The translations under genes and the position numbers were made by a program. A DNA stretch of 61,228 bases from NCBI GenBank assembly GCA_003223245.1, contig QHYI01000158.1, positions 1 to 61,228 of the forward strand. Reading direction: 5' to 3'. Below the pieces are notes generated by a model, which saw only the letters and a list, made by a program, of their open reading frames with translations, did no database searches and was not told the DNA's origin. The DNA is from Acidobacteriota bacterium (GTDB lineage Bacteria > Acidobacteriota > Terriglobia > Acidiferrales > UBA7541). Of the stretch, positions 1-61,228 are shown piece after piece (the stretch's first letter is position 1; each line of letters opens with the position of its first letter).

Positions 1-1403
1 AAATTGGCGGAATTCAGCAGCTGGTTTGGGTTGAAAAGAATGTGAATGCGGTTGTAACCCAGGCGCATCGAGTTGGTCACGGAAGGCCCGAAGATGTGAT
101 CTTCGCCCACCGTTCCGATCTGGCGGCGCGATGAACGCGTGTCACCCCATCCGGGCAGCGTGTTGCCCTGGAGCGTGGGTTCCTGCCGCAGGTCCTGTTG
201 AATGGCGACGTAACCGTGCAGGCGATCTCGCTCACCGAGCTCCACATCGATGTCGCCAGTCCCTTGATCGATGTTGACGGGAGCGAGAGCGGAACCGACG
301 AAGAAAGGAAGCCCGTTTTCGGTGGCGTTCGATGCGGGGATCAGCGCTGCGAGCGCCTTTACAGCAGGATCCGTGCCCGCTTGCGCTTGAGCCTGCTGCG
401 CCGGAGAAAGGACCAGGCTGTTGATGGTGAGGCCCTGGCGCTGCCGCAATCCTTCATAGCTGGCGAAGAAATGCGCGCGATTCCTGCGAATGGGACCGCC
501 AAGGGCCGCCCCAAAATTGTTCCGTCTGAAGGGCGACTGAGCCACGGCCGTAGTGTTGAAAAAATTCCTGGCGTCCATCGCGCTATTGCGCAGGAAATTG
601 AAAAGCTCGCCGTGAAAGTCATTCGTGCCCGAGCGTGTGGCGATGTTGACGATGGCGCCAGAGTTTCGGCCGTATTCGGCGCTGTAGGTGGAGTTGTCGA
701 CTTTGAACTCGGCTACCGTGTTGATGGACGGCTGGAAGGTGATCTGGTTCTGAACCATATCATTGAGGTTGATGCCGTTCACCAAGTAGTTGACGGTATC
801 TTCGCGCTGGCCCGCGGTGACGAAGCCGAACGATCCCTGGCCGCGCAGGGGAGTCGTCAAGAACCCGTTTTGGGGAGGAGTTACGGTTCCCGGGGTAAGC
901 AGGCTCAGATCCACGAAGTGGCGCCCGTTGAGCGGGATTTCCTGCGTCGTTTTCTGGTCAATGACCTGCCCCATGGCAATGGTGCTGGCATCGATTACGG
1001 GAGTGTCCACCTCGATGCTGACCTCTTCGCTGACTTGGCCAATCTGCAGCTGGACGTTTTGCGTTACTGTGGTGGCCGCGTTTAGCGTGACATTGCGCGC
1101 GACGGAGGTCTCAAAACCCTTAGCACCGATACTAATTTGATAAGGCCCGATGGGGAGCGAGGGAACCAAATAGCTGCCCACGTTATCGGACTCCGTGTTC
1201 CACTCGACTCCCGTGACTTCATTTTTCACGACGACCTTGGCATGCGGAACCGCCGCGCCAAGGGCATCCGTAACGGTCCCTTTGAGAACGGCAGTGGACT
1301 GTCCCAGCGCGAGATTTCCCAGAACCAGGGAGAACAACAAGCAGCAGAAAAAGCAGATGTACCGATTTAGACCGACAGAGGACCTGTTTAGAAAAACTTC
1401 CAT
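1..1403 (-). CDS. TonB-dependent receptor, Oar-like, N-terminal part (runs off the window)
   Basis: Translating the minus strand from ATG 1401-1403 gives an open frame to the window edge, about 467 residues. It starts with a hydrophobic signal peptide (about residues 14-35). A carboxypeptidase-regulatory/Cna-B-like domain follows (about 38-125, with the phrase GTVTDALGAAVPHAKV). Next comes a plug-like region with the segments EIPLNGRHFVDLSLLTPG and EFKVDNSTYSAEYGR. This order is typical of the very long outer-membrane receptors common in Acidobacteria, which are thought to move large substrates such as oligosaccharides or peptides with TonB energy. A strong Shine-Dalgarno GGAGG lies about 10 nt upstream and fixes the start. 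The beta-barrel would lie beyond base 1. The substrate cannot be told from this part. The annotated neighbours give no hint, and the gene faces away from the rest of the window. Confidence 0.88.
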   Translation of the reverse strand, partial: MEVFLNRSSVGLNRYICFFCCLLFSLVLGNLALGQSTAVLKGTVTDALGAAVPHAKVVVKNEVTGVEWNTESDNVGSYLVPSLPIGPYQISIGAKGFETSVARNVTLNAATTVTQNVQLQIGQVSEEVSIEVDTPVIDASTIAMGQVIDQKTTQEIPLNGRHFVDLSLLTPGTVTPPQNGFLTTPLRGQGSFGFVTAGQREDTVNYLVNGINLNDMVQNQITFQPSINTVAEFKVDNSTYSAEYGRNSGAIVNIATRSGTNDFHGELFNFLRNSAMDARNFFNTTAVAQSPFRRNNFGAALGGPIRRNRAHFFASYEGLRQRQGLTINSLVLSPAQQAQAQAGTDPAVKALAALIPASNATENGLPFFVGSALAPVNIDQGTGDIDVELGERDRLHGYVAIQQDLRQEPTLQGNTLPGWGDTRSSRRQIGTVGEDHIFGPSVTNSMRLGYNRIHILFNPNQLLNSAN

Positions 1404-1645
1404 AAATACCTTACCTCCTGGGGTCAAAAGACCCAATCCGATGAAAGTGAGCAACTCTCCACCGGTTCCGCGGTGTTGGCCAGGAGGAAGCGCCTCGGAA
1501 CGGGCACAAAACTTAACTTAGATTGTTGGCGGACTTAGCCCCGCGTTGAAATACTATTTTGCCCAGGAATCTTGTCAATAGTACGAGGTACACCAGCTAC
1601 GCGTTGCGTCGCGAAAAAGTTAACACCTAAGGCATCCCTCTCCGC

Positions 1646-1873
1646 TCAGGCGTGGTGCCGGCGCTGGATGCGGCGGCGTTCCGCGGCCCAGTCTATGAAG
1701 CGTTCCATGTGCTCGCGGTATTTCCAGGCGAGATGGAAAAATCTGCGCGCGGTTAGATCCGCGGCTTCTTTTCCGAGAAAGGTTTCGAACCGCCAACGAA
1801 TGTACGGGCTCTTCCACGGTTTTAGCCGGTAGCCGCGAGCTGCGTTCCAGCAATAACTCAGCGTAGTGAACAT
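1646..1873 (-). CDS. small conserved hypothetical protein, 75 aa
   Basis: A 75-residue protein, basic and rich in aromatics and arginine, with no signal peptide or membrane segment. It begins MFTTLSYCWNAARGYRLKPW and ends with a helical WAAERRRIQRRHH tail. I recall similar short proteins (RGYRLxPW, then a WRxET motif, then MERFxDWAAERR) in acidobacterial genomes, but I cannot name a function. The start is ATG, with no strong ribosome-binding site visible. It stands alone between the receptor gene and ggt. Composition and the absence of better overlapping frames support coding. An alternative is a chance frame. Confidence 0.5.
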   Translation of the reverse strand: MFTTLSYCWNAARGYRLKPWKSPYIRWRFETFLGKEAADLTARRFFHLAWKYREHMERFIDWAAERRRIQRRHHA

Positions 1874-2011
1874 GTTTTCACGGTATTGTGATTCACATTT
1901 TTTTACAAGCGTTCTTCTTCGGTTTGTAGTCGAAGAGTTGAACGTTGAAGGGTCGAAAAGAAAAACCTAAAGAAATTGACAAAGAGAACCTGCACTCGCT
2001 CCTACGTAAGG

Positions 2012-2040
2012 GCGACAATTCCTTCGAATCTCCCTATAAT
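2012..2040 (+). promoter_or_regulatory. sigma70-type promoter for ggt, probably leaderless
   Basis: GCGACA (2012-2017, four of six to TTGACA) and a perfect TATAAT (2035-2040) are separated by 17 bp. The ATG of ggt begins at 2049, so a start site about 7 nt after the -10 falls at or 1-2 nt before the start codon. There is no Shine-Dalgarno in between. A TTGACA about 50 bp upstream is too far away to pair with this -10. Confidence 0.6.
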
Positions 2041-2048
2041 TCCCTGCT

Positions 2049-3743
2049 ATGCAGAAAGCTTCTTCTCTGAGATTTCTTGCCATCTCCTTGGCTCTTTGCC
2101 TTCTCGTGCCGCCCTCGTACGCCCACGATCCTGTTTACGCGCGCAAGGGAATGGTGGTCGCGCAGGAACCGCTGGCCGCGGATGTGGGAATGGCTGTTCT
2201 GAAATCTGGCGGTAATGCGGTGGATGCTGCTGTCGCCGTTGGCTTCGCGCTCGCCGTAACTTTTCCCTACGCGGGGAACATCGGAGGCGGGGGCTTCATG
2301 CTCATTCGAATGGCGGATGGCCGCACGACATTTATCGATTCCCGCGAAAAAGCCCCCCTTAAGGCCACACACGACATGTATTTGGACGCAAACGGCAACC
2401 CGACCAAAGACAGTTTGGTTGGCTGGCGCGCTGTTGGTGTCCCCGGGACCGTTCGCGGGCTCGAACTCGCGCTGAAGAAGTACGGCACCAAGTCCTGGCC
2501 GGAACTTCTGCAACCGGCCATCCATCTCGCTGCGGCCGGCTTTCCGATTTCGTATTCGCAGATGCGCTCGTTCCGCTACGCAGCGGATTTGCTTTCGCAG
2601 TTCCCGGATTCAAAGCGCATCTTTCTGAAAGAAGGAGCCTTTTACGACTGGAACGAAAATTTTAAGCAGCCGGAGTTGGCGCGCACGCTCGAGCGCATCG
2701 CTCGGAACGGCGCCAAAGAATTTTACGAGGGCGAAACCGCGCACATTTTCGCAAGCGAAATGGAGAAAAACGGCGGCCTGATTACTCTTGAGGATCTGCG
2801 CGAATACCAAGCTGTGGAGCGCAAACCTCTCGAAGGCAAATACAAGGGCTACCACATCATTGCTTCACCGCCGCCCAGCTCCGGCGGCGTCGGCATCCTG
2901 CAAATGCTTGGAATGCTCGACGGGACCGGCTACGAGAAATCCAAGGCCGGCTCGGCGACTGAATATCACTACCTGGCGGAAGTGATGCGGCGGTTCTACG
3001 CCGACCGCAACACCTATCTGGGTGATCCGGATTTCGTAAAGAATCCCATTGCCGCGCTTCTTGATCCCGCCTACATCAAAACGCGCCGTGACTCTATCGA
3101 TCCTGTTCTCACAACGCCAAGCGACCAGATCAATCCGGGCCTTCCTGCGGCGGTCGCGGAAGGCTCCAACACGACGCACTACAACATCGCCGACGAGCAA
3201 GGCAACGTGGTCGCGGTTACTTACACGCTTAACGCCGGTTATGGCAGTGGCGTCACCGTTCCTCGCGCTGGTTTTCTGCTCAACGATGAAATGGACGATT
3301 TCGCCGCCAAGCCTGGTACTCCCAATTTGTACGGCGTGGTCCAGGGGGAAGCAGACGCCGTCGGGCCTAGCCGACGCCCTCTCTCCTCGATGGTTCCCAC
3401 AATCGTCTTGAAAGACGGCCACCCTTTCCTGGCGCTTGGCGCGCCGGGCGGCCCACGCATCATTACCGCGGTTTTGCAAGTGATGCTCAACGTCATCGAT
3501 TTCGGCATGAACATTCAAGACGCCATCGACTTTCCGCGCGTCCATCATCAGTGGAAGCCCGATCATCTTGATATCGAGCGAGGGGTCTCTCCGGACACCA
3601 TTGCCCTGCTCAAGAAGGCCGGCTATTCCATCGAGGAGGACAAGCCTGTGGTGATCGCGCGCGTCGAAGCGATTTTGATCAGCGACGGCTGGCTGCAAGG
3701 CGGCCACGACGAACGCGGCTCCGGCAAAGCCGTTGGCTATTGA
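2049..3743 (+). CDS. ggt: gamma-glutamyltransferase (glutathione hydrolase)
   Basis: A 564-residue periplasmic N-terminal-nucleophile hydrolase that transfers or hydrolyses the gamma-glutamyl group of glutathione and related amides. Residues 1-25 form a signal peptide ending PSYAHD. The family block SGGNAVDAAVAV is at about 53-64. The autoprocessing site is N374/T375 within NTTHYN, followed by GNVVAVTYTLN. T375 should become the N-terminal nucleophile of the small subunit, about 190 residues. Later blocks include SSMVPTIVLKDG and GAPGGPRIITAVLQ, and the protein ends GSGKAVGY as in many family members. Length is normal. It is monocistronic, with its own promoter and probably a leaderless mRNA. 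A partial copy of its 3' end lies 1.48 kb downstream (5201-5242). Confidence 0.95.
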   Translation: MQKASSLRFLAISLALCLLVPPSYAHDPVYARKGMVVAQEPLAADVGMAVLKSGGNAVDAAVAVGFALAVTFPYAGNIGGGGFMLIRMADGRTTFIDSREKAPLKATHDMYLDANGNPTKDSLVGWRAVGVPGTVRGLELALKKYGTKSWPELLQPAIHLAAAGFPISYSQMRSFRYAADLLSQFPDSKRIFLKEGAFYDWNENFKQPELARTLERIARNGAKEFYEGETAHIFASEMEKNGGLITLEDLREYQAVERKPLEGKYKGYHIIASPPPSSGGVGILQMLGMLDGTGYEKSKAGSATEYHYLAEVMRRFYADRNTYLGDPDFVKNPIAALLDPAYIKTRRDSIDPVLTTPSDQINPGLPAAVAEGSNTTHYNIADEQGNVVAVTYTLNAGYGSGVTVPRAGFLLNDEMDDFAAKPGTPNLYGVVQGEADAVGPSRRPLSSMVPTIVLKDGHPFLALGAPGGPRIITAVLQVMLNVIDFGMNIQDAIDFPRVHHQWKPDHLDIERGVSPDTIALLKKAGYSIEEDKPVVIARVEAILISDGWLQGGHDERGSGKAVGY

Positions 3744-3758
3744 GAGTCATGCAGGTCG
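3717..3758 (+). repeat. 3' end of ggt, copy 1 of a 42-bp direct repeat
   Basis: Bases 3717-3741 (last codons of ggt) match 5201-5225 at 24 of 25 positions. GCAGGTCG then recurs at the same 9-nt offset (3751-3758 and 5235-5242). The copies are in the same orientation and flank the PepSY gene. Confidence 0.75.
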
Positions 3759-4010
3759 AGTTGAAGATGTCTGTTACACCCTGCTCGTGGAGATGTGCGA
3801 TGAGTGCCTGCGCATCCGTTAGGGTACTTTTCTTTGGGGAGGTAGCTAACAGGGTTCTCGTGAATTGCCAGGCCGAGCCCAGATTACCGTACCTTGAACT
3901 TTGATAGTGATGTGGCGCTGGCGGACAGTGCTCAAGTCGCTAAATACACGGGCTCCGGCAGCACCGACGAAGCCACCAATTTCGTTTGTTCAAAACCGTA
4001 GCGTGCCGGC

Positions 4011-5093
4011 CTAAGAGACTTGTTGGCGTCGGCGATTCCACCAGATAAGCGGACCCGTGACGGCCATGACTGGAAGCATCAGGCTAGTCACGCAAGCGAG
4101 GATGCGCGTCGGAAGCCCGCCAATATCACCCGTGTGAATTTCACGGTTCCAAAGCTTTACCATGCGAAAGCCGAGAGGCCCTGAACGCGAGTTTAAGTGA
4201 AACACTATGTCGCCGGTGTAGGCATCGATGAAAAGATTTGTGCGTCCGGATGGAGTCCGGTCCTCAGGGTATTTCATGGCAATGCGAACGGGGTTAGCCG
4301 AAAGGAGGATCCACGTTGCGTGTGCCCCTGGCGCTGCTGATTCGGCGATGGAGAGTAGTCGATCAGGGCTAAGCGCGACGGCATTTGCGCTCCAAGGTTG
4401 CACCCGGGGGAAGGGCGGGACATCCACTGAATTTGTGATTCGATTGGCCAACCGCGTCGCTCCATTTTCCCAATGGATGACGAGGGCTGTGATGGCAAAA
4501 ATCATGAGAAACAGCGAAAGGTAAATTCCGAGCGTCTGATGCAACTCGAAGTTAAGCTGTTTGATCTGGCTACGCCAGTTTACTGTCAGCAGCCTGCGCG
4601 GCCACCAGAGAACGACCCCGGAAAGGGATAGAACAAGCAGAAGCACCGCAGCCAAGCTCACAAGCAAGCTTCCGGCGTCTCCCATCATGAGACGGAGATG
4701 AAAACTGTGGACATAGCCTACGAAGTTGTTGTGGTCGGACCCGGTGCCGAGCACGTCCCCGGTGAATGGGTTGAATGCAACATTCAACGGGGCACCTGCG
4801 CCTGGAGCTTTTGATTGAAGGCCAGCTTCCCAAGCGATGTCGTTTCGCGGGGAAATCAAAAATGCAACGACAGCTCGGCCGGGATATTTTTTCTCGAGCC
4901 CAGATTTCATCTCGGTCAATGTCAGGCGCTTTTCGCCCGGCGTCACCCAAGTCATTTGGGGATTCAAGGCGCGGTCAATCTCATCCTCGAAGACCATGAA
5001 ACTGCCTGTGACGCCGGAGAGGATAAGGAATACTCCGGCGATAAGTCCGGCGCAAAGATGAAGGTTAAGCAAAAGCTTTCGCAAACGTGGCAA
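4011..5093 (-). CDS. PepSY-associated membrane protein
   Basis: A 360-residue inner-membrane protein of the PepSY_TM family. It opens with RKLLLNLHLCAGLIAGVFLILSG-type sequence, the usual first membrane helix with a conserved HxxxG-like histidine. A periplasmic PepSY-like loop follows, then a helix at about residues 145-167, another at about 190-210 (YLSLFLMIFAITALV), and a last helix near the C-terminus ending PLIWWNRRRQQ. Family members often accompany TonB siderophore receptors and are proposed to act in ferric-siderophore reduction or peptidase control. No such receptor is adjacent here, so the role is open. It points against ggt and lies exactly between the two copies of the ggt 3'-end repeat. 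Confidence 0.85.
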   Translation of the reverse strand: MPRLRKLLLNLHLCAGLIAGVFLILSGVTGSFMVFEDEIDRALNPQMTWVTPGEKRLTLTEMKSGLEKKYPGRAVVAFLISPRNDIAWEAGLQSKAPGAGAPLNVAFNPFTGDVLGTGSDHNNFVGYVHSFHLRLMMGDAGSLLVSLAAVLLLVLSLSGVVLWWPRRLLTVNWRSQIKQLNFELHQTLGIYLSLFLMIFAITALVIHWENGATRLANRITNSVDVPPFPRVQPWSANAVALSPDRLLSIAESAAPGAHATWILLSANPVRIAMKYPEDRTPSGRTNLFIDAYTGDIVFHLNSRSGPLGFRMVKLWNREIHTGDIGGLPTRILACVTSLMLPVMAVTGPLIWWNRRRQQVS

Positions 5094-5137
5094 GCCTCTT
5101 TTTGTACCCGGCGTCTAGCGCGCAGTTTAGCCAGGTC

Positions 5138-5146
5138 TGCTATAAT
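5138..5146 (+). promoter_or_regulatory. extended -10 promoter, TGC plus TATAAT
   Basis: A perfect extended -10 (TGC at 5138-5140, TATAAT at 5141-5146) on the plus strand, about 200 nt upstream of the PilZ-like gene at 5350. No good -35 is seen at 17 bp, as is usual for extended -10 promoters. It would give a long leader that contains the ggt-end repeat copy. Confidence 0.4.
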
Positions 5147-5200
5147 ACATCCTTACAATCCCCTGGTGGCTAGGCGTTCTTTGAGAGTGTACTTCGAACC

Positions 5201-5242
5201 GGCTCGGGCAAAGCCGTTGGCTATTAGGACAACCGCAGGTCG
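5201..5242 (+). repeat. ggt 3'-end remnant, copy 2 of the direct repeat
   Basis: A copy of bases 3717-3758 with one mismatch in the first 25 bases. The encoded end of ggt (GSGKAVGY) would be frameshifted here because one base is missing just upstream (GAACGCGG versus GAACCGG). It is either a relic of a second ggt copy or one side of a duplication flanking the PepSY segment. Confidence 0.7.
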
Positions 5243-5349
5243 GTTATGCGCGAATCCCGGTAGTTTCTATTATCTTTACCCTGTAAGGCTTCGAAACAAG
5301 TCGGGTGTGATGGCGTAGGTCCGCTGAATGAGGTCCCGGGGTAAGTTTC

Positions 5350-6039
5350 ATGGCGCAACCGACCGTAAATCAATCTTCTTCAACAGCCGGAAAGCGGCGG
5401 AGCCGGCGTTTTCCTTTCATCTCGCCTGTAGAAGCAACGTGGCAGGAGCCGAATGGCAAAATTTTCCGTGAGCCTGGACAAGCCACGGAAGTGAACGCGC
5501 AGGGTGGCCTGCTGGAGATGAAGACGTACCCCGCCGTCGGAGCTCAAATTGAGATAACCAACCGTCTTTCGCATGAATTCACGCAAGCTCGCGTCGTCGG
5601 TGTCCGCCGCAACGCCGAGGGCCGGTTGCTCGGAGTGGCCGTTGAACTTCTTGTCCCGAGCGAAACGTTCTGGGGCGTGAATTTCCAGCTCAAAAAAGCC
5701 TGCGCGGACTTGGTTAAGCTGGAGTATGACATGCGCTCGGGCACGATCGATCAGCGCGTTTTGAGCGAATTCCGGGACGCCGTGGATAACGTGCGCAAGA
5801 CCGCCTGGGCGGTTCAGGAGTGGCAAGAGCGCCAATCCCGGCAACAAGATCCGCAGACGGTGCTTCCTTTGCTGACTGCCGAACGTATCCGTCGCGCTAC
5901 GCAGCTCTGCGATGCCATTGCGGCTGCCTCAGCCGCACAGGACATAACGCGTCAGACCGTGGGGATTGAAGAATTCCTCCGAGCCGTCGAGCGCGTGCAC
6001 CAAAGCCTCGGCGAACTCTTCAAGGAGCGCGAAACCTGA
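5350..6039 (+). CDS. PilZ-domain-like protein with helical C-terminal half
   Basis: 229 residues, cytoplasmic. The first ~110 residues look like a PilZ beta-barrel: an arginine-rich KRRSRRF segment at about 16-22 (the RxxxR position), then VNAQGGLLEM near 47-57 where c-di-GMP-binding PilZ proteins have DxSxxG. Both motifs are degenerate (N and Q instead of D and S), so c-di-GMP binding is uncertain. The second half is predicted helical with no recognised fold. The start has GGGGTAAG upstream. No signal peptide. It lies alone after an extended -10 promoter. A shorter PilZ-like protein of similar style is at 33331-33690. Confidence 0.7.
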   Translation: MAQPTVNQSSSTAGKRRSRRFPFISPVEATWQEPNGKIFREPGQATEVNAQGGLLEMKTYPAVGAQIEITNRLSHEFTQARVVGVRRNAEGRLLGVAVELLVPSETFWGVNFQLKKACADLVKLEYDMRSGTIDQRVLSEFRDAVDNVRKTAWAVQEWQERQSRQQDPQTVLPLLTAERIRRATQLCDAIAAASAAQDITRQTVGIEEFLRAVERVHQSLGELFKERET

Positions 6040-6097
6040 CTCGCGCAACACTCGTCGTCGCTGCTCTATCGTCCGGCCCGACAATGAAGAATAGCAA

Positions 6098-7768
6098 TTA
6101 GGGCAGCAACGTGAAATTGACCTGGATGACGGTATCGACTTCGACGGGCTCGCCATTCAGCAGCGTCGGCTGATACCGCCACTGGCTGACCGCCTCGACT
6201 GCAGCGCGAGCCAGGTCCGGATTGATTTGGCTGTTCAACACCTGGAGTGACAGCGGCCTGCCGTCCTTGCTCACAACGGCATGAAGCACCACGGTGCCCT
6301 GCGCACCGGCTGCCTTGGCGCTTGCGGGGTAGACCGGCTGCGCCCTGGTTATGACTTTGGCAGCTTCCACATTGCCGCCAATGTTGACGCGCGCCTGTTT
6401 TTGCTCTACTGCAGTTTCCGCAGAAGCTGCTTTCGTTGAACGCTCAGCCTTTACCTCTACGGTGTCTAGAATCTTTCCTATGTCCAGCTTGACGGTCATC
6501 GCAAGGTCCCGCCCTGACTCCAGGACGATTTGTGGGGCAACAAAGGCGGCAAAGCCCGGCTTGAGTACTTTCATTTCGTACTCACCGGCAGGCAAAGCGT
6601 TGAAAACAAAATTGCCCGACGCGTTTGAAGTGGTCATGTCGATAGTGTTCGCTCTATGGTTGGTCATGACGATAGTCGAATTTTGAACCGCCCCTCCACT
6701 CGGATCCAGGACGGTCCCCGTGAATTTCCCCGATAAGTCCTGTCCCGGTAGCCGCATCGCGGCGAGCGGAAGCAGCAGGCACAGGGCTGCGCTTTCGGCA
6801 AGCAGCCTGGCTTTTCGCGATACCCTGCGGCGGTTTAGTTTGGGATTTAGCATGGCGACGAATCTCCTTTCCAAATTCGACGGGCGGGCAATAGCGAGCC
6901 CGGCGGACCAGCCGCGATGCGCGTTTTTGAGCGTGCGCGCAAGCTCGAGCAGTTGATTCGCATAGCGGGAAGCCGCGATCCCGCCGTTCAAGACGGAATC
7001 GTCCGAGGCGCGCTCACTCTCTCGACGCAAACTGGCAGCTGCAAACCACGCGAGCGGATGGAACCAATAGAGGCCGCGAGCCAACTCGGCGCAAATCTGC
7101 ACGAACCAGTCATGACGCGCGATATGTGCGAGTTCGTGCGAAAGCACGGCTTCCCGCCGCTCCGCCGACCATTCCATTGCGCTCGCGGGAAGCAAAATTC
7201 GCGGTCGCACAATTCCCCAGGTCATCGGCATCGCCGCGACATCAGCGGATTGCAACACCTGCACGCGACGCGCGATTCCCAGTTGCCTGGAGATCCCCGC
7301 AATAACTTGTATCCAATTATCACTGTCTACGGGCGTGCATCGCGCAGAGATCCATGCCAGTCGTGCCAGGCCTACGAGCAGCTTCACCACCACAAACAAA
7401 GCCCCGAGTACCCAGAAAAACAAAACCAATTGGGACAGTTGGCCGGCGACCGGCGAGGCGGTCGCGGCATTGACCACCATCGAAGGCAAGTTCTGAAAGG
7501 CATAGCCTCTTGAGGCTGCAGGCCCCGAACCCAATATCCTGGCCGCACTGCCGAGTGCGGTGGGATGCCAGGTGGGCAGCAGAAACGTCAGGAGCGGCAG
7601 GGCCAACGAGCCTGCAATTCCAAGCGCCCACACTTGGTGCCGCATGGCTGCGGAGTGGCGACGCAGCGCGTAAGCCACGCAGGCCGTCAAAGCCAACAGC
7701 AGCGTCGCCTTCACGGTGCAACCAATCAGAAACGAGAGCGCGAGTTCGCTGCTGCTTGGTAGATTCAT
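6098..7768 (-). CDS. BlaR1-like M56 metallopeptidase fused to a carboxypeptidase-regulatory and a TonB C-terminal domain
   Basis: 556 residues. Residues 1-140 hold several membrane helices. The M56 zinc motif is HELAH (211-215), with the likely third ligand in RRESERASDD (about 249-257). After another hydrophobic segment (~313-345), a Cna-B-like carboxypeptidase-regulatory domain follows (about 350-430, GTVLDPSGGAVQNSTIVM). The C-terminus (about 470-556, with AQPVYPASAKAAGAQGTVVL and WRYQPTLLNGEPVEVDTVI) is a TonB_C energy-transducer domain. In BlaR1/MecR1 a similar peptidase cuts the BlaI repressor on a signal. Here the usual penicillin-binding sensor is replaced by a TonB_C module, so the signal is unknown. 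It overlaps blaI by 4 nt (7765-7768), so translation is coupled and the operon is regulated from the palindrome at 8173-8190. Confidence 0.9.
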   Translation of the reverse strand: MNLPSSSELALSFLIGCTVKATLLLALTACVAYALRRHSAAMRHQVWALGIAGSLALPLLTFLLPTWHPTALGSAARILGSGPAASRGYAFQNLPSMVVNAATASPVAGQLSQLVLFFWVLGALFVVVKLLVGLARLAWISARCTPVDSDNWIQVIAGISRQLGIARRVQVLQSADVAAMPMTWGIVRPRILLPASAMEWSAERREAVLSHELAHIARHDWFVQICAELARGLYWFHPLAWFAAASLRRESERASDDSVLNGGIAASRYANQLLELARTLKNAHRGWSAGLAIARPSNLERRFVAMLNPKLNRRRVSRKARLLAESAALCLLLPLAAMRLPGQDLSGKFTGTVLDPSGGAVQNSTIVMTNHRANTIDMTTSNASGNFVFNALPAGEYEMKVLKPGFAAFVAPQIVLESGRDLAMTVKLDIGKILDTVEVKAERSTKAASAETAVEQKQARVNIGGNVEAAKVITRAQPVYPASAKAAGAQGTVVLHAVVSKDGRPLSLQVLNSQINPDLARAAVEAVSQWRYQPTLLNGEPVEVDTVIQVNFTLLP

Positions 7769-8160
7769 GATCCGCTCTCCTTTTTGCTTCTGGCGATCAG
7801 CGTGGCGAGCCGGTCCAACTCTTCGGACGAGATCTTCGAAACTTCTCCACCGAGCAGGGCGGCAACGGCCTTCTCCGTGGACCCTTCAAAAAAGGTGTCG
7901 ACAAGATGTTGGAGGGCGGAGCGGCAAGCGACTTCGCGGGGAACGCACGGAATGTAAACGTATCTCAAGCCCTCTTCTTCGTGACGGACGTGGCCCTTCT
8001 CTTCCAACACGCGCAGTTGCGCGCGCACTGTCGAATAATTTGGCTTGCCCTCCAGCTTGGCGAGCACTTCTCCCACCGTGGCGCGTTCCAGCTGGTAAAG
8101 AATGTCCATGATTTGCCGCTCGCGCCGCGAAAGAGCCATCCGTTTGGATTTTCTCTTCAT
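7765..8160 (-). CDS. blaI: BlaI/MecI/CopY-family repressor
   Basis: 131 residues. The N-terminal winged helix is recognisable from LSRRERQIMDILYQLERATV, NYSTVRAQLRVLEEKGHV and GLRYVYIPC. The C-terminal half (ALQHLVDTFFEGSTEKAVAALL) is the dimerisation region. Family members bind inverted repeats as dimers and are removed by proteolysis by their M56 partner, which here is the next gene with a 4-nt overlap. The start used is ATG 8158-8160. An internal ATG seven codons on (MALSRRE) is also possible. It is probably autorepressed through the perfect inverted repeat immediately upstream. The assignment of the symbol is by family only, since no beta-lactamase gene lies beside it. Confidence 0.93.
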   Translation of the reverse strand: MKRKSKRMALSRRERQIMDILYQLERATVGEVLAKLEGKPNYSTVRAQLRVLEEKGHVRHEEEGLRYVYIPCVPREVACRSALQHLVDTFFEGSTEKAVAALLGGEVSKISSEELDRLATLIARSKKESGS

Positions 8161-8172
8161 GTCTTCGGGCTT

Positions 8173-8190
8173 ATGCTATTTTTCTAGCAT
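8173..8190. promoter_or_regulatory. palindromic operator of the blaI operon
   Basis: ATGCTA (8173-8178) and TAGCAT (8185-8190) form a perfect 6-bp inverted repeat with a 6-bp A/T-rich spacer, 12 bp upstream of the blaI start. On the minus strand a TTGCAT (-35-like, 8208-8203), a 17-bp spacer and TAGAAA (-10-like) place the operator over the -10, which suits repression. Experimental proof is lacking. Confidence 0.6.
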
Positions 8191-8331
8191 ATGTGCTAAT
8201 CTAATGCAACCATGAGGATTGGATTTAGTTGGTTCCCCGCAACAACCCCATTGGCCAATATGAGTAGTTTGCCTGGACTAATCTGAAATGATTCTGCAGG
8301 TCAAATGCCTGACGGGTGAGGAGATTCGTAA

Positions 8332-9450
8332 ATGAACGTTTGGTCCCTTCTGCAGACCTGCGGGCAAGACATCGTTCATTCACTGCGCGCGCTCCGCAAA
8401 AAACCCATTTTCGCGGCAACCGTGATTTTTACACTCGTGTTGGCGATTGGCGGCAATGCGGCCATGTTTACAATCATCCGTGCCGTTCTTCTTAAGCCGC
8501 TCGAATACCACGACCCGGACCACCTCGTCTATCTGTCGCTTGATAATGCCAGAGAACACAAGCAAGAGCTGGCCTTCACACTACTGCGCTACGAACAAAC
8601 GAGAGCGGCCAACAAGTGTTTCACTGCTGTCGGAGCGTTCCTTCGGACGCCGGAGAACATGGTCCTTGCCGAACCCGGTAATCCTGAGGTTCTGAAGGCA
8701 GCGCGCGTGTCGGCAAATTTTCTACACATTCTTGGCATCCGGCCAGTGATTGGCCGGGAGTTTGCTGCGGATGAAGATGTTACTGGCGGCCCGGCCGTGG
8801 TTATGATCAGCACCGAGCTATGGCGGGACCACTTCGGAGGGGACTCGCAAATTATTGGCAAGCACATCGTTCTCGACGATATGTCCTACACCATCGTCGG
8901 GGTGCTGCCGCAAGGCGTTGCCTTCCCATTCTCCGGTCTGGATGTTGATCCAACTCAAATGGCCAATGCAGTCCGAAGCCAGGTGCTCGCAGTCGACCCC
9001 GACCAGGCCGTTTCGGAGCTCAAGACCATGGATGATGTCTTAGGCACCACATTGGATCAGCAGCGCCTCACCGTGTGGCTGCTGGTCAGATTCGCTGGCA
9101 TAGCGTTGTTGCTCGCGGTCATAGGACTCTATGGCGTGCTGGGCTATTCTGTGGAACAAAGAATTCAGGAACTCGGTGTCCGCAGGGCCCTTGGTGCAGA
9201 GCAACGCCACATCCTCACACTGATTGTCGGCCGGGCGCTCTGGTTAACTTGCAGTGGAACGATCACTGGCGTTTTCGGGGCTCTGGCCTTGGCCCATTCA
9301 ATGCAAGCTCTTCTGTTCCACGTCAGCACAACCGATCCCGTAACTTTCGTTGTGATCTTTCTAGTTTTTGTTGCAGCGCTGGTTTCTAGTTCCGTTCCAG
9401 CTTGGCGTGCCGCGTGTGTCGATCCCCTGGTTGCGTTGCGGGGAGCCTAA
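8332..9450 (+). CDS. ABC-transporter permease of the ADOP type with an internal deletion
   Basis: 372 residues, against about 800 for the intact family (compare the 813-residue gene at 52554). The first part is the N-terminal MacB-type half: a membrane helix at about 27-50, then a periplasmic domain reaching GVLPQGVAFPF (~190-200). After about residue 202 it continues directly as the end of the second periplasmic domain (VRSQVLAVDPDQAVSELKTMDDVL) and the final FtsX domain (about 248-370, VIGLYGVLGYSVEQRIQELGVRRALGA). So the first FtsX domain and most of the second periplasmic domain are missing, with the frame kept. A GAGGAG ribosome-binding site precedes ATG. It may still make a MacB-like four-helix permease or be non-functional. 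No ATPase gene is adjacent. Confidence 0.8.
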   Translation: MNVWSLLQTCGQDIVHSLRALRKKPIFAATVIFTLVLAIGGNAAMFTIIRAVLLKPLEYHDPDHLVYLSLDNAREHKQELAFTLLRYEQTRAANKCFTAVGAFLRTPENMVLAEPGNPEVLKAARVSANFLHILGIRPVIGREFAADEDVTGGPAVVMISTELWRDHFGGDSQIIGKHIVLDDMSYTIVGVLPQGVAFPFSGLDVDPTQMANAVRSQVLAVDPDQAVSELKTMDDVLGTTLDQQRLTVWLLVRFAGIALLLAVIGLYGVLGYSVEQRIQELGVRRALGAEQRHILTLIVGRALWLTCSGTITGVFGALALAHSMQALLFHVSTTDPVTFVVIFLVFVAALVSSSVPAWRAACVDPLVALRGA

Positions 9451-9520
9451 GTGCCCGCCAGGGTGAACCAATGGCTGGGTGTATCGACACTGGATAGTGC
9501 TCCGAGCCTAGCGGAGGAGA

Positions 9521-10732
9521 ATGCCTATAATCTCTCTCGACTTTTTGCGCATGTATAGTGGATGGCTATCTGCCGTTGCGCTGCTGGCAGGGTGTTCGAT
9601 GAGAAGACCAATTGCCTCGATTCATGAGGGTTTTCGCCTGCAAGCAGTCACCGACAGCTTCCTGCTGCTTACACCAGTGACTCCGAAGTCCAACAGCGGC
9701 TCGACATTTCAGTTCACAATTGCCGGCAGCCGCCTGAGAGACTCTTCTGCTCATCGTTGCTCGGTAAAACGGGGCGATTTCAGTCTGAGCCAGGCGAAAA
9801 ACAATTCCACGATTCAGGTAACTCTCCCTGGCCCACAGAAATGGCTTAACGATTTAGAGAATCAGTTAGGTTCCCCTGAGCCTCAAGGAGTCGAGGCTCT
9901 TTATCAAACTGTGGCTGACATCGATAGCCTGAATCAGGAAGGGTGCTTTGTTATCTCCGGAATCACCACTCGGGAGGCGTTGTTGCAGAGTCTTCCCATG
10001 ATGCCAAGCGAGAGCTTATTTAATTACTATGGCTATCTTCCAGGCCGGACGAGTCTCGACCTGAAGCCCGGTATGCGCTTGAGAATTGATCGTGCCTACT
10101 TCGATTCATCTGACGGGCATACCGATAGGCATAACGAGAGGCGTTTTCTTGGAGTTAGTGATGTGTACTTTGACGTAGCCCCAGCCGGTGATCGTCAGAT
10201 TCGGTTCAAACGGCTCGGCGACATCCACTACAACCCGACCTCATTGGCTCGTCGCGTTCAGACCGAGACAAGGGATCTCGATATAACCCTTATGCCACGC
10301 GAGCGTTGCTTCCGGCTCCTTTTCAAGACATACCTAGTGAGCCAGGATCACACTCGGTTGGTGGCAATTATCGGAGGCCACCAGCCCAGCCAGTTGGATG
10401 CGCTTGAGAAGCAGTTCCGGGCAAATTTGCATGAGGATTGCAGACAAGCTGCTGCCGCATACGGAGCCGTGTGTCACGAGTTCAACGGAGCCGTTACAGT
10501 CAGCTCAGAAATACGGGTAGAGTTGAACGGCATACCGAAGTTCATTGCCACAGGAACAACGGTTAAGGAGGTTGTCTCGGGTGGTTCCTTAGAATCACTG
10601 AAGATCCAGCGGCGCTTCATGAATTCCTATTACGATGTTTATTTCGATCCACGTGATTCCCATATCCTGTCACTAGCCTTGGTAGGCGGCGATCGACTCC
10701 GCTGGTCAAAGGCTATTGCTGCCTCACATTGA
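9521..10732 (+). CDS. unrecognised putative lipoprotein, 403 aa
   Basis: The N-terminus carries a short hydrophobic segment ending LLAGC, a lipobox with cysteine at residue 25 (residue 15 if the second ATG, at 9551, is used). GGAGGAGA stands immediately before the first ATG, which is rather close, so the internal ATG is possible. The rest has no membrane segment and contains scattered cysteines (about residues 79, 156, 300 and 332). The tail ending VKEVVSGGSLESLKIQR and ALVGGDRLRW vaguely recalls SLBB-type polysaccharide-export repeats, but I would not assign it. It follows the truncated permease by 70 nt and precedes a long non-coding gap. Function unknown; probably anchored to a membrane. 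Confidence 0.65.
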   Translation: MPIISLDFLRMYSGWLSAVALLAGCSMRRPIASIHEGFRLQAVTDSFLLLTPVTPKSNSGSTFQFTIAGSRLRDSSAHRCSVKRGDFSLSQAKNNSTIQVTLPGPQKWLNDLENQLGSPEPQGVEALYQTVADIDSLNQEGCFVISGITTREALLQSLPMMPSESLFNYYGYLPGRTSLDLKPGMRLRIDRAYFDSSDGHTDRHNERRFLGVSDVYFDVAPAGDRQIRFKRLGDIHYNPTSLARRVQTETRDLDITLMPRERCFRLLFKTYLVSQDHTRLVAIIGGHQPSQLDALEKQFRANLHEDCRQAAAAYGAVCHEFNGAVTVSSEIRVELNGIPKFIATGTTVKEVVSGGSLESLKIQRRFMNSYYDVYFDPRDSHILSLALVGGDRLRWSKAIAASH

Positions 10733-11087
10733 ATGCTCGGAACTCGCGCAAACTTCGCTTGGCCAACTCTGAGATTCTTAAATCTCGGCGCGCATTACCG
10801 AATGGGTTATAGCTCTCCGTTCCGTCTCTAAGCAGGCCAATGCATACGAAATGTTACGGGACGGCAAGGGTAAGCTGTCACAAAGTTCCCGCGCTGAATC
10901 TTATCCGAAAAGCGAGGAGGTGCGCCCGGCACCTTCCAATCGCCCACAAACTCAACCGGCCTGCTCGTCGGTCTACGGAATCCGTTCGCCGGTAAAACGA
11001 GGGTTCTGGCCGAATCCTGGGTGCGGCCTTCTCGAGGAACTCCTAATTCTTACGTTGCGGCCGGAAAAACGGCCGCGCGAGGTCCAC
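10733..11087 (+). other. non-coding leader region with a GC hairpin before the LiaF-like operon
   Basis: No supported gene in this stretch. It holds the upstream region of the four-gene operon that begins at 11088. A perfect inverted repeat GCGGCCG (11057-11063) / CGGCCGC (11070-11076) with loop GAAAAA ends only 2 nt before the GAGGT ribosome-binding site (11079-11083). It could act as a terminator-like or translation-modulating hairpin. Confidence 0.5.
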
Positions 11088-11459
11088 ATGGCGACAAGGC
11101 AGACATCCTCCAAGAGCCTCCACGCGGTTACGGGCGCCCTTCTCCTTAGCCTCGGCCTGCTCCTGCTTTTCGCGAATCTGGATGAAGTCGCGGCCCGTGT
11201 CAGCGACTCCTTCTCCTCGACTGCGGGTGCTTTCAGCACGGTGATAGAAATTGGTCTAGCCGGGATGCGCGCAGTGCAAGCCTACTTCTTCGACCACCAC
11301 ACATTTCAAGCCGGTCTTCATTCGATCTTGGTATCCTTCTGGCCGCTGGTTCTGGTTATTATCGGAGCTACACTCTTGCGAAGCGCAATCAGCAAACGTT
11401 ATGCGAATCCGAGGTTGGCTCGGACTTTTTCACCGCGGGAATACGAAAGTGAATCCTAA
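11088..11459 (+). CDS. small membrane protein, first gene of the LiaF/LytTS-like operon
   Basis: 123 residues from ATG 11088, which has GAGGT 4 nt upstream. Two clear hydrophobic segments: LHAVTGALLLSLGLLLLFANL (about 10-32) and ILVSFWPLVLVIIGATLLRSA (about 82-102). The second carries the FWPLxLIxxGxxLL pattern found in LiaI/LiaF-type (DUF5668) membrane domains. The intervening part is probably extracytoplasmic. The next gene starts about 40 nt downstream on the same strand and has the same motif twice, so the two may form a membrane complex. A longer reading with an upstream start at 10851 is less likely because its N-terminal part has the composition of non-coding DNA. Confidence 0.65.
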   Translation: MATRQTSSKSLHAVTGALLLSLGLLLLFANLDEVAARVSDSFSSTAGAFSTVIEIGLAGMRAVQAYFFDHHTFQAGLHSILVSFWPLVLVIIGATLLRSAISKRYANPRLARTFSPREYESES

Positions 11460-11498
11460 GCGGCCGACGGAGCAGTGCTGGAACTACAGGAGAGATTT

Positions 11499-12371
11499 GT
11501 GAGCGACGAACACAATTTCGATCCAAAGAAATTCAGCGACGACATCTGCGACTCCGCGCGCAAATTCAAGGACGACCTCCAGGAGCAGATTCATCGCAAC
11601 ATCTACGATAACTGGAATCGGCGGAACGAGAGGCGGGGCGGGCGGCGCGGGCCTTTGGTCGTTGGCATAGACCTTCGCGGACGCGGACGCGGCGGCATCC
11701 TCATGGGCGCCATTCTGGTGCTCACCGGGGTTGCCATCCTGCTCGATCACATGGGGTATGTTTCCGTCTATTCCCTTTGGTGGCGCTTTTGGCCCCTCCT
11801 CGTTGTGCTGGTCGGTGTTGTTAATTTTGTGTCGCGCGACAGGTCCTGGGGCGTTTTTTTGATGGCCGCGGGTGTTCTGCTTCAACTGAATCAGTTGGGA
11901 ATCACGCACTTTGGCTGGCGAGACTTCTGGCCGATGCTGCTGATCGCTATCGGGATTCTCGTGTTGTGGGGATCGTTTGGTTGGAACAAGAAGCCGCCAG
12001 TCCCTCAATCGGCACCGGGCGATCCGCACACCACCTTGAACGAGGCTGTGGTCTTTGGAGGGCTGGAGCGGCGCATGACCAGCCAGGATTTTCAGGGCGG
12101 GGACATCACTGCCATTTTTGGCGGCGTCGAACTGGATCTCACGGAAGCACACATCCAGGCAAACGAAGCGACCCTGGCAATTACCGCTATCTTCGGTGGC
12201 GTGGAACTGCGTATTCCCGTCGGATGGCAGATCGCCTTCCGTGGCGCGCCCATTTTCGGCGGCATCGAGGACAAAACGCGAACTCCACGCATGGATAACG
12301 CGACAAGCGACCTCAAGACACTGGTAATCACCGGCACCGTCATCTTTGGCGGGCTGGAAATCAAGAACTGA
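11499..12371 (+). CDS. LiaF-like envelope-stress protein (LiaF transmembrane and C-terminal domains)
   Basis: 290 residues from GTG 11499, chosen because AGGAGA lies 5-6 nt upstream; an in-frame GTG at 11475 is the alternative. An arginine/glycine-rich cytoplasmic N-terminus (NRRNERRGGRRG) precedes four hydrophobic segments: GGILMGAILVLTGVAILLDH, LWWRFWPLLVVLVGVVNFVS, GVFLMAAGVLLQLNQLG and FWPMLLIAIGILVLWGSFGW. The C-terminal part has repeated beta-strand motifs with VFGGLE, AIFGGVELDL, AIFGGVELRIP, PIFGGIED and VIFGGLE, the hallmark of the cell-wall-active antibiotic response (LiaF C-terminal) domain. In Firmicutes LiaF restrains the LiaS/LiaR system. Here the partners downstream are of the LytS/LytTR type instead. 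Confidence 0.85.
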   Translation: MSDEHNFDPKKFSDDICDSARKFKDDLQEQIHRNIYDNWNRRNERRGGRRGPLVVGIDLRGRGRGGILMGAILVLTGVAILLDHMGYVSVYSLWWRFWPLLVVLVGVVNFVSRDRSWGVFLMAAGVLLQLNQLGITHFGWRDFWPMLLIAIGILVLWGSFGWNKKPPVPQSAPGDPHTTLNEAVVFGGLERRMTSQDFQGGDITAIFGGVELDLTEAHIQANEATLAITAIFGGVELRIPVGWQIAFRGAPIFGGIEDKTRTPRMDNATSDLKTLVITGTVIFGGLEIKN

Positions 12372-12380
12372 GCCCGCCCC

Positions 12381-13448
12381 ATGCACCCGCTGCTGACGCG
12401 CAATCGCCTGCGGTTCTACCTGCTGAGCTGGATTCCGCTGGCCCTGATCCTGGTTTACGTGATGGCCTCAGGCGGCAATCTCAGTTGGGCGGAATCGTCC
12501 ATCATCGTGATTCCCCTCTGCGGACTGTACGCGTTCATTTGCCTTTCCGCCTGGTACACCGCCAAGAGCGCCTCTTTGCAGCGCGAAAGCGCGCTGCGCC
12601 TCATCGTGATTCACTCGGTGGCTGCGGCGCTTGTCAGTTACTTTTGGATGGGACTAGGTTGGGTTCTGGTGGCGGCGCTTTCCAGGACGACGGCTTTTCG
12701 CGGACTCGACCACCGCTTCGCCCGGGACGGCGCGATTTTGTTTATCGCGGGATATCTGCTTTATTTGGTCTCCGTGGCTTCGCAGTACGTGATCCTGTCG
12801 CTCGAAGCCTCACGCGAAGCCGAAGCTCGCGTCATGGAAACCAGCGTTTTGGCTCGAGAGGCCGAGCTCAAAGCGCTCAAGGCCCAAGTGAATCCGCACT
12901 TTCTCTTCAACAGTCTTAACTCCATCAGCGCGCTCACGAGCGTCGATCCGGCGAAGGCCCGTGAGATGTGTATCCTTCTCTCCGACTTCTTGCGCATGAC
13001 CCTCGGCCTGGGCGAAAGAAGCGTCATTCCGCTTTCCGAGGAACTCGCTCTTCTGGACCGTTTTCTGGCCATCGAAAAAGTGCGGTTCGGTTCGCGTCTC
13101 CGTGTCGAGGAGAAAATTCAGGAAGAATCGAAGGCTATGCTCGTTCCCCCGCTAGTGCTTCAGCCTTTGGTGGAAAACGCCGTGGTACACGGAATTGCGA
13201 ACCTCCCGCTAGGGGGCATCATCCGACTCGCTTCCGGGCTTCAGGATGGCCGGCTCCTCATGACCATTGAGAACACGTTTGACCCGGAGTCCACCCCGGT
13301 CCGCCGCAAAGGGATGGGCTTGGCGAACGTGCGGTCGCGCTTGGAGTGCCGCTACGGGACCGATGCCAGCATGCGTGTGGATCCGCAAGCCGATCACTTT
13401 TGCGTGGAATTGTCCATGCCTGCGGAAACGGGAGAGGCTCGCAAGTGA
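12381..13448 (+). CDS. LytS/YehU-type sensor histidine kinase
   Basis: 355 residues. About four membrane helices occupy residues 11-140 with very short loops, so the sensor is probably intramembrane. The His_kinase phospho-acceptor motif is NPHFLFNSLN with H173, preceded by a coiled segment EARVMETSVLAREAELKALKAQV. The ATP-binding HATPase domain shows the N box in PLVLQPLVENAVVHGI and a G box in KGMGLANVRSRL. It starts 9 nt after the LiaF-like gene and its stop overlaps the regulator start by 4 nt (GTGA, 13445-13448), so it should phosphorylate that regulator. The input signal, perhaps envelope stress sensed with the LiaF-like protein, is inferred from context only. Confidence 0.93.
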   Translation: MHPLLTRNRLRFYLLSWIPLALILVYVMASGGNLSWAESSIIVIPLCGLYAFICLSAWYTAKSASLQRESALRLIVIHSVAAALVSYFWMGLGWVLVAALSRTTAFRGLDHRFARDGAILFIAGYLLYLVSVASQYVILSLEASREAEARVMETSVLAREAELKALKAQVNPHFLFNSLNSISALTSVDPAKAREMCILLSDFLRMTLGLGERSVIPLSEELALLDRFLAIEKVRFGSRLRVEEKIQEESKAMLVPPLVLQPLVENAVVHGIANLPLGGIIRLASGLQDGRLLMTIENTFDPESTPVRRKGMGLANVRSRLECRYGTDASMRVDPQADHFCVELSMPAETGEARK

Positions 13449-14206
13449 GTAGCCCACAAAAGAAAATTGGCGCGCTCATTGTGGACGATGAAGAGCTTGC
13501 GCGCCACGTCGTGCGCGAGCTTCTTGCCACTCATCGAGAAATCGAAATTCTCGCCGAGTGCGCCAACGGCTTTGAGGCCGTCAAAGCTTTCGGCGAACAC
13601 AAGCCCGACTTGGTCTTCCTCGATGTCCAGATGCCAAAACTTACAGGGTTCGATGTTCTGGAGCTGATTGGCGAAGATGTGTGTGTCATCTTCACTACCG
13701 CCTACGATCAATACGCGATGCGCGCGTTCGAGGTGCACGCCGTCGATTATTTGCTGAAGCCCATCGGGAAGCAGCGCTTCGAGGAGGCCCTTGAACATGC
13801 AAAGCGCAGGCTCGGCGAACAAATGCCTTCCGCCCAGAAACTCGCTGACGCCGCTCGCCCGCCGCAGCAATTCCTTGAGCGCCTGGTGGTCAACGCGGGG
13901 ACGCGCGTGACGCTCATTCCCGCCGCCAAGCTCGATTACGTCGAAGCCCAGGACGATTACGTCGCTCTTGCCAGCCAGGGCAAAAAGCATCTCAAGCAGC
14001 AGACCATCGCCAGCCTCGAAGCCTGCCTCGACCCCCACTGCTTCGTGCGCATTCACCGCTCGTACATCGTGAATTTGGAAAGAGTCGTGCGCATCGAGCC
14101 GTACCGCAAAGACAGCCGCTTGGCGATTCTCAGCGATGGCGCGCGCCTCCCCGTCAGCCGCGCCGGCTACGCCCGCCTGCAATCTCTGCTCGAAGAACGC
14201 AAATAG
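13445..14206 (+). CDS. LytTR-family response regulator
   Basis: 253 residues from GTG 13445, which overlaps the kinase stop codon. The receiver domain (about 7-125) has the acidic pair in LIVDDEELAR, phospho-acceptor D60 in PDLVFLDVQMP and the conserved lysine in YLLKPI. A linker rich in Q and P leads to a LytTR DNA-binding domain (about 148-250, with LDYVEAQDDYVAL, FVRIHRSYIVNLERV and LPVSRAGYARL). LytTR proteins bind paired direct repeats about 9-10 bp long. None was identified by eye upstream of the operon. An in-frame upstream ATG exists at 13346 but lies inside the kinase gene and is rejected. Confidence 0.93.
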   Translation: MSSPQKKIGALIVDDEELARHVVRELLATHREIEILAECANGFEAVKAFGEHKPDLVFLDVQMPKLTGFDVLELIGEDVCVIFTTAYDQYAMRAFEVHAVDYLLKPIGKQRFEEALEHAKRRLGEQMPSAQKLADAARPPQQFLERLVVNAGTRVTLIPAAKLDYVEAQDDYVALASQGKKHLKQQTIASLEACLDPHCFVRIHRSYIVNLERVVRIEPYRKDSRLAILSDGARLPVSRAGYARLQSLLEERK

Positions 14207-14316
14207 GTTTGTGGGCTGCGAAACGGATTAACCGGGAGAAGCTACGGGTTCACCCGCATAAGCAGATCTGATTAACGGGAATGCTTCACACCAGTTGAGG
14301 TATCGCAAGGAATTCT

Positions 14317-14982
14317 TCACGCGAGCTTCTTTACCCAGATGCGACTCGTGGCGGGTTTACCGAGGTGCACGATTTTTCCATCGACGCGCAGAGTCATGGT
14401 CTCGTCGTACTCGCGCTTCAGCACATCGACGATGGTCGCCGGTCGCAAGTGCAGTCCTTCCAGGAATTCCAGAAACTGCGCATCTTTTTCATACACGCAG
14501 AGAATTTCGCCAGCGTCCTTCGCGCGCAGATCCGCCAGCAGCACGGCGCCTTGCTTTCGCAACATGGCGATGCCCCCGCGCATCGGCACGCCGTGCGGGC
14601 AGCTCTTCTTGCCGCCAAAGCGCTTGATGAGCAAAGCTTCCACTTCGGGCGAGATCGCATGCTCAAGCCGTTCGGCTTCATCGTGTGCTTTCGACCAGGA
14701 AAGCCCGATCACATCGGTCAACAACAACTCGGCGAGCTGGTGGCGCATCGCAAGATATTCCGCAAATTTTCTGCCTTTTTGTGTCAGCGCGATTTGGCCA
14801 CTGCGATCGACGCGCACGTGCCCGTCGCGCGTCATGCGCTTCAGCGCCGCTGTGACTGCTGGTGGAGTGACCTGCAATTCTTCTGCGAGCCGCGCGCTGA
14901 TCGGTGTCTGGTTCTCCTCCAGCATTTCCCAGATGGCCTTCAGGTAGTCTTCCTGCGATACGCTGGTTTTCTCTCGCCGCAA
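14317..14982 (-). CDS. DtxR/MntR-family metal-dependent repressor
   Basis: 221 residues. An N-terminal winged helix (SQEDYLKAIWEMLEE, ISARLAEELQVTPPAVTAALKRM, DGHVRVDRSGQIALTQKG) is followed by the metal-binding dimerisation domain (HQLAELLLTDVIGLSWSKAHDEAERLEHAISPEVEALLIKRFG, then CPHGVPM). A C-terminal FeoA/SH3-like domain completes it. In this family Fe2+ or Mn2+ promotes DNA binding to shut off uptake genes; which metal is used cannot be told. The start is TTG at 14980-14982 with GGAGCGGAG just upstream. It is the last gene of the B6 operon, 8 nt after the phosphatase gene, an unusual place for a metal regulator. Confidence 0.9.
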   Translation of the reverse strand: MRREKTSVSQEDYLKAIWEMLEENQTPISARLAEELQVTPPAVTAALKRMTRDGHVRVDRSGQIALTQKGRKFAEYLAMRHQLAELLLTDVIGLSWSKAHDEAERLEHAISPEVEALLIKRFGGKKSCPHGVPMRGGIAMLRKQGAVLLADLRAKDAGEILCVYEKDAQFLEFLEGLHLRPATIVDVLKREYDETMTLRVDGKIVHLGKPATSRIWVKKLA

Positions 14983-14990
14983 CTCCGCTC

Positions 14991-15458
14991 CTATCTTGCT
15001 AGTTTCTGGCTTTGCCGCTTTTTCCTCAGACTAAGCGCAAGCTGATTCACGCGCCGCTGAATCCCATCGAGGACACGCTGATAAGTCTCCGGATCTTCGC
15101 CGTAAGGATCCTCAACCAGCCACTCTTGCACATTTTTCTGTCCGCGGAAAATTTCTTCGCTGGGTATCCCGGTCATATTGATAATAAGATCCGCCGCTTC
15201 GACAGCTTCTTTGGTGAGAGCATCGGAGGTCAGCCCGTTCGCAAAATATCCGTTCTTCGTCAGCGTCTGTTTTGTGAGTTCCGCAATGTAGCCGAGAGGA
15301 TACAGTCCCGCGCTGGAAGGTTCTATTACATCTGTAGCGTCATAGCGCGCAATTGATTCCGCCATCGGACTTCGACAGGCATTTCCCACACACACGAAGA
15401 GCACCCGAGTGCGTTGGGAGCGGGCAGCTCCCGGCGCAACGCTTTTTTCTTTTTTCAC
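14991..15458 (-). CDS. low-molecular-weight phosphotyrosine phosphatase / arsenate reductase
   Basis: 155 residues. The P-loop is CVGNACRS with C23 and R29 (C-x5-R), near the N-terminus as in all LMW phosphatases and thioredoxin-linked ArsC enzymes. The general-acid aspartate lies in VEDPYGED near residue 118. Cysteines equivalent to the ArsC Cys82/Cys89 redox pair are not evident, which favours a protein phosphatase over an arsenate reductase. Many relatives are still annotated arsC. The start is GTG overlapping the pdxT stop (GTGA, 15455-15458), so translation is coupled to pdxT. Cytoplasmic. Confidence 0.85.
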   Translation of the reverse strand: MKKEKSVAPGAARSQRTRVLFVCVGNACRSPMAESIARYDATDVIEPSSAGLYPLGYIAELTKQTLTKNGYFANGLTSDALTKEAVEAADLIINMTGIPSEEIFRGQKNVQEWLVEDPYGEDPETYQRVLDGIQRRVNQLALSLRKKRQSQKLAR

Positions 15459-16060
15459 GTTGAGGACTTGCCGCCGTTCGCGGACTTCTTTACCCGCGCT
15501 TTGGCCAGGCTGAGAAAATGTTCGTGCACCGTAGTGTCGTCTGTCAATTCCGGATGAAACGTGGCAGCCATGATGTTCTCGTGCTGCACTAACGCGGGCT
15601 TCCCAGCGTATTCCGCGAGAACTTTTACGCTGGGCCCGGCACGTTCAATCACCGGTCCGCGAATGAAGACCATCTCGAGCGGCCCTTTTTTGAGCACCGT
15701 CGGCCCGCTCACCACGTCACTGGCGATTTGACGGCCATACGCGTTGCGCACAACGGTCATGTCCATCAGATTCAGGGAAACCTGCGCGGGATGCTTCACA
15801 TCTTTGGCAAGGAGAATGGCCCCTGCGCACGTCCCGAAAATGGCCCCACCGTGCTCTGCAAATTTCACAATTTTATCGGCCAGACCTTCTTCCTGCAAAA
15901 ACTTCAACTGCGTAGTGCTTTCGCCGCCCGGTAGAACCAGTCCGTCACAGCCGTCGAGATCGGTGGCGGTACGCACTTCCCTGGTCTCCGCGCCGAGTTG
16001 CTGCAACATCGCCGCGTGCGCCTCAAAATCTCCCTGAACCGCCAGAATCCCGATCTTCAC
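15455..16060 (-). CDS. pdxT: pyridoxal 5'-phosphate synthase glutaminase subunit
   Basis: 201 residues from GTG 16060. It opens KIGILAVQGDFEAH, the invariant PdxT start, so the longer reading from 16102 is rejected. It is a class I glutamine amidotransferase with PGGEST (44-49), nucleophile C78 in FGTCAGAILLA and the C-terminal HPE of the triad. It makes ammonia that is channelled to PdxS for vitamin B6 synthesis from ribose 5-phosphate, glyceraldehyde 3-phosphate and glutamine. It follows pdxS by 87 nt on the minus strand and overlaps the phosphatase start. Cytoplasmic 12+12 complex by family knowledge. Confidence 0.96.
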   Translation of the reverse strand: MKIGILAVQGDFEAHAAMLQQLGAETREVRTATDLDGCDGLVLPGGESTTQLKFLQEEGLADKIVKFAEHGGAIFGTCAGAILLAKDVKHPAQVSLNLMDMTVVRNAYGRQIASDVVSGPTVLKKGPLEMVFIRGPVIERAGPSVKVLAEYAGKPALVQHENIMAATFHPELTDDTTVHEHFLSLAKARVKKSANGGKSST

Positions 16061-16147
16061 TTCTCGCCCCACTCTAGATTTTGCTATGGCTCCCGCAAGC
16101 ACAGCGATGCTGCCCCGCGAAAAAAGCTCTTACCAAACAACCCTTCT

Positions 16148-17068
16148 TTACCAGCCGCGCGTTTGCAGCAAATCTTTTTCTGCCAGTTGCCGCACGTCGA
16201 GACCGCGCATGGCCTCGCCAAGTTCCTCGTGTGCTTCGAGCACCGCCATCGGATCTTCAAAGTGCGTAGTCGCTTTTACAATAGCCTTCGCGCGTGCTTC
16301 GGGATCGCTCGACTTGAAAATTCCCGACCCGACAAACACCGCTTCGGCGCCAAGCCTACGCACCAACGCTGCATCCGCTGGCGTGGCGATTCCGCCGGCC
16401 GAAAAATTCGGTACCGGCAGCCTCCTGGTTTTCGCGATTTGACGAACCAGCTCCAATGGCGCGCCCAATTCTTTCGCTTCGCGCATCAACTCATCGTCGC
16501 GCATGGTGGTCAGCTTCTTCATCTGGCTCATGATCGCGCGCATGTGCCGCACCGCTTCCACCACGTTGCCCGAACCCGCTTCGCCCTTCGTTCGAATCAT
16601 CGCCGCGCCTTCCGCAATGCGTCTCAGCGCCTCGCCCAGGTTACGCGCGCCGCAAACGAACGGGACGCGGTAATCGTGCTTCCAAATGTGGTTCTCTTCA
16701 TCGGCGGGCGTCAGCACTTCACTCTCATCAATGAAGTCCACTTCCAGCGCCTGCAAAACCTCGGCCTCGGTGAAATGTCCAATGCGCACTTTGGCCATCA
16801 CCGGAATCGTAACCATGTTCATGATCTCGCGAATCACTTTGATCGACGCCATACGCGCCACGCCACCCTCTTTGCGAATGTCCGATGGCACGCGCTCCAG
16901 CGCCATCACCGCGCAAGCTCCGGCGTTTTCAGCGATCTTGGCCTGCTCCGCGTTCGTGACGTCCATAATCACGCCGCCTTTGAGCATCTCCGCGAGGCCC
17001 ACTTTCACGCGCCATTCATTCGAGCCTTTGCTGCCATTGCCATGGCCATTGGGTTTCTTCACGTCCAT
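16148..17068 (-). CDS. pdxS: pyridoxal 5'-phosphate synthase lyase subunit
   Basis: 306 residues. A (beta/alpha)8 barrel with the highly conserved PdxS blocks [34 protein letters not shown] (first catalytic lysine), [16 protein letters not shown] (second catalytic lysine) and [18 protein letters not shown]. It condenses a pentose phosphate, a triose phosphate and ammonia to pyridoxal 5'-phosphate. GGGAG lies about 8 nt upstream of ATG. A glycine/asparagine-rich tail of about 17 residues precedes the usual N-terminus. Its neighbours are the hotdog thioesterase upstream and pdxT downstream in the same operon. Confidence 0.97.
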
Positions 17069-17130
17069 CTTGCTTCTCCCTTCGGTTTCAAAACTCCCGA
17101 CGGCGTTAAACCGTCAAAATCGTTTACTGG

Positions 17131-17553
17131 CTACTTGGCCGAAATCACCACGAACCGCCCTTTGCCCCTCGCCAAGACTTCTCCGTTTCCATTCCGAATC
17201 TCTCCCGCCAAGAACAGGTTCCGTCCCTGCATTTCGCTCTCACGTCCTTCGACCACAATCTCCTGGTCCACGGCCACGGGCTTCAAATATTCCACGCTTA
17301 ACTCCGCCGTCACGGCGCGAACATCGCGGAACCGGCAAACTTTCCCCATCGCTTCATCCAGCAACAGCGCGATGATTCCGCCGTGCGCAAAGCCTCCGCC
17401 GCCCTGGTATCGCCGGCCCAGCACGAACCGACCCACGATCCTTCGGTTCACGTTGTCCTGTTCGAACGTTAGCTTCATCCCTGCCGCGTTGTCTCCGCCG
17501 CAGCCAAAGCAGGGGTTCGTGGGATTCGGTTCCAGCCTGATGATGTCGCTCAA
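17131..17553 (-). CDS. PaaI-like hotdog-fold thioesterase
   Basis: 140 residues, TTG start at 17551-17553 with AGGAG just upstream. The hotdog signature is GGGGFAHGGIIALLLDEAMG (HGG with the active-site aspartate/glutamate on the long helix), followed by TAELSVEYLKPV. CFGCG near residue 16 is common in the 4HBT/PaaI group with a preceding Cys pair. It probably hydrolyses an acyl-CoA, but its substrate cannot be inferred, and a link to vitamin B6 is not obvious. It sits between the pdxR-like regulator and pdxS, 44 nt after the former. Confidence 0.85.
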   Translation of the reverse strand: MSDIIRLEPNPTNPCFGCGGDNAAGMKLTFEQDNVNRRIVGRFVLGRRYQGGGGFAHGGIIALLLDEAMGKVCRFRDVRAVTAELSVEYLKPVAVDQEIVVEGRESEMQGRNLFLAGEIRNGNGEVLARGKGRFVVISAK

Positions 17554-17597
17554 ATTCTCCTCGCGCCTATTCCGTGCTTACCTCCTTGCTTTTGACC

Positions 17598-19142
17598 TCA
17601 TACCAGTGCCACGCGGCTGCGTTCCGCTCTCCGCACGCCGCGCTGCCGCTTGCGCATCTCCACCTTCAGCATTTCCGCAAGAGTAGCTACACCTCGCGCA
17701 ATTTGCTTCTCATCCAGGCTGGCAAAGCCCAGTCGCAGCGTATTAGGCAGCGGGCTTTGCACGTAGAAGTAGCGACCCGGCGCAAACAGGACGCCCCGCT
17801 CCTTCACGTGAATCAGCAATTCGTTCGCATCGAATCCTGGCGGTAGCTCGAGCCACATGCACATCCCGCCTTCCGGCCGCATCCAGCGGGTCCCTTCCGG
17901 CATATGCTTCCGCAAAGCTTCGTCCACTGCCGCCAGCCGCGAGGCATAAACCTTGCGCATCTTAGCCAGATGCTTGCTGAAAAGTCCGCGGCGCAGAAAC
18001 TCCGCCAGCGTGGCCTGCGCCAGTTGGTCGGTATGCAAATCCGTTGTCTGTTTCACCACGCGCAGCCGTTCTATGGCCTGTGGAGGCGCAACAATCCAAC
18101 CCACGCGCAACCCGGGGAACGCTACTTTCGCAAAGCTGTCGATGTGAATCACCAGATTCGAACGATCCAGTTGCTTCAGCGAGGGAATGCGCTCGTCCCG
18201 CGCGTGCAGCCGCGCGTAAATATGGTCTTCCACCACGGGCACTTGATACCGCCCCGCCAGCTCCAGCAATTTGCGCCGCGAAGCCAGCGGCATCGAAATG
18301 CCCGTGGGATTCTGAAAATCCGGAGTCAGCGTGATCAGCTTCACACGATTTGCCGCAAGAGTCGCTTCGAGCGCCTCCAGGTCCAGTCCCAGCGTCGTTC
18401 CCGGCTCCGCGTGGGTTCGCATCGGCACAGCCAAGCAGCGCGCCCGCGACCCATGGAAAATCGCCACCGCGCCCGGGTAGGTCGGATTTTCCATAATCAC
18501 GGAATCGCCCGGACGCACAAACGCTTTGCTGATCAAATCGAACGATTGCTGGCACCCATCGGTGATGAGCAGATTTTCGTCTCTCGCCGCGATTCCGTCG
18601 TGATGCAGCAGATCCAACAAAGCCGCTTTCAACGGCGCATAGCCATCGGACGGACCCAGGGTCAAAACTTCCCGGCCCTCGCGCCGCAGCACCGCGTTCA
18701 CACAGATTTGCAGTTCCTCAATGGGGAAAAATTCCGGCGCGGGACAAGCCATAACGAAAGACAAAGCGCTGTCAGGCACACCGGCGGTCAGCCGGCTCAG
18801 CACTTCCTCGCCGCGCTCATCGGCAAACAGCAGTTCCCAGCGGATGCTTCCATTGCCATTCAAAACTGGCGGAGCAGGCGGGGTGATCTTCAAACCGTTG
18901 CCATTTCCCTTGATAAACGTCCCGCGGCCCACGTGTCCTTGGATCAATCCTTCCGATTCCAGTTCGGCGTAGGCATTGGCCACGGTGGTTCGGTGCACGC
19001 CGAGCATGGTCGCCAGCTCGCGGCTTGCCGGGATGCGGTCGCCCGGGCGCAAATCACCGGCATGCACCAGGGCGCGAAGTTGATCGCGAAGTTGCACATA
19101 TAGAGGGACATGACTTTGTGGCTGGAGATGAAGTGGCAGCAT
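17598..19142 (-). CDS. MocR-type GntR regulator with aminotransferase-like domain (PdxR-like)
   Basis: 514 residues. The N-terminal GntR winged helix (about 8-78: VPLYVQLRDQLRALVHAGDLRPGDRIPASRELA, HRTTVANAYAELESEGLI) joins through a linker containing GNGNGLKITPPAPPV to a fold-type I aminotransferase domain. The PLP lysine lies in DSFAKVAFPGLRVGW (near residue 330). Known PdxR proteins sense PLP and control pdxST. Here the gene is first in the same operon as pdxS and pdxT, which supports a PdxR role, although the usual arrangement is divergent. The likely operator array is directly upstream (19158-19215). Start ATG is preceded by GAGGGTGAGA. PdxR is an inference from family plus context. Confidence 0.88.
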   Translation of the reverse strand: MLPLHLQPQSHVPLYVQLRDQLRALVHAGDLRPGDRIPASRELATMLGVHRTTVANAYAELESEGLIQGHVGRGTFIKGNGNGLKITPPAPPVLNGNGSIRWELLFADERGEEVLSRLTAGVPDSALSFVMACPAPEFFPIEELQICVNAVLRREGREVLTLGPSDGYAPLKAALLDLLHHDGIAARDENLLITDGCQQSFDLISKAFVRPGDSVIMENPTYPGAVAIFHGSRARCLAVPMRTHAEPGTTLGLDLEALEATLAANRVKLITLTPDFQNPTGISMPLASRRKLLELAGRYQVPVVEDHIYARLHARDERIPSLKQLDRSNLVIHIDSFAKVAFPGLRVGWIVAPPQAIERLRVVKQTTDLHTDQLAQATLAEFLRRGLFSKHLAKMRKVYASRLAAVDEALRKHMPEGTRWMRPEGGMCMWLELPPGFDANELLIHVKERGVLFAPGRYFYVQSPLPNTLRLGFASLDEKQIARGVATLAEMLKVEMRKRQRGVRRAERSRVALV

Positions 19143-19157
19143 TGTCTCTCACCCTCG

Positions 19158-19215
19158 GCCAATTTTAGCAGAAATTGGCCTGCCACAAGAGCCAATTTGT
19201 CTTCGCCATTTTGGC
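19158..19215. promoter_or_regulatory. GCCAATTT operator array and promoter of the pdxR-pdxST operon
   Basis: GCCAATTT (19158-19165) and AAATTGGC (19172-19179) form a perfect 8-bp inverted repeat. A third copy GCCAATTT (19191-19198) lies 33 bp, about three helical turns, from the first, and a partial copy GCCATTTT is at 19205-19212. On the minus strand the inverted repeat contains TGC then TAAAAT, an extended -10, so a bound regulator would cover the promoter. MocR proteins are known to use direct and inverted repeats of this scale. Confidence 0.6.
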
Positions 19216-19333
19216 TGCCATCTGCAGGCGGCAACGCGCCCCCCGTCCCGTGGAGCCAGCCAGGCGGAGAACTGACGAGGTCTGGAACCGCGCCCATTTG
19301 CATTTTGCGCTTCGCGTTTGTAGGCTTTCCGGC

Positions 19334-19909
19334 ATGCCCGGCAAATTCCCTGCCCTGTTGATCCTCCTTTTTCTGGGCGCGGCAATCCCGCTCACGGGCC
19401 AATCGTCGGCTTTCGGCAAAGCCGAACGGATTAACCAGGTCGTTTCGCGCTACCAGAACCTCGGCTACTTCAACGGAGCAATCCTCGTGGCCGACCGCGG
19501 CAAAATCATTTGCTCCAAGGGGGCAGGTAAAGCCAGCTTCGACCACGATATTCCCAACACTCCGCGCACAGAATTCGGTATCGCCTCCATCACTAAGCAG
19601 TTCACTGCCCTGCTGGTCCTTCAGCAAGCTGCCGATGGCAAGATTCTTCTTCAAGGAAGGGTTTCCGATTCTCCCTTGGTACCGCCAAGACTCCGGTAGC
19701 CGCATGATCATTGAGCAACTGCTCTATCACTGTTCCGGTCTGCCGCCCGACTTCGATTCGCCCGAGTTTTCCGCGACGGTCGCAGCCGCACGCCGTTACG
19801 AGCATCAGGAATCCGCGTTCACGGCTTCTCGTCAGGCTCGCTGTACTCCACCGCCGAAGCCCTGTACAAATGGAATAAGGCGCTCTCTAGTCCGAAGTTC
19901 CAGCCCTAG
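19334..19909 (+). pseudogene. serine beta-lactamase-family hydrolase, frameshifted and internally deleted
   Basis: The frame starting at ATG 19334 has a signal peptide, then GYFNGAILVADRGKIICSKGAGKA and the SxxK motif SITK, all typical of class C beta-lactamase-like secreted hydrolases. Near 19670 the frame shifts: the homology continues in another frame as ILPWYRQDSGSRM, then EQLLYHCSGLPPDFDSPEF. Near 19820 it jumps again to GFSSGSLYSTAEALYKWNKAL, a block that normally lies roughly 100 residues further on, and ends at a TAG (19907-19909). The remaining C-terminal domain is missing. An IS transposase gene begins 130 nt downstream, so decay may be linked to that insertion. It is divergent from the pdxR operon. 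Confidence 0.8.
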
Positions 19910-20003
19910 CAGAGGCGGAAATCGAGGATAAGCTCTTGAAAATGGACGCCTTGCCGCCGAGTTTGGCCTTACATATCCACCCATGTAATGATTAATATTT
20001 GTG

Positions 20004-20033
20004 TTGACAGCGCGCAGTGTGTGCTGATTTACT
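20004..20033 (+). promoter_or_regulatory. promoter of the IS transposase
   Basis: A perfect TTGACA (20004-20009), 18-bp spacer and TTTACT (20028-20033), ending 6 nt before the ATG at 20040. This spacing suggests a leaderless or nearly leaderless message. Confidence 0.5.
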
Positions 20034-20039
20034 GCGCCC

Positions 20040-21782
20040 ATGTACATCGACGTCGTTCCCAACCGCAACTCCCCGCCCGCCGTCCTCCTCCGCGAGGCCT
20101 TCCGCGAGGGCCAAAAAACCCGCAAGCGCACCTTGGCCAACCTCTCCGACTGGCCCGCAGAAAAGGTCGAAACCCTGCGTCGCCTCCTGCGCGACGAACA
20201 CCTGGTCTCTGCTGAAGATCTGTTCGCTACGCAGAAAACCTTGCCCCACGGCCATGTCCAAGCCGCGCTGGAAATGATCGGCAGGCTCAAACTGGATCAC
20301 CTGATTTCCGCCCCGCGTTGCCGCGAGCGAGATTTGGTCGTGGCCATGATCGCTCAACGCTTGATCGATCCCTGCTCGAAACTGGCCACCACACGCCAGT
20401 GGCACACCACCACGCTGGCCGAGGAACTGGGAGTGGCCTGGGCCAACGAGGATGATCTGTACGCCGCCATGGACTGGCTTTCCGAACGTCAGGAGCGCAT
20501 CGAGAGGAAGCTGGCCGCCAGACATCTCGAGGAGGGTGGGTTGGTATGGTACGACGTGTCGAGCAGTTTCTATGAAGGACGCACCTGCCCGCTAGCGAAA
20601 TTCGGTCATGACCGCGATGGCAAGAACGGTCTGCCCATCATCGTGTACGGAGTGATGACCAATGGCGAAGGATGTCCCGTGGCGGTGAGCGTGTATGCCG
20701 GCAACACGGGAGATCCGACGACGGTAGCCGACCAAATCGAAAAGCTGCGAGAGAAGTTCGGATTACAGCGAGTGGTGCTGGTGGGAGACCGCGGGAGGCT
20801 AACGCAGCCGCAGATCAACAAGCTCAAAGAGCATCCCGGTTGGGGATGGATCACGGCACTGACGAGCACGGCGATTCGGCAATTGGTGGAGCAAGGGACC
20901 TTGCAGCTGTCGTTGTTGGATCAGAAGAATCTGGCCGAGATCAGGGCGCCGGATTATCCCGGTGAGCGGTTGATGGTGTGTCACAACCCGGTGCTGGAGG
21001 AGCAGCGGCGGCGCAAGCGGCAGGCCTTGCTGCAGGCCACGGAGAAAAGTTTGGAGAAGATCGGCACAGAAGCGGCGCGACGGAAAAAGAAGCCCTTCAC
21101 GGCCGCGGAGATTGGCGTGAAGGTAGGGAAGGTACTGGGACGTTACAAAATGGGGAAGCATTTTGAGTGCAAGATCGGTGAGGGCCGTTTCACCTGGAGT
21201 CGTCGTGCGGAATCGATCGCGGAGGAAGAGAAGCTGGATGGGATTTATGTGCTGCGCACGAGCGAAGCGACAGAGCAACTGTCGGCAGAAGACACGGTGC
21301 GGGGCTACAAGAGCCTGGCCGAAGTCGAACGGGCTTTTCGGTGTTTGAAAGGAATCGATCTGCTGGTGCGGCCGATTCGGCATCGCACGGAGGATCGCGT
21401 GCCGGCGCATATTTTTCTCTGTGTGTTGGCCTATTACGTGGAATGGCATCTACGTCGCGCTTGGGCACCCCTGTTGTTCGAAGATGAACAGCGCTGGGAA
21501 GAGCGCAAGCGTCGCGATCCGGTTCTATCGGCACAACCGTCGGCTTCCGCGGAGCGCAAGAAGCTCTCCCACGAAACGGCCGATGATCTTCCCGTGTACA
21601 GTTTTGAGGACTTGCTCGGCGCGTTGGCCTCTCGGGCCCGAGTGACTTACGTGTTCAAAGAGAAGGCGGAGCAGAAGACCGCGGACAAGACTCCTGTGAC
21701 ATTCTGGCAAGTGCCGGATCCGACGCCGGTGCAAGCCCGGGCCTACGAGTTACTGCGGCAGTTCAAAGTAACCGGAAGTTGA
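20040..21782 (+). CDS. IS1634-family (IS4 superfamily) transposase
   Basis: 580 residues, apparently intact. It has the DDE-type RNase H fold elements: first aspartate in VWYDVSSSFYEG (about 170-180), second in VVLVGDRGRLTQ (about 245-255), and a late EVERAFRCLKG block supplying the glutamate. HRTEDRVPAHIFLCVLAYYVEW is a typical IS1634 region. It opens with MYIDVVPNRNSPPAVLLREAFR, like other IS1634 N-termini. Terminal inverted repeats could not be identified by eye on either side, so element boundaries are uncertain. The target region is the decayed serine hydrolase on the left. Confidence 0.93.
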   Translation: MYIDVVPNRNSPPAVLLREAFREGQKTRKRTLANLSDWPAEKVETLRRLLRDEHLVSAEDLFATQKTLPHGHVQAALEMIGRLKLDHLISAPRCRERDLVVAMIAQRLIDPCSKLATTRQWHTTTLAEELGVAWANEDDLYAAMDWLSERQERIERKLAARHLEEGGLVWYDVSSSFYEGRTCPLAKFGHDRDGKNGLPIIVYGVMTNGEGCPVAVSVYAGNTGDPTTVADQIEKLREKFGLQRVVLVGDRGRLTQPQINKLKEHPGWGWITALTSTAIRQLVEQGTLQLSLLDQKNLAEIRAPDYPGERLMVCHNPVLEEQRRRKRQALLQATEKSLEKIGTEAARRKKKPFTAAEIGVKVGKVLGRYKMGKHFECKIGEGRFTWSRRAESIAEEEKLDGIYVLRTSEATEQLSAEDTVRGYKSLAEVERAFRCLKGIDLLVRPIRHRTEDRVPAHIFLCVLAYYVEWHLRRAWAPLLFEDEQRWEERKRRDPVLSAQPSASAERKKLSHETADDLPVYSFEDLLGALASRARVTYVFKEKAEQKTADKTPVTFWQVPDPTPVQARAYELLRQFKVTGS

Positions 21783-22061
21783 ATTTTTTGCTATCCCTCC
21801 AGGAATCGGCAGAATACTCTTTGGCAGGTCCCGGAACTTCGGTCTAGTCTTGGGGGCTTCGTGAGGGCAAATGCGGCTCGGCGTCAAACAGAATGGCTTG
21901 GGTGTTTTGTTCAGTCGTGCGGGGGCGAAGATTTGCTCGCGCAAATCGTTGGAAAGAAAATCGCCTTTGACGATCCGGCAAGCGTCGCGCCGCAAACGAG
22001 CGGCTTGAATTTCTAACGGCGCTTGCCGGTTTGCAAGAATGTTTCTATTCTTTTTGACGCG

Positions 22062-24296
22062 ATGACTCGCCGATCTCGGTTAGTTTTGGCCTCCTGCGCC
22101 CAATTCATCGTTGTTTATTTCGCCGTTCCTATGGCTGCCGACCTGTCCGGTCACCAATCTAGGCCACCGGCCCAGGGTGCAGCGCCGAATCCCACCGCCT
22201 TCCCCTCACCGATCGATTGGACCGCCGAGGAAGACCACCAGAACATGATGGAGCAACTCGGCATCGAGGCGCTTCGCCCCGGCCCGAGCGGCAACGAAAA
22301 CGCGCCAAATCATGCGAACTACGACGAGGCCAAAGCGAATCCATTTCCCGATCTGCCCGATACCCTCACCTTGAAGAGCGGCAAAAAAGTGACCAGCGCG
22401 GAAATGTGGTCGGCGCAGCGCCGCCCCGAAATCGTCGAGGATTTCGAGCGCGAGGTGCTCGGGCGCGTCCCCAAAGGCGTCCCGAAGGTGACTTGGACCG
22501 TCACCAACACCGAAAATGCCGTTGTTGCCTTTCATCCTGTCGTCAAGAAGCAGCTCATCGGCCACGTCGACAATTCGTCTTATCCGCCTAGCGACGTGAA
22601 CATCGAAATGCTTCTGGTGCGGCCCGCCAACGCCGCCGCCCCCGTTCCGGTGATGATGATGTTTGGCCGCGGCGATTTTGCGCGAGGCGGGGCGGCCCCG
22701 CTGCCCTTTGTCATTCCCGGCTCCGCGGCCAGCGATCCTCCTGCAACGGAACAGCTCATCACCGACGGCTGGGGCTACGCCTACATCAATCCGGCGAGCA
22801 TTCAGGCGGACAACGGCGCGGGCCTGACCCGCGGCATCATTGGATTGGTCAACAAGGGCCAGCCTCGCAAGCCGGACGATTGGGGTGCGCTTCGAGCGTG
22901 GGCCTGGGGCGCGTCACGCGGCCTCGATTATCTCGAAACTGATAAAGCGATCGACGCAAAGCACGTTGGCATCGAAGGCGTCTCGCGCTACGGCAAAGCC
23001 GCGCTTGTGACCATGGCGTTCGACTCGCGCTTTGCCCTCGTGCTCGTGGGCTCGTCCGGAGAAGGCGGCGCCAAACTCTATCGCCGCAATTTTGGTGAAG
23101 CCGTCGAAAACCTTACGGGCACGGGCGAATATCACTGGATGGCAGGCAATTTCCTGAAGTACGGCGCCGCGGAAGCGATATTTGGCAGCAAGAACGCCGG
23201 CGATCTTCCCGTCGACGCGCACGAACTTATCGCCCTTTGCGCGCCGCGTTTGACGTTCGTCAGCTACGGCGTGCCAGAGAAAGGTGACGCGAAATGGCTC
23301 GACCCGCAAGGCAGTTTCATGGCTGCCGTAGCGGCCAGCCCCATATTCGAGCTTCTCGGCGCAAAAGGATTGGGCGTTTCCGAAGATTACCACACTGCAA
23401 AAATGCCTCCGGTAAGAGTGGGCTTGCTCGATGGCCAACTGGCGTGGCGCCAGCACGACGGCGGTCACACCGACGGCCCCAACTGGAAATACTTTATCGC
23501 CTGGGCGGACAAATTCCTGCATCACAAGCCCGCATTTTTGCCATCCCCTGCGGGACAAATCGCGACGCCTCCTGCCGATCATCAGCCCGCTCCTCGAACC
23601 GACCCCAACTCCCTCATCGCTCACGAACAGTTGCTCGAAAAGGCAAAAAAGGACCACATCGACACTTATTTTGAAGGCGACTCCATCACGCGCCGATGGG
23701 GCGCAACCGATTATCCGGACCTCCTTGCCAACTGGAAGCACAACTTTTTCGGATGGAATGCCGCTGACTTTGGCTGGGGCGGCGACAAGACCGAAAATAT
23801 TCTATGGCGCCTCGAGAACGGCGAACTCGACGGCGTCCATCCGAAAATCATTGTGCTACTTGCCGGCACCAATAACATCGGCAACCATCTGCCCGCTGAA
23901 GGCGCTGACGCGAAAGTTGCCGAGGTCACCAGTGGCATCCAGGCGATCCTGCGCGTCCTTCGGACCAAAGCGCCCGAAGCCACCATCATGCTGATGGCCA
24001 TCTTCCCGCGAAATGATAATCCCGCGGTCCTGCCCATCATTGACCGGATTAACGGGAACTTATCCAAGCTCGCTGATGGCGTGAAAATTCGTTTTCTGAA
24101 CATCAACGACAAACTGGCGGATCGCGATGGCAAGCTGTTCGACGGCATGATGATGCCCGACAAACTGCATCCTGCGCTCAAGGGCTACCAGGCGTGGGCC
24201 GACGCGTTGAAGCCGATCTTTGCGCAACTCCTCGGCCCGCCAGCGAAGGAAGATCACGCGCCTCCGCCCACAGGCGATCCCAGCGGCTTACACTGA
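22062..24296 (+). CDS. two-domain exported esterase: CE15-like glucuronoyl esterase fused to SGNH/GDSL hydrolase
   Basis: 744 residues from ATG 22062, with an N-terminal hydrophobic signal (VLASCAQFIVVYFAVPMAA). Domain 1 (about 35-490) is an alpha/beta hydrolase of the CE15 type, with the nucleophile elbow GVSRYGKAA (S308) and histidine H469 in GGHTDGPNW. Such enzymes cut ester links between lignin and 4-O-methyl-glucuronoxylan. A proline-rich linker (PSPAGQIATPPADHQPAP) leads to domain 2 (about 520-735), an SGNH hydrolase with GDSITRRWG (S541), a GWGGDKTENILWR block, LAGTNNIG and DKLHP (H703). Relatives of domain 2 deacetylate carbohydrates or lipids. Together they suggest debranching of plant cell-wall xylan. 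The TTG-started extension at 22023 is less likely. Confidence 0.88.
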   Translation: MTRRSRLVLASCAQFIVVYFAVPMAADLSGHQSRPPAQGAAPNPTAFPSPIDWTAEEDHQNMMEQLGIEALRPGPSGNENAPNHANYDEAKANPFPDLPDTLTLKSGKKVTSAEMWSAQRRPEIVEDFEREVLGRVPKGVPKVTWTVTNTENAVVAFHPVVKKQLIGHVDNSSYPPSDVNIEMLLVRPANAAAPVPVMMMFGRGDFARGGAAPLPFVIPGSAASDPPATEQLITDGWGYAYINPASIQADNGAGLTRGIIGLVNKGQPRKPDDWGALRAWAWGASRGLDYLETDKAIDAKHVGIEGVSRYGKAALVTMAFDSRFALVLVGSSGEGGAKLYRRNFGEAVENLTGTGEYHWMAGNFLKYGAAEAIFGSKNAGDLPVDAHELIALCAPRLTFVSYGVPEKGDAKWLDPQGSFMAAVAASPIFELLGAKGLGVSEDYHTAKMPPVRVGLLDGQLAWRQHDGGHTDGPNWKYFIAWADKFLHHKPAFLPSPAGQIATPPADHQPAPRTDPNSLIAHEQLLEKAKKDHIDTYFEGDSITRRWGATDYPDLLANWKHNFFGWNAADFGWGGDKTENILWRLENGELDGVHPKIIVLLAGTNNIGNHLPAEGADAKVAEVTSGIQAILRVLRTKAPEATIMLMAIFPRNDNPAVLPIIDRINGNLSKLADGVKIRFLNINDKLADRDGKLFDGMMMPDKLHPALKGYQAWADALKPIFAQLLGPPAKEDHAPPPTGDPSGLH

Positions 24297-24305
24297 AGGT
24301 CCCTC

Positions 24306-25780
24306 TCAATGGCGTCCCGGCTTGCCGCCGATCTCGATATCCAAATCATCACCAGCCGCCAAATCGCGAATACACAGCTTGGTCAGGTCGCGTGCATCGC
24401 ACTGATAAATCTGCTTCAACGGCAAATCCGAATCGTCCACCTCGTACTCGCCCGACGCCATATCTTCCGCCGTGTCCGTCGAGGAAGTGACCACAGGGCT
24501 CCCCTCTTGCACGCGCACGCGGAATTCTTTGGAAGCGGGCTCATAGTTTGCATAGCTAAAGCAATGTCCGATGCACGCGCGTTCTACAGCGTGCTGAACG
24601 AATTGGATTCGCGATCCCGGCGGCGCGTCGATGGTAACGACCACTCGTGTTCCCGGAGCCAAGCTGTCCGTCAATTTTTCTGCATTCGCTTCAAGCCGAT
24701 TGAGCCATCCCGTGTCCTGGTAAAGGAATGCGAAGTACAACAATGCGCATCCTGCAAACCCAGCGAGATGCCACTTCCGGGGCTTGAGCTGTCCCAGAAT
24801 GCAAAGGCCAAAAATCGCTGAGATGGTCGTGAGCCGCGAGCCCAGCAGGCCAATCCAGCCCGCGTCCGGCGAAGGCCGCAAATTTTCCGGCAGCAGCGTC
24901 ACTGCGCAAAAAGTCACCGCGTACCATTCGAAGGGCAATTCGAACCGCTTCCAGGGACCCGGCTCTTGCTGCCCAGCGAAAAAATTCGCCGCTACGCAGA
25001 CAACGGCGAAGAAAAATGCCGCAACCGTCAACCCCATGTACCGTTTCCCGTACAGCACCAGTTGGTCCGCGAAAATCCCGCCACGGCCGTCAGCGGCAAC
25101 ACCAGCTTCCACCAGCCCGGCAATTTCGCCCGGATGCGCACGTAAGCAACCATGCCAATCAGCCATAAAAATCCAATCGGATGCGCCACATAAGCCAGCA
25201 CCGCAAAAATCCCTGCGCCAATCCAATCCACTGTTCGCGCGCGCCAAACCAGGGCCAACCCAAAACAAGCCAGTCCCAGGGACAGATAGTAGTTCATGAA
25301 ACCCATGCTGAAGGAATACCCATACGCCAGCATGGCGATCGGCGGCGTCAGAGACCACGGTGGCCGTTCGGTGACCGCACTAACAAATGCGAAGACGCCC
25401 CAGAAGAAGACCAACACGCAGACGGAAACCGCGATTCGCTGGGCCGTCGCAAAACCTGCGACTTTCGCGAGCCCCAGCAGCATCACATCAAACAAAATGT
25501 TGTCCCATTGCTTAGCGAGGTAGAGGCCCGGCGCTTGTCCCTTCCCGATCAGCTGCGCCAGCCATGCGTTGTAAACGTGGCTCGCCAGGTCGCCTGCCTC
25601 AATCCGCCGGTGCCAAAAGCACGGGATTAGCACCGCTAGGCTGACCGCAAGAATCAACCATCGCCTGCGCCGCAGAAACGTCAGCGTCGCGTTCCCTTCG
25701 TACAAGAAGCGCGCCCAGGTCTCCAGAATGTCTTGCAGCGGCCCCATCCAACTCCCAGCGTGGACCCTGTAGATAAACAA
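24306..25780 (-). pseudogene. multi-spanning membrane protein, broken by one frameshift
   Basis: The first part (25780 to about 25060) encodes hydrophobic helices: RWLILAVSLAVLIPCFW, then an extracytoplasmic GDLASHVYNAWLAQLIG segment, then FFWGVFAFVSAV, ACFGLALVW, FAVLAYVAHPIGFLWLIGMVAYV and LVLPLTAVAG. It stops just after. A second frame picks up without gap at DQLVLYGKRYMGLTVAAFFFAVVC, runs through further helices and ends with a soluble domain of about 120 residues (GTRVVVTIDAPPGSRIQFV to IEIGGKPGRH) at 24306. A one-base indel near 25055-25075, around GGGATTTTCGC, would restore one frame of about 490 residues. The topology recalls GT-C-like glycosyltransferase or mannosyltransferase membrane proteins, but the family is not recognised. 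It converges on the esterase gene with 9 nt between stops. It is a pseudogene or a sequencing error. Confidence 0.7.
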
Positions 25781-25939
25781 GTCCGTCCGCGCCGCGCGCC
25801 ATTCTATCCGAAGCGCTCCTTCTGCGTTCGAATTTAGGTGGCTATTCTGGCTCGCTCGAATGGGGGCAAATCGCCTTCAGGAAAAACGCGCTTCGATTCT
25901 TCGTTGTCGGCAGACGGAATTGCGGGGGAAGGGTGGACT

Positions 25940-26569
25940 TTACCTCGATGCTTGATTCTCGCCCAGCCTCTTCAAGCGATCGCGCAGGCGCCGCTGCAGA
26001 GGTGGCGGCGTGTTGGGGTTGAAGGCCACCAGGTACCAAAGCGGCTGGCTGCGGTCGCGGCTCAGCCATGCGAGCGTATTCGGATCCGCGTTCGGATGCC
26101 GCGCCACATTTTCGCGAATCGCGCCGTAAGGATGCTTCGCCAACTTGCCCAGCGTTTTGGCATTCGCCCGCGGGTGTTCGCTGATCAGCCGCAGCAAATA
26201 GAAGTCTTCCGGCGGCGCCTGCTTGGCTAGCTTTTCCAGCATTTCCGGCTTGGCATCGGCACTCAGCACTAGCCCGATTTTTTCATCCCACGCCACATTG
26301 ATTTGGTTCAACTCCCGCGTGCGCGCGTGAATCAGCTCTTCGAGTATGCGGCGCTCCTGCTGCCGCCGCGCGATCGGCAAATCCGTGCCCTCCAGAGAAT
26401 CGAGAACGCGAAGAAGGTGCTGCCTCTCCCCGAAAACAATTTGGGAAGTCCGAGAGACCGGTCCTTTCTCCTTCTCCTTGTGCTGCACCAAATCAGAACG
26501 TCGCATCGCTAAGTTGCTCCACACCGCTTCCCCATCGCTTATTGGGGAATCCAGCATCTCCGTTTGCAT
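25940..26569 (-). CDS. LRV (leucine-rich repeat variant)-like protein
   Basis: About 209 residues if it starts at ATG 26569 (MQTEMLDSPISD); the frame is open upstream to 26683. The middle (about 60-110) is charged and helical (ERQHLLRVLDSLEGTDLPIARRQQERRILEELIHARTREL). The C-terminal half has helical repeats of the LRV type: LRLISEHPRANAKTLGKLAKH, then AIRENVARHPNADPNTLAWLSRD, then LWYLVAFNPNTPPPLQRRLRD, each about 24 residues with the HPN or NPNT signature. Such repeats form right-handed superhelices for protein binding. No cysteine cluster is present, unlike nif-associated LRV proteins. No signal peptide. Confidence 0.7.
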   Translation of the reverse strand: MQTEMLDSPISDGEAVWSNLAMRRSDLVQHKEKEKGPVSRTSQIVFGERQHLLRVLDSLEGTDLPIARRQQERRILEELIHARTRELNQINVAWDEKIGLVLSADAKPEMLEKLAKQAPPEDFYLLRLISEHPRANAKTLGKLAKHPYGAIRENVARHPNADPNTLAWLSRDRSQPLWYLVAFNPNTPPPLQRRLRDRLKRLGENQASR

Positions 26570-26709
26570 TTTAACCCGCCCTTGCGCCATGCAAATTGGG
26601 GCTGGTTCTGGTGGCACACGAATTATGTTCTGCGGAAACCGTAGGGTAAAGTTAAGTAGAGCCCGTTGTGCCCGAAGTGGCACTCCGGTTTGAAGGCGCC
26701 TGCGGGCAT

Positions 26710-26812
26710 CGGAGGATTGGCGGAGTTGCTCATCCTCCGCTGTTTGCGAGCTACTTTAGGCCGTACGATTTAGGTTTGTAGCGCAGGGCGAAGCCGCGAG
26801 CCTGGCGGTTTT
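26710..26812 (+). repeat. intergenic hairpin plus TGTAG-type palindromic element
   Basis: CGGAGGAT (26710-26717) and ATCCTCCG (26732-26739) form a perfect 8-bp stem. Further on, TTTGTAG (26775-26781) introduces a second folded segment with CAGG...CCTG and an inner GGC-GAA-GCC stem, followed by eight T residues (26809-26816). The latter looks like a rho-independent terminator, but both flanking genes point away from it, so a dispersed repeat is more likely. Confidence 0.5.
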
Positions 26813-26864
26813 TTTTAACGGGACCTGTCTTCTAGCGGCCAAATTTAATCAACGGAACGGAACC

Positions 26865-27134
26865 ATGTCCGCATTTCAAGAACTAAAAGAAGAGCTCGAA
26901 CATTACGAGCAAATGTTTGGCCGCGAACGCGGCCGCCTCGCCGTTTCGCTCGATCGCATCACCAACGCTCTGGTACTCGCCGGGCAGCACGGCGTCTACT
27001 GCACCAGCCAACGAGACCCCGGCGTGCCGGCAATGGACTTGCGCATGATTCATCAGGAACTGGTTCACGCGAAAGAGTTAGTGCAATCGGTAATGGAGGA
27101 TTTGCGCAAAGCCAACGAGCAGCCCAAGAACTAA
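26865..27134 (+). CDS. small hypothetical helical protein, 89 aa
   Basis: 89 residues, predicted largely helical. MSAFQELKEELEHYEQMFGRERGRLAVSL-type sequence forms an amphipathic start, and the end (DLRMIHQELVHAKELVQSVMEDL) is another amphipathic helix. Two segments in the middle (LVLAGQHGVYC and DPGVPAMD) may be a turn region. One cysteine. No signal peptide, membrane helix or recognised domain. The upstream region contains TTTAAT about 15 nt before ATG but no good ribosome-binding site. It stands alone between the LRV gene (divergent) and the MBL gene (convergent). Confidence 0.55.
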   Translation: MSAFQELKEELEHYEQMFGRERGRLAVSLDRITNALVLAGQHGVYCTSQRDPGVPAMDLRMIHQELVHAKELVQSVMEDLRKANEQPKN

Positions 27135-27195
27135 TCGGCTTCCGCATTATCTTGCCTCTTTGCTTTAATTCGCTATTTCTTTATTTCCGGTTTTT

Positions 27196-27981
27196 TCATT
27201 CCGCCCGCAAAAACGGATTCGTCTCGCGCTCCCGCCCAATCGTCGTCATCGGGCCGTGTCCCGGATGGACGATCGTGGCATCCGGCAAGTGCATCAACTT
27301 GCCGCGAAGCGAGTCCATGATTTCCTCCATCGACCCGCCCCACAGATCCGTTCGGCCGATGCTCCCCGCAAACAGCGTATCGCCAGCAAGCAGTTGCGGC
27401 ACGCGAATCTCGTTTTTCTCCGAATCTGTTTTTTCAAAAGGCGCCTTTTGAGAAGCCTCAGACCTATTGACGCCTTTGTCCGTCAGAGAAATCTTGCCTG
27501 CATCGTGCGGAAGATACAGCGAAACGCTTCCCGGGGTATGCCCCGGCGTGTGAATCACCTGTGCTTCGAGCGAACCCCAGCGGAGCACGTCGCCCTCTTT
27601 GAGCAACTGATCGATTTCCGTCACATCCGGCGGCAGCACGCCAAGAAAGGAAGCCTGCATGTCCATCGCCTGATAAAGAGGCAAGTCGTCGCGGTGCATC
27701 AGGACGGGCGCGCCGGTGTATTGGTGGAGCTTGCTCAAACCGCCGACGTGATCAATGTGCGCATGTGTGCTGACGATGGCCTTTACCGTCAGCCGCCGCC
27801 GGCCCAGCAATTCCAGAATGCGCGTGACCTCGTCGCCCGGGTCCACCACCAGCGCCTCGCGCGTGAGCGGGTCGCCAATGATCGAACAATTGCATTGCAG
27901 CATGCCCACAGGAATGGTGATGTGAATCAAACTGTCTTGCGCGGCGTTGAGCGCGGGCAGGCTTTTTAAGCTGTCTCGCAT
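27196..27981 (-). CDS. metallo-beta-lactamase-fold hydrolase
   Basis: 261 residues. The zinc-binding THAHIDHVGG motif lies near residue 77, HTPGHTPGSVSLY near 145, and the later ligands in LLAGDTLFAGSIGRTDL and VHPGHGPMTTIG. These are features of glyoxalase II-like hydrolases (YcbL group). An insertion of about 30 charged residues (LTDKGVNRSEASQKAPFEKT) separates the second and third blocks and is not usual for the family. The likely activity is hydrolysis of a thioester such as S-lactoylglutathione, but the natural substrate is unknown. The ATG lies 6 nt after an extended -10, so the message is probably leaderless. It is divergent from the YgfZ-like gene. Confidence 0.88.
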   Translation of the reverse strand: MRDSLKSLPALNAAQDSLIHITIPVGMLQCNCSIIGDPLTREALVVDPGDEVTRILELLGRRRLTVKAIVSTHAHIDHVGGLSKLHQYTGAPVLMHRDDLPLYQAMDMQASFLGVLPPDVTEIDQLLKEGDVLRWGSLEAQVIHTPGHTPGSVSLYLPHDAGKISLTDKGVNRSEASQKAPFEKTDSEKNEIRVPQLLAGDTLFAGSIGRTDLWGGSMEEIMDSLRGKLMHLPDATIVHPGHGPMTTIGRERETNPFLRAE

Positions 27982-27987
27982 CTAGCG

Positions 27988-27996
27988 ATTATAGCA
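27988..27996 (-). promoter_or_regulatory. extended -10 promoter of the MBL hydrolase gene, leaderless
   Basis: On the minus strand TGC followed by a perfect TATAAT ends at 27988, and the ATG begins at 27981, only six bases later. Transcription would start at the A of the start codon. No Shine-Dalgarno is present. Confidence 0.6.
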
Positions 27997-28086
27997 TTGG
28001 ATTCTAGGACCTTTCCGGAGCGTGCAAGCTCGCAATCGCCCCGCCACAGAAAAGGCGATAGACTGAAGCTGGACGAAAAAAGAGCT

Positions 28087-29193
28087 ATGGAAACGCAGGC
28101 AATCACCCAAACCCCTCCGACACCAAGGACGCCTGACGCGGCGTTGGCAAAGCTGCAATCTGCCGCGGGAGCGAAGATGGGCGTGTGGTTCAACTGCGCG
28201 CTGCCCGATGATTTTGGCGACCCCGCCGCAGAGTACCGCTATGCCAATCACACCGTCGCGCTCGAGGACAAGAATTACCGCGCTTATCTCAGCTTCATCG
28301 GCCCGGATCGCGTGCGGTATCTGAACGCGATTCTGACGAACAACATCAAAGATCTGGTTGCGGCAAAAGGCGCTATTTCTTTGCTTCTTAACCCGCAAGG
28401 ACACATTCTCGCGGAGCTCGAAATCTACGCGCTCGCGGACCGCCACTTTTGCGTCTCGTATTCCATGATTCGCGAGCAACTCATCCAGTGGATGGACAAA
28501 TACATCATCATGGACAACGTCACGCTCACCGACGAGACAGAGCTCTGGGGATCGCTGGCCCTCGAAGGTCCAAAGGCCGCCGCCGTCGCAAAAGAAGTTT
28601 CCGGCGTGGACATTGCGCCGCTCGGAGAACTTGCTTCGACCGACAGCTCCATCGGCTCGATTCCCTGCCGCGTTGTGAAGCGTTCGCCTGGCGGCGTGCC
28701 GGGAGCCGAGTTCGTCGTCGAGCGCACCCATCTCGCCGCGCTCTGGCAAATTTTGCTCGAAGCCACGCGCAAACACGGCGGCGGCCCAGCAGGCTACGCC
28801 GCGCTAAGCGGAGTGCGCCTCGCACAAGGGGTGGCCTGGTTCGGCTACGATTTCGGCGACAAACAAATTCCGCACGAAGCGGGCCTGGAAGACAGCCACA
28901 TCAGCTACACCAAGGGTTGCTACACGGGACAGGAAATCGTGGAGCGCGTGCGTTCGCGGGGCCACGTTAATCGTCGCCGCGTCTCGTTACTCTTTTCCGG
29001 CGATGCCGTTCCCGAAGCAGGCGCAGTCCTGACCGCTGCTGACGGCAAAGAAGTCGGCTACCTCACTCGCGCAGCGCGCATATGGGATCCGCTGCGCATC
29101 CTCGGCACGGGCTATGTCCGCAAAGAAGCCGAAGCTCCTGGAACCACGTTGCACTGGCCCGGCGGTACCGCCACCGTCACTCGCGTACCATGA
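28087..29193 (+). CDS. ygfZ: YgfZ/GcvT-domain folate-binding protein
   Basis: 368 residues from ATG 28087; a longer TTG-started reading from 27997 is less likely. The diagnostic motif KGCYTGQEIVERVRSRGH (K276, C278) is the YgfZ signature and lies in the GcvT-like fold. The early DRVRYLNAILTNNIKDL block is the usual folate-domain segment. YgfZ-type proteins use tetrahydrofolate to help repair or assemble iron-sulfur clusters in certain enzymes such as MiaB. It is divergent from the MBL gene with a 105-bp shared upstream region. Cytoplasmic. The N-terminal 35 residues are rich in P and T and probably disordered. Confidence 0.92.
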   Translation: METQAITQTPPTPRTPDAALAKLQSAAGAKMGVWFNCALPDDFGDPAAEYRYANHTVALEDKNYRAYLSFIGPDRVRYLNAILTNNIKDLVAAKGAISLLLNPQGHILAELEIYALADRHFCVSYSMIREQLIQWMDKYIIMDNVTLTDETELWGSLALEGPKAAAVAKEVSGVDIAPLGELASTDSSIGSIPCRVVKRSPGGVPGAEFVVERTHLAALWQILLEATRKHGGGPAGYAALSGVRLAQGVAWFGYDFGDKQIPHEAGLEDSHISYTKGCYTGQEIVERVRSRGHVNRRRVSLLFSGDAVPEAGAVLTAADGKEVGYLTRAARIWDPLRILGTGYVRKEAEAPGTTLHWPGGTATVTRVP

Positions 29194-29234
29194 GCTCCAC
29201 ACACCTTCTTACGCGATTCGTTCTCGCGCGCAAT

Positions 29235-30242
29235 CTATTGTGCTCGCGAAGTGAAAGCCTGCCTCCGCGTCACCAGGAAATACAGGATCACGAGAAAGAT
29301 GGGGAGTGACATCACCAACCCTATCCATACCGGGAAGTCCAATGGAGCGGGCTGCGGCATGCGGGCATGCAAGGAAGCCATCATCGATTCCATGAGCTGT
29401 TGAAATCTTGCGCGATGGCCAGGGATGCCCATGAGCAGCGTCACATTTGCGAGCGCCAAGCATTGCAATCCGATGGTTGCAAACAGGCCCCAGTTCTTCA
29501 GCTTCAATAATCCCACTGCCGCCGCCATCTGAGCAGCCATCCATACACCGAGAATCAGGTACGCGCCTCTTCCCAAGAGGAAGAAACCCAGAAAATAGAA
29601 CGGGATCGGCATTCCAGGAAACAGAGCACGGTTCACTAGCAAACCCAGCGGGGCCAAGGCGGAGCCAATGAGCAGGAACCATCCGATGACGGTTACGCTG
29701 AGCGGTCGCGCGCGTTCACTGGCACTGCGGGCGGGGACCGCTGCCGCCAAAAACAAATCCCCAGCCGCCGATTGCCGAACCGGGGGCATCGCTTGAAATT
29801 GCGCCTTCACACTTCTCTTATTGAAAAAATAAATCCAAAAGCCGCCCAGCACAGCGAACATGGCATAGAAAAGCACTATGCCCATGCGCATCAACGACAT
29901 GAAACTGGAAGAAAGGTTCGGAAGCGGAATCAGAGCCATAAGCGCCGAAGCGGGAAGTGAAACACAGACGAGGAAGCCTGCGAAAACCAACAACGAAATT
30001 CTGGCCCATTGCTTCACGTAAATAAGTCCAATACCAGAAGCAATTCCCCACCCGCCAAAACCGAGAATCAGAACTGCCTCGACGACCAAAATCATGCCGA
30101 AATTCACAGGGGCATGGGGTGTTGTGCTTGCTGTCGACACGAGAGCTGACGACCGCAACATCAGCAGACCGCCAAGAAGCGTAAACGCGCTTGAGAGGAT
30201 GACCACTACCGCTGAAATCGTAACGCCCACGGAACGAGGCAA
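29235..30242 (-). CDS. hypothetical multi-spanning membrane protein
   Basis: 335 residues with about eight hydrophobic segments, in two similar halves. The first half has helices at about 8-32, 48-72, 80-108 and 118-142 (VLFYAMFAVLGGFWIYFFN). The second half restarts after a soluble stretch RSASERARPLSVTVIGWFLLIGSALAPLGLLV, with helices at about 185-210, 215-240, 248-275 and 308-325. Both halves begin with a phrase of the kind (P)SVGVTISAVVVILSSAFTLLGGLL or LSVTVIGWFLLIGSALAPLG, which suggests an internal duplication. No catalytic motif or known family was recognised. It overlaps no neighbour and ends 41 nt from ygfZ, converging on it. Confidence 0.75.
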   Translation of the reverse strand: MPRSVGVTISAVVVILSSAFTLLGGLLMLRSSALVSTASTTPHAPVNFGMILVVEAVLILGFGGWGIASGIGLIYVKQWARISLLVFAGFLVCVSLPASALMALIPLPNLSSSFMSLMRMGIVLFYAMFAVLGGFWIYFFNKRSVKAQFQAMPPVRQSAAGDLFLAAAVPARSASERARPLSVTVIGWFLLIGSALAPLGLLVNRALFPGMPIPFYFLGFFLLGRGAYLILGVWMAAQMAAAVGLLKLKNWGLFATIGLQCLALANVTLLMGIPGHRARFQQLMESMMASLHARMPQPAPLDFPVWIGLVMSLPIFLVILYFLVTRRQAFTSRAQ

Positions 30243-30343
30243 CGCCCACCCCTTTCGATCAAGCGCGCTTGAATATCACTCACATCCCTTGCACAAGCGT
30301 TTCCTAGACGTGGTCACGAGGAACATCGAGGCAGACACACCTG

Positions 30344-31600
30344 TCAGGCCCGGGGAACGATGGCTTCCACGGCGGCGCAGAACTGATCAATCTCGTCCGG
30401 TGAGGTGTAGACGTTGGAACTGACGCGAATGCCGTTGAAGCCAGGGCCCGTGATGGGCGTAACCAAAACGTTGTATTTGTTGAGCAGCGCCTCGTAGAGT
30501 TTTCCGGGCTCGATGGCCTCGAAGTGGATGGTGCCGAATGCACCGGACTGGTTCGGTCCCAACTCAACCAGCACTTTGGCGCCGGGAACTTTGCTCAAGC
30601 GCTCCGCCCAGCGATTCTTCAGATAGCGCAGGCGCGCGAATTTTCGCTCCCCGCCGATCTGCTCGTGGAATTCCAACGCTTGCAGCGTGGCGTTGTGCAT
30701 GGCGGCAGGATGCGTGCCGATTTCTTCGAACTTGCGGATATTTTTGTCCATCGATTCCGGCGCGGCCATCAACGCCCAGTGCTTTTCGATGCGGTCCCTG
30801 CGCACGTACAACATGCCCGTGCCGATGGGCGCCGAGAGCCATTTGTGCAGGCTCGCGCCATAGAAATCGCAATCTAGTTCGGAAAACTGGAACGGCACGT
30901 GCGCAAACGCATGCGCGCCATCGACAATGCTCGTGACGCCTCGTTCTCGCGCCAGCGCGCAGATTTCCTTCACAGGAAGAATCTGGCCGGTCATAAACAC
31001 GACTTGCGACACGTGAATGACGCGCGTGCGCGGCGTGATGGCCTTCTCGAACATGCTTACTAAGTCGGCGGGATTGTGCACCGGCACGGCAAAGTCCAGT
31101 TGCTTTAGCACAATTTTTTCGCGGCGCTCGCGCTGCTGCCATGTGGTAATCATGCGCGGATAGTCCTGGCTTGTGGTCAAGACTTCGTCGCCAGGCTTCA
31201 GATCCAGGCCAAACTGCGCAATCTGCAGTGATTCGCTGGCGTTGCGCGTGATGGCGACGCAATCCGGATCGGCGTTCCACATCTGTGCGAGCCGCTTGCG
31301 AACGTCTTCGATGCCTGGCTCCAAGTCGTGCCACATGCGGTAGGCGGGGAGCTGGTTGCTGTAGCGGATGGCTTCAATCTCGGCGTCGAGGACTCCGCTT
31401 GGCGCCGGAGCCACTCCACCATTGTTGAGGTTGATAAGCTTCGGGTCGCGGGCGTACGCGCTGCGAATCTTCTCCCAGTATTCTTCGTCGCCGGCCAGAT
31501 CTTCCGGTGCGACGTGGGCATAGGCCCGATTCAGAAGCGCAGCCAGTACCACCGCTTCCGCTCCACCGAGAAAATCACGACGGCTTACTTCAGTACTCAT
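30344..31600 (-). CDS. Tat-exported class V aminotransferase-like enzyme
   Basis: 418 residues from ATG 31600, where GGAG is 8 nt upstream. The N-terminus has a twin-arginine signal (SRRDFLGGAEAVVLAALL). It is a fold-type I PLP enzyme of the isopenicillin-N epimerase / cysteine desulfurase-like group: ITRNASESLQIAQFGLDL, DGAHAFAHVPF and the PLP lysine in ASLHKWLSAPIG. The reaction is probably a transamination, epimerisation or lyase step on an amino acid in the periplasm, but the substrate is unknown. Tat export is consistent with cofactor loading before transport. It is alone on its strand, between two membrane-protein genes. Confidence 0.88.
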   Translation of the reverse strand: MSTEVSRRDFLGGAEAVVLAALLNRAYAHVAPEDLAGDEEYWEKIRSAYARDPKLINLNNGGVAPAPSGVLDAEIEAIRYSNQLPAYRMWHDLEPGIEDVRKRLAQMWNADPDCVAITRNASESLQIAQFGLDLKPGDEVLTTSQDYPRMITTWQQRERREKIVLKQLDFAVPVHNPADLVSMFEKAITPRTRVIHVSQVVFMTGQILPVKEICALARERGVTSIVDGAHAFAHVPFQFSELDCDFYGASLHKWLSAPIGTGMLYVRRDRIEKHWALMAAPESMDKNIRKFEEIGTHPAAMHNATLQALEFHEQIGGERKFARLRYLKNRWAERLSKVPGAKVLVELGPNQSGAFGTIHFEAIEPGKLYEALLNKYNVLVTPITGPGFNGIRVSSNVYTSPDEIDQFCAAVEAIVPRA

Positions 31601-31686
31601 AGCGGCAGCTCCACCACAGGTTTTCAAGGGCCAGCATACCGCAAGCAGCCAGCCTGAGGGGTGCGGAATATACCTGAAATGAAATA

Positions 31687-32340
31687 CTATTTCGCGCCTT
31701 CATTGTCGCAGATGTCCCACTGAGCGTTGGTGATCTCATTCCGGGAAATGCCGCCAACAATTCTCTTTCCATGGAGGACCACGCAGCCGTTCCGGGTGCA
31801 ATCGCCCAAAGAGAGCGCGAGGTACTTGGCCCATTTGTCGGCCTTGTCGTCCCATTGCTTGCACTCATGAACCGCCGAGGCGTCGGGGCACGAGACCAGG
31901 CCTTGATTGATCGAGATATTGGTCGGCGTATCCCCATAATTGCCGCAACTCAGCACAAAGGTCTGGTGATGGCCCAGATAGATGATGGGAATGACGTCCG
32001 GATCGCCTTCCGGGGAGAACCGCTGCTGTGGAGTGATCTTCAAGGTAGCTCCACCGTGGACCTCCACGAGGTTCGCAAGGTAGGAAGAGTTCGCGACCGG
32101 AGTAAAATCCGGATTCCGCTCGCAGGCAGAAGCGATGGCGAACGCGGACATGCGCTCGCCGTCTTGTTGTTTTGTGACGTGTCTGTGATACAGCCGCAAG
32201 CTGAGAAAGAAAATTCCGGCAGCAATGGCTGAGCTGCCCGTAACCCAAAAGAAGACTTTGCGGAATGGCTTGTGATAAACCGCAAGCACAAGAACCGTCG
32301 AAGTGAGTATGGAAGCAAAGAGAGCTGTCCCAAGGGTCAT
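31687..32340 (-). CDS. hypothetical membrane-anchored protein
   Basis: 217 residues from ATG 32340. Two hydrophobic segments at the N-terminus (TALFASILTSTVLVLAVYH and VFFWVTGSSAIAAGIFFLSLRL) are followed by a soluble domain of about 160 residues. This contains four or more cysteines (SACERNPDF, VLSCGNYG, LVSCPDAS, VHECKQWDD, GDCTRNGC), plausible disulfides in an extracytoplasmic domain. No family recognised. The frame is open upstream, but the part before the ATG is proline/arginine-rich and unlikely to be coding. It follows the deacetylase gene by 136 nt on the same strand. Confidence 0.65.
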   Translation of the reverse strand: MTLGTALFASILTSTVLVLAVYHKPFRKVFFWVTGSSAIAAGIFFLSLRLYHRHVTKQQDGERMSAFAIASACERNPDFTPVANSSYLANLVEVHGGATLKITPQQRFSPEGDPDVIPIIYLGHHQTFVLSCGNYGDTPTNISINQGLVSCPDASAVHECKQWDDKADKWAKYLALSLGDCTRNGCVVLHGKRIVGGISRNEITNAQWDICDNEGAK

Positions 32341-32476
32341 CGTGAGTCTCCGTTCCGTGATTATAGTTGCTCGCAGAACCGATCGCGCGGGAGGGGTTCG
32401 TAACTGGCAACTCGTGAGCCGCGATGCGTGAGCGGCGAAAAAGCTGACGGGAGGAAGCAAACGCCAAGATACCGGG

Positions 32477-33193
32477 TTAAGGCGTGGCGGAGCGGAAGAG
32501 TTCGGAGATGGAGACGAAACGGAGGCCTTTTCTGCGGCCCACTTCGAGAATGTGCGGCAGCGCTTGAAGGCTGCGTGAGGGATCGGGGATGCCGTCATGG
32601 AGTATGACAATGGCTCCGGGAACGAGGTTCTTTTCCACCACCCAGCGGATATACCAGACCGGCGGATGCACCGGGTCGTGGGCGTAGGCGCAGCCAAGGA
32701 CGCAGGTATACCCGCGTTGCTGAGCCAGCTTGAGCTGTCTTGACCATGCGACCCCGCCGGGAGGGCGGAAGAGCGCGGGCTTTGCGGCGAGGCCTAGCGC
32801 CGCTTCAGTCTCGTCGAGATTGCGAACAAATGTGGCATCGGGGTGGCCGAGGGTTGGGACATTGTCGGAATAGTGGTTACCAACCTCGTGTCCGCCAGAC
32901 CGGATGCGGGCAAGCACATCGGGGTGGCGCACGGCGCGGTTGCCAATGAGGAAGAAAGTGGCTTTGGCGTTATGACGTTCGAGGAGATCCAGGACCTGGG
33001 GCGTGAAGACAGGGTGGGGACCATCGTCGAACGAAAGCCCCACGAGCGGAAGACGTGTGCGGACGCGATAGACCATGTTCGGCGTGAACCGCTCGAGCCC
33101 GGGAAGAATCGACAGGGGCTCGGTCCAAAACACGAAGAGACCGAACAACGCGAACGCGCCACCAACCAGAAGAAAAACAAAACCGAGACTCAA
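32477..33193 (-). CDS. polysaccharide deacetylase (NodB/CE4 family)
   Basis: 238 residues from TTG 33193, with AGGTG 5 nt upstream. It has an N-terminal membrane anchor (GFVFLLVGGAFALFGLFVFW). The CE4 motifs are clear: motif 1 SFDDGPHPVFTPQVLD with the catalytic and metal aspartates, motif 2 GHEVGNHYSDN with the two metal histidines, motif 3 RPPGGV, and the last histidine in VILHDG. It should remove N-acetyl groups from a polymer such as peptidoglycan or chitin-like chains outside the cytoplasm. Length fits the family minimal domain. Confidence 0.93.
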   Translation of the reverse strand: MSLGFVFLLVGGAFALFGLFVFWTEPLSILPGLERFTPNMVYRVRTRLPLVGLSFDDGPHPVFTPQVLDLLERHNAKATFFLIGNRAVRHPDVLARIRSGGHEVGNHYSDNVPTLGHPDATFVRNLDETEAALGLAAKPALFRPPGGVAWSRQLKLAQQRGYTCVLGCAYAHDPVHPPVWYIRWVVEKNLVPGAIVILHDGIPDPSRSLQALPHILEVGRRKGLRFVSISELFRSATP

Positions 33194-33330
33194 CGTTCAC
33201 CTGCGCGTAGCATGGTCCATTCTAAGGGGTACGTGCATTTTTTCGGAGCGCGGGTCGGGCAGGCAGCAGCCAAGGTAGGGCGGCGTAGGCTCCGAATGAA
33301 ACTCCGCGTGGGGGCGGGAGGAGACTACTT

Positions 33331-33690
33331 TTAGGCGCTTGCGGACCAATCGGCCGGTGGATACGCGAGCCGCCAAAAACTTGGGGCGGGCTGTGTGAAT
33401 TCCACGGCAACGTTGGTCCGCCCTGACAGTTGCTTCTCCACGTAGACCACCCGGCACTCCTTCTGCTCCCCACTGTTTGTGTTTTGCATGAAGAGCCTTT
33501 GCTTAAGCGCTACTTTTTCCGTTAAGGCTACCAGCGCACCGTGCGCGTTAACCACCAACGTCTCGGTTCTTTCAGAGAACAGGGGGCCCTGTCTTGACGG
33601 ACTGTGAAGGACAACCGGGACAATCAACTCAACACGCTGGCTGCGCCGCTTCCTAAGCCATGGTTTGGTATCAGTGAGCTGGGCACTCAT
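33331..33690 (-). CDS. short PilZ-domain-like protein
   Basis: 119 residues. RKRRSQRVELIVPVVLH (RxxxR position near 13-19) is followed by a beta-rich segment with TETLVVNAHGALVALTEKV, ECRVVYVEKQ and TNVAVEFTQPAPSFWRLAYPP. The order is that of a PilZ barrel, with the DxSxxG motif replaced by NAHGAL, as often seen in Acidobacteria. c-di-GMP binding is therefore doubtful. ATG is preceded by GAGGTTTC. It is the first gene of a minus-strand run towards the deacetylase, 138 nt away. Confidence 0.7.
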   Translation of the reverse strand: MSAQLTDTKPWLRKRRSQRVELIVPVVLHSPSRQGPLFSERTETLVVNAHGALVALTEKVALKQRLFMQNTNSGEQKECRVVYVEKQLSGRTNVAVEFTQPAPSFWRLAYPPADWSASA

Positions 33691-34243
33691 CGAAACCTCG
33701 CGGTACTGCCTATATTTTACATTCTCAAACCGAGGTCGTGTTCAAAAGTGCAGATGAGGGTATCCAATTCGTTCAGTCCTACATTTGCCATAGCTAGCGG
33801 CGTACCGTCGTCCCTACAATTCCCAATGTGTCCCGGCGTGAGTTGCTCTGGTGTCCATCGATTTTTTCTTCCTCGTCAGACAGTCGTTGCCCGGCCATAG
33901 TCACTTGGGACCGTACCATTGCGAGTTATATTGAGGTGATGAAACAGCTAACAAGAAAAGAAATTGCGGGCTGTTTTTAAGGCGCAGCGGAAGGCTGGTA
34001 ACCAGTTGATGAAAGAGCTTTGCGGCCATCTATCGCCGAGGACATTCCTTAAGCATCATCAGGTAGAGTCCTGATTGCGCGCCAAAAAGCACATTTCTAG
34101 ACTAATGCGCCTGTATTTTGTACTTCGTAGGCGGCCAGTTTCCTTACGCGAGGAAATCGGTTCGATTCGTTCCGCTTGCCAAGTGCTCGACCCGGGCCCT
34201 GGCACACTCGACCAGCTAGCGCCCTTTGACTCCGGAGGTAAAC
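33691..34243. other. 553-bp gap with no gene seen
   Basis: No frame here looks coding. It contains the divergent upstream regions of the PilZ-like and receiver-like genes. On the minus strand TGTAAAATATAG at about 33711-33722 could give a -10 for the PilZ-like gene. A short frame near 33938 (MKQLTRKEIAGCF) ends after 13 codons. Confidence 0.4.
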
Positions 34244-34657
34244 ATGTCAAAGGAATGGGACGTTCTGGTAGCATCCGCTAATTTTGAACACCGCAGAGAG
34301 CTAGTCCGAATCCTGGAGGAACTTCCGCTCAACGTGATCTCGGTCTCGACGTTTCAGCAAGCGGAAGAAGTGCTTTCCAGGCAACACATTACCCTTTTGT
34401 TCTCCGATCAGCAGTTGCCGGACGGCTCCTTCAAAGAATTGCTGAACCACACGCATTCCGTGAAGCAGCCGCCCCGCGTGGTGCTAACCACGGAAGCGTG
34501 CGATGAGGTCGATCCGCAAGAGATCGGGCAATCGGGTGTGCTAGGCACGATCAAGTATCCGTTCCACGCCACGGACGTCGAGCTGCAAATCATTCGCGCC
34601 GCGCACGAAGAGCGTTTGGAAGAAGCGGCCACAGCCGTTACGCAACTTACACCATAA
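34244..34657 (+). CDS. degenerate response-regulator receiver protein
   Basis: 137 residues from ATG 34244 with GGAGGT 4-5 nt upstream. The CheY-like fold is visible: WDVLVASANFEHRRELVRILEEL, then the phospho-acceptor position LLFSDQQLPDGS (D55), then VVLTTEA and the lysine block GTIKYPFH. The usual acidic pair after strand 1 is absent (LVASAN instead of VDDE), so Mg2+-dependent phosphorylation is doubtful. No output domain. It could be a phosphorylation-independent signalling or scaffold protein. No kinase is adjacent. Confidence 0.75.
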   Translation: MSKEWDVLVASANFEHRRELVRILEELPLNVISVSTFQQAEEVLSRQHITLLFSDQQLPDGSFKELLNHTHSVKQPPRVVLTTEACDEVDPQEIGQSGVLGTIKYPFHATDVELQIIRAAHEERLEEAATAVTQLTP

Positions 34658-35085
34658 GGGTCACGTAGGAAAATTCCCCAACTTGGCTTATTCAGCAAAC
34701 CTCAGTTTGCTTGTGAAGAGGCACCGGCTGGCTGGAAGCTTTCGGGACTGAGCGCGGCCGGGAGAAGCAAGACCGCGGTAAATGCCGAACGAGAAATTCT
34801 GGGTAAACATGTAGACGGCGTGAATCAGACGCCGCGTGCCGCCCATCAAATCGTTGGGAACCACCAGAGGGCCGCCCCACAGCAATTCAAATTAGCGGAC
34901 CAACCACAATCGCCCCGTCACAAAAGGTTGTGACGGAGCGGCGCCTCCTCCATACCGAGGAACCGGAAACGGTCATTGGGTTCGTCCTCGATTGCTAACT
35001 CATTGCCTCGACCATAGACTTGGGGAGACCACGACCAGGAATTCAACACCGGGAGTGCCAGCGCCCAGTCGCCAACGGCAGATTC
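34658..35085. other. 428-bp gap; a possible gene remnant
   Basis: No convincing gene. On the minus strand, bases 34885-34688 translate to a 65-residue frame (with NDLMGGTRRLIHAVYMFTQN and FGIYRGLASPG) that looks protein-like but is unrecognised and lacks a ribosome-binding site. It may be a fragment. The rest is the leader of the Clp_N gene. Confidence 0.35.
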
Positions 35086-35937
35086 ATGTTTGACCGGTAC
35101 ACGGAAAAGGCGCGTCGCGTGATTTTCTTTGCGCGCTACGAAGCCAGCCAGTACGGAAGTCCGTACATCGAAACGGAACATATCTTGCTTGGGCTTTTGC
35201 GCGAGGACCGAGCACTAATGAAACGGTTTCTCGGCGAAGCTGATACTGAACCACCCATTCGCGCCGAGATCGAGCGGCACATTACGATAGGCGAACGCAT
35301 TTCGACTTCAGTCGAAATGCCGTTGACAGATGAATGTGAGAAAATCCTACGCGCGGCAGCGGAAGAAGCCGACCGGCTGGGCCATCGCCACGTTGGGACA
35401 GAGCACTTGCTCCTTGGAATGCTAAGCGTGGAGGGCTCGCTGGCTCAGCAGATCCTACAGGCAAGGGAGCTTCGGCTGGCAACGCTGCGAGAACAATTGC
35501 CCAAGATCGAGGTCGCAGCGGATGTCGAAGCCACCGCGATAACTGGCCATTCAGTTCGGCCATCAAGCCGCCCAGCAATGTTAAAACTGGAAGACTTTCT
35601 TGCCGGTCTCAAGTGGCATAGGGCGGAGGACCTGTTGCCGTTCTTTGCTGAGAACGCCCGCTTGATAAACGTTCATGGAAGGCAATGGAATCGCGAGGAA
35701 ATCGAAAAGGAATTCGTCGCGCTGTTTGCCCCCTATGCCAAGAAAAATGCCACTCACCTCATTGAAGAAACTGTAGTGGATCGAGGCGACGTGGTGGTAG
35801 CAATCGTTCTATGGAAGAACGCCATTCTGGCAAGTATGGAGCGCGTCTGGGCCCACCGGATGAGCGTGGTTCTTGTTCGACAAGGCGAACAGTGGGCCAT
35901 CGCACTGATTCAAGTCACACCTGTTCAACCCGCATAA
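35086..35937 (+). CDS. Clp_N-domain protein with C-terminal SnoaL/NTF2-like domain
   Basis: 283 residues from ATG 35086 (MFDRYTEKARRVIFFARYEA), the standard start of ClpA/ClpC N-terminal domains. Two Clp_N repeats are present (YIETEHILLGLLRE near 24-37 and HVGTEHLLLGMLSVEGSLA near 101-119), but no AAA+ ATPase follows. Instead, after a linker of about 20 residues, residues about 165-283 form an SnoaL/DUF4440-like cone (FLAGLKWHRAEDLLPFFAENARLINVHG, EIEKEFVALFAPYA, WAIALIQVTPV). Clp_N domains bind adaptors or substrates such as phosphoarginine proteins. The pairing suggests a stand-alone adaptor or sensor. No Shine-Dalgarno is seen. Next to it upstream is the degenerate receiver gene. Confidence 0.82.
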   Translation: MFDRYTEKARRVIFFARYEASQYGSPYIETEHILLGLLREDRALMKRFLGEADTEPPIRAEIERHITIGERISTSVEMPLTDECEKILRAAAEEADRLGHRHVGTEHLLLGMLSVEGSLAQQILQARELRLATLREQLPKIEVAADVEATAITGHSVRPSSRPAMLKLEDFLAGLKWHRAEDLLPFFAENARLINVHGRQWNREEIEKEFVALFAPYAKKNATHLIEETVVDRGDVVVAIVLWKNAILASMERVWAHRMSVVLVRQGEQWAIALIQVTPVQPA

Positions 35938-35976
35938 ATCGAGAGGGCATTCGAATTGCGACGGGCAGACTCGGCC

Positions 35977-36021
35977 TTGTTATTCAGATTCTTGTTATTC
36001 AAATTCTTGTTATTCAAATTC
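35977..36021 (+). repeat. three tandem 15-bp repeats at the 3' end of the DinB-like gene
   Basis: Units of TTGTTATTCAAATTC at 35977-35991 (one mismatch), 35992-36006 and 36007-36021. The third unit includes the stop codon of the DinB-like gene (reverse strand). The unit is a multiple of three, so loss of the stop would add NLNNK repeats. It probably arose by slippage. Confidence 0.9.
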
Positions 36022-36528
36022 GCGGCGAGGAGCGGCTTGGTCGAGGCCGACGCGGCCCGCGGCGATTTCGGCCTTGAAATAATTTTCGCCGAGGATGGGC
36101 GAACCAGCCAGACGGCGCAGCATGGCGATTTGGCCGATGTGATTGAGGGCGTCGGCGACCGGGCCCTGGAAGAGGCCTTCGGCGGAACCGTGTAGAGGCT
36201 CGGAAGAAGCCAGGTAATCGTCGAACGTTTGCAGCGCCGTGAAGAAGCGCGCGACCTCGGCCTCCCACGACAAAGGCCTGGAGTCGCGCCAAGCTTGCTT
36301 GCCTTGCGCGATGGAGAGCGCCCAGTCAAACAGGTCGCCCATATGCCCGAGAATTTGCGCCGGCGTGCGCGTCTTGTCGCCGATGTGGAATGTGCCAAAG
36401 TGATCGGGCGCGCCGCGCAGCGCCTTGCCGGCGCGATAGGCGACCGTGGCGAGCGTGTGGCGCAAAAGCTGGCGCGCAGGATCGGGAGATGCGGTTTCTT
36501 GCGATGCGCTTGCAGGTAAGGCGGTCAT
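36010..36528 (-). CDS. DinB-like four-helix protein
   Basis: 172 residues. The helices and two metal-ligand-like histidines of the DinB/YfiT superfamily are present: TPAQILGHMGDLFDWAL near 58-74 and VADALNHIGQIAMLRRLAG near 127-145. The fold is expected from pattern and length, since DinB proteins are about 150-175 residues. The activity is unknown; relatives act as metal-dependent thiol-S-transferases or are uncharacterised. ATG overlaps the upstream GH16 stop by 4 nt (36525-36528), so translation is coupled. The last codons lie in tandem repeats. Confidence 0.75.
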   Translation of the reverse strand: MTALPASASQETASPDPARQLLRHTLATVAYRAGKALRGAPDHFGTFHIGDKTRTPAQILGHMGDLFDWALSIAQGKQAWRDSRPLSWEAEVARFFTALQTFDDYLASSEPLHGSAEGLFQGPVADALNHIGQIAMLRRLAGSPILGENYFKAEIAAGRVGLDQAAPRREFE

Positions 36529-37628
36529 GGGGTTGTCCCTTTCGTGTGCGCGCGGGAAATAAGAGTTTTAACACAGGGGGCGCAGAGAGCACAGAGGGGA
36601 CAGAGGAAACGCCAAATGAGGCAAGGCAAGGAAACGCCGACGCCTTGGTTTTTCTGGGAAGAAGAATCCTCGCGCGTAAAGGCGTGAGCTACAGAATCAT
36701 TGCCTAGTGTAGACGTGTAGACGCGGACGTAATCGACGAGCATTTGCTGAGGGAACTGCGTTGTGCTGTCAGGCGAGCCGGGCCAGGTGCCGCCGACGGC
36801 CACGTTGAGAAGGATGAAAAAGGGATGATCGAAGATCCAGGTTCCGCCGGCGGGCCACTGGGCCTTGGTGAAAGTGGCGTAAAGATTGGTGTCCAAGTAA
36901 AAGCGGATCACGCCAGGCTCCCATTCGACGGCATAAAGATGAAAATCGTCGGCAAATTCCTGGCCTGCAGCCAGAGTGAAAACAGAAGTCAGATCACTCG
37001 TGCGACCGTTCGCGCTTGGCCCGTGAAGCGAGCCGTGTACAGTTCCCGGCTCCCTGCCAATATTTTCCATGATGTCGATTTCTCCGCACTTGGGCCAGCC
37101 GACCGAAGTAATGTCATTGCCAAGCATCCAGAAAGCGGGCCACATTCCCTGCCCTGCGGGAGTTTTGATGCGCGCCTCAAAGCGGCCATAAGCCTGGTTG
37201 AATAGACCCTGAGTCTTCAGCCGCGCGGAAGTGTAGTTGCGCACGACGCCGTCTGAGCACGTATAGGGAGCGCTTTCCTGTCGCGCGGTAATGACGAGAT
37301 TGCCGTTCTGGATGTGCGCGTTCTGCAAGCGGTTCGTATAGCACTCGAGTTCGCTGTTGCCCCAGCCTGTTCCGCCTAAATCGTAGGTCCATTTCTTGGG
37401 ATCCGGCGCGGAGCCGTCCGGACCGTTGAATTCGTCAGACCACACGGGAGTCCAACTGGAAGCCGGGGGCGCAGGCAGCATGGGTGGAGGCGGGTCGTGG
37501 TAGAAATGGCAGCCGCAACCAAGCAGACAAGCAAGCAAAGTTGTAAGAAGAAAAATCGCACCTTGCGGTGGAAGGGCTAGGCGCAAAACGCGGGGAATGC
37601 CTTTTGCACACTCGTAGTGCACCGACAC
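36525..37628 (-). CDS. GH16 family secreted beta-glucanase-like lipoprotein with an unusual tail
   Basis: 367 residues from GTG 37628. An N-terminal hydrophobic stretch ends LLACLLGC, a lipobox with cysteine at about 38, so the enzyme is probably outer-surface or periplasmic. The GH16 domain (about 60-305) has PVWSDEFNGPDGSAPDPKKW and the catalytic signature GEIDIMENIGREP with E183, D185 and E188 (nucleophile, helper, acid/base). It probably acts on beta-1,3- or mixed-linkage glucans. After the usual end near LVDYVRVY the frame continues for about 60 residues through a repeat (LCPLCALCAPC) that is normally intergenic, and overlaps the DinB-like start. The tail is not expected in this family. 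Confidence 0.88.
   Translation of the reverse strand: MSVHYECAKGIPRVLRLALPPQGAIFLLTTLLACLLGCGCHFYHDPPPPMLPAPPASSWTPVWSDEFNGPDGSAPDPKKWTYDLGGTGWGNSELECYTNRLQNAHIQNGNLVITARQESAPYTCSDGVVRNYTSARLKTQGLFNQAYGRFEARIKTPAGQGMWPAFWMLGNDITSVGWPKCGEIDIMENIGREPGTVHGSLHGPSANGRTSDLTSVFTLAAGQEFADDFHLYAVEWEPGVIRFYLDTNLYATFTKAQWPAGGTWIFDHPFFILLNVAVGGTWPGSPDSTTQFPQQMLVDYVRVYTSTLGNDSVAHAFTREDSSSQKNQGVGVSLPCLIWRFLCPLCALCAPCVKTLISRAHTKGTTP
36571..36606 (+). repeat. low-complexity CACAGAG-type repeat inside the GH16 3' end
   Basis: A run built of ACACAGGG, CGCAGAGAGC, ACAGAGGGGA and CAGAGG. Similar purine-rich runs occur between genes in many bacterial genomes. Here it is read on the minus strand as part of the GH16 C-terminal tail. 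Confidence 0.6.
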
Positions 37629-37685
37629 CCTCCCCAGCCGTGGAGTCCTCTTCCACTTACGACTGAGAACTGAAACCTTACAGCT

Positions 37686-38225
37686 CTACGCCAGATTCAT
37701 CGCGCGTTTGAACGAGCCCTTTTCGTTTTCGATCTTCTTCTGAAGCTGGAGGATGCCGTAAAGCAGCATTTCTGGCCGCGGGGGGCAGCCGGGCACGTAG
37801 ACGTCTACCGGAATCACCTGATTGCAGCCTTGCACGATGGCGTAGTTGTTGAACACGCCGCCGGAAGTCGCGCAAGCGCCCATGGAAATCACCCACTTGG
37901 GTTCAGGCATTTGATCGTAGAGCTGGCGAACAACCGGAGCCATTTTCTGCGAGAGCCGTCCGGCAACAATCATCAAGTCAGCCTGACGCGGCGAAGGCCG
38001 AAAAACTTCCGCACCAAAACGCGCCACGTCAAAGCGCGCTGCCGCCATGGACATCATTTCAATCGCGCAGCAGGCGAGTCCAAAACCGAGCGGCCAGATG
38101 GAACTTTTGCGCGCCCAGTTCACCGCCTTATCCAGTTTCGTAAAGATGATGCCTTCGTCCTGGAGCAGGCTGCCGAAATCCTCGGGCTTCGTTAGCGTTG
38201 CATGTTTTCCGAGAGAGGTGCTCAT
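37686..38225 (-). CDS. nuoB: NADH-quinone oxidoreductase subunit B (lone copy)
   Basis: 179 residues. The four cysteines that bind cluster N2 are present (C52, C53, C118, C147) in [22 protein letters not shown] and [24 protein letters not shown] is the standard block. The role is the last iron-sulfur cluster of complex I in the peripheral arm. No other nuo gene is adjacent: GH16 is downstream and a monooxygenase gene upstream. So it is an orphan copy, or the remaining nuo genes are elsewhere. ATG is preceded by GAGG. Confidence 0.95.
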
Positions 38226-38379
38226 ACTTGCCTCATCATTCCTTTTTTCTCACCTGTTATTTTCGCACACCCGCCATTCCTGAAACAAATGACCCAGTTC
38301 GTTAAACACAAGCGCGAACAACAGGATTGCGGGTTACCAGTGCAATCTTTGAATGCCCGGCACATTGCGACCACGCCCT

Positions 38380-38410
38380 TTGGAGTGCGGGCAGCCCCGC
38401 TGCCGCTTTT
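38380..38410 (+). repeat. hairpin element between nuoB and the monooxygenase gene
   Basis: GCGGGCAGC (38387-38395), loop CCC, then GCTGCCGC (38399-38406) followed by TTTT. It folds with one bulged base. The plus-strand orientation looks like a terminator, but no plus-strand gene ends here. TTTGGAGTGCGG at its start recurs at about 57632. Confidence 0.45.
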
Positions 38411-38490
38411 CCGCCTGCTCACACCGCTCTGTATTTTGCGATCCTCAATCGGGAAGGAATCACCAAGGACAACGCAGGATGAGTCATGAG

Positions 38491-40032
38491 TTACGACTCG
38501 CGTGCTGGCACGGGCCCCAAATGGTATTCGGAGGTGGAAACCGCGCGCATGGCGCGAAAGTATTGAATGACCGAGCCGGGCCACAGCGTAGTGTTCTCTC
38601 CGGTGCGCGTGTCTTGATACCAACTGCGGCACCCACCGGATTGCCAAACCGTCCGCGCCATGTGCTCGCGAAGATTGGCGGAGAAGTGCTGCTGCGATTC
38701 GGCGCGAACTTCCATCACGCCGACGTTGCGTTCGCGCATCAGCTTCAGGCACTGGATGACGTAGCCGACTTGCGCCTCAATCATCAGCACGACGGAATTG
38801 TGGCCCAGGCCGGTGTTGGGGCCGAGAAGAATGAAAAAATTCGGAAAACCGCTGACCGTCACGCCGAGATAGGCGCTCAAGCCGTTGCGCCAGGCGTCGT
38901 GAATCTCGAGGCCCCCGCGGCCAAACAGCTTCATGCCGATGAATTGCTCGGTGACATGGAACCCGGTGCCATAAATCAATACGTCGACCGGACGCTCCGC
39001 ACGGTCTTGCGTAACGACGCTATGCTCCCGAACCTCGGCAATTCGATCCGTGACAAGTTCTACGTTACGGCGCTGAAACACGGGATAAAAATCGTCGGAA
39101 AGAAGAATGCGCTTGCAACCAATCTGATAACGCGGCGTCAACGCGGCCTGCAGTGTGGGATCGGCGACACTGCGTTCAAGGTGACGGCGCGCGATCCCTT
39201 CTATGTGTTCGCGAACGACGCGGTCGCCAAGAAAATTGAGCACGCGCCATTCGAGCGCGAGGAAAAGAAATTTGCGAATGAGCCAGGTGAGCATCGGGAC
39301 GCGGCGAAAGCGCTCGCGCCATTTCTCCGAGATGCCAAAGTCGAGGCGCGGAACGATCCAGGCAGGCGTGCGCTGAAAAATATAAAGCTTGCCGACGCGC
39401 GCCGCGATGTGCGGAATGAATTGAATGGCGCTCGCGCCGGTGCCGATGACCCCGACCGTTTTACCACGCAAGTCCACGTCGGAGCGCCACGTTGCGGAAT
39501 GAAACGCAGGCCCGGAGAAACGCTCGATGCCAGGGATTTCCGGGTAGTGCGGAACATGGAGCGCGCCCATGCCGGAAACCAAGACACGCGCGCGGATGGT
39601 CACCGTTTTTGCGAAAGTGCCGTTGTCGCGGGAGACCTGACCCGCGGAGACCTGCCAGCCGCCACTTTCGTCCCACTCAGCTTCGCAAAAGCGCGTCTTG
39701 AAGCGAATGTACGGCGCGAGCCCGTAACGCTGCACGCAGGATTTCAAGTATTGCCAGATTTCCTGCTGCCCCGCGAACATGCGGGTCCAGCTGGGATTGC
39801 GCGCGAAGGAAAAAGAATAAAGATGCGCGGGCACGTCGCAAGCACAGCCCGGGTATCGGTTTTCGTACCAGGTACCGCCTAGGTCGTCGCTCTTCTCGAT
39901 GATGAGAAAATCTTTCATGCCCGCTTCAATCAGCTTGATGCCCATGCAGATGCCGGAAAAACCCGCGCCGACGATAAGCACGTCGACAGAAATATCCGCG
40001 GCGTCGCGAAAATTGCCGGAGAGCTCAGGCAT
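38491..40032 (-). CDS. Baeyer-Villiger-type flavin monooxygenase
   Basis: 513 residues. The first Rossmann motif is VGAGFSGICMG (residues 22-27 for GxGxxG), binding FAD. The BVMO fingerprint FSGPAFHSATW spans 172-182, fitting FxGxxxHxxxW. The second dinucleotide motif GTGASA is at 197-202, for NADPH. So it should insert oxygen next to a ketone to give an ester or lactone, or oxidise a heteroatom. It overlaps by 8 nt with the upstream esterase gene in the same operon, which would cut such an ester. Cytoplasmic. Confidence 0.9.
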   Translation of the reverse strand: MPELSGNFRDAADISVDVLIVGAGFSGICMGIKLIEAGMKDFLIIEKSDDLGGTWYENRYPGCACDVPAHLYSFSFARNPSWTRMFAGQQEIWQYLKSCVQRYGLAPYIRFKTRFCEAEWDESGGWQVSAGQVSRDNGTFAKTVTIRARVLVSGMGALHVPHYPEIPGIERFSGPAFHSATWRSDVDLRGKTVGVIGTGASAIQFIPHIAARVGKLYIFQRTPAWIVPRLDFGISEKWRERFRRVPMLTWLIRKFLFLALEWRVLNFLGDRVVREHIEGIARRHLERSVADPTLQAALTPRYQIGCKRILLSDDFYPVFQRRNVELVTDRIAEVREHSVVTQDRAERPVDVLIYGTGFHVTEQFIGMKLFGRGGLEIHDAWRNGLSAYLGVTVSGFPNFFILLGPNTGLGHNSVVLMIEAQVGYVIQCLKLMRERNVGVMEVRAESQQHFSANLREHMARTVWQSGGCRSWYQDTRTGENTTLWPGSVIQYFRAMRAVSTSEYHLGPVPARES

Positions 40033-40951
40033 GTTGGCGCAATCCTATGCCACCCGAACTCTCACTGGCAGCATGCTTACGCAGGAATTCCGCGCTTTCG
40101 CGTAAGGATTGGCGAGCTTCGGGAATTTTGTGCGGCGCGAGCTGCCATACATGAGGAACCACCGGCCAGACTTTCAATTCCACGGGGACGCCTGCGGCGC
40201 GTGCTTTTCCCGCGAGGCGTGTGGAGTCGTCGCGCAAAGTCTCATTCGCGCCAACATGGATGAGCAACGGGGGAAGGCTGGCGAGCTCGGCGTAGAGAGG
40301 CGACGCGAGCGGATTGCGCGGGTCGGCGTTGCCCAAATACAGACGAGCGGTTGGCCCAACGGCCTGGCCGTGGAACATGGCGCACCGCCGCGCGTTCGTG
40401 CGAACGGACTCGCCAGTGGCGGCGAGGTCGGTCCAAGGAGAAAAAAGAGCTGCAGCCGCAGGAAGCGGCCTGCCCGCATTACGAAGCACGAGCATAAGCG
40501 AAAGCGAGAGACCGCCGCCCGCAGAATCCCCGGCAACGACAATACGCTTTGGGGAATAGCCTTCAACCAGGAGGCCGCGATACGCGGCAACAGCGTCATC
40601 CACGGCGGCGGGAAAAGGATTTTCTGGGGCGAGGCGATAATTCGCAGCGAAAACCCGGAAACCCTGCATCGCAAAGTATGCGGTGATGGGACGATGAGTC
40701 TCTGCGGAACAGCTAAAATAACCGCCGCCGTGCAAGTAAAGGAGAACGTCCTGCGCAGAATCTGGCGATTCGACCCATTCACCGGGGACGCCGTTCACCT
40801 CGGCCGGGGTAATACGCACGGACGCGGGAACGGTGTATGGCGCGGGACGAAGAATCTGGCGCGCGAGACGGTAAGCCCGGCAATTTTTCAGGCGGCGCTT
40901 GACACGCCACTTGATCATCCACACCGCAAGATGCGCCTGAAGACTGGCCAT
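40025..40951 (-). CDS. alpha/beta hydrolase, HSL-type esterase
   Basis: 308 residues. The hormone-sensitive-lipase family motifs are clear: oxyanion loop HGGGYFSCS (H74) and nucleophile GDSAGGGLSL (S143). The C-terminal aspartate and histidine lie in LLIHVGANETLRDDS and WPVVPHVWQLAPHKIP. It probably hydrolyses short-chain esters. The 8-nt overlap with the BVMO gene downstream makes a ketone-to-ester-to-acid-plus-alcohol route plausible; this is inference. The next upstream stretch (40952-41489) is a non-coding gap with a strong hairpin. Confidence 0.9.
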   Translation of the reverse strand: MASLQAHLAVWMIKWRVKRRLKNCRAYRLARQILRPAPYTVPASVRITPAEVNGVPGEWVESPDSAQDVLLYLHGGGYFSCSAETHRPITAYFAMQGFRVFAANYRLAPENPFPAAVDDAVAAYRGLLVEGYSPKRIVVAGDSAGGGLSLSLMLVLRNAGRPLPAAAALFSPWTDLAATGESVRTNARRCAMFHGQAVGPTARLYLGNADPRNPLASPLYAELASLPPLLIHVGANETLRDDSTRLAGKARAAGVPVELKVWPVVPHVWQLAPHKIPEARQSLRESAEFLRKHAASESSGGIGLRQHA

Positions 40952-41489
40952 GGCTGGTTACACCTGCCTTGGAGGGCACGCCGAGAGAATAGCAGACCGG
41001 GTAGACAGGAGTTCTAAATTCTAGATTTAGAGAAGAAGTTCCGGCGAGGGACTGGGCGTCCTCGCCGGCATGGGGCTAAGACCTTAAGCGTCGCGCAAGG
41101 AGGGGAGCTTTGCTTCTGGCATGGCCATTGTCTGACGACACACGTTAAAGGATAGACAGAGCCATTCTCTTCGGACGAATCCATTCTCTTCTCCGAAGGA
41201 TGCTTTTGCTGGGCACCGAGAGATGGCAGGGTGGGGAGCTGTCACTTCCGAGGTGGATGTACACAAAGATATAAGATGGCGAACAATCTGTCAATTGGTC
41301 GCTTTCGTAACACCAAGCATCAGAAAGAGCAGTAGGAAAAGCAAACATCTTTGAGATGACCATGCCTCTCGGGAATGAAGCTATCAATCGAGGACAACAG
41401 CGCCCCGCAAGGCTGCGTCCCCGCTGGCGCGAGATCCCAGAGATAGGGAGAGCGCAAAAAATAGATGGCAGAAAAAACCTGTGAAGCCG
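40952..41489. other. 538-bp gap with a strong hairpin
   Basis: No gene recognised. CCGGCGAGG (41041-41049) and CCTCGCCGG (41060-41068) form a perfect 9-bp stem with a 10-nt loop. It may end the oxidoreductase transcript (minus strand), although no T-run follows. CATTCTCTTC occurs twice near 41163-41194. Confidence 0.5.
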
Positions 41490-42518
41490 CTAGGCCTGAA
41501 GAGCAACCTTGCCGAATTGCGAGCTGGATTCGAGATAGGCGTGAGCAGCGGCGGCTTCCGCAAGCGGAAAGACGCGGTCGACGATGGGTTTGAGTTTTCC
41601 TGCCGCAACGAGCTTCATAACCGTGTGCAGTTCGGACTTCGTGCCCATGTAGGAGCCAAGAAGCGAGAGCTGGCGGCTGAAGAGAAATCGCAAATCAAGT
41701 TTGGCGTCATAGCCGGTGGTGGCGCCGCAAGTTACCAGCCGCCCGGTAGGAGCAAGACTGGCGAGGCTGTCTTCCCAAGTGGCCGTGCCCACGTGCTCGA
41801 AAACCACATCGACGCCGCGCTTGTTCGTGATGCGGCGGACCTCGTCGCGAATTTTTTGTGTTTTGTGGTTGATGAAGTGGTCGGCGCCAAGCTCCTTGGC
41901 TTTCGCGAGCTTTTCATCGGAACCGGCAGTGGTGATCACGCGCGCGCCGAAGAATTTCGCGATTTGGATGGCGGCGCTGCCAACGCCGCTGCCTGCCCCA
42001 AGAATGAGGACGTCTTCGCCGGGTTGCAGCTCAGCACGAGCGATGAGCATGTGCCACGCGGTTTGGAAAACCAGCGGAATCGCAGCTGCTTCTTCCCAGT
42101 TGAGATTTTCGGGATAAGGAAGGCAATTCATTTCCGGCGCGCGGACAAATTCGGCGCAGCCGCCATCAATCATGTAGCCGAGATTGGTGGCTTGGCGGCA
42201 GCGATTGTCGAGCCCCGCGAGGCACGCCGGGCATTTGCCGCAGGTCACGAGCGGCGCGAGGACGACTTTTTGACCGACGCGAACGTTGGTGACATCTGCG
42301 CCGATTTTTGCGATTTCGCCGGCGATGTCGCTTCCGGGAATGTGCGGCAGCGGAATCGGCACATTGGGCAAGCCGCGGCGCACCCAGAGATCAAGATGAT
42401 TCAGCGCGCAAGCTTTGACCCGAACGAGGACATCATTCGCGCGCAACGCTGGCTCCGGCGTGTCTTCGAATTTGAGCACGCCCGGCCCGCCGTGCTGATG
42501 AAAAACGATTGCCTTCAT
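41490..42518 (-). CDS. zinc-type alcohol dehydrogenase / quinone oxidoreductase-like
   Basis: 342 residues from ATG 42518 with GGAGG upstream; the longer open frame before it is not used. It is a medium-chain dehydrogenase: GroES-like domain with GSDIAGEIAKIGADV and the four structural-zinc cysteines in CGKCPACLAGLDNRC, then the Rossmann domain with GAGSGVGSAAIQIAKFFGARV. It begins MKAIVFHQHGGPGVLKFED, as quinone-oxidoreductase-like members do. It should reduce a carbonyl or enoyl substrate with NADPH or oxidise an alcohol. It is divergent from xdhC, with 120 bp between. Confidence 0.92.
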   Translation of the reverse strand: MKAIVFHQHGGPGVLKFEDTPEPALRANDVLVRVKACALNHLDLWVRRGLPNVPIPLPHIPGSDIAGEIAKIGADVTNVRVGQKVVLAPLVTCGKCPACLAGLDNRCRQATNLGYMIDGGCAEFVRAPEMNCLPYPENLNWEEAAAIPLVFQTAWHMLIARAELQPGEDVLILGAGSGVGSAAIQIAKFFGARVITTAGSDEKLAKAKELGADHFINHKTQKIRDEVRRITNKRGVDVVFEHVGTATWEDSLASLAPTGRLVTCGATTGYDAKLDLRFLFSRQLSLLGSYMGTKSELHTVMKLVAAGKLKPIVDRVFPLAEAAAAHAYLESSSQFGKVALQA

Positions 42519-42638
42519 GAAACCTCCGTCGCTGAGTCGCGAAAACCGAACGGTACCATCGAGCACGAAGAGTGTCCAGAAAGCGACGCACATTGACAGC
42601 GGGAATGGCGCGCCGTACGCTGGCAGGAGAGGAAGTCT

Positions 42639-43484
42639 GTGGATCTGTTCGAAGAAATCGTGAAGATGAGGCGCGGGGGGCAGCGCGGGGCGCTGGCCAC
42701 TATCGTGCACACGAACGGCTCGATTCCGAGCTATGAGAGTTCGCGAATGCTGGTGCGCGAAGACGGCTCGATGGCGGGAACCATTGGCGGCGGCTGCGTG
42801 GAGGCGGAAGTCTGGGCGGCGGCGAAAGAAGTGATGCAGAAGGAAGCCCCCCGCAAGATGGTGTTCCATCTCAACAATGAAGCCAGCTACGACAACGGGC
42901 TGATTTGCGGCGGCACGTTGGAAGTTTTCGTCGAGCCGATTCTGCCGCAGCCGGTGGCGTATTTGTTCGGCGGCGGGCACGTTTCGATGGCGGTGGCAAG
43001 AGCAGCGCATGCGGCGGGCTTTGGTATTGCGGTGGTGGACGATCGCGAAGCGTTCGCCAACAAAGAGCGCTTCCCGATGGCGCAGGAAGTTTTCACGAGC
43101 TATGAGGAGGCCTTCGAGAAAATCAAGCCGAGCCCGGCGAGCTACCTCGTCATTGTTACGCGCGGTCACAAAGAAGATATGCGCGTGCTGGCCTGGGCCG
43201 TGCGAACCGACGCGCGCTACGTGGGGATGATCGGCAGCAAGCGCAAAGTGCTTTCGGTCTACGAAGCGCTGGAGAACGAGGGCTACAAGCCGGAAGAATT
43301 CGAACGCGTGTATGCGCCGATGGGTCTGGAAATCGGCGCGCTTTCGCCGGAAGAGATTGCCGTCAGCATCACCGCAGAGCTCGTAGCCGCGCGGCGCAAC
43401 GTAGCCAACACCGAGCACAAGAAATTGAAGATGGAGCGAGCGGCGAGGATGCCATCCGCGGATAAAGTTTCCGCCGAGCGCTGA
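42639..43484 (+). CDS. XdhC/CoxI-family molybdenum-enzyme maturation protein
   Basis: 281 residues, GTG start. The N-terminal XdhC domain (ALATIVHTNGSIPSYESSRMLVREDGSMAGTIGGGCVEAEVW) is joined to a Rossmann domain (VAYLFGGGHVSMAVARAAHAAGFGIAVVDDRE, then TRGHKEDMRVLAWAVRTDARYVGMIGSKRK). Such proteins insert or sulfurate the molybdenum cofactor of xanthine dehydrogenase or CO dehydrogenase. No molybdo-hydroxylase gene is adjacent in the window, but mocA follows 10 nt later in the same operon, as is common. A C-terminal tail of about 20 residues is charged. Confidence 0.92.
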   Translation: MDLFEEIVKMRRGGQRGALATIVHTNGSIPSYESSRMLVREDGSMAGTIGGGCVEAEVWAAAKEVMQKEAPRKMVFHLNNEASYDNGLICGGTLEVFVEPILPQPVAYLFGGGHVSMAVARAAHAAGFGIAVVDDREAFANKERFPMAQEVFTSYEEAFEKIKPSPASYLVIVTRGHKEDMRVLAWAVRTDARYVGMIGSKRKVLSVYEALENEGYKPEEFERVYAPMGLEIGALSPEEIAVSITAELVAARRNVANTEHKKLKMERAARMPSADKVSAER

Positions 43485-43493
43485 AAGGGAGAC

Positions 43494-44081
43494 ATGCTGG
43501 CCGCCGTCATCCTCTCCGGCGGGGCCTCGAGCCGCATGGGCTCGCCCAAGGCGCTACTTCCCTACCAGGGCCGGCCCTTCCTTGAACATTTGCTCGAAAT
43601 CACCATGCGGCCGGAAATTGGCGCGCGGAAAGTGGTGCTGGGCGCAGATGCGGATTCGATCGCGAAAGCCATCCCGCTGAAAGCGAATGAAATGGTCATC
43701 AACCCGCAATGGGAGAAAGGGCAACTCAGTTCGATTCAGGCGGCAGTGCGGAAGCTGCCTGCGGGAACAGATGGCATGCTGCTCTGCCTGATCGATCATC
43801 CGTTGATCAGCTCCGCGCTCGTGACCGAATTGATCGAGCGATTCTATCAATCACGAAAATCCATTGTGCTGCCGGTTTACGAAAGGCGGCGCGGCCATCC
43901 GGTGATTTTTGCGGCGTCGTTGTATGACGAACTGCTGCGTGCGCCGCTGGAGACGGGGGCAAGAGCAGTCGTGTGGGCACACAACGACGACGTGGAAGAA
44001 GTTCGCACGAATGAAGAGGGCTGCGTGCTGAACCTGAATGACCCGGAAACCATGAACCGAGCAATTCGCGGAGAAAGCTAG
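43494..44081 (+). CDS. mocA: molybdenum cofactor cytidylyltransferase-like (MocA)
   Basis: 195 residues. The nucleotidyltransferase motif LSGGASSRMGSPKALLPY opens the protein. The metal-binding block CLIDHPLISSALV follows, where MocA enzymes have DQP or DHP, and GHPVIF comes later. It should attach CMP to molybdopterin for use by the enzyme served by XdhC. The start lies 9 nt after the xdhC stop, so the two are coupled. Its end overlaps by 4 nt with the convergent iron-sulfur scaffold gene. Confidence 0.9.
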   Translation: MLAAVILSGGASSRMGSPKALLPYQGRPFLEHLLEITMRPEIGARKVVLGADADSIAKAIPLKANEMVINPQWEKGQLSSIQAAVRKLPAGTDGMLLCLIDHPLISSALVTELIERFYQSRKSIVLPVYERRRGHPVIFAASLYDELLRAPLETGARAVVWAHNDDVEEVRTNEEGCVLNLNDPETMNRAIRGES

Positions 44082-44443
44082 TGAGGCGAGGAGAGTTTTT
44101 GAACCAGCGTTGTGACCGCGTCGGCGGCAAGTTGTGCGCCGTGAAAGGTTGCTGGCGGAAGACCGCCGAGCAAGGAAGAAAGAGAATCGGCAGTGATGGC
44201 GCGGGCTTCTGCGGGCGTGCGGCCGCGAAGTTGTTCGGTTAAGAGCGACGCGCAGGCAATTGCCGTGGTGCAGCCGCGGCAGAGGAAACGGGCCTCGGCG
44301 ATGCGGCCCGATTCGAAGCGCGCGGAGAGCTTGAGAATATCGCCGCAGACGGGATTCGATACTTCGACCGCAGCTGTGGCGTCCGCGAGTTCGCCGGCGT
44401 TGCGCGGGTTGCGGAAATGATCGAGAACAGCTTCGCTGAACAT
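44078..44443 (-). CDS. NifU/IscU-like iron-sulfur scaffold lacking the third ligand cysteine
   Basis: 121 residues. C33 in NPVCGDIL and C58 in LCRGCTTAIACASLL match the first two IscU ligands. The third should be a cysteine after H in LPPxxxHC. Here it is LPPATFHGAQLAADAV, so H101 is kept but the cysteine is Gly102. Both strands of the given sequence agree (codon GGC). An extra cysteine C64 is present. So the protein may carry a cluster differently or act as a carrier. It converges with mocA and overlaps its stop. Cytoplasmic. The context suggests service to the molybdo-enzyme genes. Confidence 0.85.
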   Translation of the reverse strand: MFSEAVLDHFRNPRNAGELADATAAVEVSNPVCGDILKLSARFESGRIAEARFLCRGCTTAIACASLLTEQLRGRTPAEARAITADSLSSLLGGLPPATFHGAQLAADAVTTLVQKLSSPH

Positions 44444-44556
44444 TTCTAAGTTCTCAGTCGTCAGTTGCCAGTTCGTAGTTTCACTTCTAGCAAGCTATCC
44501 TTCTGCGACAGTCTTGTTCTCTCGCCTTTCCCGGTTGTCCATCTTTCAGGATACGA

Positions 44557-45603
44557 CTATCGCGGCTCCGGGGCTTTCCTCGGAGGCAGATATTTTTTCT
44601 CGATCGAGGCGATAACCACGTAGTTGGGATCGACCATCTCGGTCAAATGGATTTTCGCCACCTTCGAAAGCAATTCATAGGCATCGAGCTCAGAAAGTCC
44701 GTAATCCGCGTGGATCCAATGGATGAGCTCGGTGACGGCGATGCGCAAGGCGTCATCTACGGGGCGATAGACTCCCGCGGCCATGATTTCCTTATCGTTT
44801 TCAAAGCGCGGCCAGCCGGTGCTCTTCCCTTTCACCAATTCGAATTGGAAGCGAGCGCGCATGGGCACTTCGACGGCACTGCCGGCAACTTCCCCATCGC
44901 CCATGGCAGCATGCCCATCGCCAAAATAAAAGAGCGCTCCGGGAACATTTACGGGAAGATAGAGCGTGTTTCCGGCAGAAACCTCGGTAGCGTCCATATT
45001 GCCGCCAAACTCCGCGGGAACCAGGGAGCTGCGAGCTTCGCCGTTGGCGGGTGCAACCCCAATGCACCCGAGAAAAGGATGCAGCGGAAAACTCACTTTG
45101 AAATCGGAATCGAGGGCCTGAAAGGTGGCCGTATTTTTCTCCATGTCGATGGGGTAAAACCACATGCGCTCGGGCAGCGGCTTTGTTTCCAGCACGGGCG
45201 TGTAATGTGTTGAATTGACGGCACCAAAGCCGGGAGAAAACGTGCCCACACCCTGCTTGCCATCGACTTGAAGATCAAGGATGCGGATGACGAGCGTATC
45301 GCCGGGCTCTGCGCCGTCAATATGGAACGGTCCGGTTAAAGGATTGTCGCCCTTCACCAGCGACATGCTGTCGCCAGGCTTCTGCAAAGCGTTACCAAAA
45401 CAATCGAGCGAATTGGCCTCCAAAATGTTCCCTGGCTTGACGTGCGCGACTGGCTGCGCGACGCCGAAGAGGTACTTCACATTGTCAATCGTGCCATGGA
45501 ATCGCACTACCTCTTTTCCAGCGCTTTGCGGCGAGGCGCTTTGGGCGAAGGCCAACGACGGCGCGACAAACGGCAGGAATAAGAAAAGACAAATTCTCGG
45601 CAT
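44557..45603 (-). CDS. acetamidase/formamidase-like exported protein
   Basis: 348 residues from ATG 45603 with GGAGGC 9 nt upstream. A signal peptide (CLFLFLPFVAPSLAFAQ) is present, which is unusual for formamidases. The FmdA_AmdA family blocks are seen: NSLDCFGNAL, GPFHIDGAEPGDTLVIRILDL, FPLHPFLGCIGVAP, GGNMDATEVSAGNTLYLPV and YFGDGHAAMGDGEVAGSAVE. It should hydrolyse a short amide such as formamide or acetamide, but exported members may have other roles. It is divergent from the amidohydrolase remnant. Open sequence further upstream is not counted as coding. Confidence 0.88.
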   Translation of the reverse strand: MPRICLFLFLPFVAPSLAFAQSASPQSAGKEVVRFHGTIDNVKYLFGVAQPVAHVKPGNILEANSLDCFGNALQKPGDSMSLVKGDNPLTGPFHIDGAEPGDTLVIRILDLQVDGKQGVGTFSPGFGAVNSTHYTPVLETKPLPERMWFYPIDMEKNTATFQALDSDFKVSFPLHPFLGCIGVAPANGEARSSLVPAEFGGNMDATEVSAGNTLYLPVNVPGALFYFGDGHAAMGDGEVAGSAVEVPMRARFQFELVKGKSTGWPRFENDKEIMAAGVYRPVDDALRIAVTELIHWIHADYGLSELDAYELLSKVAKIHLTEMVDPNYVVIASIEKKYLPPRKAPEPR

Positions 45604-45834
45604 ACGTAGACGCCTCCAAAAGCGACCCGCAGAGTCCAACACACGAGCAAAAGTTCTGTCAAATCGTGCCGCTCGGAATCTGAAACGTTTGTTGCAAATG
45701 TCGATTGAGTGTGGCATAAGCTGGCGCACTGCGGCGCAAATTGGCTAACCAGGGGTGTCCTTCGCTAGCTTCTGACCTTATTCGCGCCGCCGCAGGACCC
45801 TGAGCGGAGAGTGAAAGACATGAGGAGCGGAACA

Positions 45835-47272
45835 ATGAAAGCGATAGCAAGGAGTCTGCGCGTTCTCGGCTGGCTGGCGGCTTTGGCAGTTTCGACTGTG
45901 CCCATGGCGGCGCAAGAAAAACCCGCACCAGAAAAGCCTCCCGCCGAGTGGGATACCACCAAAGCACGCGGGCAAACGCGCGACATCGATTTCGACACCA
46001 ATGAAGGCACGTGGATGGCGCTCACGCTCTCGCCGGATGGTAAATGGATTGCTTTCGACTTGCTCGGTCACATTTACCGCGTGCCAGCAAGCGGCGGCAA
46101 AGCCGAATGCCTGACACAGGACTCCGGCATCGCTCTGAACATGCAGCCGCGCTACTCGCCGGACGGAAAAGCGATTGCGTTCATCAGCGACCGCAAAGGG
46201 CAAAACAATCTGTGGCTGATGGATGCCGATGGTAAAAATCCGCGCCCCGTATTCACCGACAAGACCTCGCGCGCGCGCAGTCCGGTTTGGACGCCGGATG
46301 GCAATTACATCATTGTGCAGCGGCAGGGCACGCGGCGGGAAAGCGGCCCGGAGTTCAATTGGTCGCTGGTCAGGTATCACCAAGGCGGAGGCGCAGGCGT
46401 CGAACTGGTAAGCAAAGATAAGTCGCCGGGCTGGCATTCGATTTCGCGCGACGGCAGATATCTCTATTTCGACGCGCAACTTTGCCCGCCGCTTCCGTTT
46501 GGGCACACGGATCCCATGCTCGGGTGCGCGCAATTGCGGCGCATGAATTTGCAGACGCGCAAAATCGAGGAAATCACCGGCGGGCAGGCCGAACAGCAGG
46601 ATCGCTGCTCGAGCGGCGGCGGCGTCGCGCCAGAAGTTTCTCCCGACGGGCGCTACGTGGCGTTTGGCCGGCGCATTCCGGACGGGCTGGAATCCTACAA
46701 GGGCCACACGTTTGGCCCGCGCACCGCGCTCTGGCTGCGCGACATGCAAACCGGAGAAGAGCGGCTGCTGATGGATCCCATCGAACTCGACGAGTCGGAA
46801 GAAATTTCGCGCCAGATGCCCATATTGCCGGGAATGGCCTGGACCGCCGACGGCAAATCCATGGTGATCTCGCAAGGCGGAAAAATTCGCCGGCTCTCCG
46901 TGGATAGCGGCAAAGTGGAAACCATTGCTCGCTGACATCATCGCGAACGGAGGCTACGGAGCGATTGGTTCGCACGGCCAAGCCCACGGCATCGGGTCGC
47001 ATTGGGAAGTGTGGATGCTTGCGAGCGCGCTGGGCAATATGGGAGCGCTGGAAGTGGCCAGCGTGCACGGTGCGCATTTCCTTGGCGCAGACAAAGATCT
47101 GGGCACGTTGGAACCGGGCAAGCTGGCCGATCTCATGGTGCTGAACGCCAACCCGCTTGAGGACATTCATAACACCGCGAACATCGCAATGGTCATGAAG
47201 GCGGGCACACTCTATGACGCCGACTCGCTCGACGAAATCTGGCCGGAGAAAAAACCGTTTGGTTCCCCGTAG
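45835..47272 (+). pseudogene. TolB-like/amidohydrolase fusion protein with large internal deletion and frameshift
   Basis: The first frame (45835-46935) has AGGAG 7 nt upstream of ATG, a signal peptide and WD40/TolB-like beta-propeller repeats (SPDGKWIAFDLLGHIYRV, YSPDGKAIAFISDRKGQNNLW, VSPDGRYVAFGRR). Intact relatives of about 1100 residues continue into an amidohydrolase domain. Here the propeller ends at KVETIAR with a stop at 46933-46935. In the next frame, from about 46929, only the end of an amidohydrolase remains (ADIIANGGYGAIGSHGQAHG, then LGTLEPGKLADLMVLNANPLEDIHN). The metal-binding central part, several hundred residues, is missing. Unlikely to be active as a hydrolase. Confidence 0.82.
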
Positions 47273-47307
47273 ATATTTACGACAAAAAGTAGCGCTGCCT
47301 CCTTTGC

Positions 47308-47313
47308 TAAAAT
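47308..47313 (+). promoter_or_regulatory. extended -10 of the BtuF-like gene, probably leaderless
   Basis: TGC (47305-47307) plus TAAAAT ends at 47313, six bases before GTG 47320. No ribosome-binding site of usual spacing is present. Confidence 0.5.
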
Positions 47314-47319
47314 GGGGGT

Positions 47320-48144
47320 GTGAGTGTTGTTAGAGCAAATCCGCGCCTGCGCATTGTTTCCCTGGCACCCAGCGCGACGTCGATTTTGTGTGCGGTTGGC
47401 GCGAAAAAGATGTTAGTCGGAGTGACGAAGTGGTGCGAGGATGTCGCTCCCGTCGGCGATCTGCCGAAGCTCGGCGATTGCTGGCACATGAAGTCAGTCG
47501 ATGACATTCTGCGGCTCAAGCCCACACTCGTGATCGGCTCGGTCCCCTATAAACAAGAAACGGTCGCCAAACTTTTGGAGCAGCCACTGAATTTTCTGGC
47601 GATGAACCCGCGATCGCTCGCGGACGTGTATGCAGACATTCGGTTGCTCGGAGGAATCGCCGGCTGCGCGAACGCCGCCGAAAGCCTTGTGAGGAAGATG
47701 CAGCGGGAATTTGCGGCCATCGAGCGAAAATCGAAAAACGGGGCGCCCGGACTGCGCGTGTACTGCGAAGCGTGGCCGAAACCGCGGATCAGTTCCCCGC
47801 CCTGGGTGGCGGAGCTGGTGCGTGTCTGTGGCGGCGAGATGGTTGTTCCAGCCGGCGAAAGAGTGAGCGAGAAGCAGGTTGCTGCGGCGAAGCCGGAAGT
47901 GGTCGTGCTGGCATGGGCCGCGGCGGGAGACCGGGCAAATCCCCGGAAAGTCTATGAAGTTCGTGAGTGGCAAGAGGTCCCGGCGATTCGAAACCGCCGC
48001 GTTCACGTGATCAGCGATGAATTGCTGAACACGCCCGGGCCGCCGCTGCTAAAGGGCGCAAGGGCTTTGCAGAAGCTGCTGCATCCCGAGCAAAACGAGA
48101 CCAGTGTGAAAAGGTTGGGAATGCCGATGGCCGCCCACCAATGA
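47320..48144 (+). CDS. BtuF/FecB-like cobalamin- or metal-complex-binding protein without signal peptide
   Basis: 274 residues from GTG 47320. It starts RIVSLAPSATSILCAVGAKKMLVGVTKWCED, the first lobe of periplasmic substrate-binding proteins of the cobalamin/siderophore group. DDILRLKPTLVIGSVPYKQETVAKLL and AAAKPEVVVLAWA are the usual second blocks. No signal peptide is present, so it is probably cytoplasmic, as in some orphan BtuF-like proteins. It overlaps the mutT gene by 4 nt (48141-48144). No ABC transporter genes are adjacent, so it may not serve import. Confidence 0.8.
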   Translation: MSVVRANPRLRIVSLAPSATSILCAVGAKKMLVGVTKWCEDVAPVGDLPKLGDCWHMKSVDDILRLKPTLVIGSVPYKQETVAKLLEQPLNFLAMNPRSLADVYADIRLLGGIAGCANAAESLVRKMQREFAAIERKSKNGAPGLRVYCEAWPKPRISSPPWVAELVRVCGGEMVVPAGERVSEKQVAAAKPEVVVLAWAAAGDRANPRKVYEVREWQEVPAIRNRRVHVISDELLNTPGPPLLKGARALQKLLHPEQNETSVKRLGMPMAAHQ

Positions 48145-48569
48145 GAACGGTTGTGGCGGCGGTCATCGAACGCCGTGACCGGCGGCTGCTAATTGGCCAG
48201 CGGCGGCGAAACGACACCTCAGCCTTGAAGTGGGAATTTCCCGGCGGAAAAGTGGAACGAGGCGAAACGCCCGAGGCCGCGCTTGCGCGCGAGTTGAAAG
48301 AGGAGCTTGGCGCTACGCTGGGCAAATGTCTACCCATTGGCCGCGTGGTTCACAAATATGCGGAAACTCCCGAGGAACTGGAGATTCTCTTTTTCGCTGC
48401 GGCGATTTCCGAAGGTGACCTCACTCCCCGCACGTTCGAAAAAGTCGAATGGGTCCTGCCGAAGGAACTCGGTAATTACGATTTCCTCGCAGCCAATGCG
48501 CGTTTAGTGGCCCATCTGGCGACAGGAAAAATCAAGCCGGGCGAGCTGCTTGAGGAAGCGCAACAATGA
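48141..48569 (+). CDS. Nudix hydrolase, MutT-like
   Basis: 142 residues. The Nudix box is GKVERGETPEAALARELKEE followed by LG, matching Gx5Ex7REUxEExGU. It begins MRTVVAAVIERRDRRLLIGQRR, typical of (deoxy)nucleoside triphosphate pyrophosphohydrolases that clear oxidised nucleotides such as 8-oxo-dGTP. The start is coupled to the BtuF-like stop. The end lies 28 nt from the convergent aceE gene. Confidence 0.92.
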   Translation: MRTVVAAVIERRDRRLLIGQRRRNDTSALKWEFPGGKVERGETPEAALARELKEELGATLGKCLPIGRVVHKYAETPEELEILFFAAAISEGDLTPRTFEKVEWVLPKELGNYDFLAANARLVAHLATGKIKPGELLEEAQQ

Positions 48570-48597
48570 GAACCGACCGGCTCAGGTTTCTATGGCG

Positions 48598-51321
48598 CTA
48601 ACACGTGATCGGATTGGGTTTTTCGGTGTTGATGCCGAGTTCCTTGATGGCTTTGTCCACCACGGACTTTTCGATTTTGCCGTCCAGGAACAGCTCATGC
48701 AGCGCAGCCAGGGTGATGAATCGCGAATCCACTTCGAAGAAGTCGCGTAACGCGGCGCGCCCCTCGCTGCGGCCAAAACCATCCGTTCCCAAAGTGCTAA
48801 GATGCCGCGGCATCCACTTGCTGACCATGCTAGGCAAAACTTTCAGGTAGTCCGTGGCGGCAACCAGCACTCCCGGCGCGTCCGCAAGGCATTGCGTGAG
48901 ATAGGGAACGCGCGGCTTTTCGACGGGATGCAGGCGGTTCCAACGCTCCGTCTCCATGCCGTCGTTGTAAAGTTCCTTGTAGCTCGTGACGCTCCAAACG
49001 TCGGCGGCCACTCCGTATTTCGTCTCGAGAATTTCCTGCGCGCGCAGCGCCTCATTCAAGATCGCGCCGCTGCCGAACAATTGAGCGCGCAGCTTGGCTT
49101 TGCCATTGGATGCGGCCCGGAAACGGTACATTCCGCGGAGAATGCCGTCTTTCACATCCCCCGGCATAGCAGGCATGGCGTACGGCTCGTTCATCACGGT
49201 CAGGTAGTAGAAAATGCTTTCGCCCTCTCGGTACATCCGGCGAATGCCATCCTGAATGATGACCGCAATCTCGTACGCAAACGCGGGATCGTACGCTTTG
49301 AGGTTGGGCACGGGAAGCGCGAGGACGTGGCTGTTGCCGTCCTGGTGCTGCAACCCTTCACCGGCAAGCGTCGTGCGTCCGGCCGTGCCCCCGAGCAAGA
49401 ACCCGCGCGTGCGCATATCCGCGGAGGCCCAGATAAAGTCCGCAATGCGCTGGAAGCCAAACATCGAATAGTAAATGAAGAAAGGAATCGTGTTGATGCC
49501 GTGCGTCGCGTACGCGGAACCCGCGGCAATGAAGGACGCCATCGATCCGGCTTCCGTGATGCCTTCCTCAAGAATCTGCCCGTCTTTCGCTTCCTTGTAA
49601 TAAAGCAAGGTGTTCACGTCCACGGGTTCGTACCGCTGGCCGCCGCTCGAATAAATGCCCACGGTGCGGAACAGTGATTCCATGCCGAACGTGCGCGCCT
49701 CGTCGGGAACAATGGGCACGATGAGCTTGCCAATCTCCGGGTCCTTGAGCATCTTCCGCAGCATCACCACAAACGCCATGGTCGTGGAAACTTCCCTGCC
49801 CTCGCTGCCCTCCAGGAACTCTTTTAAGAGATCGTCGTGCTCGGCAAGGAGCGGCTTCGCGCGCACTTTCCGCTGCGGGACGTAACCACCCAGCGCTTCG
49901 CGGCGCGCGCGCAGATAGCGAATCTCCTCGCTGTCTTCCGGCGGCCGGTAGAATGGAAGCTCGATGCAGTCTTCGTCGCTCAGCGGGATGCCGAAGCGCG
50001 AGCGGAATTCACGCAGCTCCTCTTCGTTGAGTTTTTTCTGCTGGTGCGTGACGTTCTTGCCTTCTCCAGCTTCGCCCAGACCGTAGCCCTTGATGGTGCG
50101 CGCCAAAATCACCGTGGGCGAACCTCCATGCTCGACGGCGGCCTTGTAAGCGGCGTAAACTTTGCGCGGATCGTGGCCGCCGAGGCGCAAGCGGCGCAGC
50201 GCTTCGTCAGGCAGCGGTTCGATTAGTTTCAGCAAGCGCGGATCGCCGCCGAAGAAATGTTCGCGCACGTACGCACCCGAAGAAACCACAAGTTTCTGGT
50301 ATTCCCCGTCGACCATTTCGCCCATGCGCTTGACGAGCAGACCTTCGGTGTCCCGCTCGAGAATAGGATCCCATTCGCTGCCCCAAAGCACCTTGATGAC
50401 GTTCCAGCCAGCGCCGCGGAACATGGACTCCAATTCCTGAATGATCTGGCCGTTGCCGCGCACCGGACCGTCGAGGCGTTGCAAGTTGCAGTTGACGACG
50501 AAAATCAAATTGTCGAGCTTTTCGCGTGATGCCAGCGTGATCGCGCCCAGCGATTCCGGCTCGTCCATTTCGCCGTCACCGACAAACGCCCACACCTTCG
50601 CGTCCGTGCTCGGCTTTAAGCCGCGATTTTCGAGATAGCGGTTGAAACGCGCTTGATAAATCGCCATGAGCGGGCTGAGGCCCATCGAAACGGTGGGAAA
50701 CTCCCAAAAATCGGGCATGAGCCACGGGTGCGGATAGGAAGAAAGTCCGCCGCCGGGCTTCAGCTCGCGCCGGAAGTTCTCGAGTTGCTCGGCGCTAATC
50801 CGGCCTTCGATAAAAGCGCGCGCGTAGATGCCCGGCGAAGCATGGCCCTGGAAATAAACAATGTCTCCCTCGAATTCTTCGGTGCGCGCGCGGAAGAAAT
50901 GGTTGAAGCCGACCTCGTAGAGCGTCGCGGCGGAAGCATACGTGGAGATGTGCCCGCCGATGTTGTGCTCGATGCGATTTGCGCGCACCACCATGGACAG
51001 CGCGTTCCATCGAACCAGGCTCTTGATTCGGCGCTCGAGTTCCTGGTCGCCTGGAAAGAGCGGCTGCAAGCGCGCAGGAACGGTGTTCGCGTAGGGCGTG
51101 TTCGCGCTGAACGGCAGGTCAATGCCGTTGACCGTCGCATGAGCGCGCAAGCGCTCCAAAATCTCCGCGGCCACTTCCGGACCACTGGTTTGCAGGACGG
51201 AGTCCAGTGATTCCAGCCACTCTTGAATCTCTATATCGTCAATCGTGTGCTGCGGCCGGACAGCCGTCTCGCTATTCGTTTCTGAATTTGTTCCTTCAAA
51301 TCGTGGTTGTACGGATGCCAA
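48598..51321 (-). CDS. aceE: pyruvate dehydrogenase E1 component, homodimeric type
   Basis: 907 residues from TTG 51321, which has GGGAG about 7 nt upstream; an in-frame start further up (51525) is less likely. The family begins with IDDIEIQEWLESLDSVL about 30 residues in. The thiamine-diphosphate motif is FVGDGEMDEPESLGAITLASREKLDNLIFVVNCN. Further AceE blocks include GGHISTYASAATLYEVGFNHFF, FIYYSMFGFQRIADFIWASADMRTRGFLLGGTAGRTTLAGEGLQHQDGNS and DGFGRSEGRAALRDFFEVD near the end. It decarboxylates pyruvate and passes acetyl to lipoyl-E2. The aceF and lpd genes are not adjacent. Length fits (about 890 in E. coli). Confidence 0.97.
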   Translation of the reverse strand: MASVQPRFEGTNSETNSETAVRPQHTIDDIEIQEWLESLDSVLQTSGPEVAAEILERLRAHATVNGIDLPFSANTPYANTVPARLQPLFPGDQELERRIKSLVRWNALSMVVRANRIEHNIGGHISTYASAATLYEVGFNHFFRARTEEFEGDIVYFQGHASPGIYARAFIEGRISAEQLENFRRELKPGGGLSSYPHPWLMPDFWEFPTVSMGLSPLMAIYQARFNRYLENRGLKPSTDAKVWAFVGDGEMDEPESLGAITLASREKLDNLIFVVNCNLQRLDGPVRGNGQIIQELESMFRGAGWNVIKVLWGSEWDPILERDTEGLLVKRMGEMVDGEYQKLVVSSGAYVREHFFGGDPRLLKLIEPLPDEALRRLRLGGHDPRKVYAAYKAAVEHGGSPTVILARTIKGYGLGEAGEGKNVTHQQKKLNEEELREFRSRFGIPLSDEDCIELPFYRPPEDSEEIRYLRARREALGGYVPQRKVRAKPLLAEHDDLLKEFLEGSEGREVSTTMAFVVMLRKMLKDPEIGKLIVPIVPDEARTFGMESLFRTVGIYSSGGQRYEPVDVNTLLYYKEAKDGQILEEGITEAGSMASFIAAGSAYATHGINTIPFFIYYSMFGFQRIADFIWASADMRTRGFLLGGTAGRTTLAGEGLQHQDGNSHVLALPVPNLKAYDPAFAYEIAVIIQDGIRRMYREGESIFYYLTVMNEPYAMPAMPGDVKDGILRGMYRFRAASNGKAKLRAQLFGSGAILNEALRAQEILETKYGVAADVWSVTSYKELYNDGMETERWNRLHPVEKPRVPYLTQCLADAPGVLVAATDYLKVLPSMVSKWMPRHLSTLGTDGFGRSEGRAALRDFFEVDSRFITLAALHELFLDGKIEKSVVDKAIKELGINTEKPNPITC

Positions 51322-51620
51322 TGCTCTTCTCCCACCAATTTTGCAATGTATTCTGTTTATTAGAATACACCGTGGCGCGTTTCTCTGCACGGTCACAAGA
51401 AATTTTGTTTCTCCGCGTTGACGGGACGCGAGCCCCTTCTGCCGCCCTAGGAACTTGCGACCCTTTTCCCAGATCCGCTGTCTGAACCGGTCTGAGCCTT
51501 TACGATACGATCTAGCCTGGGTCATTCCGAGGAGGCCAGCCTCCTGGCGGCAGGCTGGCGACGAGAAATCCTGGCTTGGTTCGAGCCTGTCTCGAGGACG
51601 ATGGGAACGATGCGGCGCAG

Positions 51621-52349
51621 CTAAAGCGTCCGCCCGCCATCGACCATCAGCACATGCCCGGTAATGAACTTGGACCGCACCAGGAAAAGAACGCTGTCTG
51701 TGATGTCAGAGGGCTGGCCGGATCGGCGCAGCGGCGCCAGCTTAATGTAGTCAGCCTCCCACTCGGGAGGATCGCCCGCCATAGTGATTGTTCCAGGCGC
51801 GATGGCGTTCACCCGCACTTCGGGAGCCAGCGCTTTCGCCAGCACTTTGGTCAGCATAATCACTCCCGCTTTCGAAACCGAATGCGGAATGTATCCTGTC
51901 CAGCCCAGCAGCCCGCCCGTGTCCGCGAAATTAATGATTACCCCCTGTGCCCTTCTCAGCCAGGGTGCCGCTGCCTGCGCGCAAAAGAAAGGTGCGCGCA
52001 GATTCGTGTCGAGCGCGGCGTCCCAGATTTCCTCGGTCGTGGATACCATACTCGCCGGCAAAAAATTGGCCGCGCTGTTCACCAGAATGTCGAGCCGCCC
52101 AAAGTGTTTTCCGGCTTGGTCAATCAGGCGCTTGATTTCGTCTACGCTGCCAAGATCGGCTCCAAAGGCAACAGCCCGCTTGCCAAGTTTTTCTATTTCC
52201 TTGACGGCATCTTGAGCCTCAGGCTGCGAAGTCCGGTAATGGACGGCAACATCCGCGCCCTCTTCGGCAAGTCTCAACGCCACAGCACGGCCCAGGCGCT
52301 TCGCCGCACCTGTAACCAAGGCCACCTTGCCTTGCAAAGGAAGGCTCAT
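51621..52349 (-). CDS. SDR-family protein with the catalytic tyrosine replaced by histidine
   Basis: 242 residues from ATG 52349. The Rossmann motif is TGAAKRLG (13-20), and ILVNSAANF is the NNAG-equivalent. The catalytic YxxxK position reads H-S-V-S-K with H156 and K160, and the serine region reads INFADTGG. So the usual Tyr and Ser are both absent. The sequence otherwise resembles pteridine-reductase-like SDRs (VRVNAIAPGTI near the end). The single codon CAT would need one change to be tyrosine (TAT). It may be a non-catalytic NADPH-binding protein. It lies 299 nt upstream of aceE on the same strand, with no gene in between. Confidence 0.88.
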   Translation of the reverse strand: MSLPLQGKVALVTGAAKRLGRAVALRLAEEGADVAVHYRTSQPEAQDAVKEIEKLGKRAVAFGADLGSVDEIKRLIDQAGKHFGRLDILVNSAANFLPASMVSTTEEIWDAALDTNLRAPFFCAQAAAPWLRRAQGVIINFADTGGLLGWTGYIPHSVSKAGVIMLTKVLAKALAPEVRVNAIAPGTITMAGDPPEWEADYIKLAPLRRSGQPSDITDSVLFLVRSKFITGHVLMVDGGRTL

Positions 52350-52553
52350 GCACAAAGAAAATATCACGATATATCACGATACGAACACTTTAGCCCGGGC
52401 ACGGCAACTCGATTTGTCGACTCTGGGAACAGCCCCTGCCTCCTACCGATTTACCCTAGCTTTATCGCCGTTAACACTCTTAAGTTCTTTCGCGTCTGGA
52501 AAGCCAGCGGGAAATGGTCCATTTCAAGTTTTGGGTAACATCCGGGGGCCTCA

Positions 52554-54995
52554 ATGAACCGACTCTCCCGATGGCTTGAAGATTTTCTAGCGGACTTGCG
52601 CTTTGGTTTTCGCCAACTATGGCGCAATCCCGTCGTCTCGGCGGTCTGCGTCCTCACCCTTGCTCTGGGCATGGGAGCCAACGCCGCCATTTTCAGCGCC
52701 GTTTACGCCGTGCTCCTTCGCCCTCTTCCCTTCCACGACGCCGGCCGCCTTGTTCTGGTGAACGAATACAATCCGGGAAATGTCGCCAAAACCGGGAGTC
52801 CCTACATCCGTTATCAAACCCGCGTCGCACAAAACACGGTGTTTGAAGAAACCGGCGGCTATTGGGACGTCAGCGGCGGCGACGGCATCGTATTTGGGGG
52901 CAGCGGCTCAGCCGAACGCCTCCAATTCTCTGTCGTCACGAACAGTTTCTTCTCCATACTCGGCGTGCAGCCATCACTCGGAAGGGCCTTTACCGCAGCG
53001 GAAGCCGTCCCCGGCGCCTCCGCGAAAGTTTTTCTTGCCAGCAATTCCCTGTGGCGTCGTCAACTGGGCGGCGATTCCGCAGCCGTTGGAAGGACCTATC
53101 TCCTCGATGGCGAGTCCTACACTCTAATTGGAGTTCAGCCTGCCGACTTTCATTTTCCGGCCGCCTGCGACATTTGGCTTCCCATTGGTGTTCTCGGAAG
53201 GCGACTCCCTGAAGACCGCGTCTCGCACCAGTTCTGGATGATCGGCCGCCTTCACAAAGGATTCACCGTCTCCCAAGCGCAATCGGAACTGAACGGCATT
53301 CAGCGGCAACTTGCGCTTGCCTACCCAAATACCGACGCAAACTGGCTGGTCGTCGTCAAGCCTTTGCTCGAAGAATTCGTCGGCAATGTCCGAACTTCCC
53401 TATGGGTCCTCCTCGCTGCAGCGGGCTTCGTCCTTCTCATCGCTTGCACCAATGTAATCATCCTCTTGCTGGCCCGCGCGGTTGCCCGCGAAAAGGAGTT
53501 TGCTCTTCGCGGTGCACTCGGTGCCGCTCGCGCTCGCCTCCTGCGCCAGTCGCTGACCGAAAGCCTGCTGCTTGTCTGCGCCGGCACGGCTCTCGCACTG
53601 CTTTTCGCAAAAGCAGACCTCGGCGTCATCGTAGCTCTCAGCGCCGGCAGCATTCCTCGCTTTGAACAGCCGCGCATCAATGGCGCGGTCCTCGCTTTCG
53701 CCGCATTGTTAGCTCTCGCGAGTACGCTCCTTGTGGGCATCGCGCCCGGCTTCCATGCTTCCAAGGTTTCGTTCCTCCTCGAGTCTCTCCAGCAGGGCCA
53801 GCGCGCCGGGCTCCCTGGTCATGGCGCGAACATGAGAAGCATCCTCGTAATTTCCGAAGTCGCCCTGACATTTCTCTTGCTCTCCGGCGCGGGTCTGATG
53901 CTCCGCAGCTTCGCCGAACTTCGAAAAGTGGATCTCGGTTTCCGCGCAGAAAATCTCGTCACCATGAAGATCGCTCTGCCCGACGCGCTTTATCCTAAAA
54001 CCGAGCAGCGGGCCTCGTTCCTGCGCGAACTCTTGCAGCAGCTCAACTCCACTCCAGGCATTCAACTCGCTGCGGCTGCCAGCCGCCTCCCTCTTGCGGG
54101 TGAAGGCAATTGGGGCGGCATTAACATTGTCGGACGTCCGCTGCTTGACTCCGCTCATGCGCCAACGGTTGAGCGCCGCGCCGTCAGCGCCAACTACTTC
54201 CGAACGCTCGGCATTCCTCTCCTGCGCGGCCGAGAGTTCATCGAAGCCGACGTCGCGGCAGGCCGCCACGTCGCGGTCATTAATCAAGTGATGGCCAACC
54301 AATTCTGGCCCAGCGCCGATCCCATCGGCCAGCGCATCGTCAGTCCTTATCATCCCGAAAACGTGAGCGAAATCATCGGAGTGGTAGGCAACGTGAAGGA
54401 CTTCGCCCTGGATCGAGAGAGCCCTCCCGAAATGTACACGCCCTACAGCTGGTGGGAAACAATGAATCTCGTTCTTCGCGGAACTGCCGATTCGGCAAGT
54501 CTTGTTGCCGCCGTCCGCAACCAGGTTGCCTCCCTCGACAGGCAAGTTCCCATCTACGAAATCACCCGCCTGGAGGATCTCGTCACGCATTCGATCTCGC
54601 GCCAGCGCTTTGAATTGTCTCTCCTCGCCTGGTTTGCTTCACTTGCCCTCGCGCTGGCAGCGGTCGGCATCTATGGTCTGGTTTCCTTCACCGTCAGCCG
54701 TCGCACGCACGAAATCGGCGTGCGCATGGCCCTCGGCGCTCATCCCCGGAGCATTCTCGCTCTCATCCTGGCGCAAGGGATGAGGCTCGTCCTGCTCGGC
54801 CTTGCCGCCGGCCTGGCGGCCTCCTTCGGGATGACGCGTCTCATGAGCAGTCTTCTCTTTCGCGTCCATCCTTTCGATCCGCTCAGCCTCGGTGCGGTCG
54901 CGCTGGTTCTTGCAAGTATTGCGGCTCTTGCCTGCTTCCTCCCCGCTCGCCGCGCCACGCGCGTGGACCCCATGGCCGCGCTTCGCATCGAATGA
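52554..54995 (+). CDS. full-length ADOP-type ABC permease
   Basis: 813 residues. Helix 1 (NPVVSAVCVLTLALGMGANAAIFS) precedes a MacB-type periplasmic domain (about 50-260). The first FtsX domain has three helices (about 285-415, with AAAGFVLLIACTNVIILLLARAVAREKEFALRGALGAARARLLRQSL). A second periplasmic domain follows (about 440-660). The last FtsX domain (about 690-805) has LALAAVGIYGLVSFTVSRRTHEIGVRMALGAHPRSILALILAQGM and ends RVDPMAALRIE. Such permeases are abundant in Acidobacteria and lack adjacent ATPases, as here. The function is not established. It serves as the intact comparison for the deleted copy at 8332-9450. Confidence 0.92.
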   Translation: MNRLSRWLEDFLADLRFGFRQLWRNPVVSAVCVLTLALGMGANAAIFSAVYAVLLRPLPFHDAGRLVLVNEYNPGNVAKTGSPYIRYQTRVAQNTVFEETGGYWDVSGGDGIVFGGSGSAERLQFSVVTNSFFSILGVQPSLGRAFTAAEAVPGASAKVFLASNSLWRRQLGGDSAAVGRTYLLDGESYTLIGVQPADFHFPAACDIWLPIGVLGRRLPEDRVSHQFWMIGRLHKGFTVSQAQSELNGIQRQLALAYPNTDANWLVVVKPLLEEFVGNVRTSLWVLLAAAGFVLLIACTNVIILLLARAVAREKEFALRGALGAARARLLRQSLTESLLLVCAGTALALLFAKADLGVIVALSAGSIPRFEQPRINGAVLAFAALLALASTLLVGIAPGFHASKVSFLLESLQQGQRAGLPGHGANMRSILVISEVALTFLLLSGAGLMLRSFAELRKVDLGFRAENLVTMKIALPDALYPKTEQRASFLRELLQQLNSTPGIQLAAAASRLPLAGEGNWGGINIVGRPLLDSAHAPTVERRAVSANYFRTLGIPLLRGREFIEADVAAGRHVAVINQVMANQFWPSADPIGQRIVSPYHPENVSEIIGVVGNVKDFALDRESPPEMYTPYSWWETMNLVLRGTADSASLVAAVRNQVASLDRQVPIYEITRLEDLVTHSISRQRFELSLLAWFASLALALAAVGIYGLVSFTVSRRTHEIGVRMALGAHPRSILALILAQGMRLVLLGLAAGLAASFGMTRLMSSLLFRVHPFDPLSLGAVALVLASIAALACFLPARRATRVDPMAALRIE

Positions 54996-55152
54996 CGTTC
55001 TCTGAATCGGTGCCTTACCGCTTCGGGCGCGAACCTGACAGGAATCGGCTCGACATGCATCTAAGTTAAGTTATGAACGCCCTTCCCTAATCCTTTGGGC
55101 CATCGCAGGCCCGGTGTAGAATCCCCCTTTTCTTCAACTTGGAGGCTAGTTC

Positions 55153-55869
55153 TTGAACCTCGATCTGCTCGCCGTTGCCGCTCATCCCGACGATGTGGAA
55201 CTCACCTGCGGCGGCACACTGCTAAAGATGGCTCAACTCGGCTATAAAACGGGGATTCTCGACTTGACCGCAGGTGAGATGGGCACGCGAGGCACCCCGA
55301 AGATCCGCGCCAAAGAAGCCGCTAAAGCAGCTAAGCTCCTGCGCGTGAGCTGGCGCGACACCCTGGGCGTACCCGACTCCGACGTTCATTCCTCCAGGAA
55401 ATACAAGCTGCGCCTCGCAGGAGTCATTCGCCAGCTTCGTCCCAAAACGGTCATCCTGCCCTATTGGGAAGCGCGCCATCCCGACCACTACCATGCGTCC
55501 ACTTTAGGGTACGAGGGATGCTTCTTAGCCGGTCTCAAGCAATTGCCAATCGGCGGTGAAGCCTACCGCCCATTCAAAATTCTTTATTCCGTGGCCTACG
55601 CCGGCGTTCGGCCCACGTTTGTCGTGGACATTTCCGCGCAATACGAGGAACGCCGCAAAGCCATTCTGGCCTTTGCCTCGCAGTTCCGTCCCCGCAAGAA
55701 CGAGCGCGCCAGTAAAGTTCATTTGGCGATCGACAGGCTCGAAGAAGAGATGAACCAATTGGCCAGGCACTATGGCCAAATGGTTGGAGTTCAATACGGC
55801 GAGCCGTTTCTGCAAAGGGAGTTAATGAAAGTAGAAGATGTTGTGAATATCGAAGTTCGTTCTATTTAG
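55153..55869 (+). CDS. bshB1: BshB1-type N-acetyl-glucosaminyl-malate deacetylase (PIG-L family)
   Basis: 238 residues from TTG 55153, with GGAGG 7 nt upstream. The family zinc motif is AAHPDDVELTCGGTLLKM, and EMGTRGTPKIRAKEA and RHPDHYHAS match BshB1 blocks. It should deacetylate GlcNAc-malate in bacillithiol synthesis, known in Firmicutes and present in Bacteroidetes and Acidobacteria. Related enzymes deacetylate other sugars, so the precise substrate is inferred. bshA and bshC are not in the window. A hairpin element follows at 55890-55935. Confidence 0.88.
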   Translation: MNLDLLAVAAHPDDVELTCGGTLLKMAQLGYKTGILDLTAGEMGTRGTPKIRAKEAAKAAKLLRVSWRDTLGVPDSDVHSSRKYKLRLAGVIRQLRPKTVILPYWEARHPDHYHASTLGYEGCFLAGLKQLPIGGEAYRPFKILYSVAYAGVRPTFVVDISAQYEERRKAILAFASQFRPRKNERASKVHLAIDRLEEEMNQLARHYGQMVGVQYGEPFLQRELMKVEDVVNIEVRSI

Positions 55870-55884
55870 CAAGCTGTCGAAGGA

Positions 55885-55935
55885 AGCGCTTTTAGGAAGC
55901 CGGGGTTCAGCCCCGCGTAAGCGCTTTGCTGGGAA
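55885..55935 (+). repeat. nested hairpin after bshB1
   Basis: An inner stem GGGG-TTCAG-CCCC near 55902-55914 lies between two copies of AAGCGCTT, a self-complementary 8-mer. It could end the bshB1 transcript or be a member of the TTCA-loop palindromic repeats seen at 58155-58173. Confidence 0.45.
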
Positions 55936-55991
55936 AGCAGGTTCGGGGTCGCAAGTTTACGAAAGCATTTTCTCGGCTGTCCGCTAGGGCC

Positions 55992-56204
55992 TTAGTAGGA
56001 TTCCTCTTCCTGAGCCGGCGAAAAGCCTTGAATGGTTTGGCCCTTGCTGCTTCGTTCCACCTTCACGCGAACCTGCGCTTCTCCTTCCGCGCCCGATTTA
56101 CGAAGCACCGCCATCGTATGCAAAGCCTCTGAATAGAGGCGCGTTACCAGGTATATATCCCCGGTGGCGTCTTTCCTCCAGAGCTGCCCTACCTGAATTT
56201 TCAT
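55992..56204 (-). CDS. small conserved hypothetical protein, 70 aa
   Basis: 70 residues from ATG 56204 (MKIQVGQLWRKDATGDIYLV), with a beta-rich first half and a charged tail ending FSPAQEEESY. I recall similar short proteins (VGQLWRKD, then LVTxLYxEALxxxAVLRK) in acidobacterial genomes, but cannot name a function. No signal peptide. It is transcribed against the M48 gene, whose start is about 300 bp away, and the shared intergenic region has no other gene. Confidence 0.6.
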   Translation of the reverse strand: MKIQVGQLWRKDATGDIYLVTRLYSEALHTMAVLRKSGAEGEAQVRVKVERSSKGQTIQGFSPAQEEESY

Positions 56205-56501
56205 TCGACTCGCAGTCAAAGTGAGTTAGAGTCCGCTTGACTCTGAATGTAGAGTGCGTCCCAAAGGGTGTCAACTGGCCCTGCCGGTGCCCGTTCCCCA
56301 GCAGCACTTTTCGGCCATCATGCCCCTCCCCTCAACCTCGGGAGCCTCTACCGGGCTGGCTTCATGGCTCCAAAATGCAGTATTTGCCTTCGTCGTAGCG
56401 CTCCGGATAACCTTCTTTCCCGAGCTAACATCACAATGCCTGGAAGATTACAAGCCCCCCCTACTATTTGGGGTGTATACTACAGGCAGGCAGAGGTGCT
56501 T

Positions 56502-57629
56502 ATGAACGCCATCCTGAGGCAGACCCTGAGTTTTATGCTCGGCAGTGCCCTCCTGGCAATACCGGTCTTCGCATCCCCGCAGAGCCAGGATCCCCCTCCA
56601 CAGGATCCCTCTAAGACAACGCAGCAGGCTACGCAACCGCAAGCGCAGCAACCGGGCTCTGAGCAGCCTGTGCCCCAGAAGGATACCGTCAACCCCAGGA
56701 ACTCGAGAGAAGACGTTGACGCTATTGGCAGCCGCAAGGTCAGTTGCCACATGAACTGGTTTTCGATCGAGAAGGAAATCGCTCTTGGCAAGGGCCTCGC
56801 CCAGGAAGTCGAGCGCTCCTCGAAACTGATTGACGACCCGGTTGTCACCGAGTATGTCAATCGCGTGGGGCAAAATCTGGTGCGCAACTCCGACGCGCGG
56901 GTTCCTTTCACGATCAAAGTGATCGATTCGGATGAAGTGAACGCCTTCGCCCTTCCCGGGGGCTTCTTTTATGTGAACAGCGGCTTGATCCTTCGCGCGC
57001 AGGAAGAAGCGGAACTCGCCGGTGTCATGGCTCATGAAATTTCACACGTGACCGCGCGCCACGGCACTTGCCAGGCGACCAAGGGCGAATTGATGCAGTT
57101 GGCGTCGATTCCCGCGATGATTTTCATTCCTTACACTTGGGCGGGATACGCCATGTATCAGGGCCTGAACATGGCCATCCCCCTGACTTTCCTGAAGTTT
57201 TCGCGCGACGCCGAACGCGAGGCCGATTTCCTCGGAATTCAGTACATGTACAAGGCGGGTTACGATCCCAACGCGTATGTGAGCTTCTTCGAGCGCATCC
57301 AAGCCGACGAAAAGCGCCGCCCAGGCACCATCCCGAAGGTTTTCTCCACGCATCCACCAACACCGGAGCGCATCGAGAACACACAAAAAGAAATTGCGCG
57401 CATTCTTCCGGCTCGCCAGGAATACATCGTCACCACGTCAGAATTTGACCAAGTGAAGGCTCGCCTCCGCAACATCATGTTCTCGCGCAAGGTCACCGAT
57501 GCAAAGGACAAGCCGACGCTGCGCACTAAGGCCGAACAAAAGAAGCAGCCAAACGGCAACGATCCCCATAGCACCACCGATGACGACCGCCCGACGCTCA
57601 AGCGCCGGCCCGATTCTTCTCAGCCTTAG
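56502..57629 (+). CDS. M48-family zinc metalloprotease, exported
   Basis: 375 residues from ATG 56502, with AGAGGTG upstream and a TATACT -10 at about 56476. A signal peptide (MLGSALLAIPVFASPQ) precedes a P/Q-rich linker. The peptidase domain has the zinc motif HEISH (H178, E179, H182) in VMAHEISHVTARH and the third ligand in EREADFLGIQYM. It resembles BepA/YggG/LoiP-type outer-membrane quality-control proteases. No TPR domain follows, so it is closer to LoiP. The C-terminus ends with a lysine/aspartate-rich tail (KKQPNGNDPHS...). An open frame further upstream, to 56268, is not used. Confidence 0.92.
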   Translation: MNAILRQTLSFMLGSALLAIPVFASPQSQDPPPQDPSKTTQQATQPQAQQPGSEQPVPQKDTVNPRNSREDVDAIGSRKVSCHMNWFSIEKEIALGKGLAQEVERSSKLIDDPVVTEYVNRVGQNLVRNSDARVPFTIKVIDSDEVNAFALPGGFFYVNSGLILRAQEEAELAGVMAHEISHVTARHGTCQATKGELMQLASIPAMIFIPYTWAGYAMYQGLNMAIPLTFLKFSRDAEREADFLGIQYMYKAGYDPNAYVSFFERIQADEKRRPGTIPKVFSTHPPTPERIENTQKEIARILPARQEYIVTTSEFDQVKARLRNIMFSRKVTDAKDKPTLRTKAEQKKQPNGNDPHSTTDDDRPTLKRRPDSSQP

Positions 57630-57788
57630 TTTTTTTGGAGTGCGGTTTACCTTGCTTACCCTCGGATACGAAGATAAGAAGGGCTGGCGCTTTCTTTTGC
57701 CTTGTCGCTTGCCATATACTGTGTGCCATTCAATCTTGGCCACCTAGCTGGCGGTCAGAAACAACAAGCGGTAATTCTGGGTGCCGAC

Positions 57789-58121
57789 ATGTCTAAATCA
57801 AAAATTCTTTGGGCCTTTGTTCTGGGAGTGGTCAGCTCCGTCCTCTTGTTCGAGGCGAAAATCAATCTGGCGTACAGCCCGCTGTGGAGCAGAATCCCTC
57901 ATGTGCTTACTGCGCCCGGAACGCATCTGGTCTCTGCCCTCAACACGCCCGGCGCTCTCATGGCCGACTGGACAAAATTCTGGGCAACGGTTGCTTTCAT
58001 CTGCAATCTTTTGATCTACACCTTCTTCTGGTACGCCCTCTTCACGGCAATAGGCTACCTTCGCACGCGCCAGAATCCCTACGACCGCGAAAACACCCTC
58101 GTGCCACCGCTCACGCGCTAA
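57789..58121 (+). CDS. small membrane protein, 110 aa
   Basis: 110 residues from ATG 57789. Two helices: ILWAFVLGVVSSVLLFEAKIN (about 5-25) and FICNLLIYTFFWYALFTAIGYL (about 70-92), joined by a loop of about 45 residues and followed by a short charged tail (RTRQNPYDRENTLVPPLTR). No domain recognised. It lies 160 nt after the M48 gene on the same strand but with its own leader. Confidence 0.65.
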   Translation: MSKSKILWAFVLGVVSSVLLFEAKINLAYSPLWSRIPHVLTAPGTHLVSALNTPGALMADWTKFWATVAFICNLLIYTFFWYALFTAIGYLRTRQNPYDRENTLVPPLTR

Positions 58122-58145
58122 TCCGCTTCGCCCGTCTTCATGGCT

Positions 58146-58223
58146 CCTGTAGAGGCCGGGCATTCAGCCCGGCTCTCCGCCTTTGCCCCTGTAGGGCACG
58201 GCATGCCGGGCCCGCCTCTGTAG
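58146..58223 (+). repeat. TGTAG-led palindromic repeats, cluster before trmO
   Basis: CCTGTAG (58146-58152) introduces a perfect stem GCCGGGC (58155-58161), ATTCA, GCCCGGC (58167-58173). A second CCTGTAG (58188-58194) introduces a palindrome CGGCATGCCG (58199-58208) with flanking GGC and GGGCCC. A third TGTAG lies at 58219-58223. Confidence 0.7.
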
Positions 58224-58226
58224 CTT

Positions 58227-58232
58227 TACAAT
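58227..58232 (+). promoter_or_regulatory. -10 of trmO, short or absent leader
   Basis: TACAAT (58227-58232) is nine bases upstream of ATG 58242, and no Shine-Dalgarno is seen. This gives a leader of about 2 nt. Confidence 0.45.
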
Positions 58233-58241
58233 AGAGCTCCG

Positions 58242-58703
58242 ATGACGCCCAAAAAACGAACTCGCGGCCCTATGCGCCCGCGTGACCACGCCGGCAAACC
58301 TGCGCGCCTTCTTCCCATTGGCGTGATCCGCTCCAGCATCAAAAAACGCAGCGAAGCGCCCAAACAAGCTTCCGAGGGCGCGCCCGACGCCTGGTTGGAA
58401 GTGCGTCCGCTGGTGGCACGGGCCCTGGATGGGTTGAAGCCCGGCGACGAAATTATCGTTGTGACTTGGCTGCATCGAGCCCGGCGCGATGTGTTGCAGG
58501 TTCATCCGCGCTCGGACCCGCACCGTCCGCTGACCGGCGTTTTCGCCACGCGCTCTCCGGACCGGCCCAACCCGCTGGGTCTTCATCGCGTCACCGTGCG
58601 CGAAGTCGCCGAGAACCGCCTGCGCATCGGCCCCATCGAAGCCATCGACGGTACCCCCGTCGTCGACATCAAACCCGTCCTCTGTGCCATCCAACGCCCT
58701 TGA
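58242..58703 (+). CDS. trmO: tRNA (adenine(37)-N6)-methyltransferase, TrmO/TsaA-like
   Basis: 153 residues. The TsaA/UPF0066 motifs are clear: RLLPIGVIRSSIKKRSEAPKQ near 23-43, then GLKPGDEIIVVTWLHRA, then GVFATRSPDRPNPLGLHRVTVREV, with RSPDRPNPLG the invariant block. TrmO methylates N6-threonylcarbamoyladenosine at position 37 of tRNA(Thr) using S-adenosylmethionine. A basic N-terminal tail (about 20 residues) precedes the domain. It lies between two clusters of palindromic repeats. Confidence 0.9.
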   Translation: MTPKKRTRGPMRPRDHAGKPARLLPIGVIRSSIKKRSEAPKQASEGAPDAWLEVRPLVARALDGLKPGDEIIVVTWLHRARRDVLQVHPRSDPHRPLTGVFATRSPDRPNPLGLHRVTVREVAENRLRIGPIEAIDGTPVVDIKPVLCAIQRP

Positions 58704-58724
58704 CGCCACGCTTCATTTTGTACC

Positions 58725-58783
58725 GCCGGCATGTTGCCGGCTCCTTTTTGTAGGCTACGACACGTCGTGCCCGTCTCTGTAGG
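58725..58783 (+). repeat. TGTAG-led palindromic repeats, cluster after trmO
   Basis: GCCGGCA (58725-58731), TGT, TGCCGGC (58735-58741) is a perfect stem. TGTAG (58749-58753) is followed by ACGAC-AC-GTCGT (58757-58768), another stem. A further TGTAGG lies at 58778-58783. Confidence 0.7.
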
Positions 58784-58804
58784 AAGAGTCTAAAAACCAA
58801 GGCC

Positions 58805-59193
58805 TTGCAAATGGACAAAAAGGAAGTTGAAACGCCGAACTGGGCTCAGCGAGAATCGGGTGAGAATCACTCAAGGCCGAACGCACAATTCGAAGATTTG
58901 GGCACCAATACGCTTGATGGCATTCTGGTTCACGGCTACCGCAGAACCGTGACTCTCCGCTCAAAGGCCAGCGGCACCGGCGAACCCGTTGCAGTCACAG
59001 ACGAGTATTGGTATTCCGAGGAGCTTCATCTCAACCTGCTCGCGAACCATGCCGATCCGCGCACGGGCAAGCTTACCGTTACGGTGACGCCCCGACGATG
59101 CCCGGCGAAACGATTGATCGCAACGAACCTTCCGGCGATCTGTTCCAGATTCCATCCGGCTACAAGTTGGTGGACATGACGCCCCCAGAATGA
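58805..59193 (+). pseudogene. C-terminal fragment of a secreted hypothetical protein, frameshifted
   Basis: In one frame about 58861-59090 encodes NAQFEDLGTNTLDGILVHGYRRTVTL and then VTDEYWYSEELHLNLLANHADPRTGKL. It looks like the C-terminal region of a common acidobacterial exported protein. The frame then shifts by one: MPGETIDRNEPSGDLFQIPSG and YKLVDMTPPE follow in the other frame, ending at 59193. An N-terminal part and signal peptide are missing. Homologue recall is from memory only. Confidence 0.6.
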
Positions 59194-59595
59194 GGCGCGG
59201 ACGACGGTCAATGGTCCTGATTGGACGCCAAAAGCATCCAAATCCGTAGGAATCTTCACTTTTCGTAGACTAGCCAGGCGGTCGCGAGCGCCGCGGCTTT
59301 GGTGAGCAGACTCCTCCTGCCCCACAGGATGCGTATCGGAGATTTATTTTGGCTTGGGTGGCTTGGTGTCTGGCGCCGCGGGCGGCGGCCTTCCCGTAAT
59401 CGTTGAATCACCGGTCACCGATCACGGATTACGGGCCACCGATCAGCGATCACGGCTTACCATCGCGGCATCGGAATCATCAAAACCCCTAGACCAGCCT
59501 GCCCCGGATATATATGATTATGCAGAAGCTAGCGACGCCATCCGTCGCTGTCCCAGCCTGCCTGTGTCCGGCGTGGGTCCCTCAGGAGGCACAAC
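59194..59595. other. 402-bp gap with a simple repeat
   Basis: No gene. Bases about 59407-59462 contain repeated units of GATCACGG/ATCACCG type (for example CCGATCACGG and GCGATCACGG). The end of the gap contains the AGGAGG ribosome-binding site of the NmrA-like gene. Confidence 0.55.
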
Positions 59596-60519
59596 ATGAT
59601 TTTGGTAACCGGTGCAAGCGGCACGATGGGGAAAGCCGTCTTGAACGAGGTAGCCAAGGAAGCGGCAAAAAGCGGCGAAAACTACCGCGCCATGTTTCGC
59701 TCGGCCACCGAGGCGGCCAAAGCTCCTACAGGAACTTCAACCGTCATCGCCGATTTCAGCAAGAAAAACACTCTTCCTTCTGCGCTTCGCAACGTCACCA
59801 GCGTCTACCTGGTCTGTTCGCCAATTCCCCAGTTGATCGAGTTGGAATGGAACATGATCGATGCTTGCGTTAACGCTGGCGTGGGTCACATCGTTTTGAG
59901 TTCCGCTATGGGCGCGCGTGAATACCGCAAATCCTTCCCGAGCTGGCACCGCCGCGTGGAGGACAAACTCAAGTCTACGAAGATCTCCTACACCATTCTT
60001 CGCCCCAACAGCTTCCATCAAAATGTACTGACCTACTACGCGCCCTCAATCCGCTCGCAAAGTGTTTTTCATGCGTCCATGGATAATGCTCGTGTTAGCT
60101 TCCTCGATGTGCGCGATATCGCGGTGGTGGCCGCGAAATCCTTGGCCGGCGGCGAGCACTCCGGCAAAACCTATGAACTGAATGGGCCGGAAGCGTTAAC
60201 TTACTCGGAGCTCGCCGAAAAAATTACAAGGCACGCAGGCCGCCCCGTGCAATACGTGGATATTCCTGCCGACGTGCAACGCAAAGCCATGCTCGACCGC
60301 GGCATGCCCGAATGGCAGGCGGACGCGCTGCTTGATCTCCAGGAGTACTACGTCAAAGGCAAAGGCGGCCATGTCGATGGCTTGCTCGAGCAGCTTATCC
60401 GTCGCCCGGCCATCACCATGGATCAGTTCTTAACCGAATTCGGGGGCGAATTCCGCCCGCAACCCGAAGTGAAAGGACCAGTAGAAGTCAAGCCGCAAAC
60501 CGAAGCCGCCACGGCCTGA
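59596..60519 (+). CDS. NmrA-like NAD(P)-binding protein
   Basis: 307 residues, ATG with AGGAGG upstream. The Rossmann motif is VTGASGTMGKAVL (GxxGxxG, near 5-11). It continues with the atypical-SDR order: VTSVYLVCSPIPQLIELEWNMIDACVNAGVGHIVLSSAMGA, then YTILRPNSFHQNVL, FLDVRDIAVVAAKSLA and YELNGPEALTYSELAEKI. These features fit the NmrA/QOR2 group, which bind NAD(P) and act as redox sensors or quinone reductases. The C-terminus ends with a P/E/K-rich tail. Both neighbours are gaps. Confidence 0.9.
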   Translation: MILVTGASGTMGKAVLNEVAKEAAKSGENYRAMFRSATEAAKAPTGTSTVIADFSKKNTLPSALRNVTSVYLVCSPIPQLIELEWNMIDACVNAGVGHIVLSSAMGAREYRKSFPSWHRRVEDKLKSTKISYTILRPNSFHQNVLTYYAPSIRSQSVFHASMDNARVSFLDVRDIAVVAAKSLAGGEHSGKTYELNGPEALTYSELAEKITRHAGRPVQYVDIPADVQRKAMLDRGMPEWQADALLDLQEYYVKGKGGHVDGLLEQLIRRPAITMDQFLTEFGGEFRPQPEVKGPVEVKPQTEAATA

Positions 60520-61129
60520 GGCTGAAAGGGGAACCTTCGCCTTTTGCCGCCGACTCCTCGGCTAGAAGCCGCAACCAGTTCCGCTCTGCCCTAAGAGTAT
60601 CTTCTTTAGAATCAGTATGTCTGCATTTCCCTTGCATAGTGGGCAGCCCGGCAGAACTGCTTGGGACTCAAGGCGGCAGGGGCGGGAGGGGTGAACTCCT
60701 TGGGCTCCCGGGGTGTGACCGAGGATGTGGAACTTCCTAAGGAACTCACCCCTGTTACTAGCCACAGCATTGCGTTTGTTGAAGCTACTTTGCACGGCCT
60801 AGCCGGGCACTCAATCCGGTAAACACCTGCATTACTCCTCGGGTGAAAAGGTGGCGATTTCAAAATCGGCTCGTTGCCTTTCTCAAGTCGTGTAGACAGG
60901 CCCGACCGCCGCCGAAGGCAAACCGCCGCATGGAGACCTAGGAGATGAAAAGAAATGCTGATACGTTTCTAAATATCGAATCGCAGAAGCGTTTTAGCCT
61001 GACTTCCCTTTCAAAATGAGGAAACCTCTCAGAGACAAGGATTTGCGTCAGAAAGGTAGCAAGTAATATTTCAAGTTGTATTAGGATTTGCCTTGCATTC
61101 CTGTAAATATGTGCTTCAATGTAGCACGT
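60520..61129. other. 610-bp gap before the transposase
   Basis: No gene recognised. Minus-strand frames at 60612-60863 and 60938-61159 have no recognisable family and weak starts. Purine/pyrimidine-rich low-complexity stretches occur near 60674-60700. The region probably includes the left end of the insertion sequence, but no terminal repeat could be placed. Confidence 0.4.
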
Positions 61130-61228
61130 ATGTTCGTGCAGGTCACCAAATGCAAGCACGGCAGCGCCACCTACTTCACCTACTTGGTTCGCGAGTCCTT
61201 TCGTACCCCAAAGGGGCCTCGCTCCCGC
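61130..61228 (+). CDS. IS1634-like transposase, N-terminal fragment (runs off the window)
   Basis: 33 residues to the window edge: MFVQVTKCKHGSATYFTYLV, then RESFRTPKGPRSR. The pattern (M, V, xK/R, ..., TY..YLVRESFR) resembles the first residues of IS1634/IS4-type transposases. No more of the protein is available, so the family is tentative. The reading frame is open through the end of the window. Confidence 0.6.
   Translation, partial: MFVQVTKCKHGSATYFTYLVRESFRTPKGPRSR

Follow-up and report, generated by a model that had tools for sequence, protein, structure and literature searches.

A cluster of short repeated boxes lies directly in front of the gene for a MocR-type regulator in the 61,228-nt stretch of acidobacterial DNA studied here (the window), and the genes for the two subunits of PLP synthase follow on the same strand. 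This arrangement raises the question of whether the boxes serve as the operator of the regulator encoded next to them and, if so, in which direction the vitamin B6 genes are controlled. The first-pass annotation had proposed a PLP-sensing autoregulator whose site is built around a perfect inverted repeat.

That a MocR-type regulator gene heads a run with pdxS and pdxT was borne out by domain and family assignments. On the minus strand, the order is pdxR, a thioesterase gene, pdxS, pdxT, a low-molecular-weight phosphatase-like gene and a gene for a DtxR/MntR-family regulator. The first four are located as follows:

17598..19142, minus strand: pdxR, encoding a MocR/GntR regulator of 514 amino acids.
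17131..17553, minus strand: second gene of the operon, encoding a hotdog-fold thioesterase (4HBT; PF03061).
16148..17068, minus strand: pdxS, PLP synthase lyase subunit (NF003215 / TIGR00343, above cut-off).
15455..16057, minus strand: pdxT, PLP synthase glutaminase subunit (TIGR03800, above cut-off).

PdxR joins a GntR-type winged-helix domain (PF00392; residues 14-77) to a fold-type-I aminotransferase domain (PF00155; residues 153-487) and passes the NCBIfam equivalog model NF052282 (PLP_TF_PdxR) narrowly, with 327.9 bits vs. a cut-off of 320. Residue K339, which is part of an SF(A/S)K motif, is invariant in all seven aligned sequences and is aligned with the lysine of the TFSK/SFSK motif in three aminotransferases. 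In the aminotransferase fold, the lysine at this position holds PLP. The predicted sensing of PLP by PdxR rests on this invariant position and on family membership.

For comparison we used 80 loci from relatives, mostly labeled Acidobacteria, Terriglobia or Candidatus Acidiferrales; the few other labels, e.g., one Bacillota and one Betaproteobacteria bin, look doubtful. The N-terminus was missing from the best match in L092, L127, L130, L131 and L143, leaving 75 loci, and the addition of L001, L038, L041 and L045 gave 79 pdxR upstream regions, 78 of them distinct because L038 duplicates L136. Relatives were grouped by PdxR protein identity into near (at least 80%), mid (55 to below 80%) and far (below 55%); L089, a member of the window's clade, falls into the mid group at 79.8%. 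The group counts given below refer to the 75 sequences in which box 1 (see below) matches at 10 or more of its 15 positions, with L140, L144 and L146 left out.

In every locus in which both genes were found, pdxR and pdxS are co-directional (69/69), as are pdxS and pdxT (63/63), and in 52 of the 69 loci the thioesterase gene separates pdxR from pdxS. The estimated pdxR-pdxS gaps are often short (15 bp in L144, 24 bp in L141 and 33 bp in L132), and exceed 1 kb in L120, L139 and L140. Because the genes are co-directional and the gaps often short, a single promoter probably serves both pdxR and pdxS. In the loci of the relatives, too, pdxT is often followed by the phosphatase-like gene and the gene for the DtxR/MntR-family regulator. 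On the other side of the box cluster, an open reading frame on the plus strand (19334-19699) matches the beta-lactamase family PF00144 only near the start of the profile (positions 16-80 of 329) and is followed by an open reading frame for a 580-amino-acid transposase (PF01609; 20040-21782, plus strand); the former looks like a decayed gene. We therefore discarded a divergently transcribed target gene, since this neighbor is a fragment and the flank above box 1 is unconserved.

The box cluster itself was found where the first-pass annotation had placed it. Exact copies of GCCAATTT are present at 19158-19165 (plus strand), 19172-19179 (minus strand) and 19191-19198 (plus strand), and a copy with one mismatch, GCCATTTT, at 19205-19212. 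The copies at 19158-19165 and 19172-19179 form a perfect 8-bp inverted repeat, and the third exact copy begins 33 bp from the first. Taken singly, the box is mildly enriched (eight occurrences in the window vs. 3.33 expected, a number reached in one of 100 shuffles), while three exact copies within 41 bp did not occur in any of 400 first-order Markov simulations of the window. The cluster is real and beyond chance, although the single box alone is unremarkable. Read in the direction of pdxR, its elements are:

19187..19201, minus strand: box 1, GACAAATTGGCTCTT, with the half-site AAATTGGC at 19191-19198; it abuts the −35 region and is the most conserved element.
19172..19179, plus strand: box 2, the inverted middle box, reading GCCAATTT on the minus strand and lying in the promoter spacer.
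19162..19170, minus strand: predicted extended −10 element, TGcTAAAAT, between boxes 2 and 3.
19158..19165, minus strand: box 3, AAATTGGC, a direct repeat of box 1 at 33 bp that overlaps the −10 region (ATTGG there).
19140..19148, plus strand: box 4, inverted, reading GAGACAATG on the minus strand and overlapping the pdxR start codon.

The four boxes thus alternate in orientation (-> <- -> <-). Box 4, 33 bp from box 2, is imperfect in the window, with ACAA in place of CCAA; on the plus strand it reads CATTGTCTC, one mismatch from the box 1 core ATTGGCTC. For alignment, columns were numbered from the G of GACAAATTGG as column 1, so that the window position equals 19202 minus the column. In this numbering, the cores are TTGG at columns 7-10 (box 1), CCAA at 24-27 (box 2), TTGG at 40-43 (box 3) and ACAA at 57-60 (box 4), the last being found at 58-61 in most mid and far sequences.

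The motif recurs in front of pdxR orthologues of other Acidobacteria, and the proposal thereby withstands the first of the refuting conditions named in the first-pass annotation, a lack of conservation. When the upstream regions of the window and 28 relatives were aligned by protein start, with the motif playing no part in the alignment, box 1 was present in one column block in the window and in 28 of 28 relatives, with GCCAAT (or TCCAAT) and AATTGG at the same places in most of them. Box 1 was matched at 12 or more of 15 positions in 74 of the 79 upstream regions and in six of 3950 Markov-simulated ones; this is the threshold that separates the two sets, since ten of 15 is attained by 76 of the 79 real but also by 435 of the 3950 simulated sequences. 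Its information content is 1.92, 1.65 and 1.59 bits (near, mid and far), against 0.17, 0.11 and 0.32 bits in the flank just upstream; with that flank near random, conservation begins sharply at box 1. The TTGG of box 3, with at most one mismatch and in the exact 33-bp register, was found in 67 of the 75 aligned upstream regions (near 25/26, mid 35/40, far 7/9), and in five mid sequences its best position is one base nearer.

Box 2 behaves differently. An exact CCAA is present in 24 of 26 near sequences but only four of 40 mid and one of nine far sequences, and six upstream regions from relatives at 45-52% protein identity (order/class level) have boxes 1 and 3 and no middle inverted box. In a PdxR tree of 77 rows, built by a quick method without bootstrap and with its long branches flagged, 25 of the 29 box 2 carriers fall into one 27-row clade (SH-aLRT 100). 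The label requires six changes over the whole tree, so that box 2 is mainly, not exclusively, a clade trait. For box 4, a CCAA with no more than one mismatch, at any of three allowed positions, occurs in 26/26 near, 38/40 mid and 6/9 far sequences, and the exact CCAA in only 3/26, 28/40 and 2/9, respectively. Since the exact form is rare in this genus, box 4 appears degenerate there, and its conservation is partly explained by a conserved CAATG start. It seems to be more than start-codon context, because GACAAT or CCAAT keeps its distance from box 3 in L132, L133, L041, L139 and L141, in which the start codon is predicted elsewhere.

The conserved core, as judged from these alignments, is therefore the direct repeat formed by boxes 1 and 3 at 33 bp and not the perfect inverted repeat that the first-pass annotation had taken as the main element. 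The array drawn there holds up as a conserved operator, with two corrections: the true box 4 (19140-19148) had been overlooked, and the copy at 19205-19212, which had been counted as a partial fourth member, was ruled out as part of the operator, as a similar copy occurs in just five of the 78 upstream regions. Some loci deviate from the common layout. In L140, the TTGG pair is spaced at 34 bp; by eye, L144 and L146 hold TTGGC and GCCAA in a different layout, and in L142 (about 4889-4977) the array is expanded, with additional ATTGGCT copies preceding the 33-bp pair at intervals of about 13 bp.

The boxes span the predicted pdxR promoter, from just above the −35 region to the start codon. The extended −10 noted earlier on the minus strand is indeed there (19170-19162), and a TG-extended −10 is common in the near group (20/26), rare in the mid group (2/40) and missing from the far group (0/9). 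The −35 hexamer matches the consensus at three of six positions in the window and at no more than three in 19 of 26 near sequences; it reaches four to five of six in 30 of 40 mid and five of six in seven of nine far sequences. Five of six matches are likewise found for the −10 hexamer in 28 of 40 mid and five of nine far sequences. In a promoter scan of positions 15300-19450 of the window, the predicted pdxR promoter was not among the sites reported; a single promoter-like site was found on the operon strand, at 15899-15870 inside pdxT. An RNA element was rejected as an explanation, since positions 15300-19500 gave no Rfam match at gathering thresholds and the likely leader comprises only about a dozen bases.

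We then asked how specific the site is, using a sequence-only operator model built from 47 of the 78 distinct operators. Across 61 genomes of relatives, the model gave 36 matches at E ≤ 1e-4, one per genome and each directly before pdxR. A pdxR orthologue is present in 37 of these genomes; all 36 whose upstream region is assembled were matched, while in G029 the contig ends inside the gene. The presence side of this co-occurrence is in part circular, 47 of these operators having served to train the model. In the 24 genomes without a pdxR orthologue, there was no operator match (best E 0.0385); among these, a complete pdxS is present in 10 and a pdxS fragment in one. Because the motif is absent from these 10 pdxS-bearing genomes, it tracks pdxR and not pdxST. 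Here, "without pdxR" means no match on the orthologue scale, and some genomes, with or without pdxR, have MocR-like paralogues at about 30% identity. In five genomes of the same genus (G015, G016, G021, G026 and G034), no pdxR orthologue was found and pdxS gave no match either; four of them are 63-86% complete and G034 95%, and B6 synthesis may have been lost or gaps in the assemblies may be responsible.

A search by pattern instead of model, with gaps of 18 to 26 allowed, found sites in 26 of the 61 genomes, 24 of them before pdxR and all of these with a gap of exactly 23; two sites elsewhere had other gaps, and a reversed control pattern gave one match. In a search that covered the window plus 66 of the 80 loci, the model matched before pdxR in 63 of the 67 sources, the exceptions being L129, L144, L145 and L146, and no forward copy of the operator was found before pdxS in the window and the 62 pdxS-holding loci of the 66 searched. 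Nor did any of the 61 genomes show a second site at E ≤ 1e-4 that would point to further regulon members, under strict filters; because only the best candidates per genome were scored (83 in these genomes and 17 in the phylum-wide search described below), weak second sites may have escaped. A search of the window's own genome with the single box (at most two mismatches) gave 14 matches vs. four for a reversed control; the best one outside the operon (L060) has no TTGG partner at 32-34 bp. Farther out, 297 genomes of the phylum yielded five matches at E ≤ 0.01, all before pdxR homologues; one is the site of the window, and for the other four the protein identity is 37-45%. In 38 of the 43 phylum genomes with a pdxR homologue (E ≤ 1e-80) there was no operator match among the 297 searched, and the operator has hence either changed there beyond the reach of the model or is absent.

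Taken with its position over the promoter of its own operon, the site is probably the operator of the PdxR protein encoded immediately downstream. The autoregulator of a vitamin B6 operon proposed earlier thus keeps its putative operator on its own promoter, shared with pdxST and conserved upstream of orthologues, and loses the inverted repeat as the conserved core. As to the direction of control, we favor, with reservations, the reading that PdxR represses its own operon (pdxR, the thioesterase gene and pdxST) with PLP as corepressor. A single PdxR dimer would bind head-to-tail to boxes 1 and 3, which lie on the same strand and 33 bp or about three helical turns apart; boxes 2 and 4, equally 33 bp apart on the opposite strand, would give this clade a further site, offset by about 1.5 turns and interleaved with the first. 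With the boxes covering the promoter from above the −35 region to the start codon, bound PdxR would exclude RNA polymerase and so turn off pdxR, the thioesterase gene and pdxST together. PLP is the most likely corepressor: its synthase is encoded in the operon, and the aminotransferase domain of the regulator is of the PLP type. If a repressor is to mediate feedback by the end product, PLP would have to strengthen its binding, which would close an autogenous loop. The fairly good core promoter of most mid and far relatives fits repression better than the need for an activator. Against a PLP-corepressed repressor stand the PdxRs described in PMC5320631, which have the opposite sign, the poor −35 hexamer of the window, the absence of its pdxR promoter from the promoter scan and the 38 phylum genomes whose pdxR homologue goes unmatched.

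The same operator and the same protein could also work the other way round, with the apo form on the direct repeat activating in positive autoregulation and PLP releasing or rearranging PdxR. Precedent favors such a scheme, as the characterized PdxRs activate pdxST in the apo form, and apo-PdxR prefers direct repeats and PLP-PdxR inverted ones (PMC5320631); the same body of work, however, has known PdxRs repressing the promoter of their own gene (PMC5320631; for group A Streptococcus, PMC11619246). Box 1 abuts the −35 region, a site open to activators, and the near group has a weak −35 hexamer, but box 3 lies on the −10 region and box 4 past the likely transcription start, so that a dimer there would occupy the place of the polymerase, and the promoter of most mid and far relatives is fairly good. 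We regard activation by the apo form as unlikely, if still the strongest competitor.

Distinctly less probable is a division of labor in which PdxR limits only its own synthesis and pdxST is transcribed mainly from another promoter, inside or after pdxR and beyond the reach of PdxR. Autorepression of pdxR is known (PMC5320631), and the thioesterase gene and variable gaps of many loci, including those above 1 kb, would leave room for such a promoter. Yet no operator was found before pdxS in the window and the 62 loci, the sole promoter-like site on the operon strand between 15300 and 19450 is within pdxT, and the very short pdxR-pdxS gaps of L132, L141 and L144, together with the co-directional order in 69 of 69 loci, speak for joint transcription. 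That the boxes belong to some other, unlinked or global regulator, or are simply a conserved core promoter, strikes us as very improbable. The overlap of box 3 with the −10 region would suit the latter view, but box 1 is the most conserved element and lies mostly upstream of the −35 region, and a promoter alone needs no such block. An outside regulator, in turn, is hard to reconcile with the detection of a single site per genome, invariably in front of pdxR, and with the lack of the site in all 24 relatives that have no pdxR orthologue, 10 of them with a whole pdxS.

Repression by PdxR-PLP, the reading we prefer, can be set against the known MocR systems. MocR operators have between two and four boxes, most of which contain TGT or TGG, in direct and/or inverted orientation and at helical-turn spacing, two direct boxes and one inverted box being the commonest layout (PMC5320631). 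The operator studied here follows this rule with TTGG boxes 33 bp apart and inverted boxes; the common mid-group layout (-> -> <-) equals the commonest MocR layout, while the window's own (-> <- -> <-) is absent from the four-box layouts in Table 2 of that article. The four PdxRs described there activate pdxST in the apo form, with PLP acting as anti-activator, and repress the pdxR gene itself (PMC5320631); for group A Streptococcus PdxR, the authors leave open that the PLP-bound form turns into a repressor (PMC11619246).

Corynebacterium glutamicum PdxR likewise is a MocR regulator of pdxST with mixed direct and inverted boxes (PMC5320631), and its box AAAGTGGW(-/T)CTA (Jochmann et al., 2011, quoted in PMC4494728) resembles, by eye, AAATTGGCTCTT of our operator. 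There, however, pdxR and pdxST share an intergenic region from which pdxST is activated and pdxR repressed (PMC5320631); this divergent arrangement around one intergenic operator, a feature of characterized PdxR activators, was not found in any of the 69 loci, in all of which the genes run in the same direction; in the window, the operator lies on the promoter of pdxR. Bacillus clausii PdxR (Tramonti et al., 2015) also has mixed repeats, the direct ones two or three helical turns apart, but is an apo-activator of pdxST with PLP as anti-activator (PMC5320631), whereas repression of the whole operon is predicted here. The mode proposed here is that of PtsJ from Salmonella (Tramonti et al., 2017), a MocR autorepressor of a B6 gene whose repression is enhanced by PLP, although its target is the salvage kinase gene pdxK and not pdxST (PMC6071262). 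PdxR falls far below the cut-off of the PtsJ equivalog model (139.1 bits vs. 573); it may work like PtsJ without being PtsJ.

GabR, from which PdxR differs in sequence, offers a further comparison. In a PDB search, the aminotransferase domain of PdxR is far nearer to 2-aminoadipate-type aminotransferases (4e-75 to 1e-74) than to GabR (E 2e-27), and the GabR model scored 142.2 against a cut-off of 600; some residual enzymatic activity of this domain is possible. The effector of GabR is PLP with GABA. With the GabR protein of Bacillus subtilis, PdxR shares the winged helix-turn-helix and aminotransferase domains, and both have a direct-repeat operator (PMC5320631).

In a literature search, no title on acidobacterial PdxR was among the matches listed, and queries with GCCAATTT, AAATTGGC and ATTGGCTCTT gave no title on B6 control among the matches listed; "Acidobacter" is absent from the main text of PMC5320631. 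Our observations thus describe a predicted vitamin B6 control circuit for a soil phylum that is known here almost only from metagenome bins, with regulator and target probably on one promoter and the operator lying over that promoter. The full proposal, in which acidobacterial PdxR is an autogenous repressor corepressed by PLP, reversed in sign, and the operator of this clade is a four-box element of two interleaved 33-bp sites on opposite strands and helix faces, is put forward tentatively; we would give it slightly less than an even chance. Should PLP be the corepressor, one protein family would regulate these synthase genes in opposite directions in different phyla. With its constant 33-bp direct repeat and inverted boxes that vary between clades, the operator would provide a natural series for studying how MocR dimers read direct and inverted half-sites.
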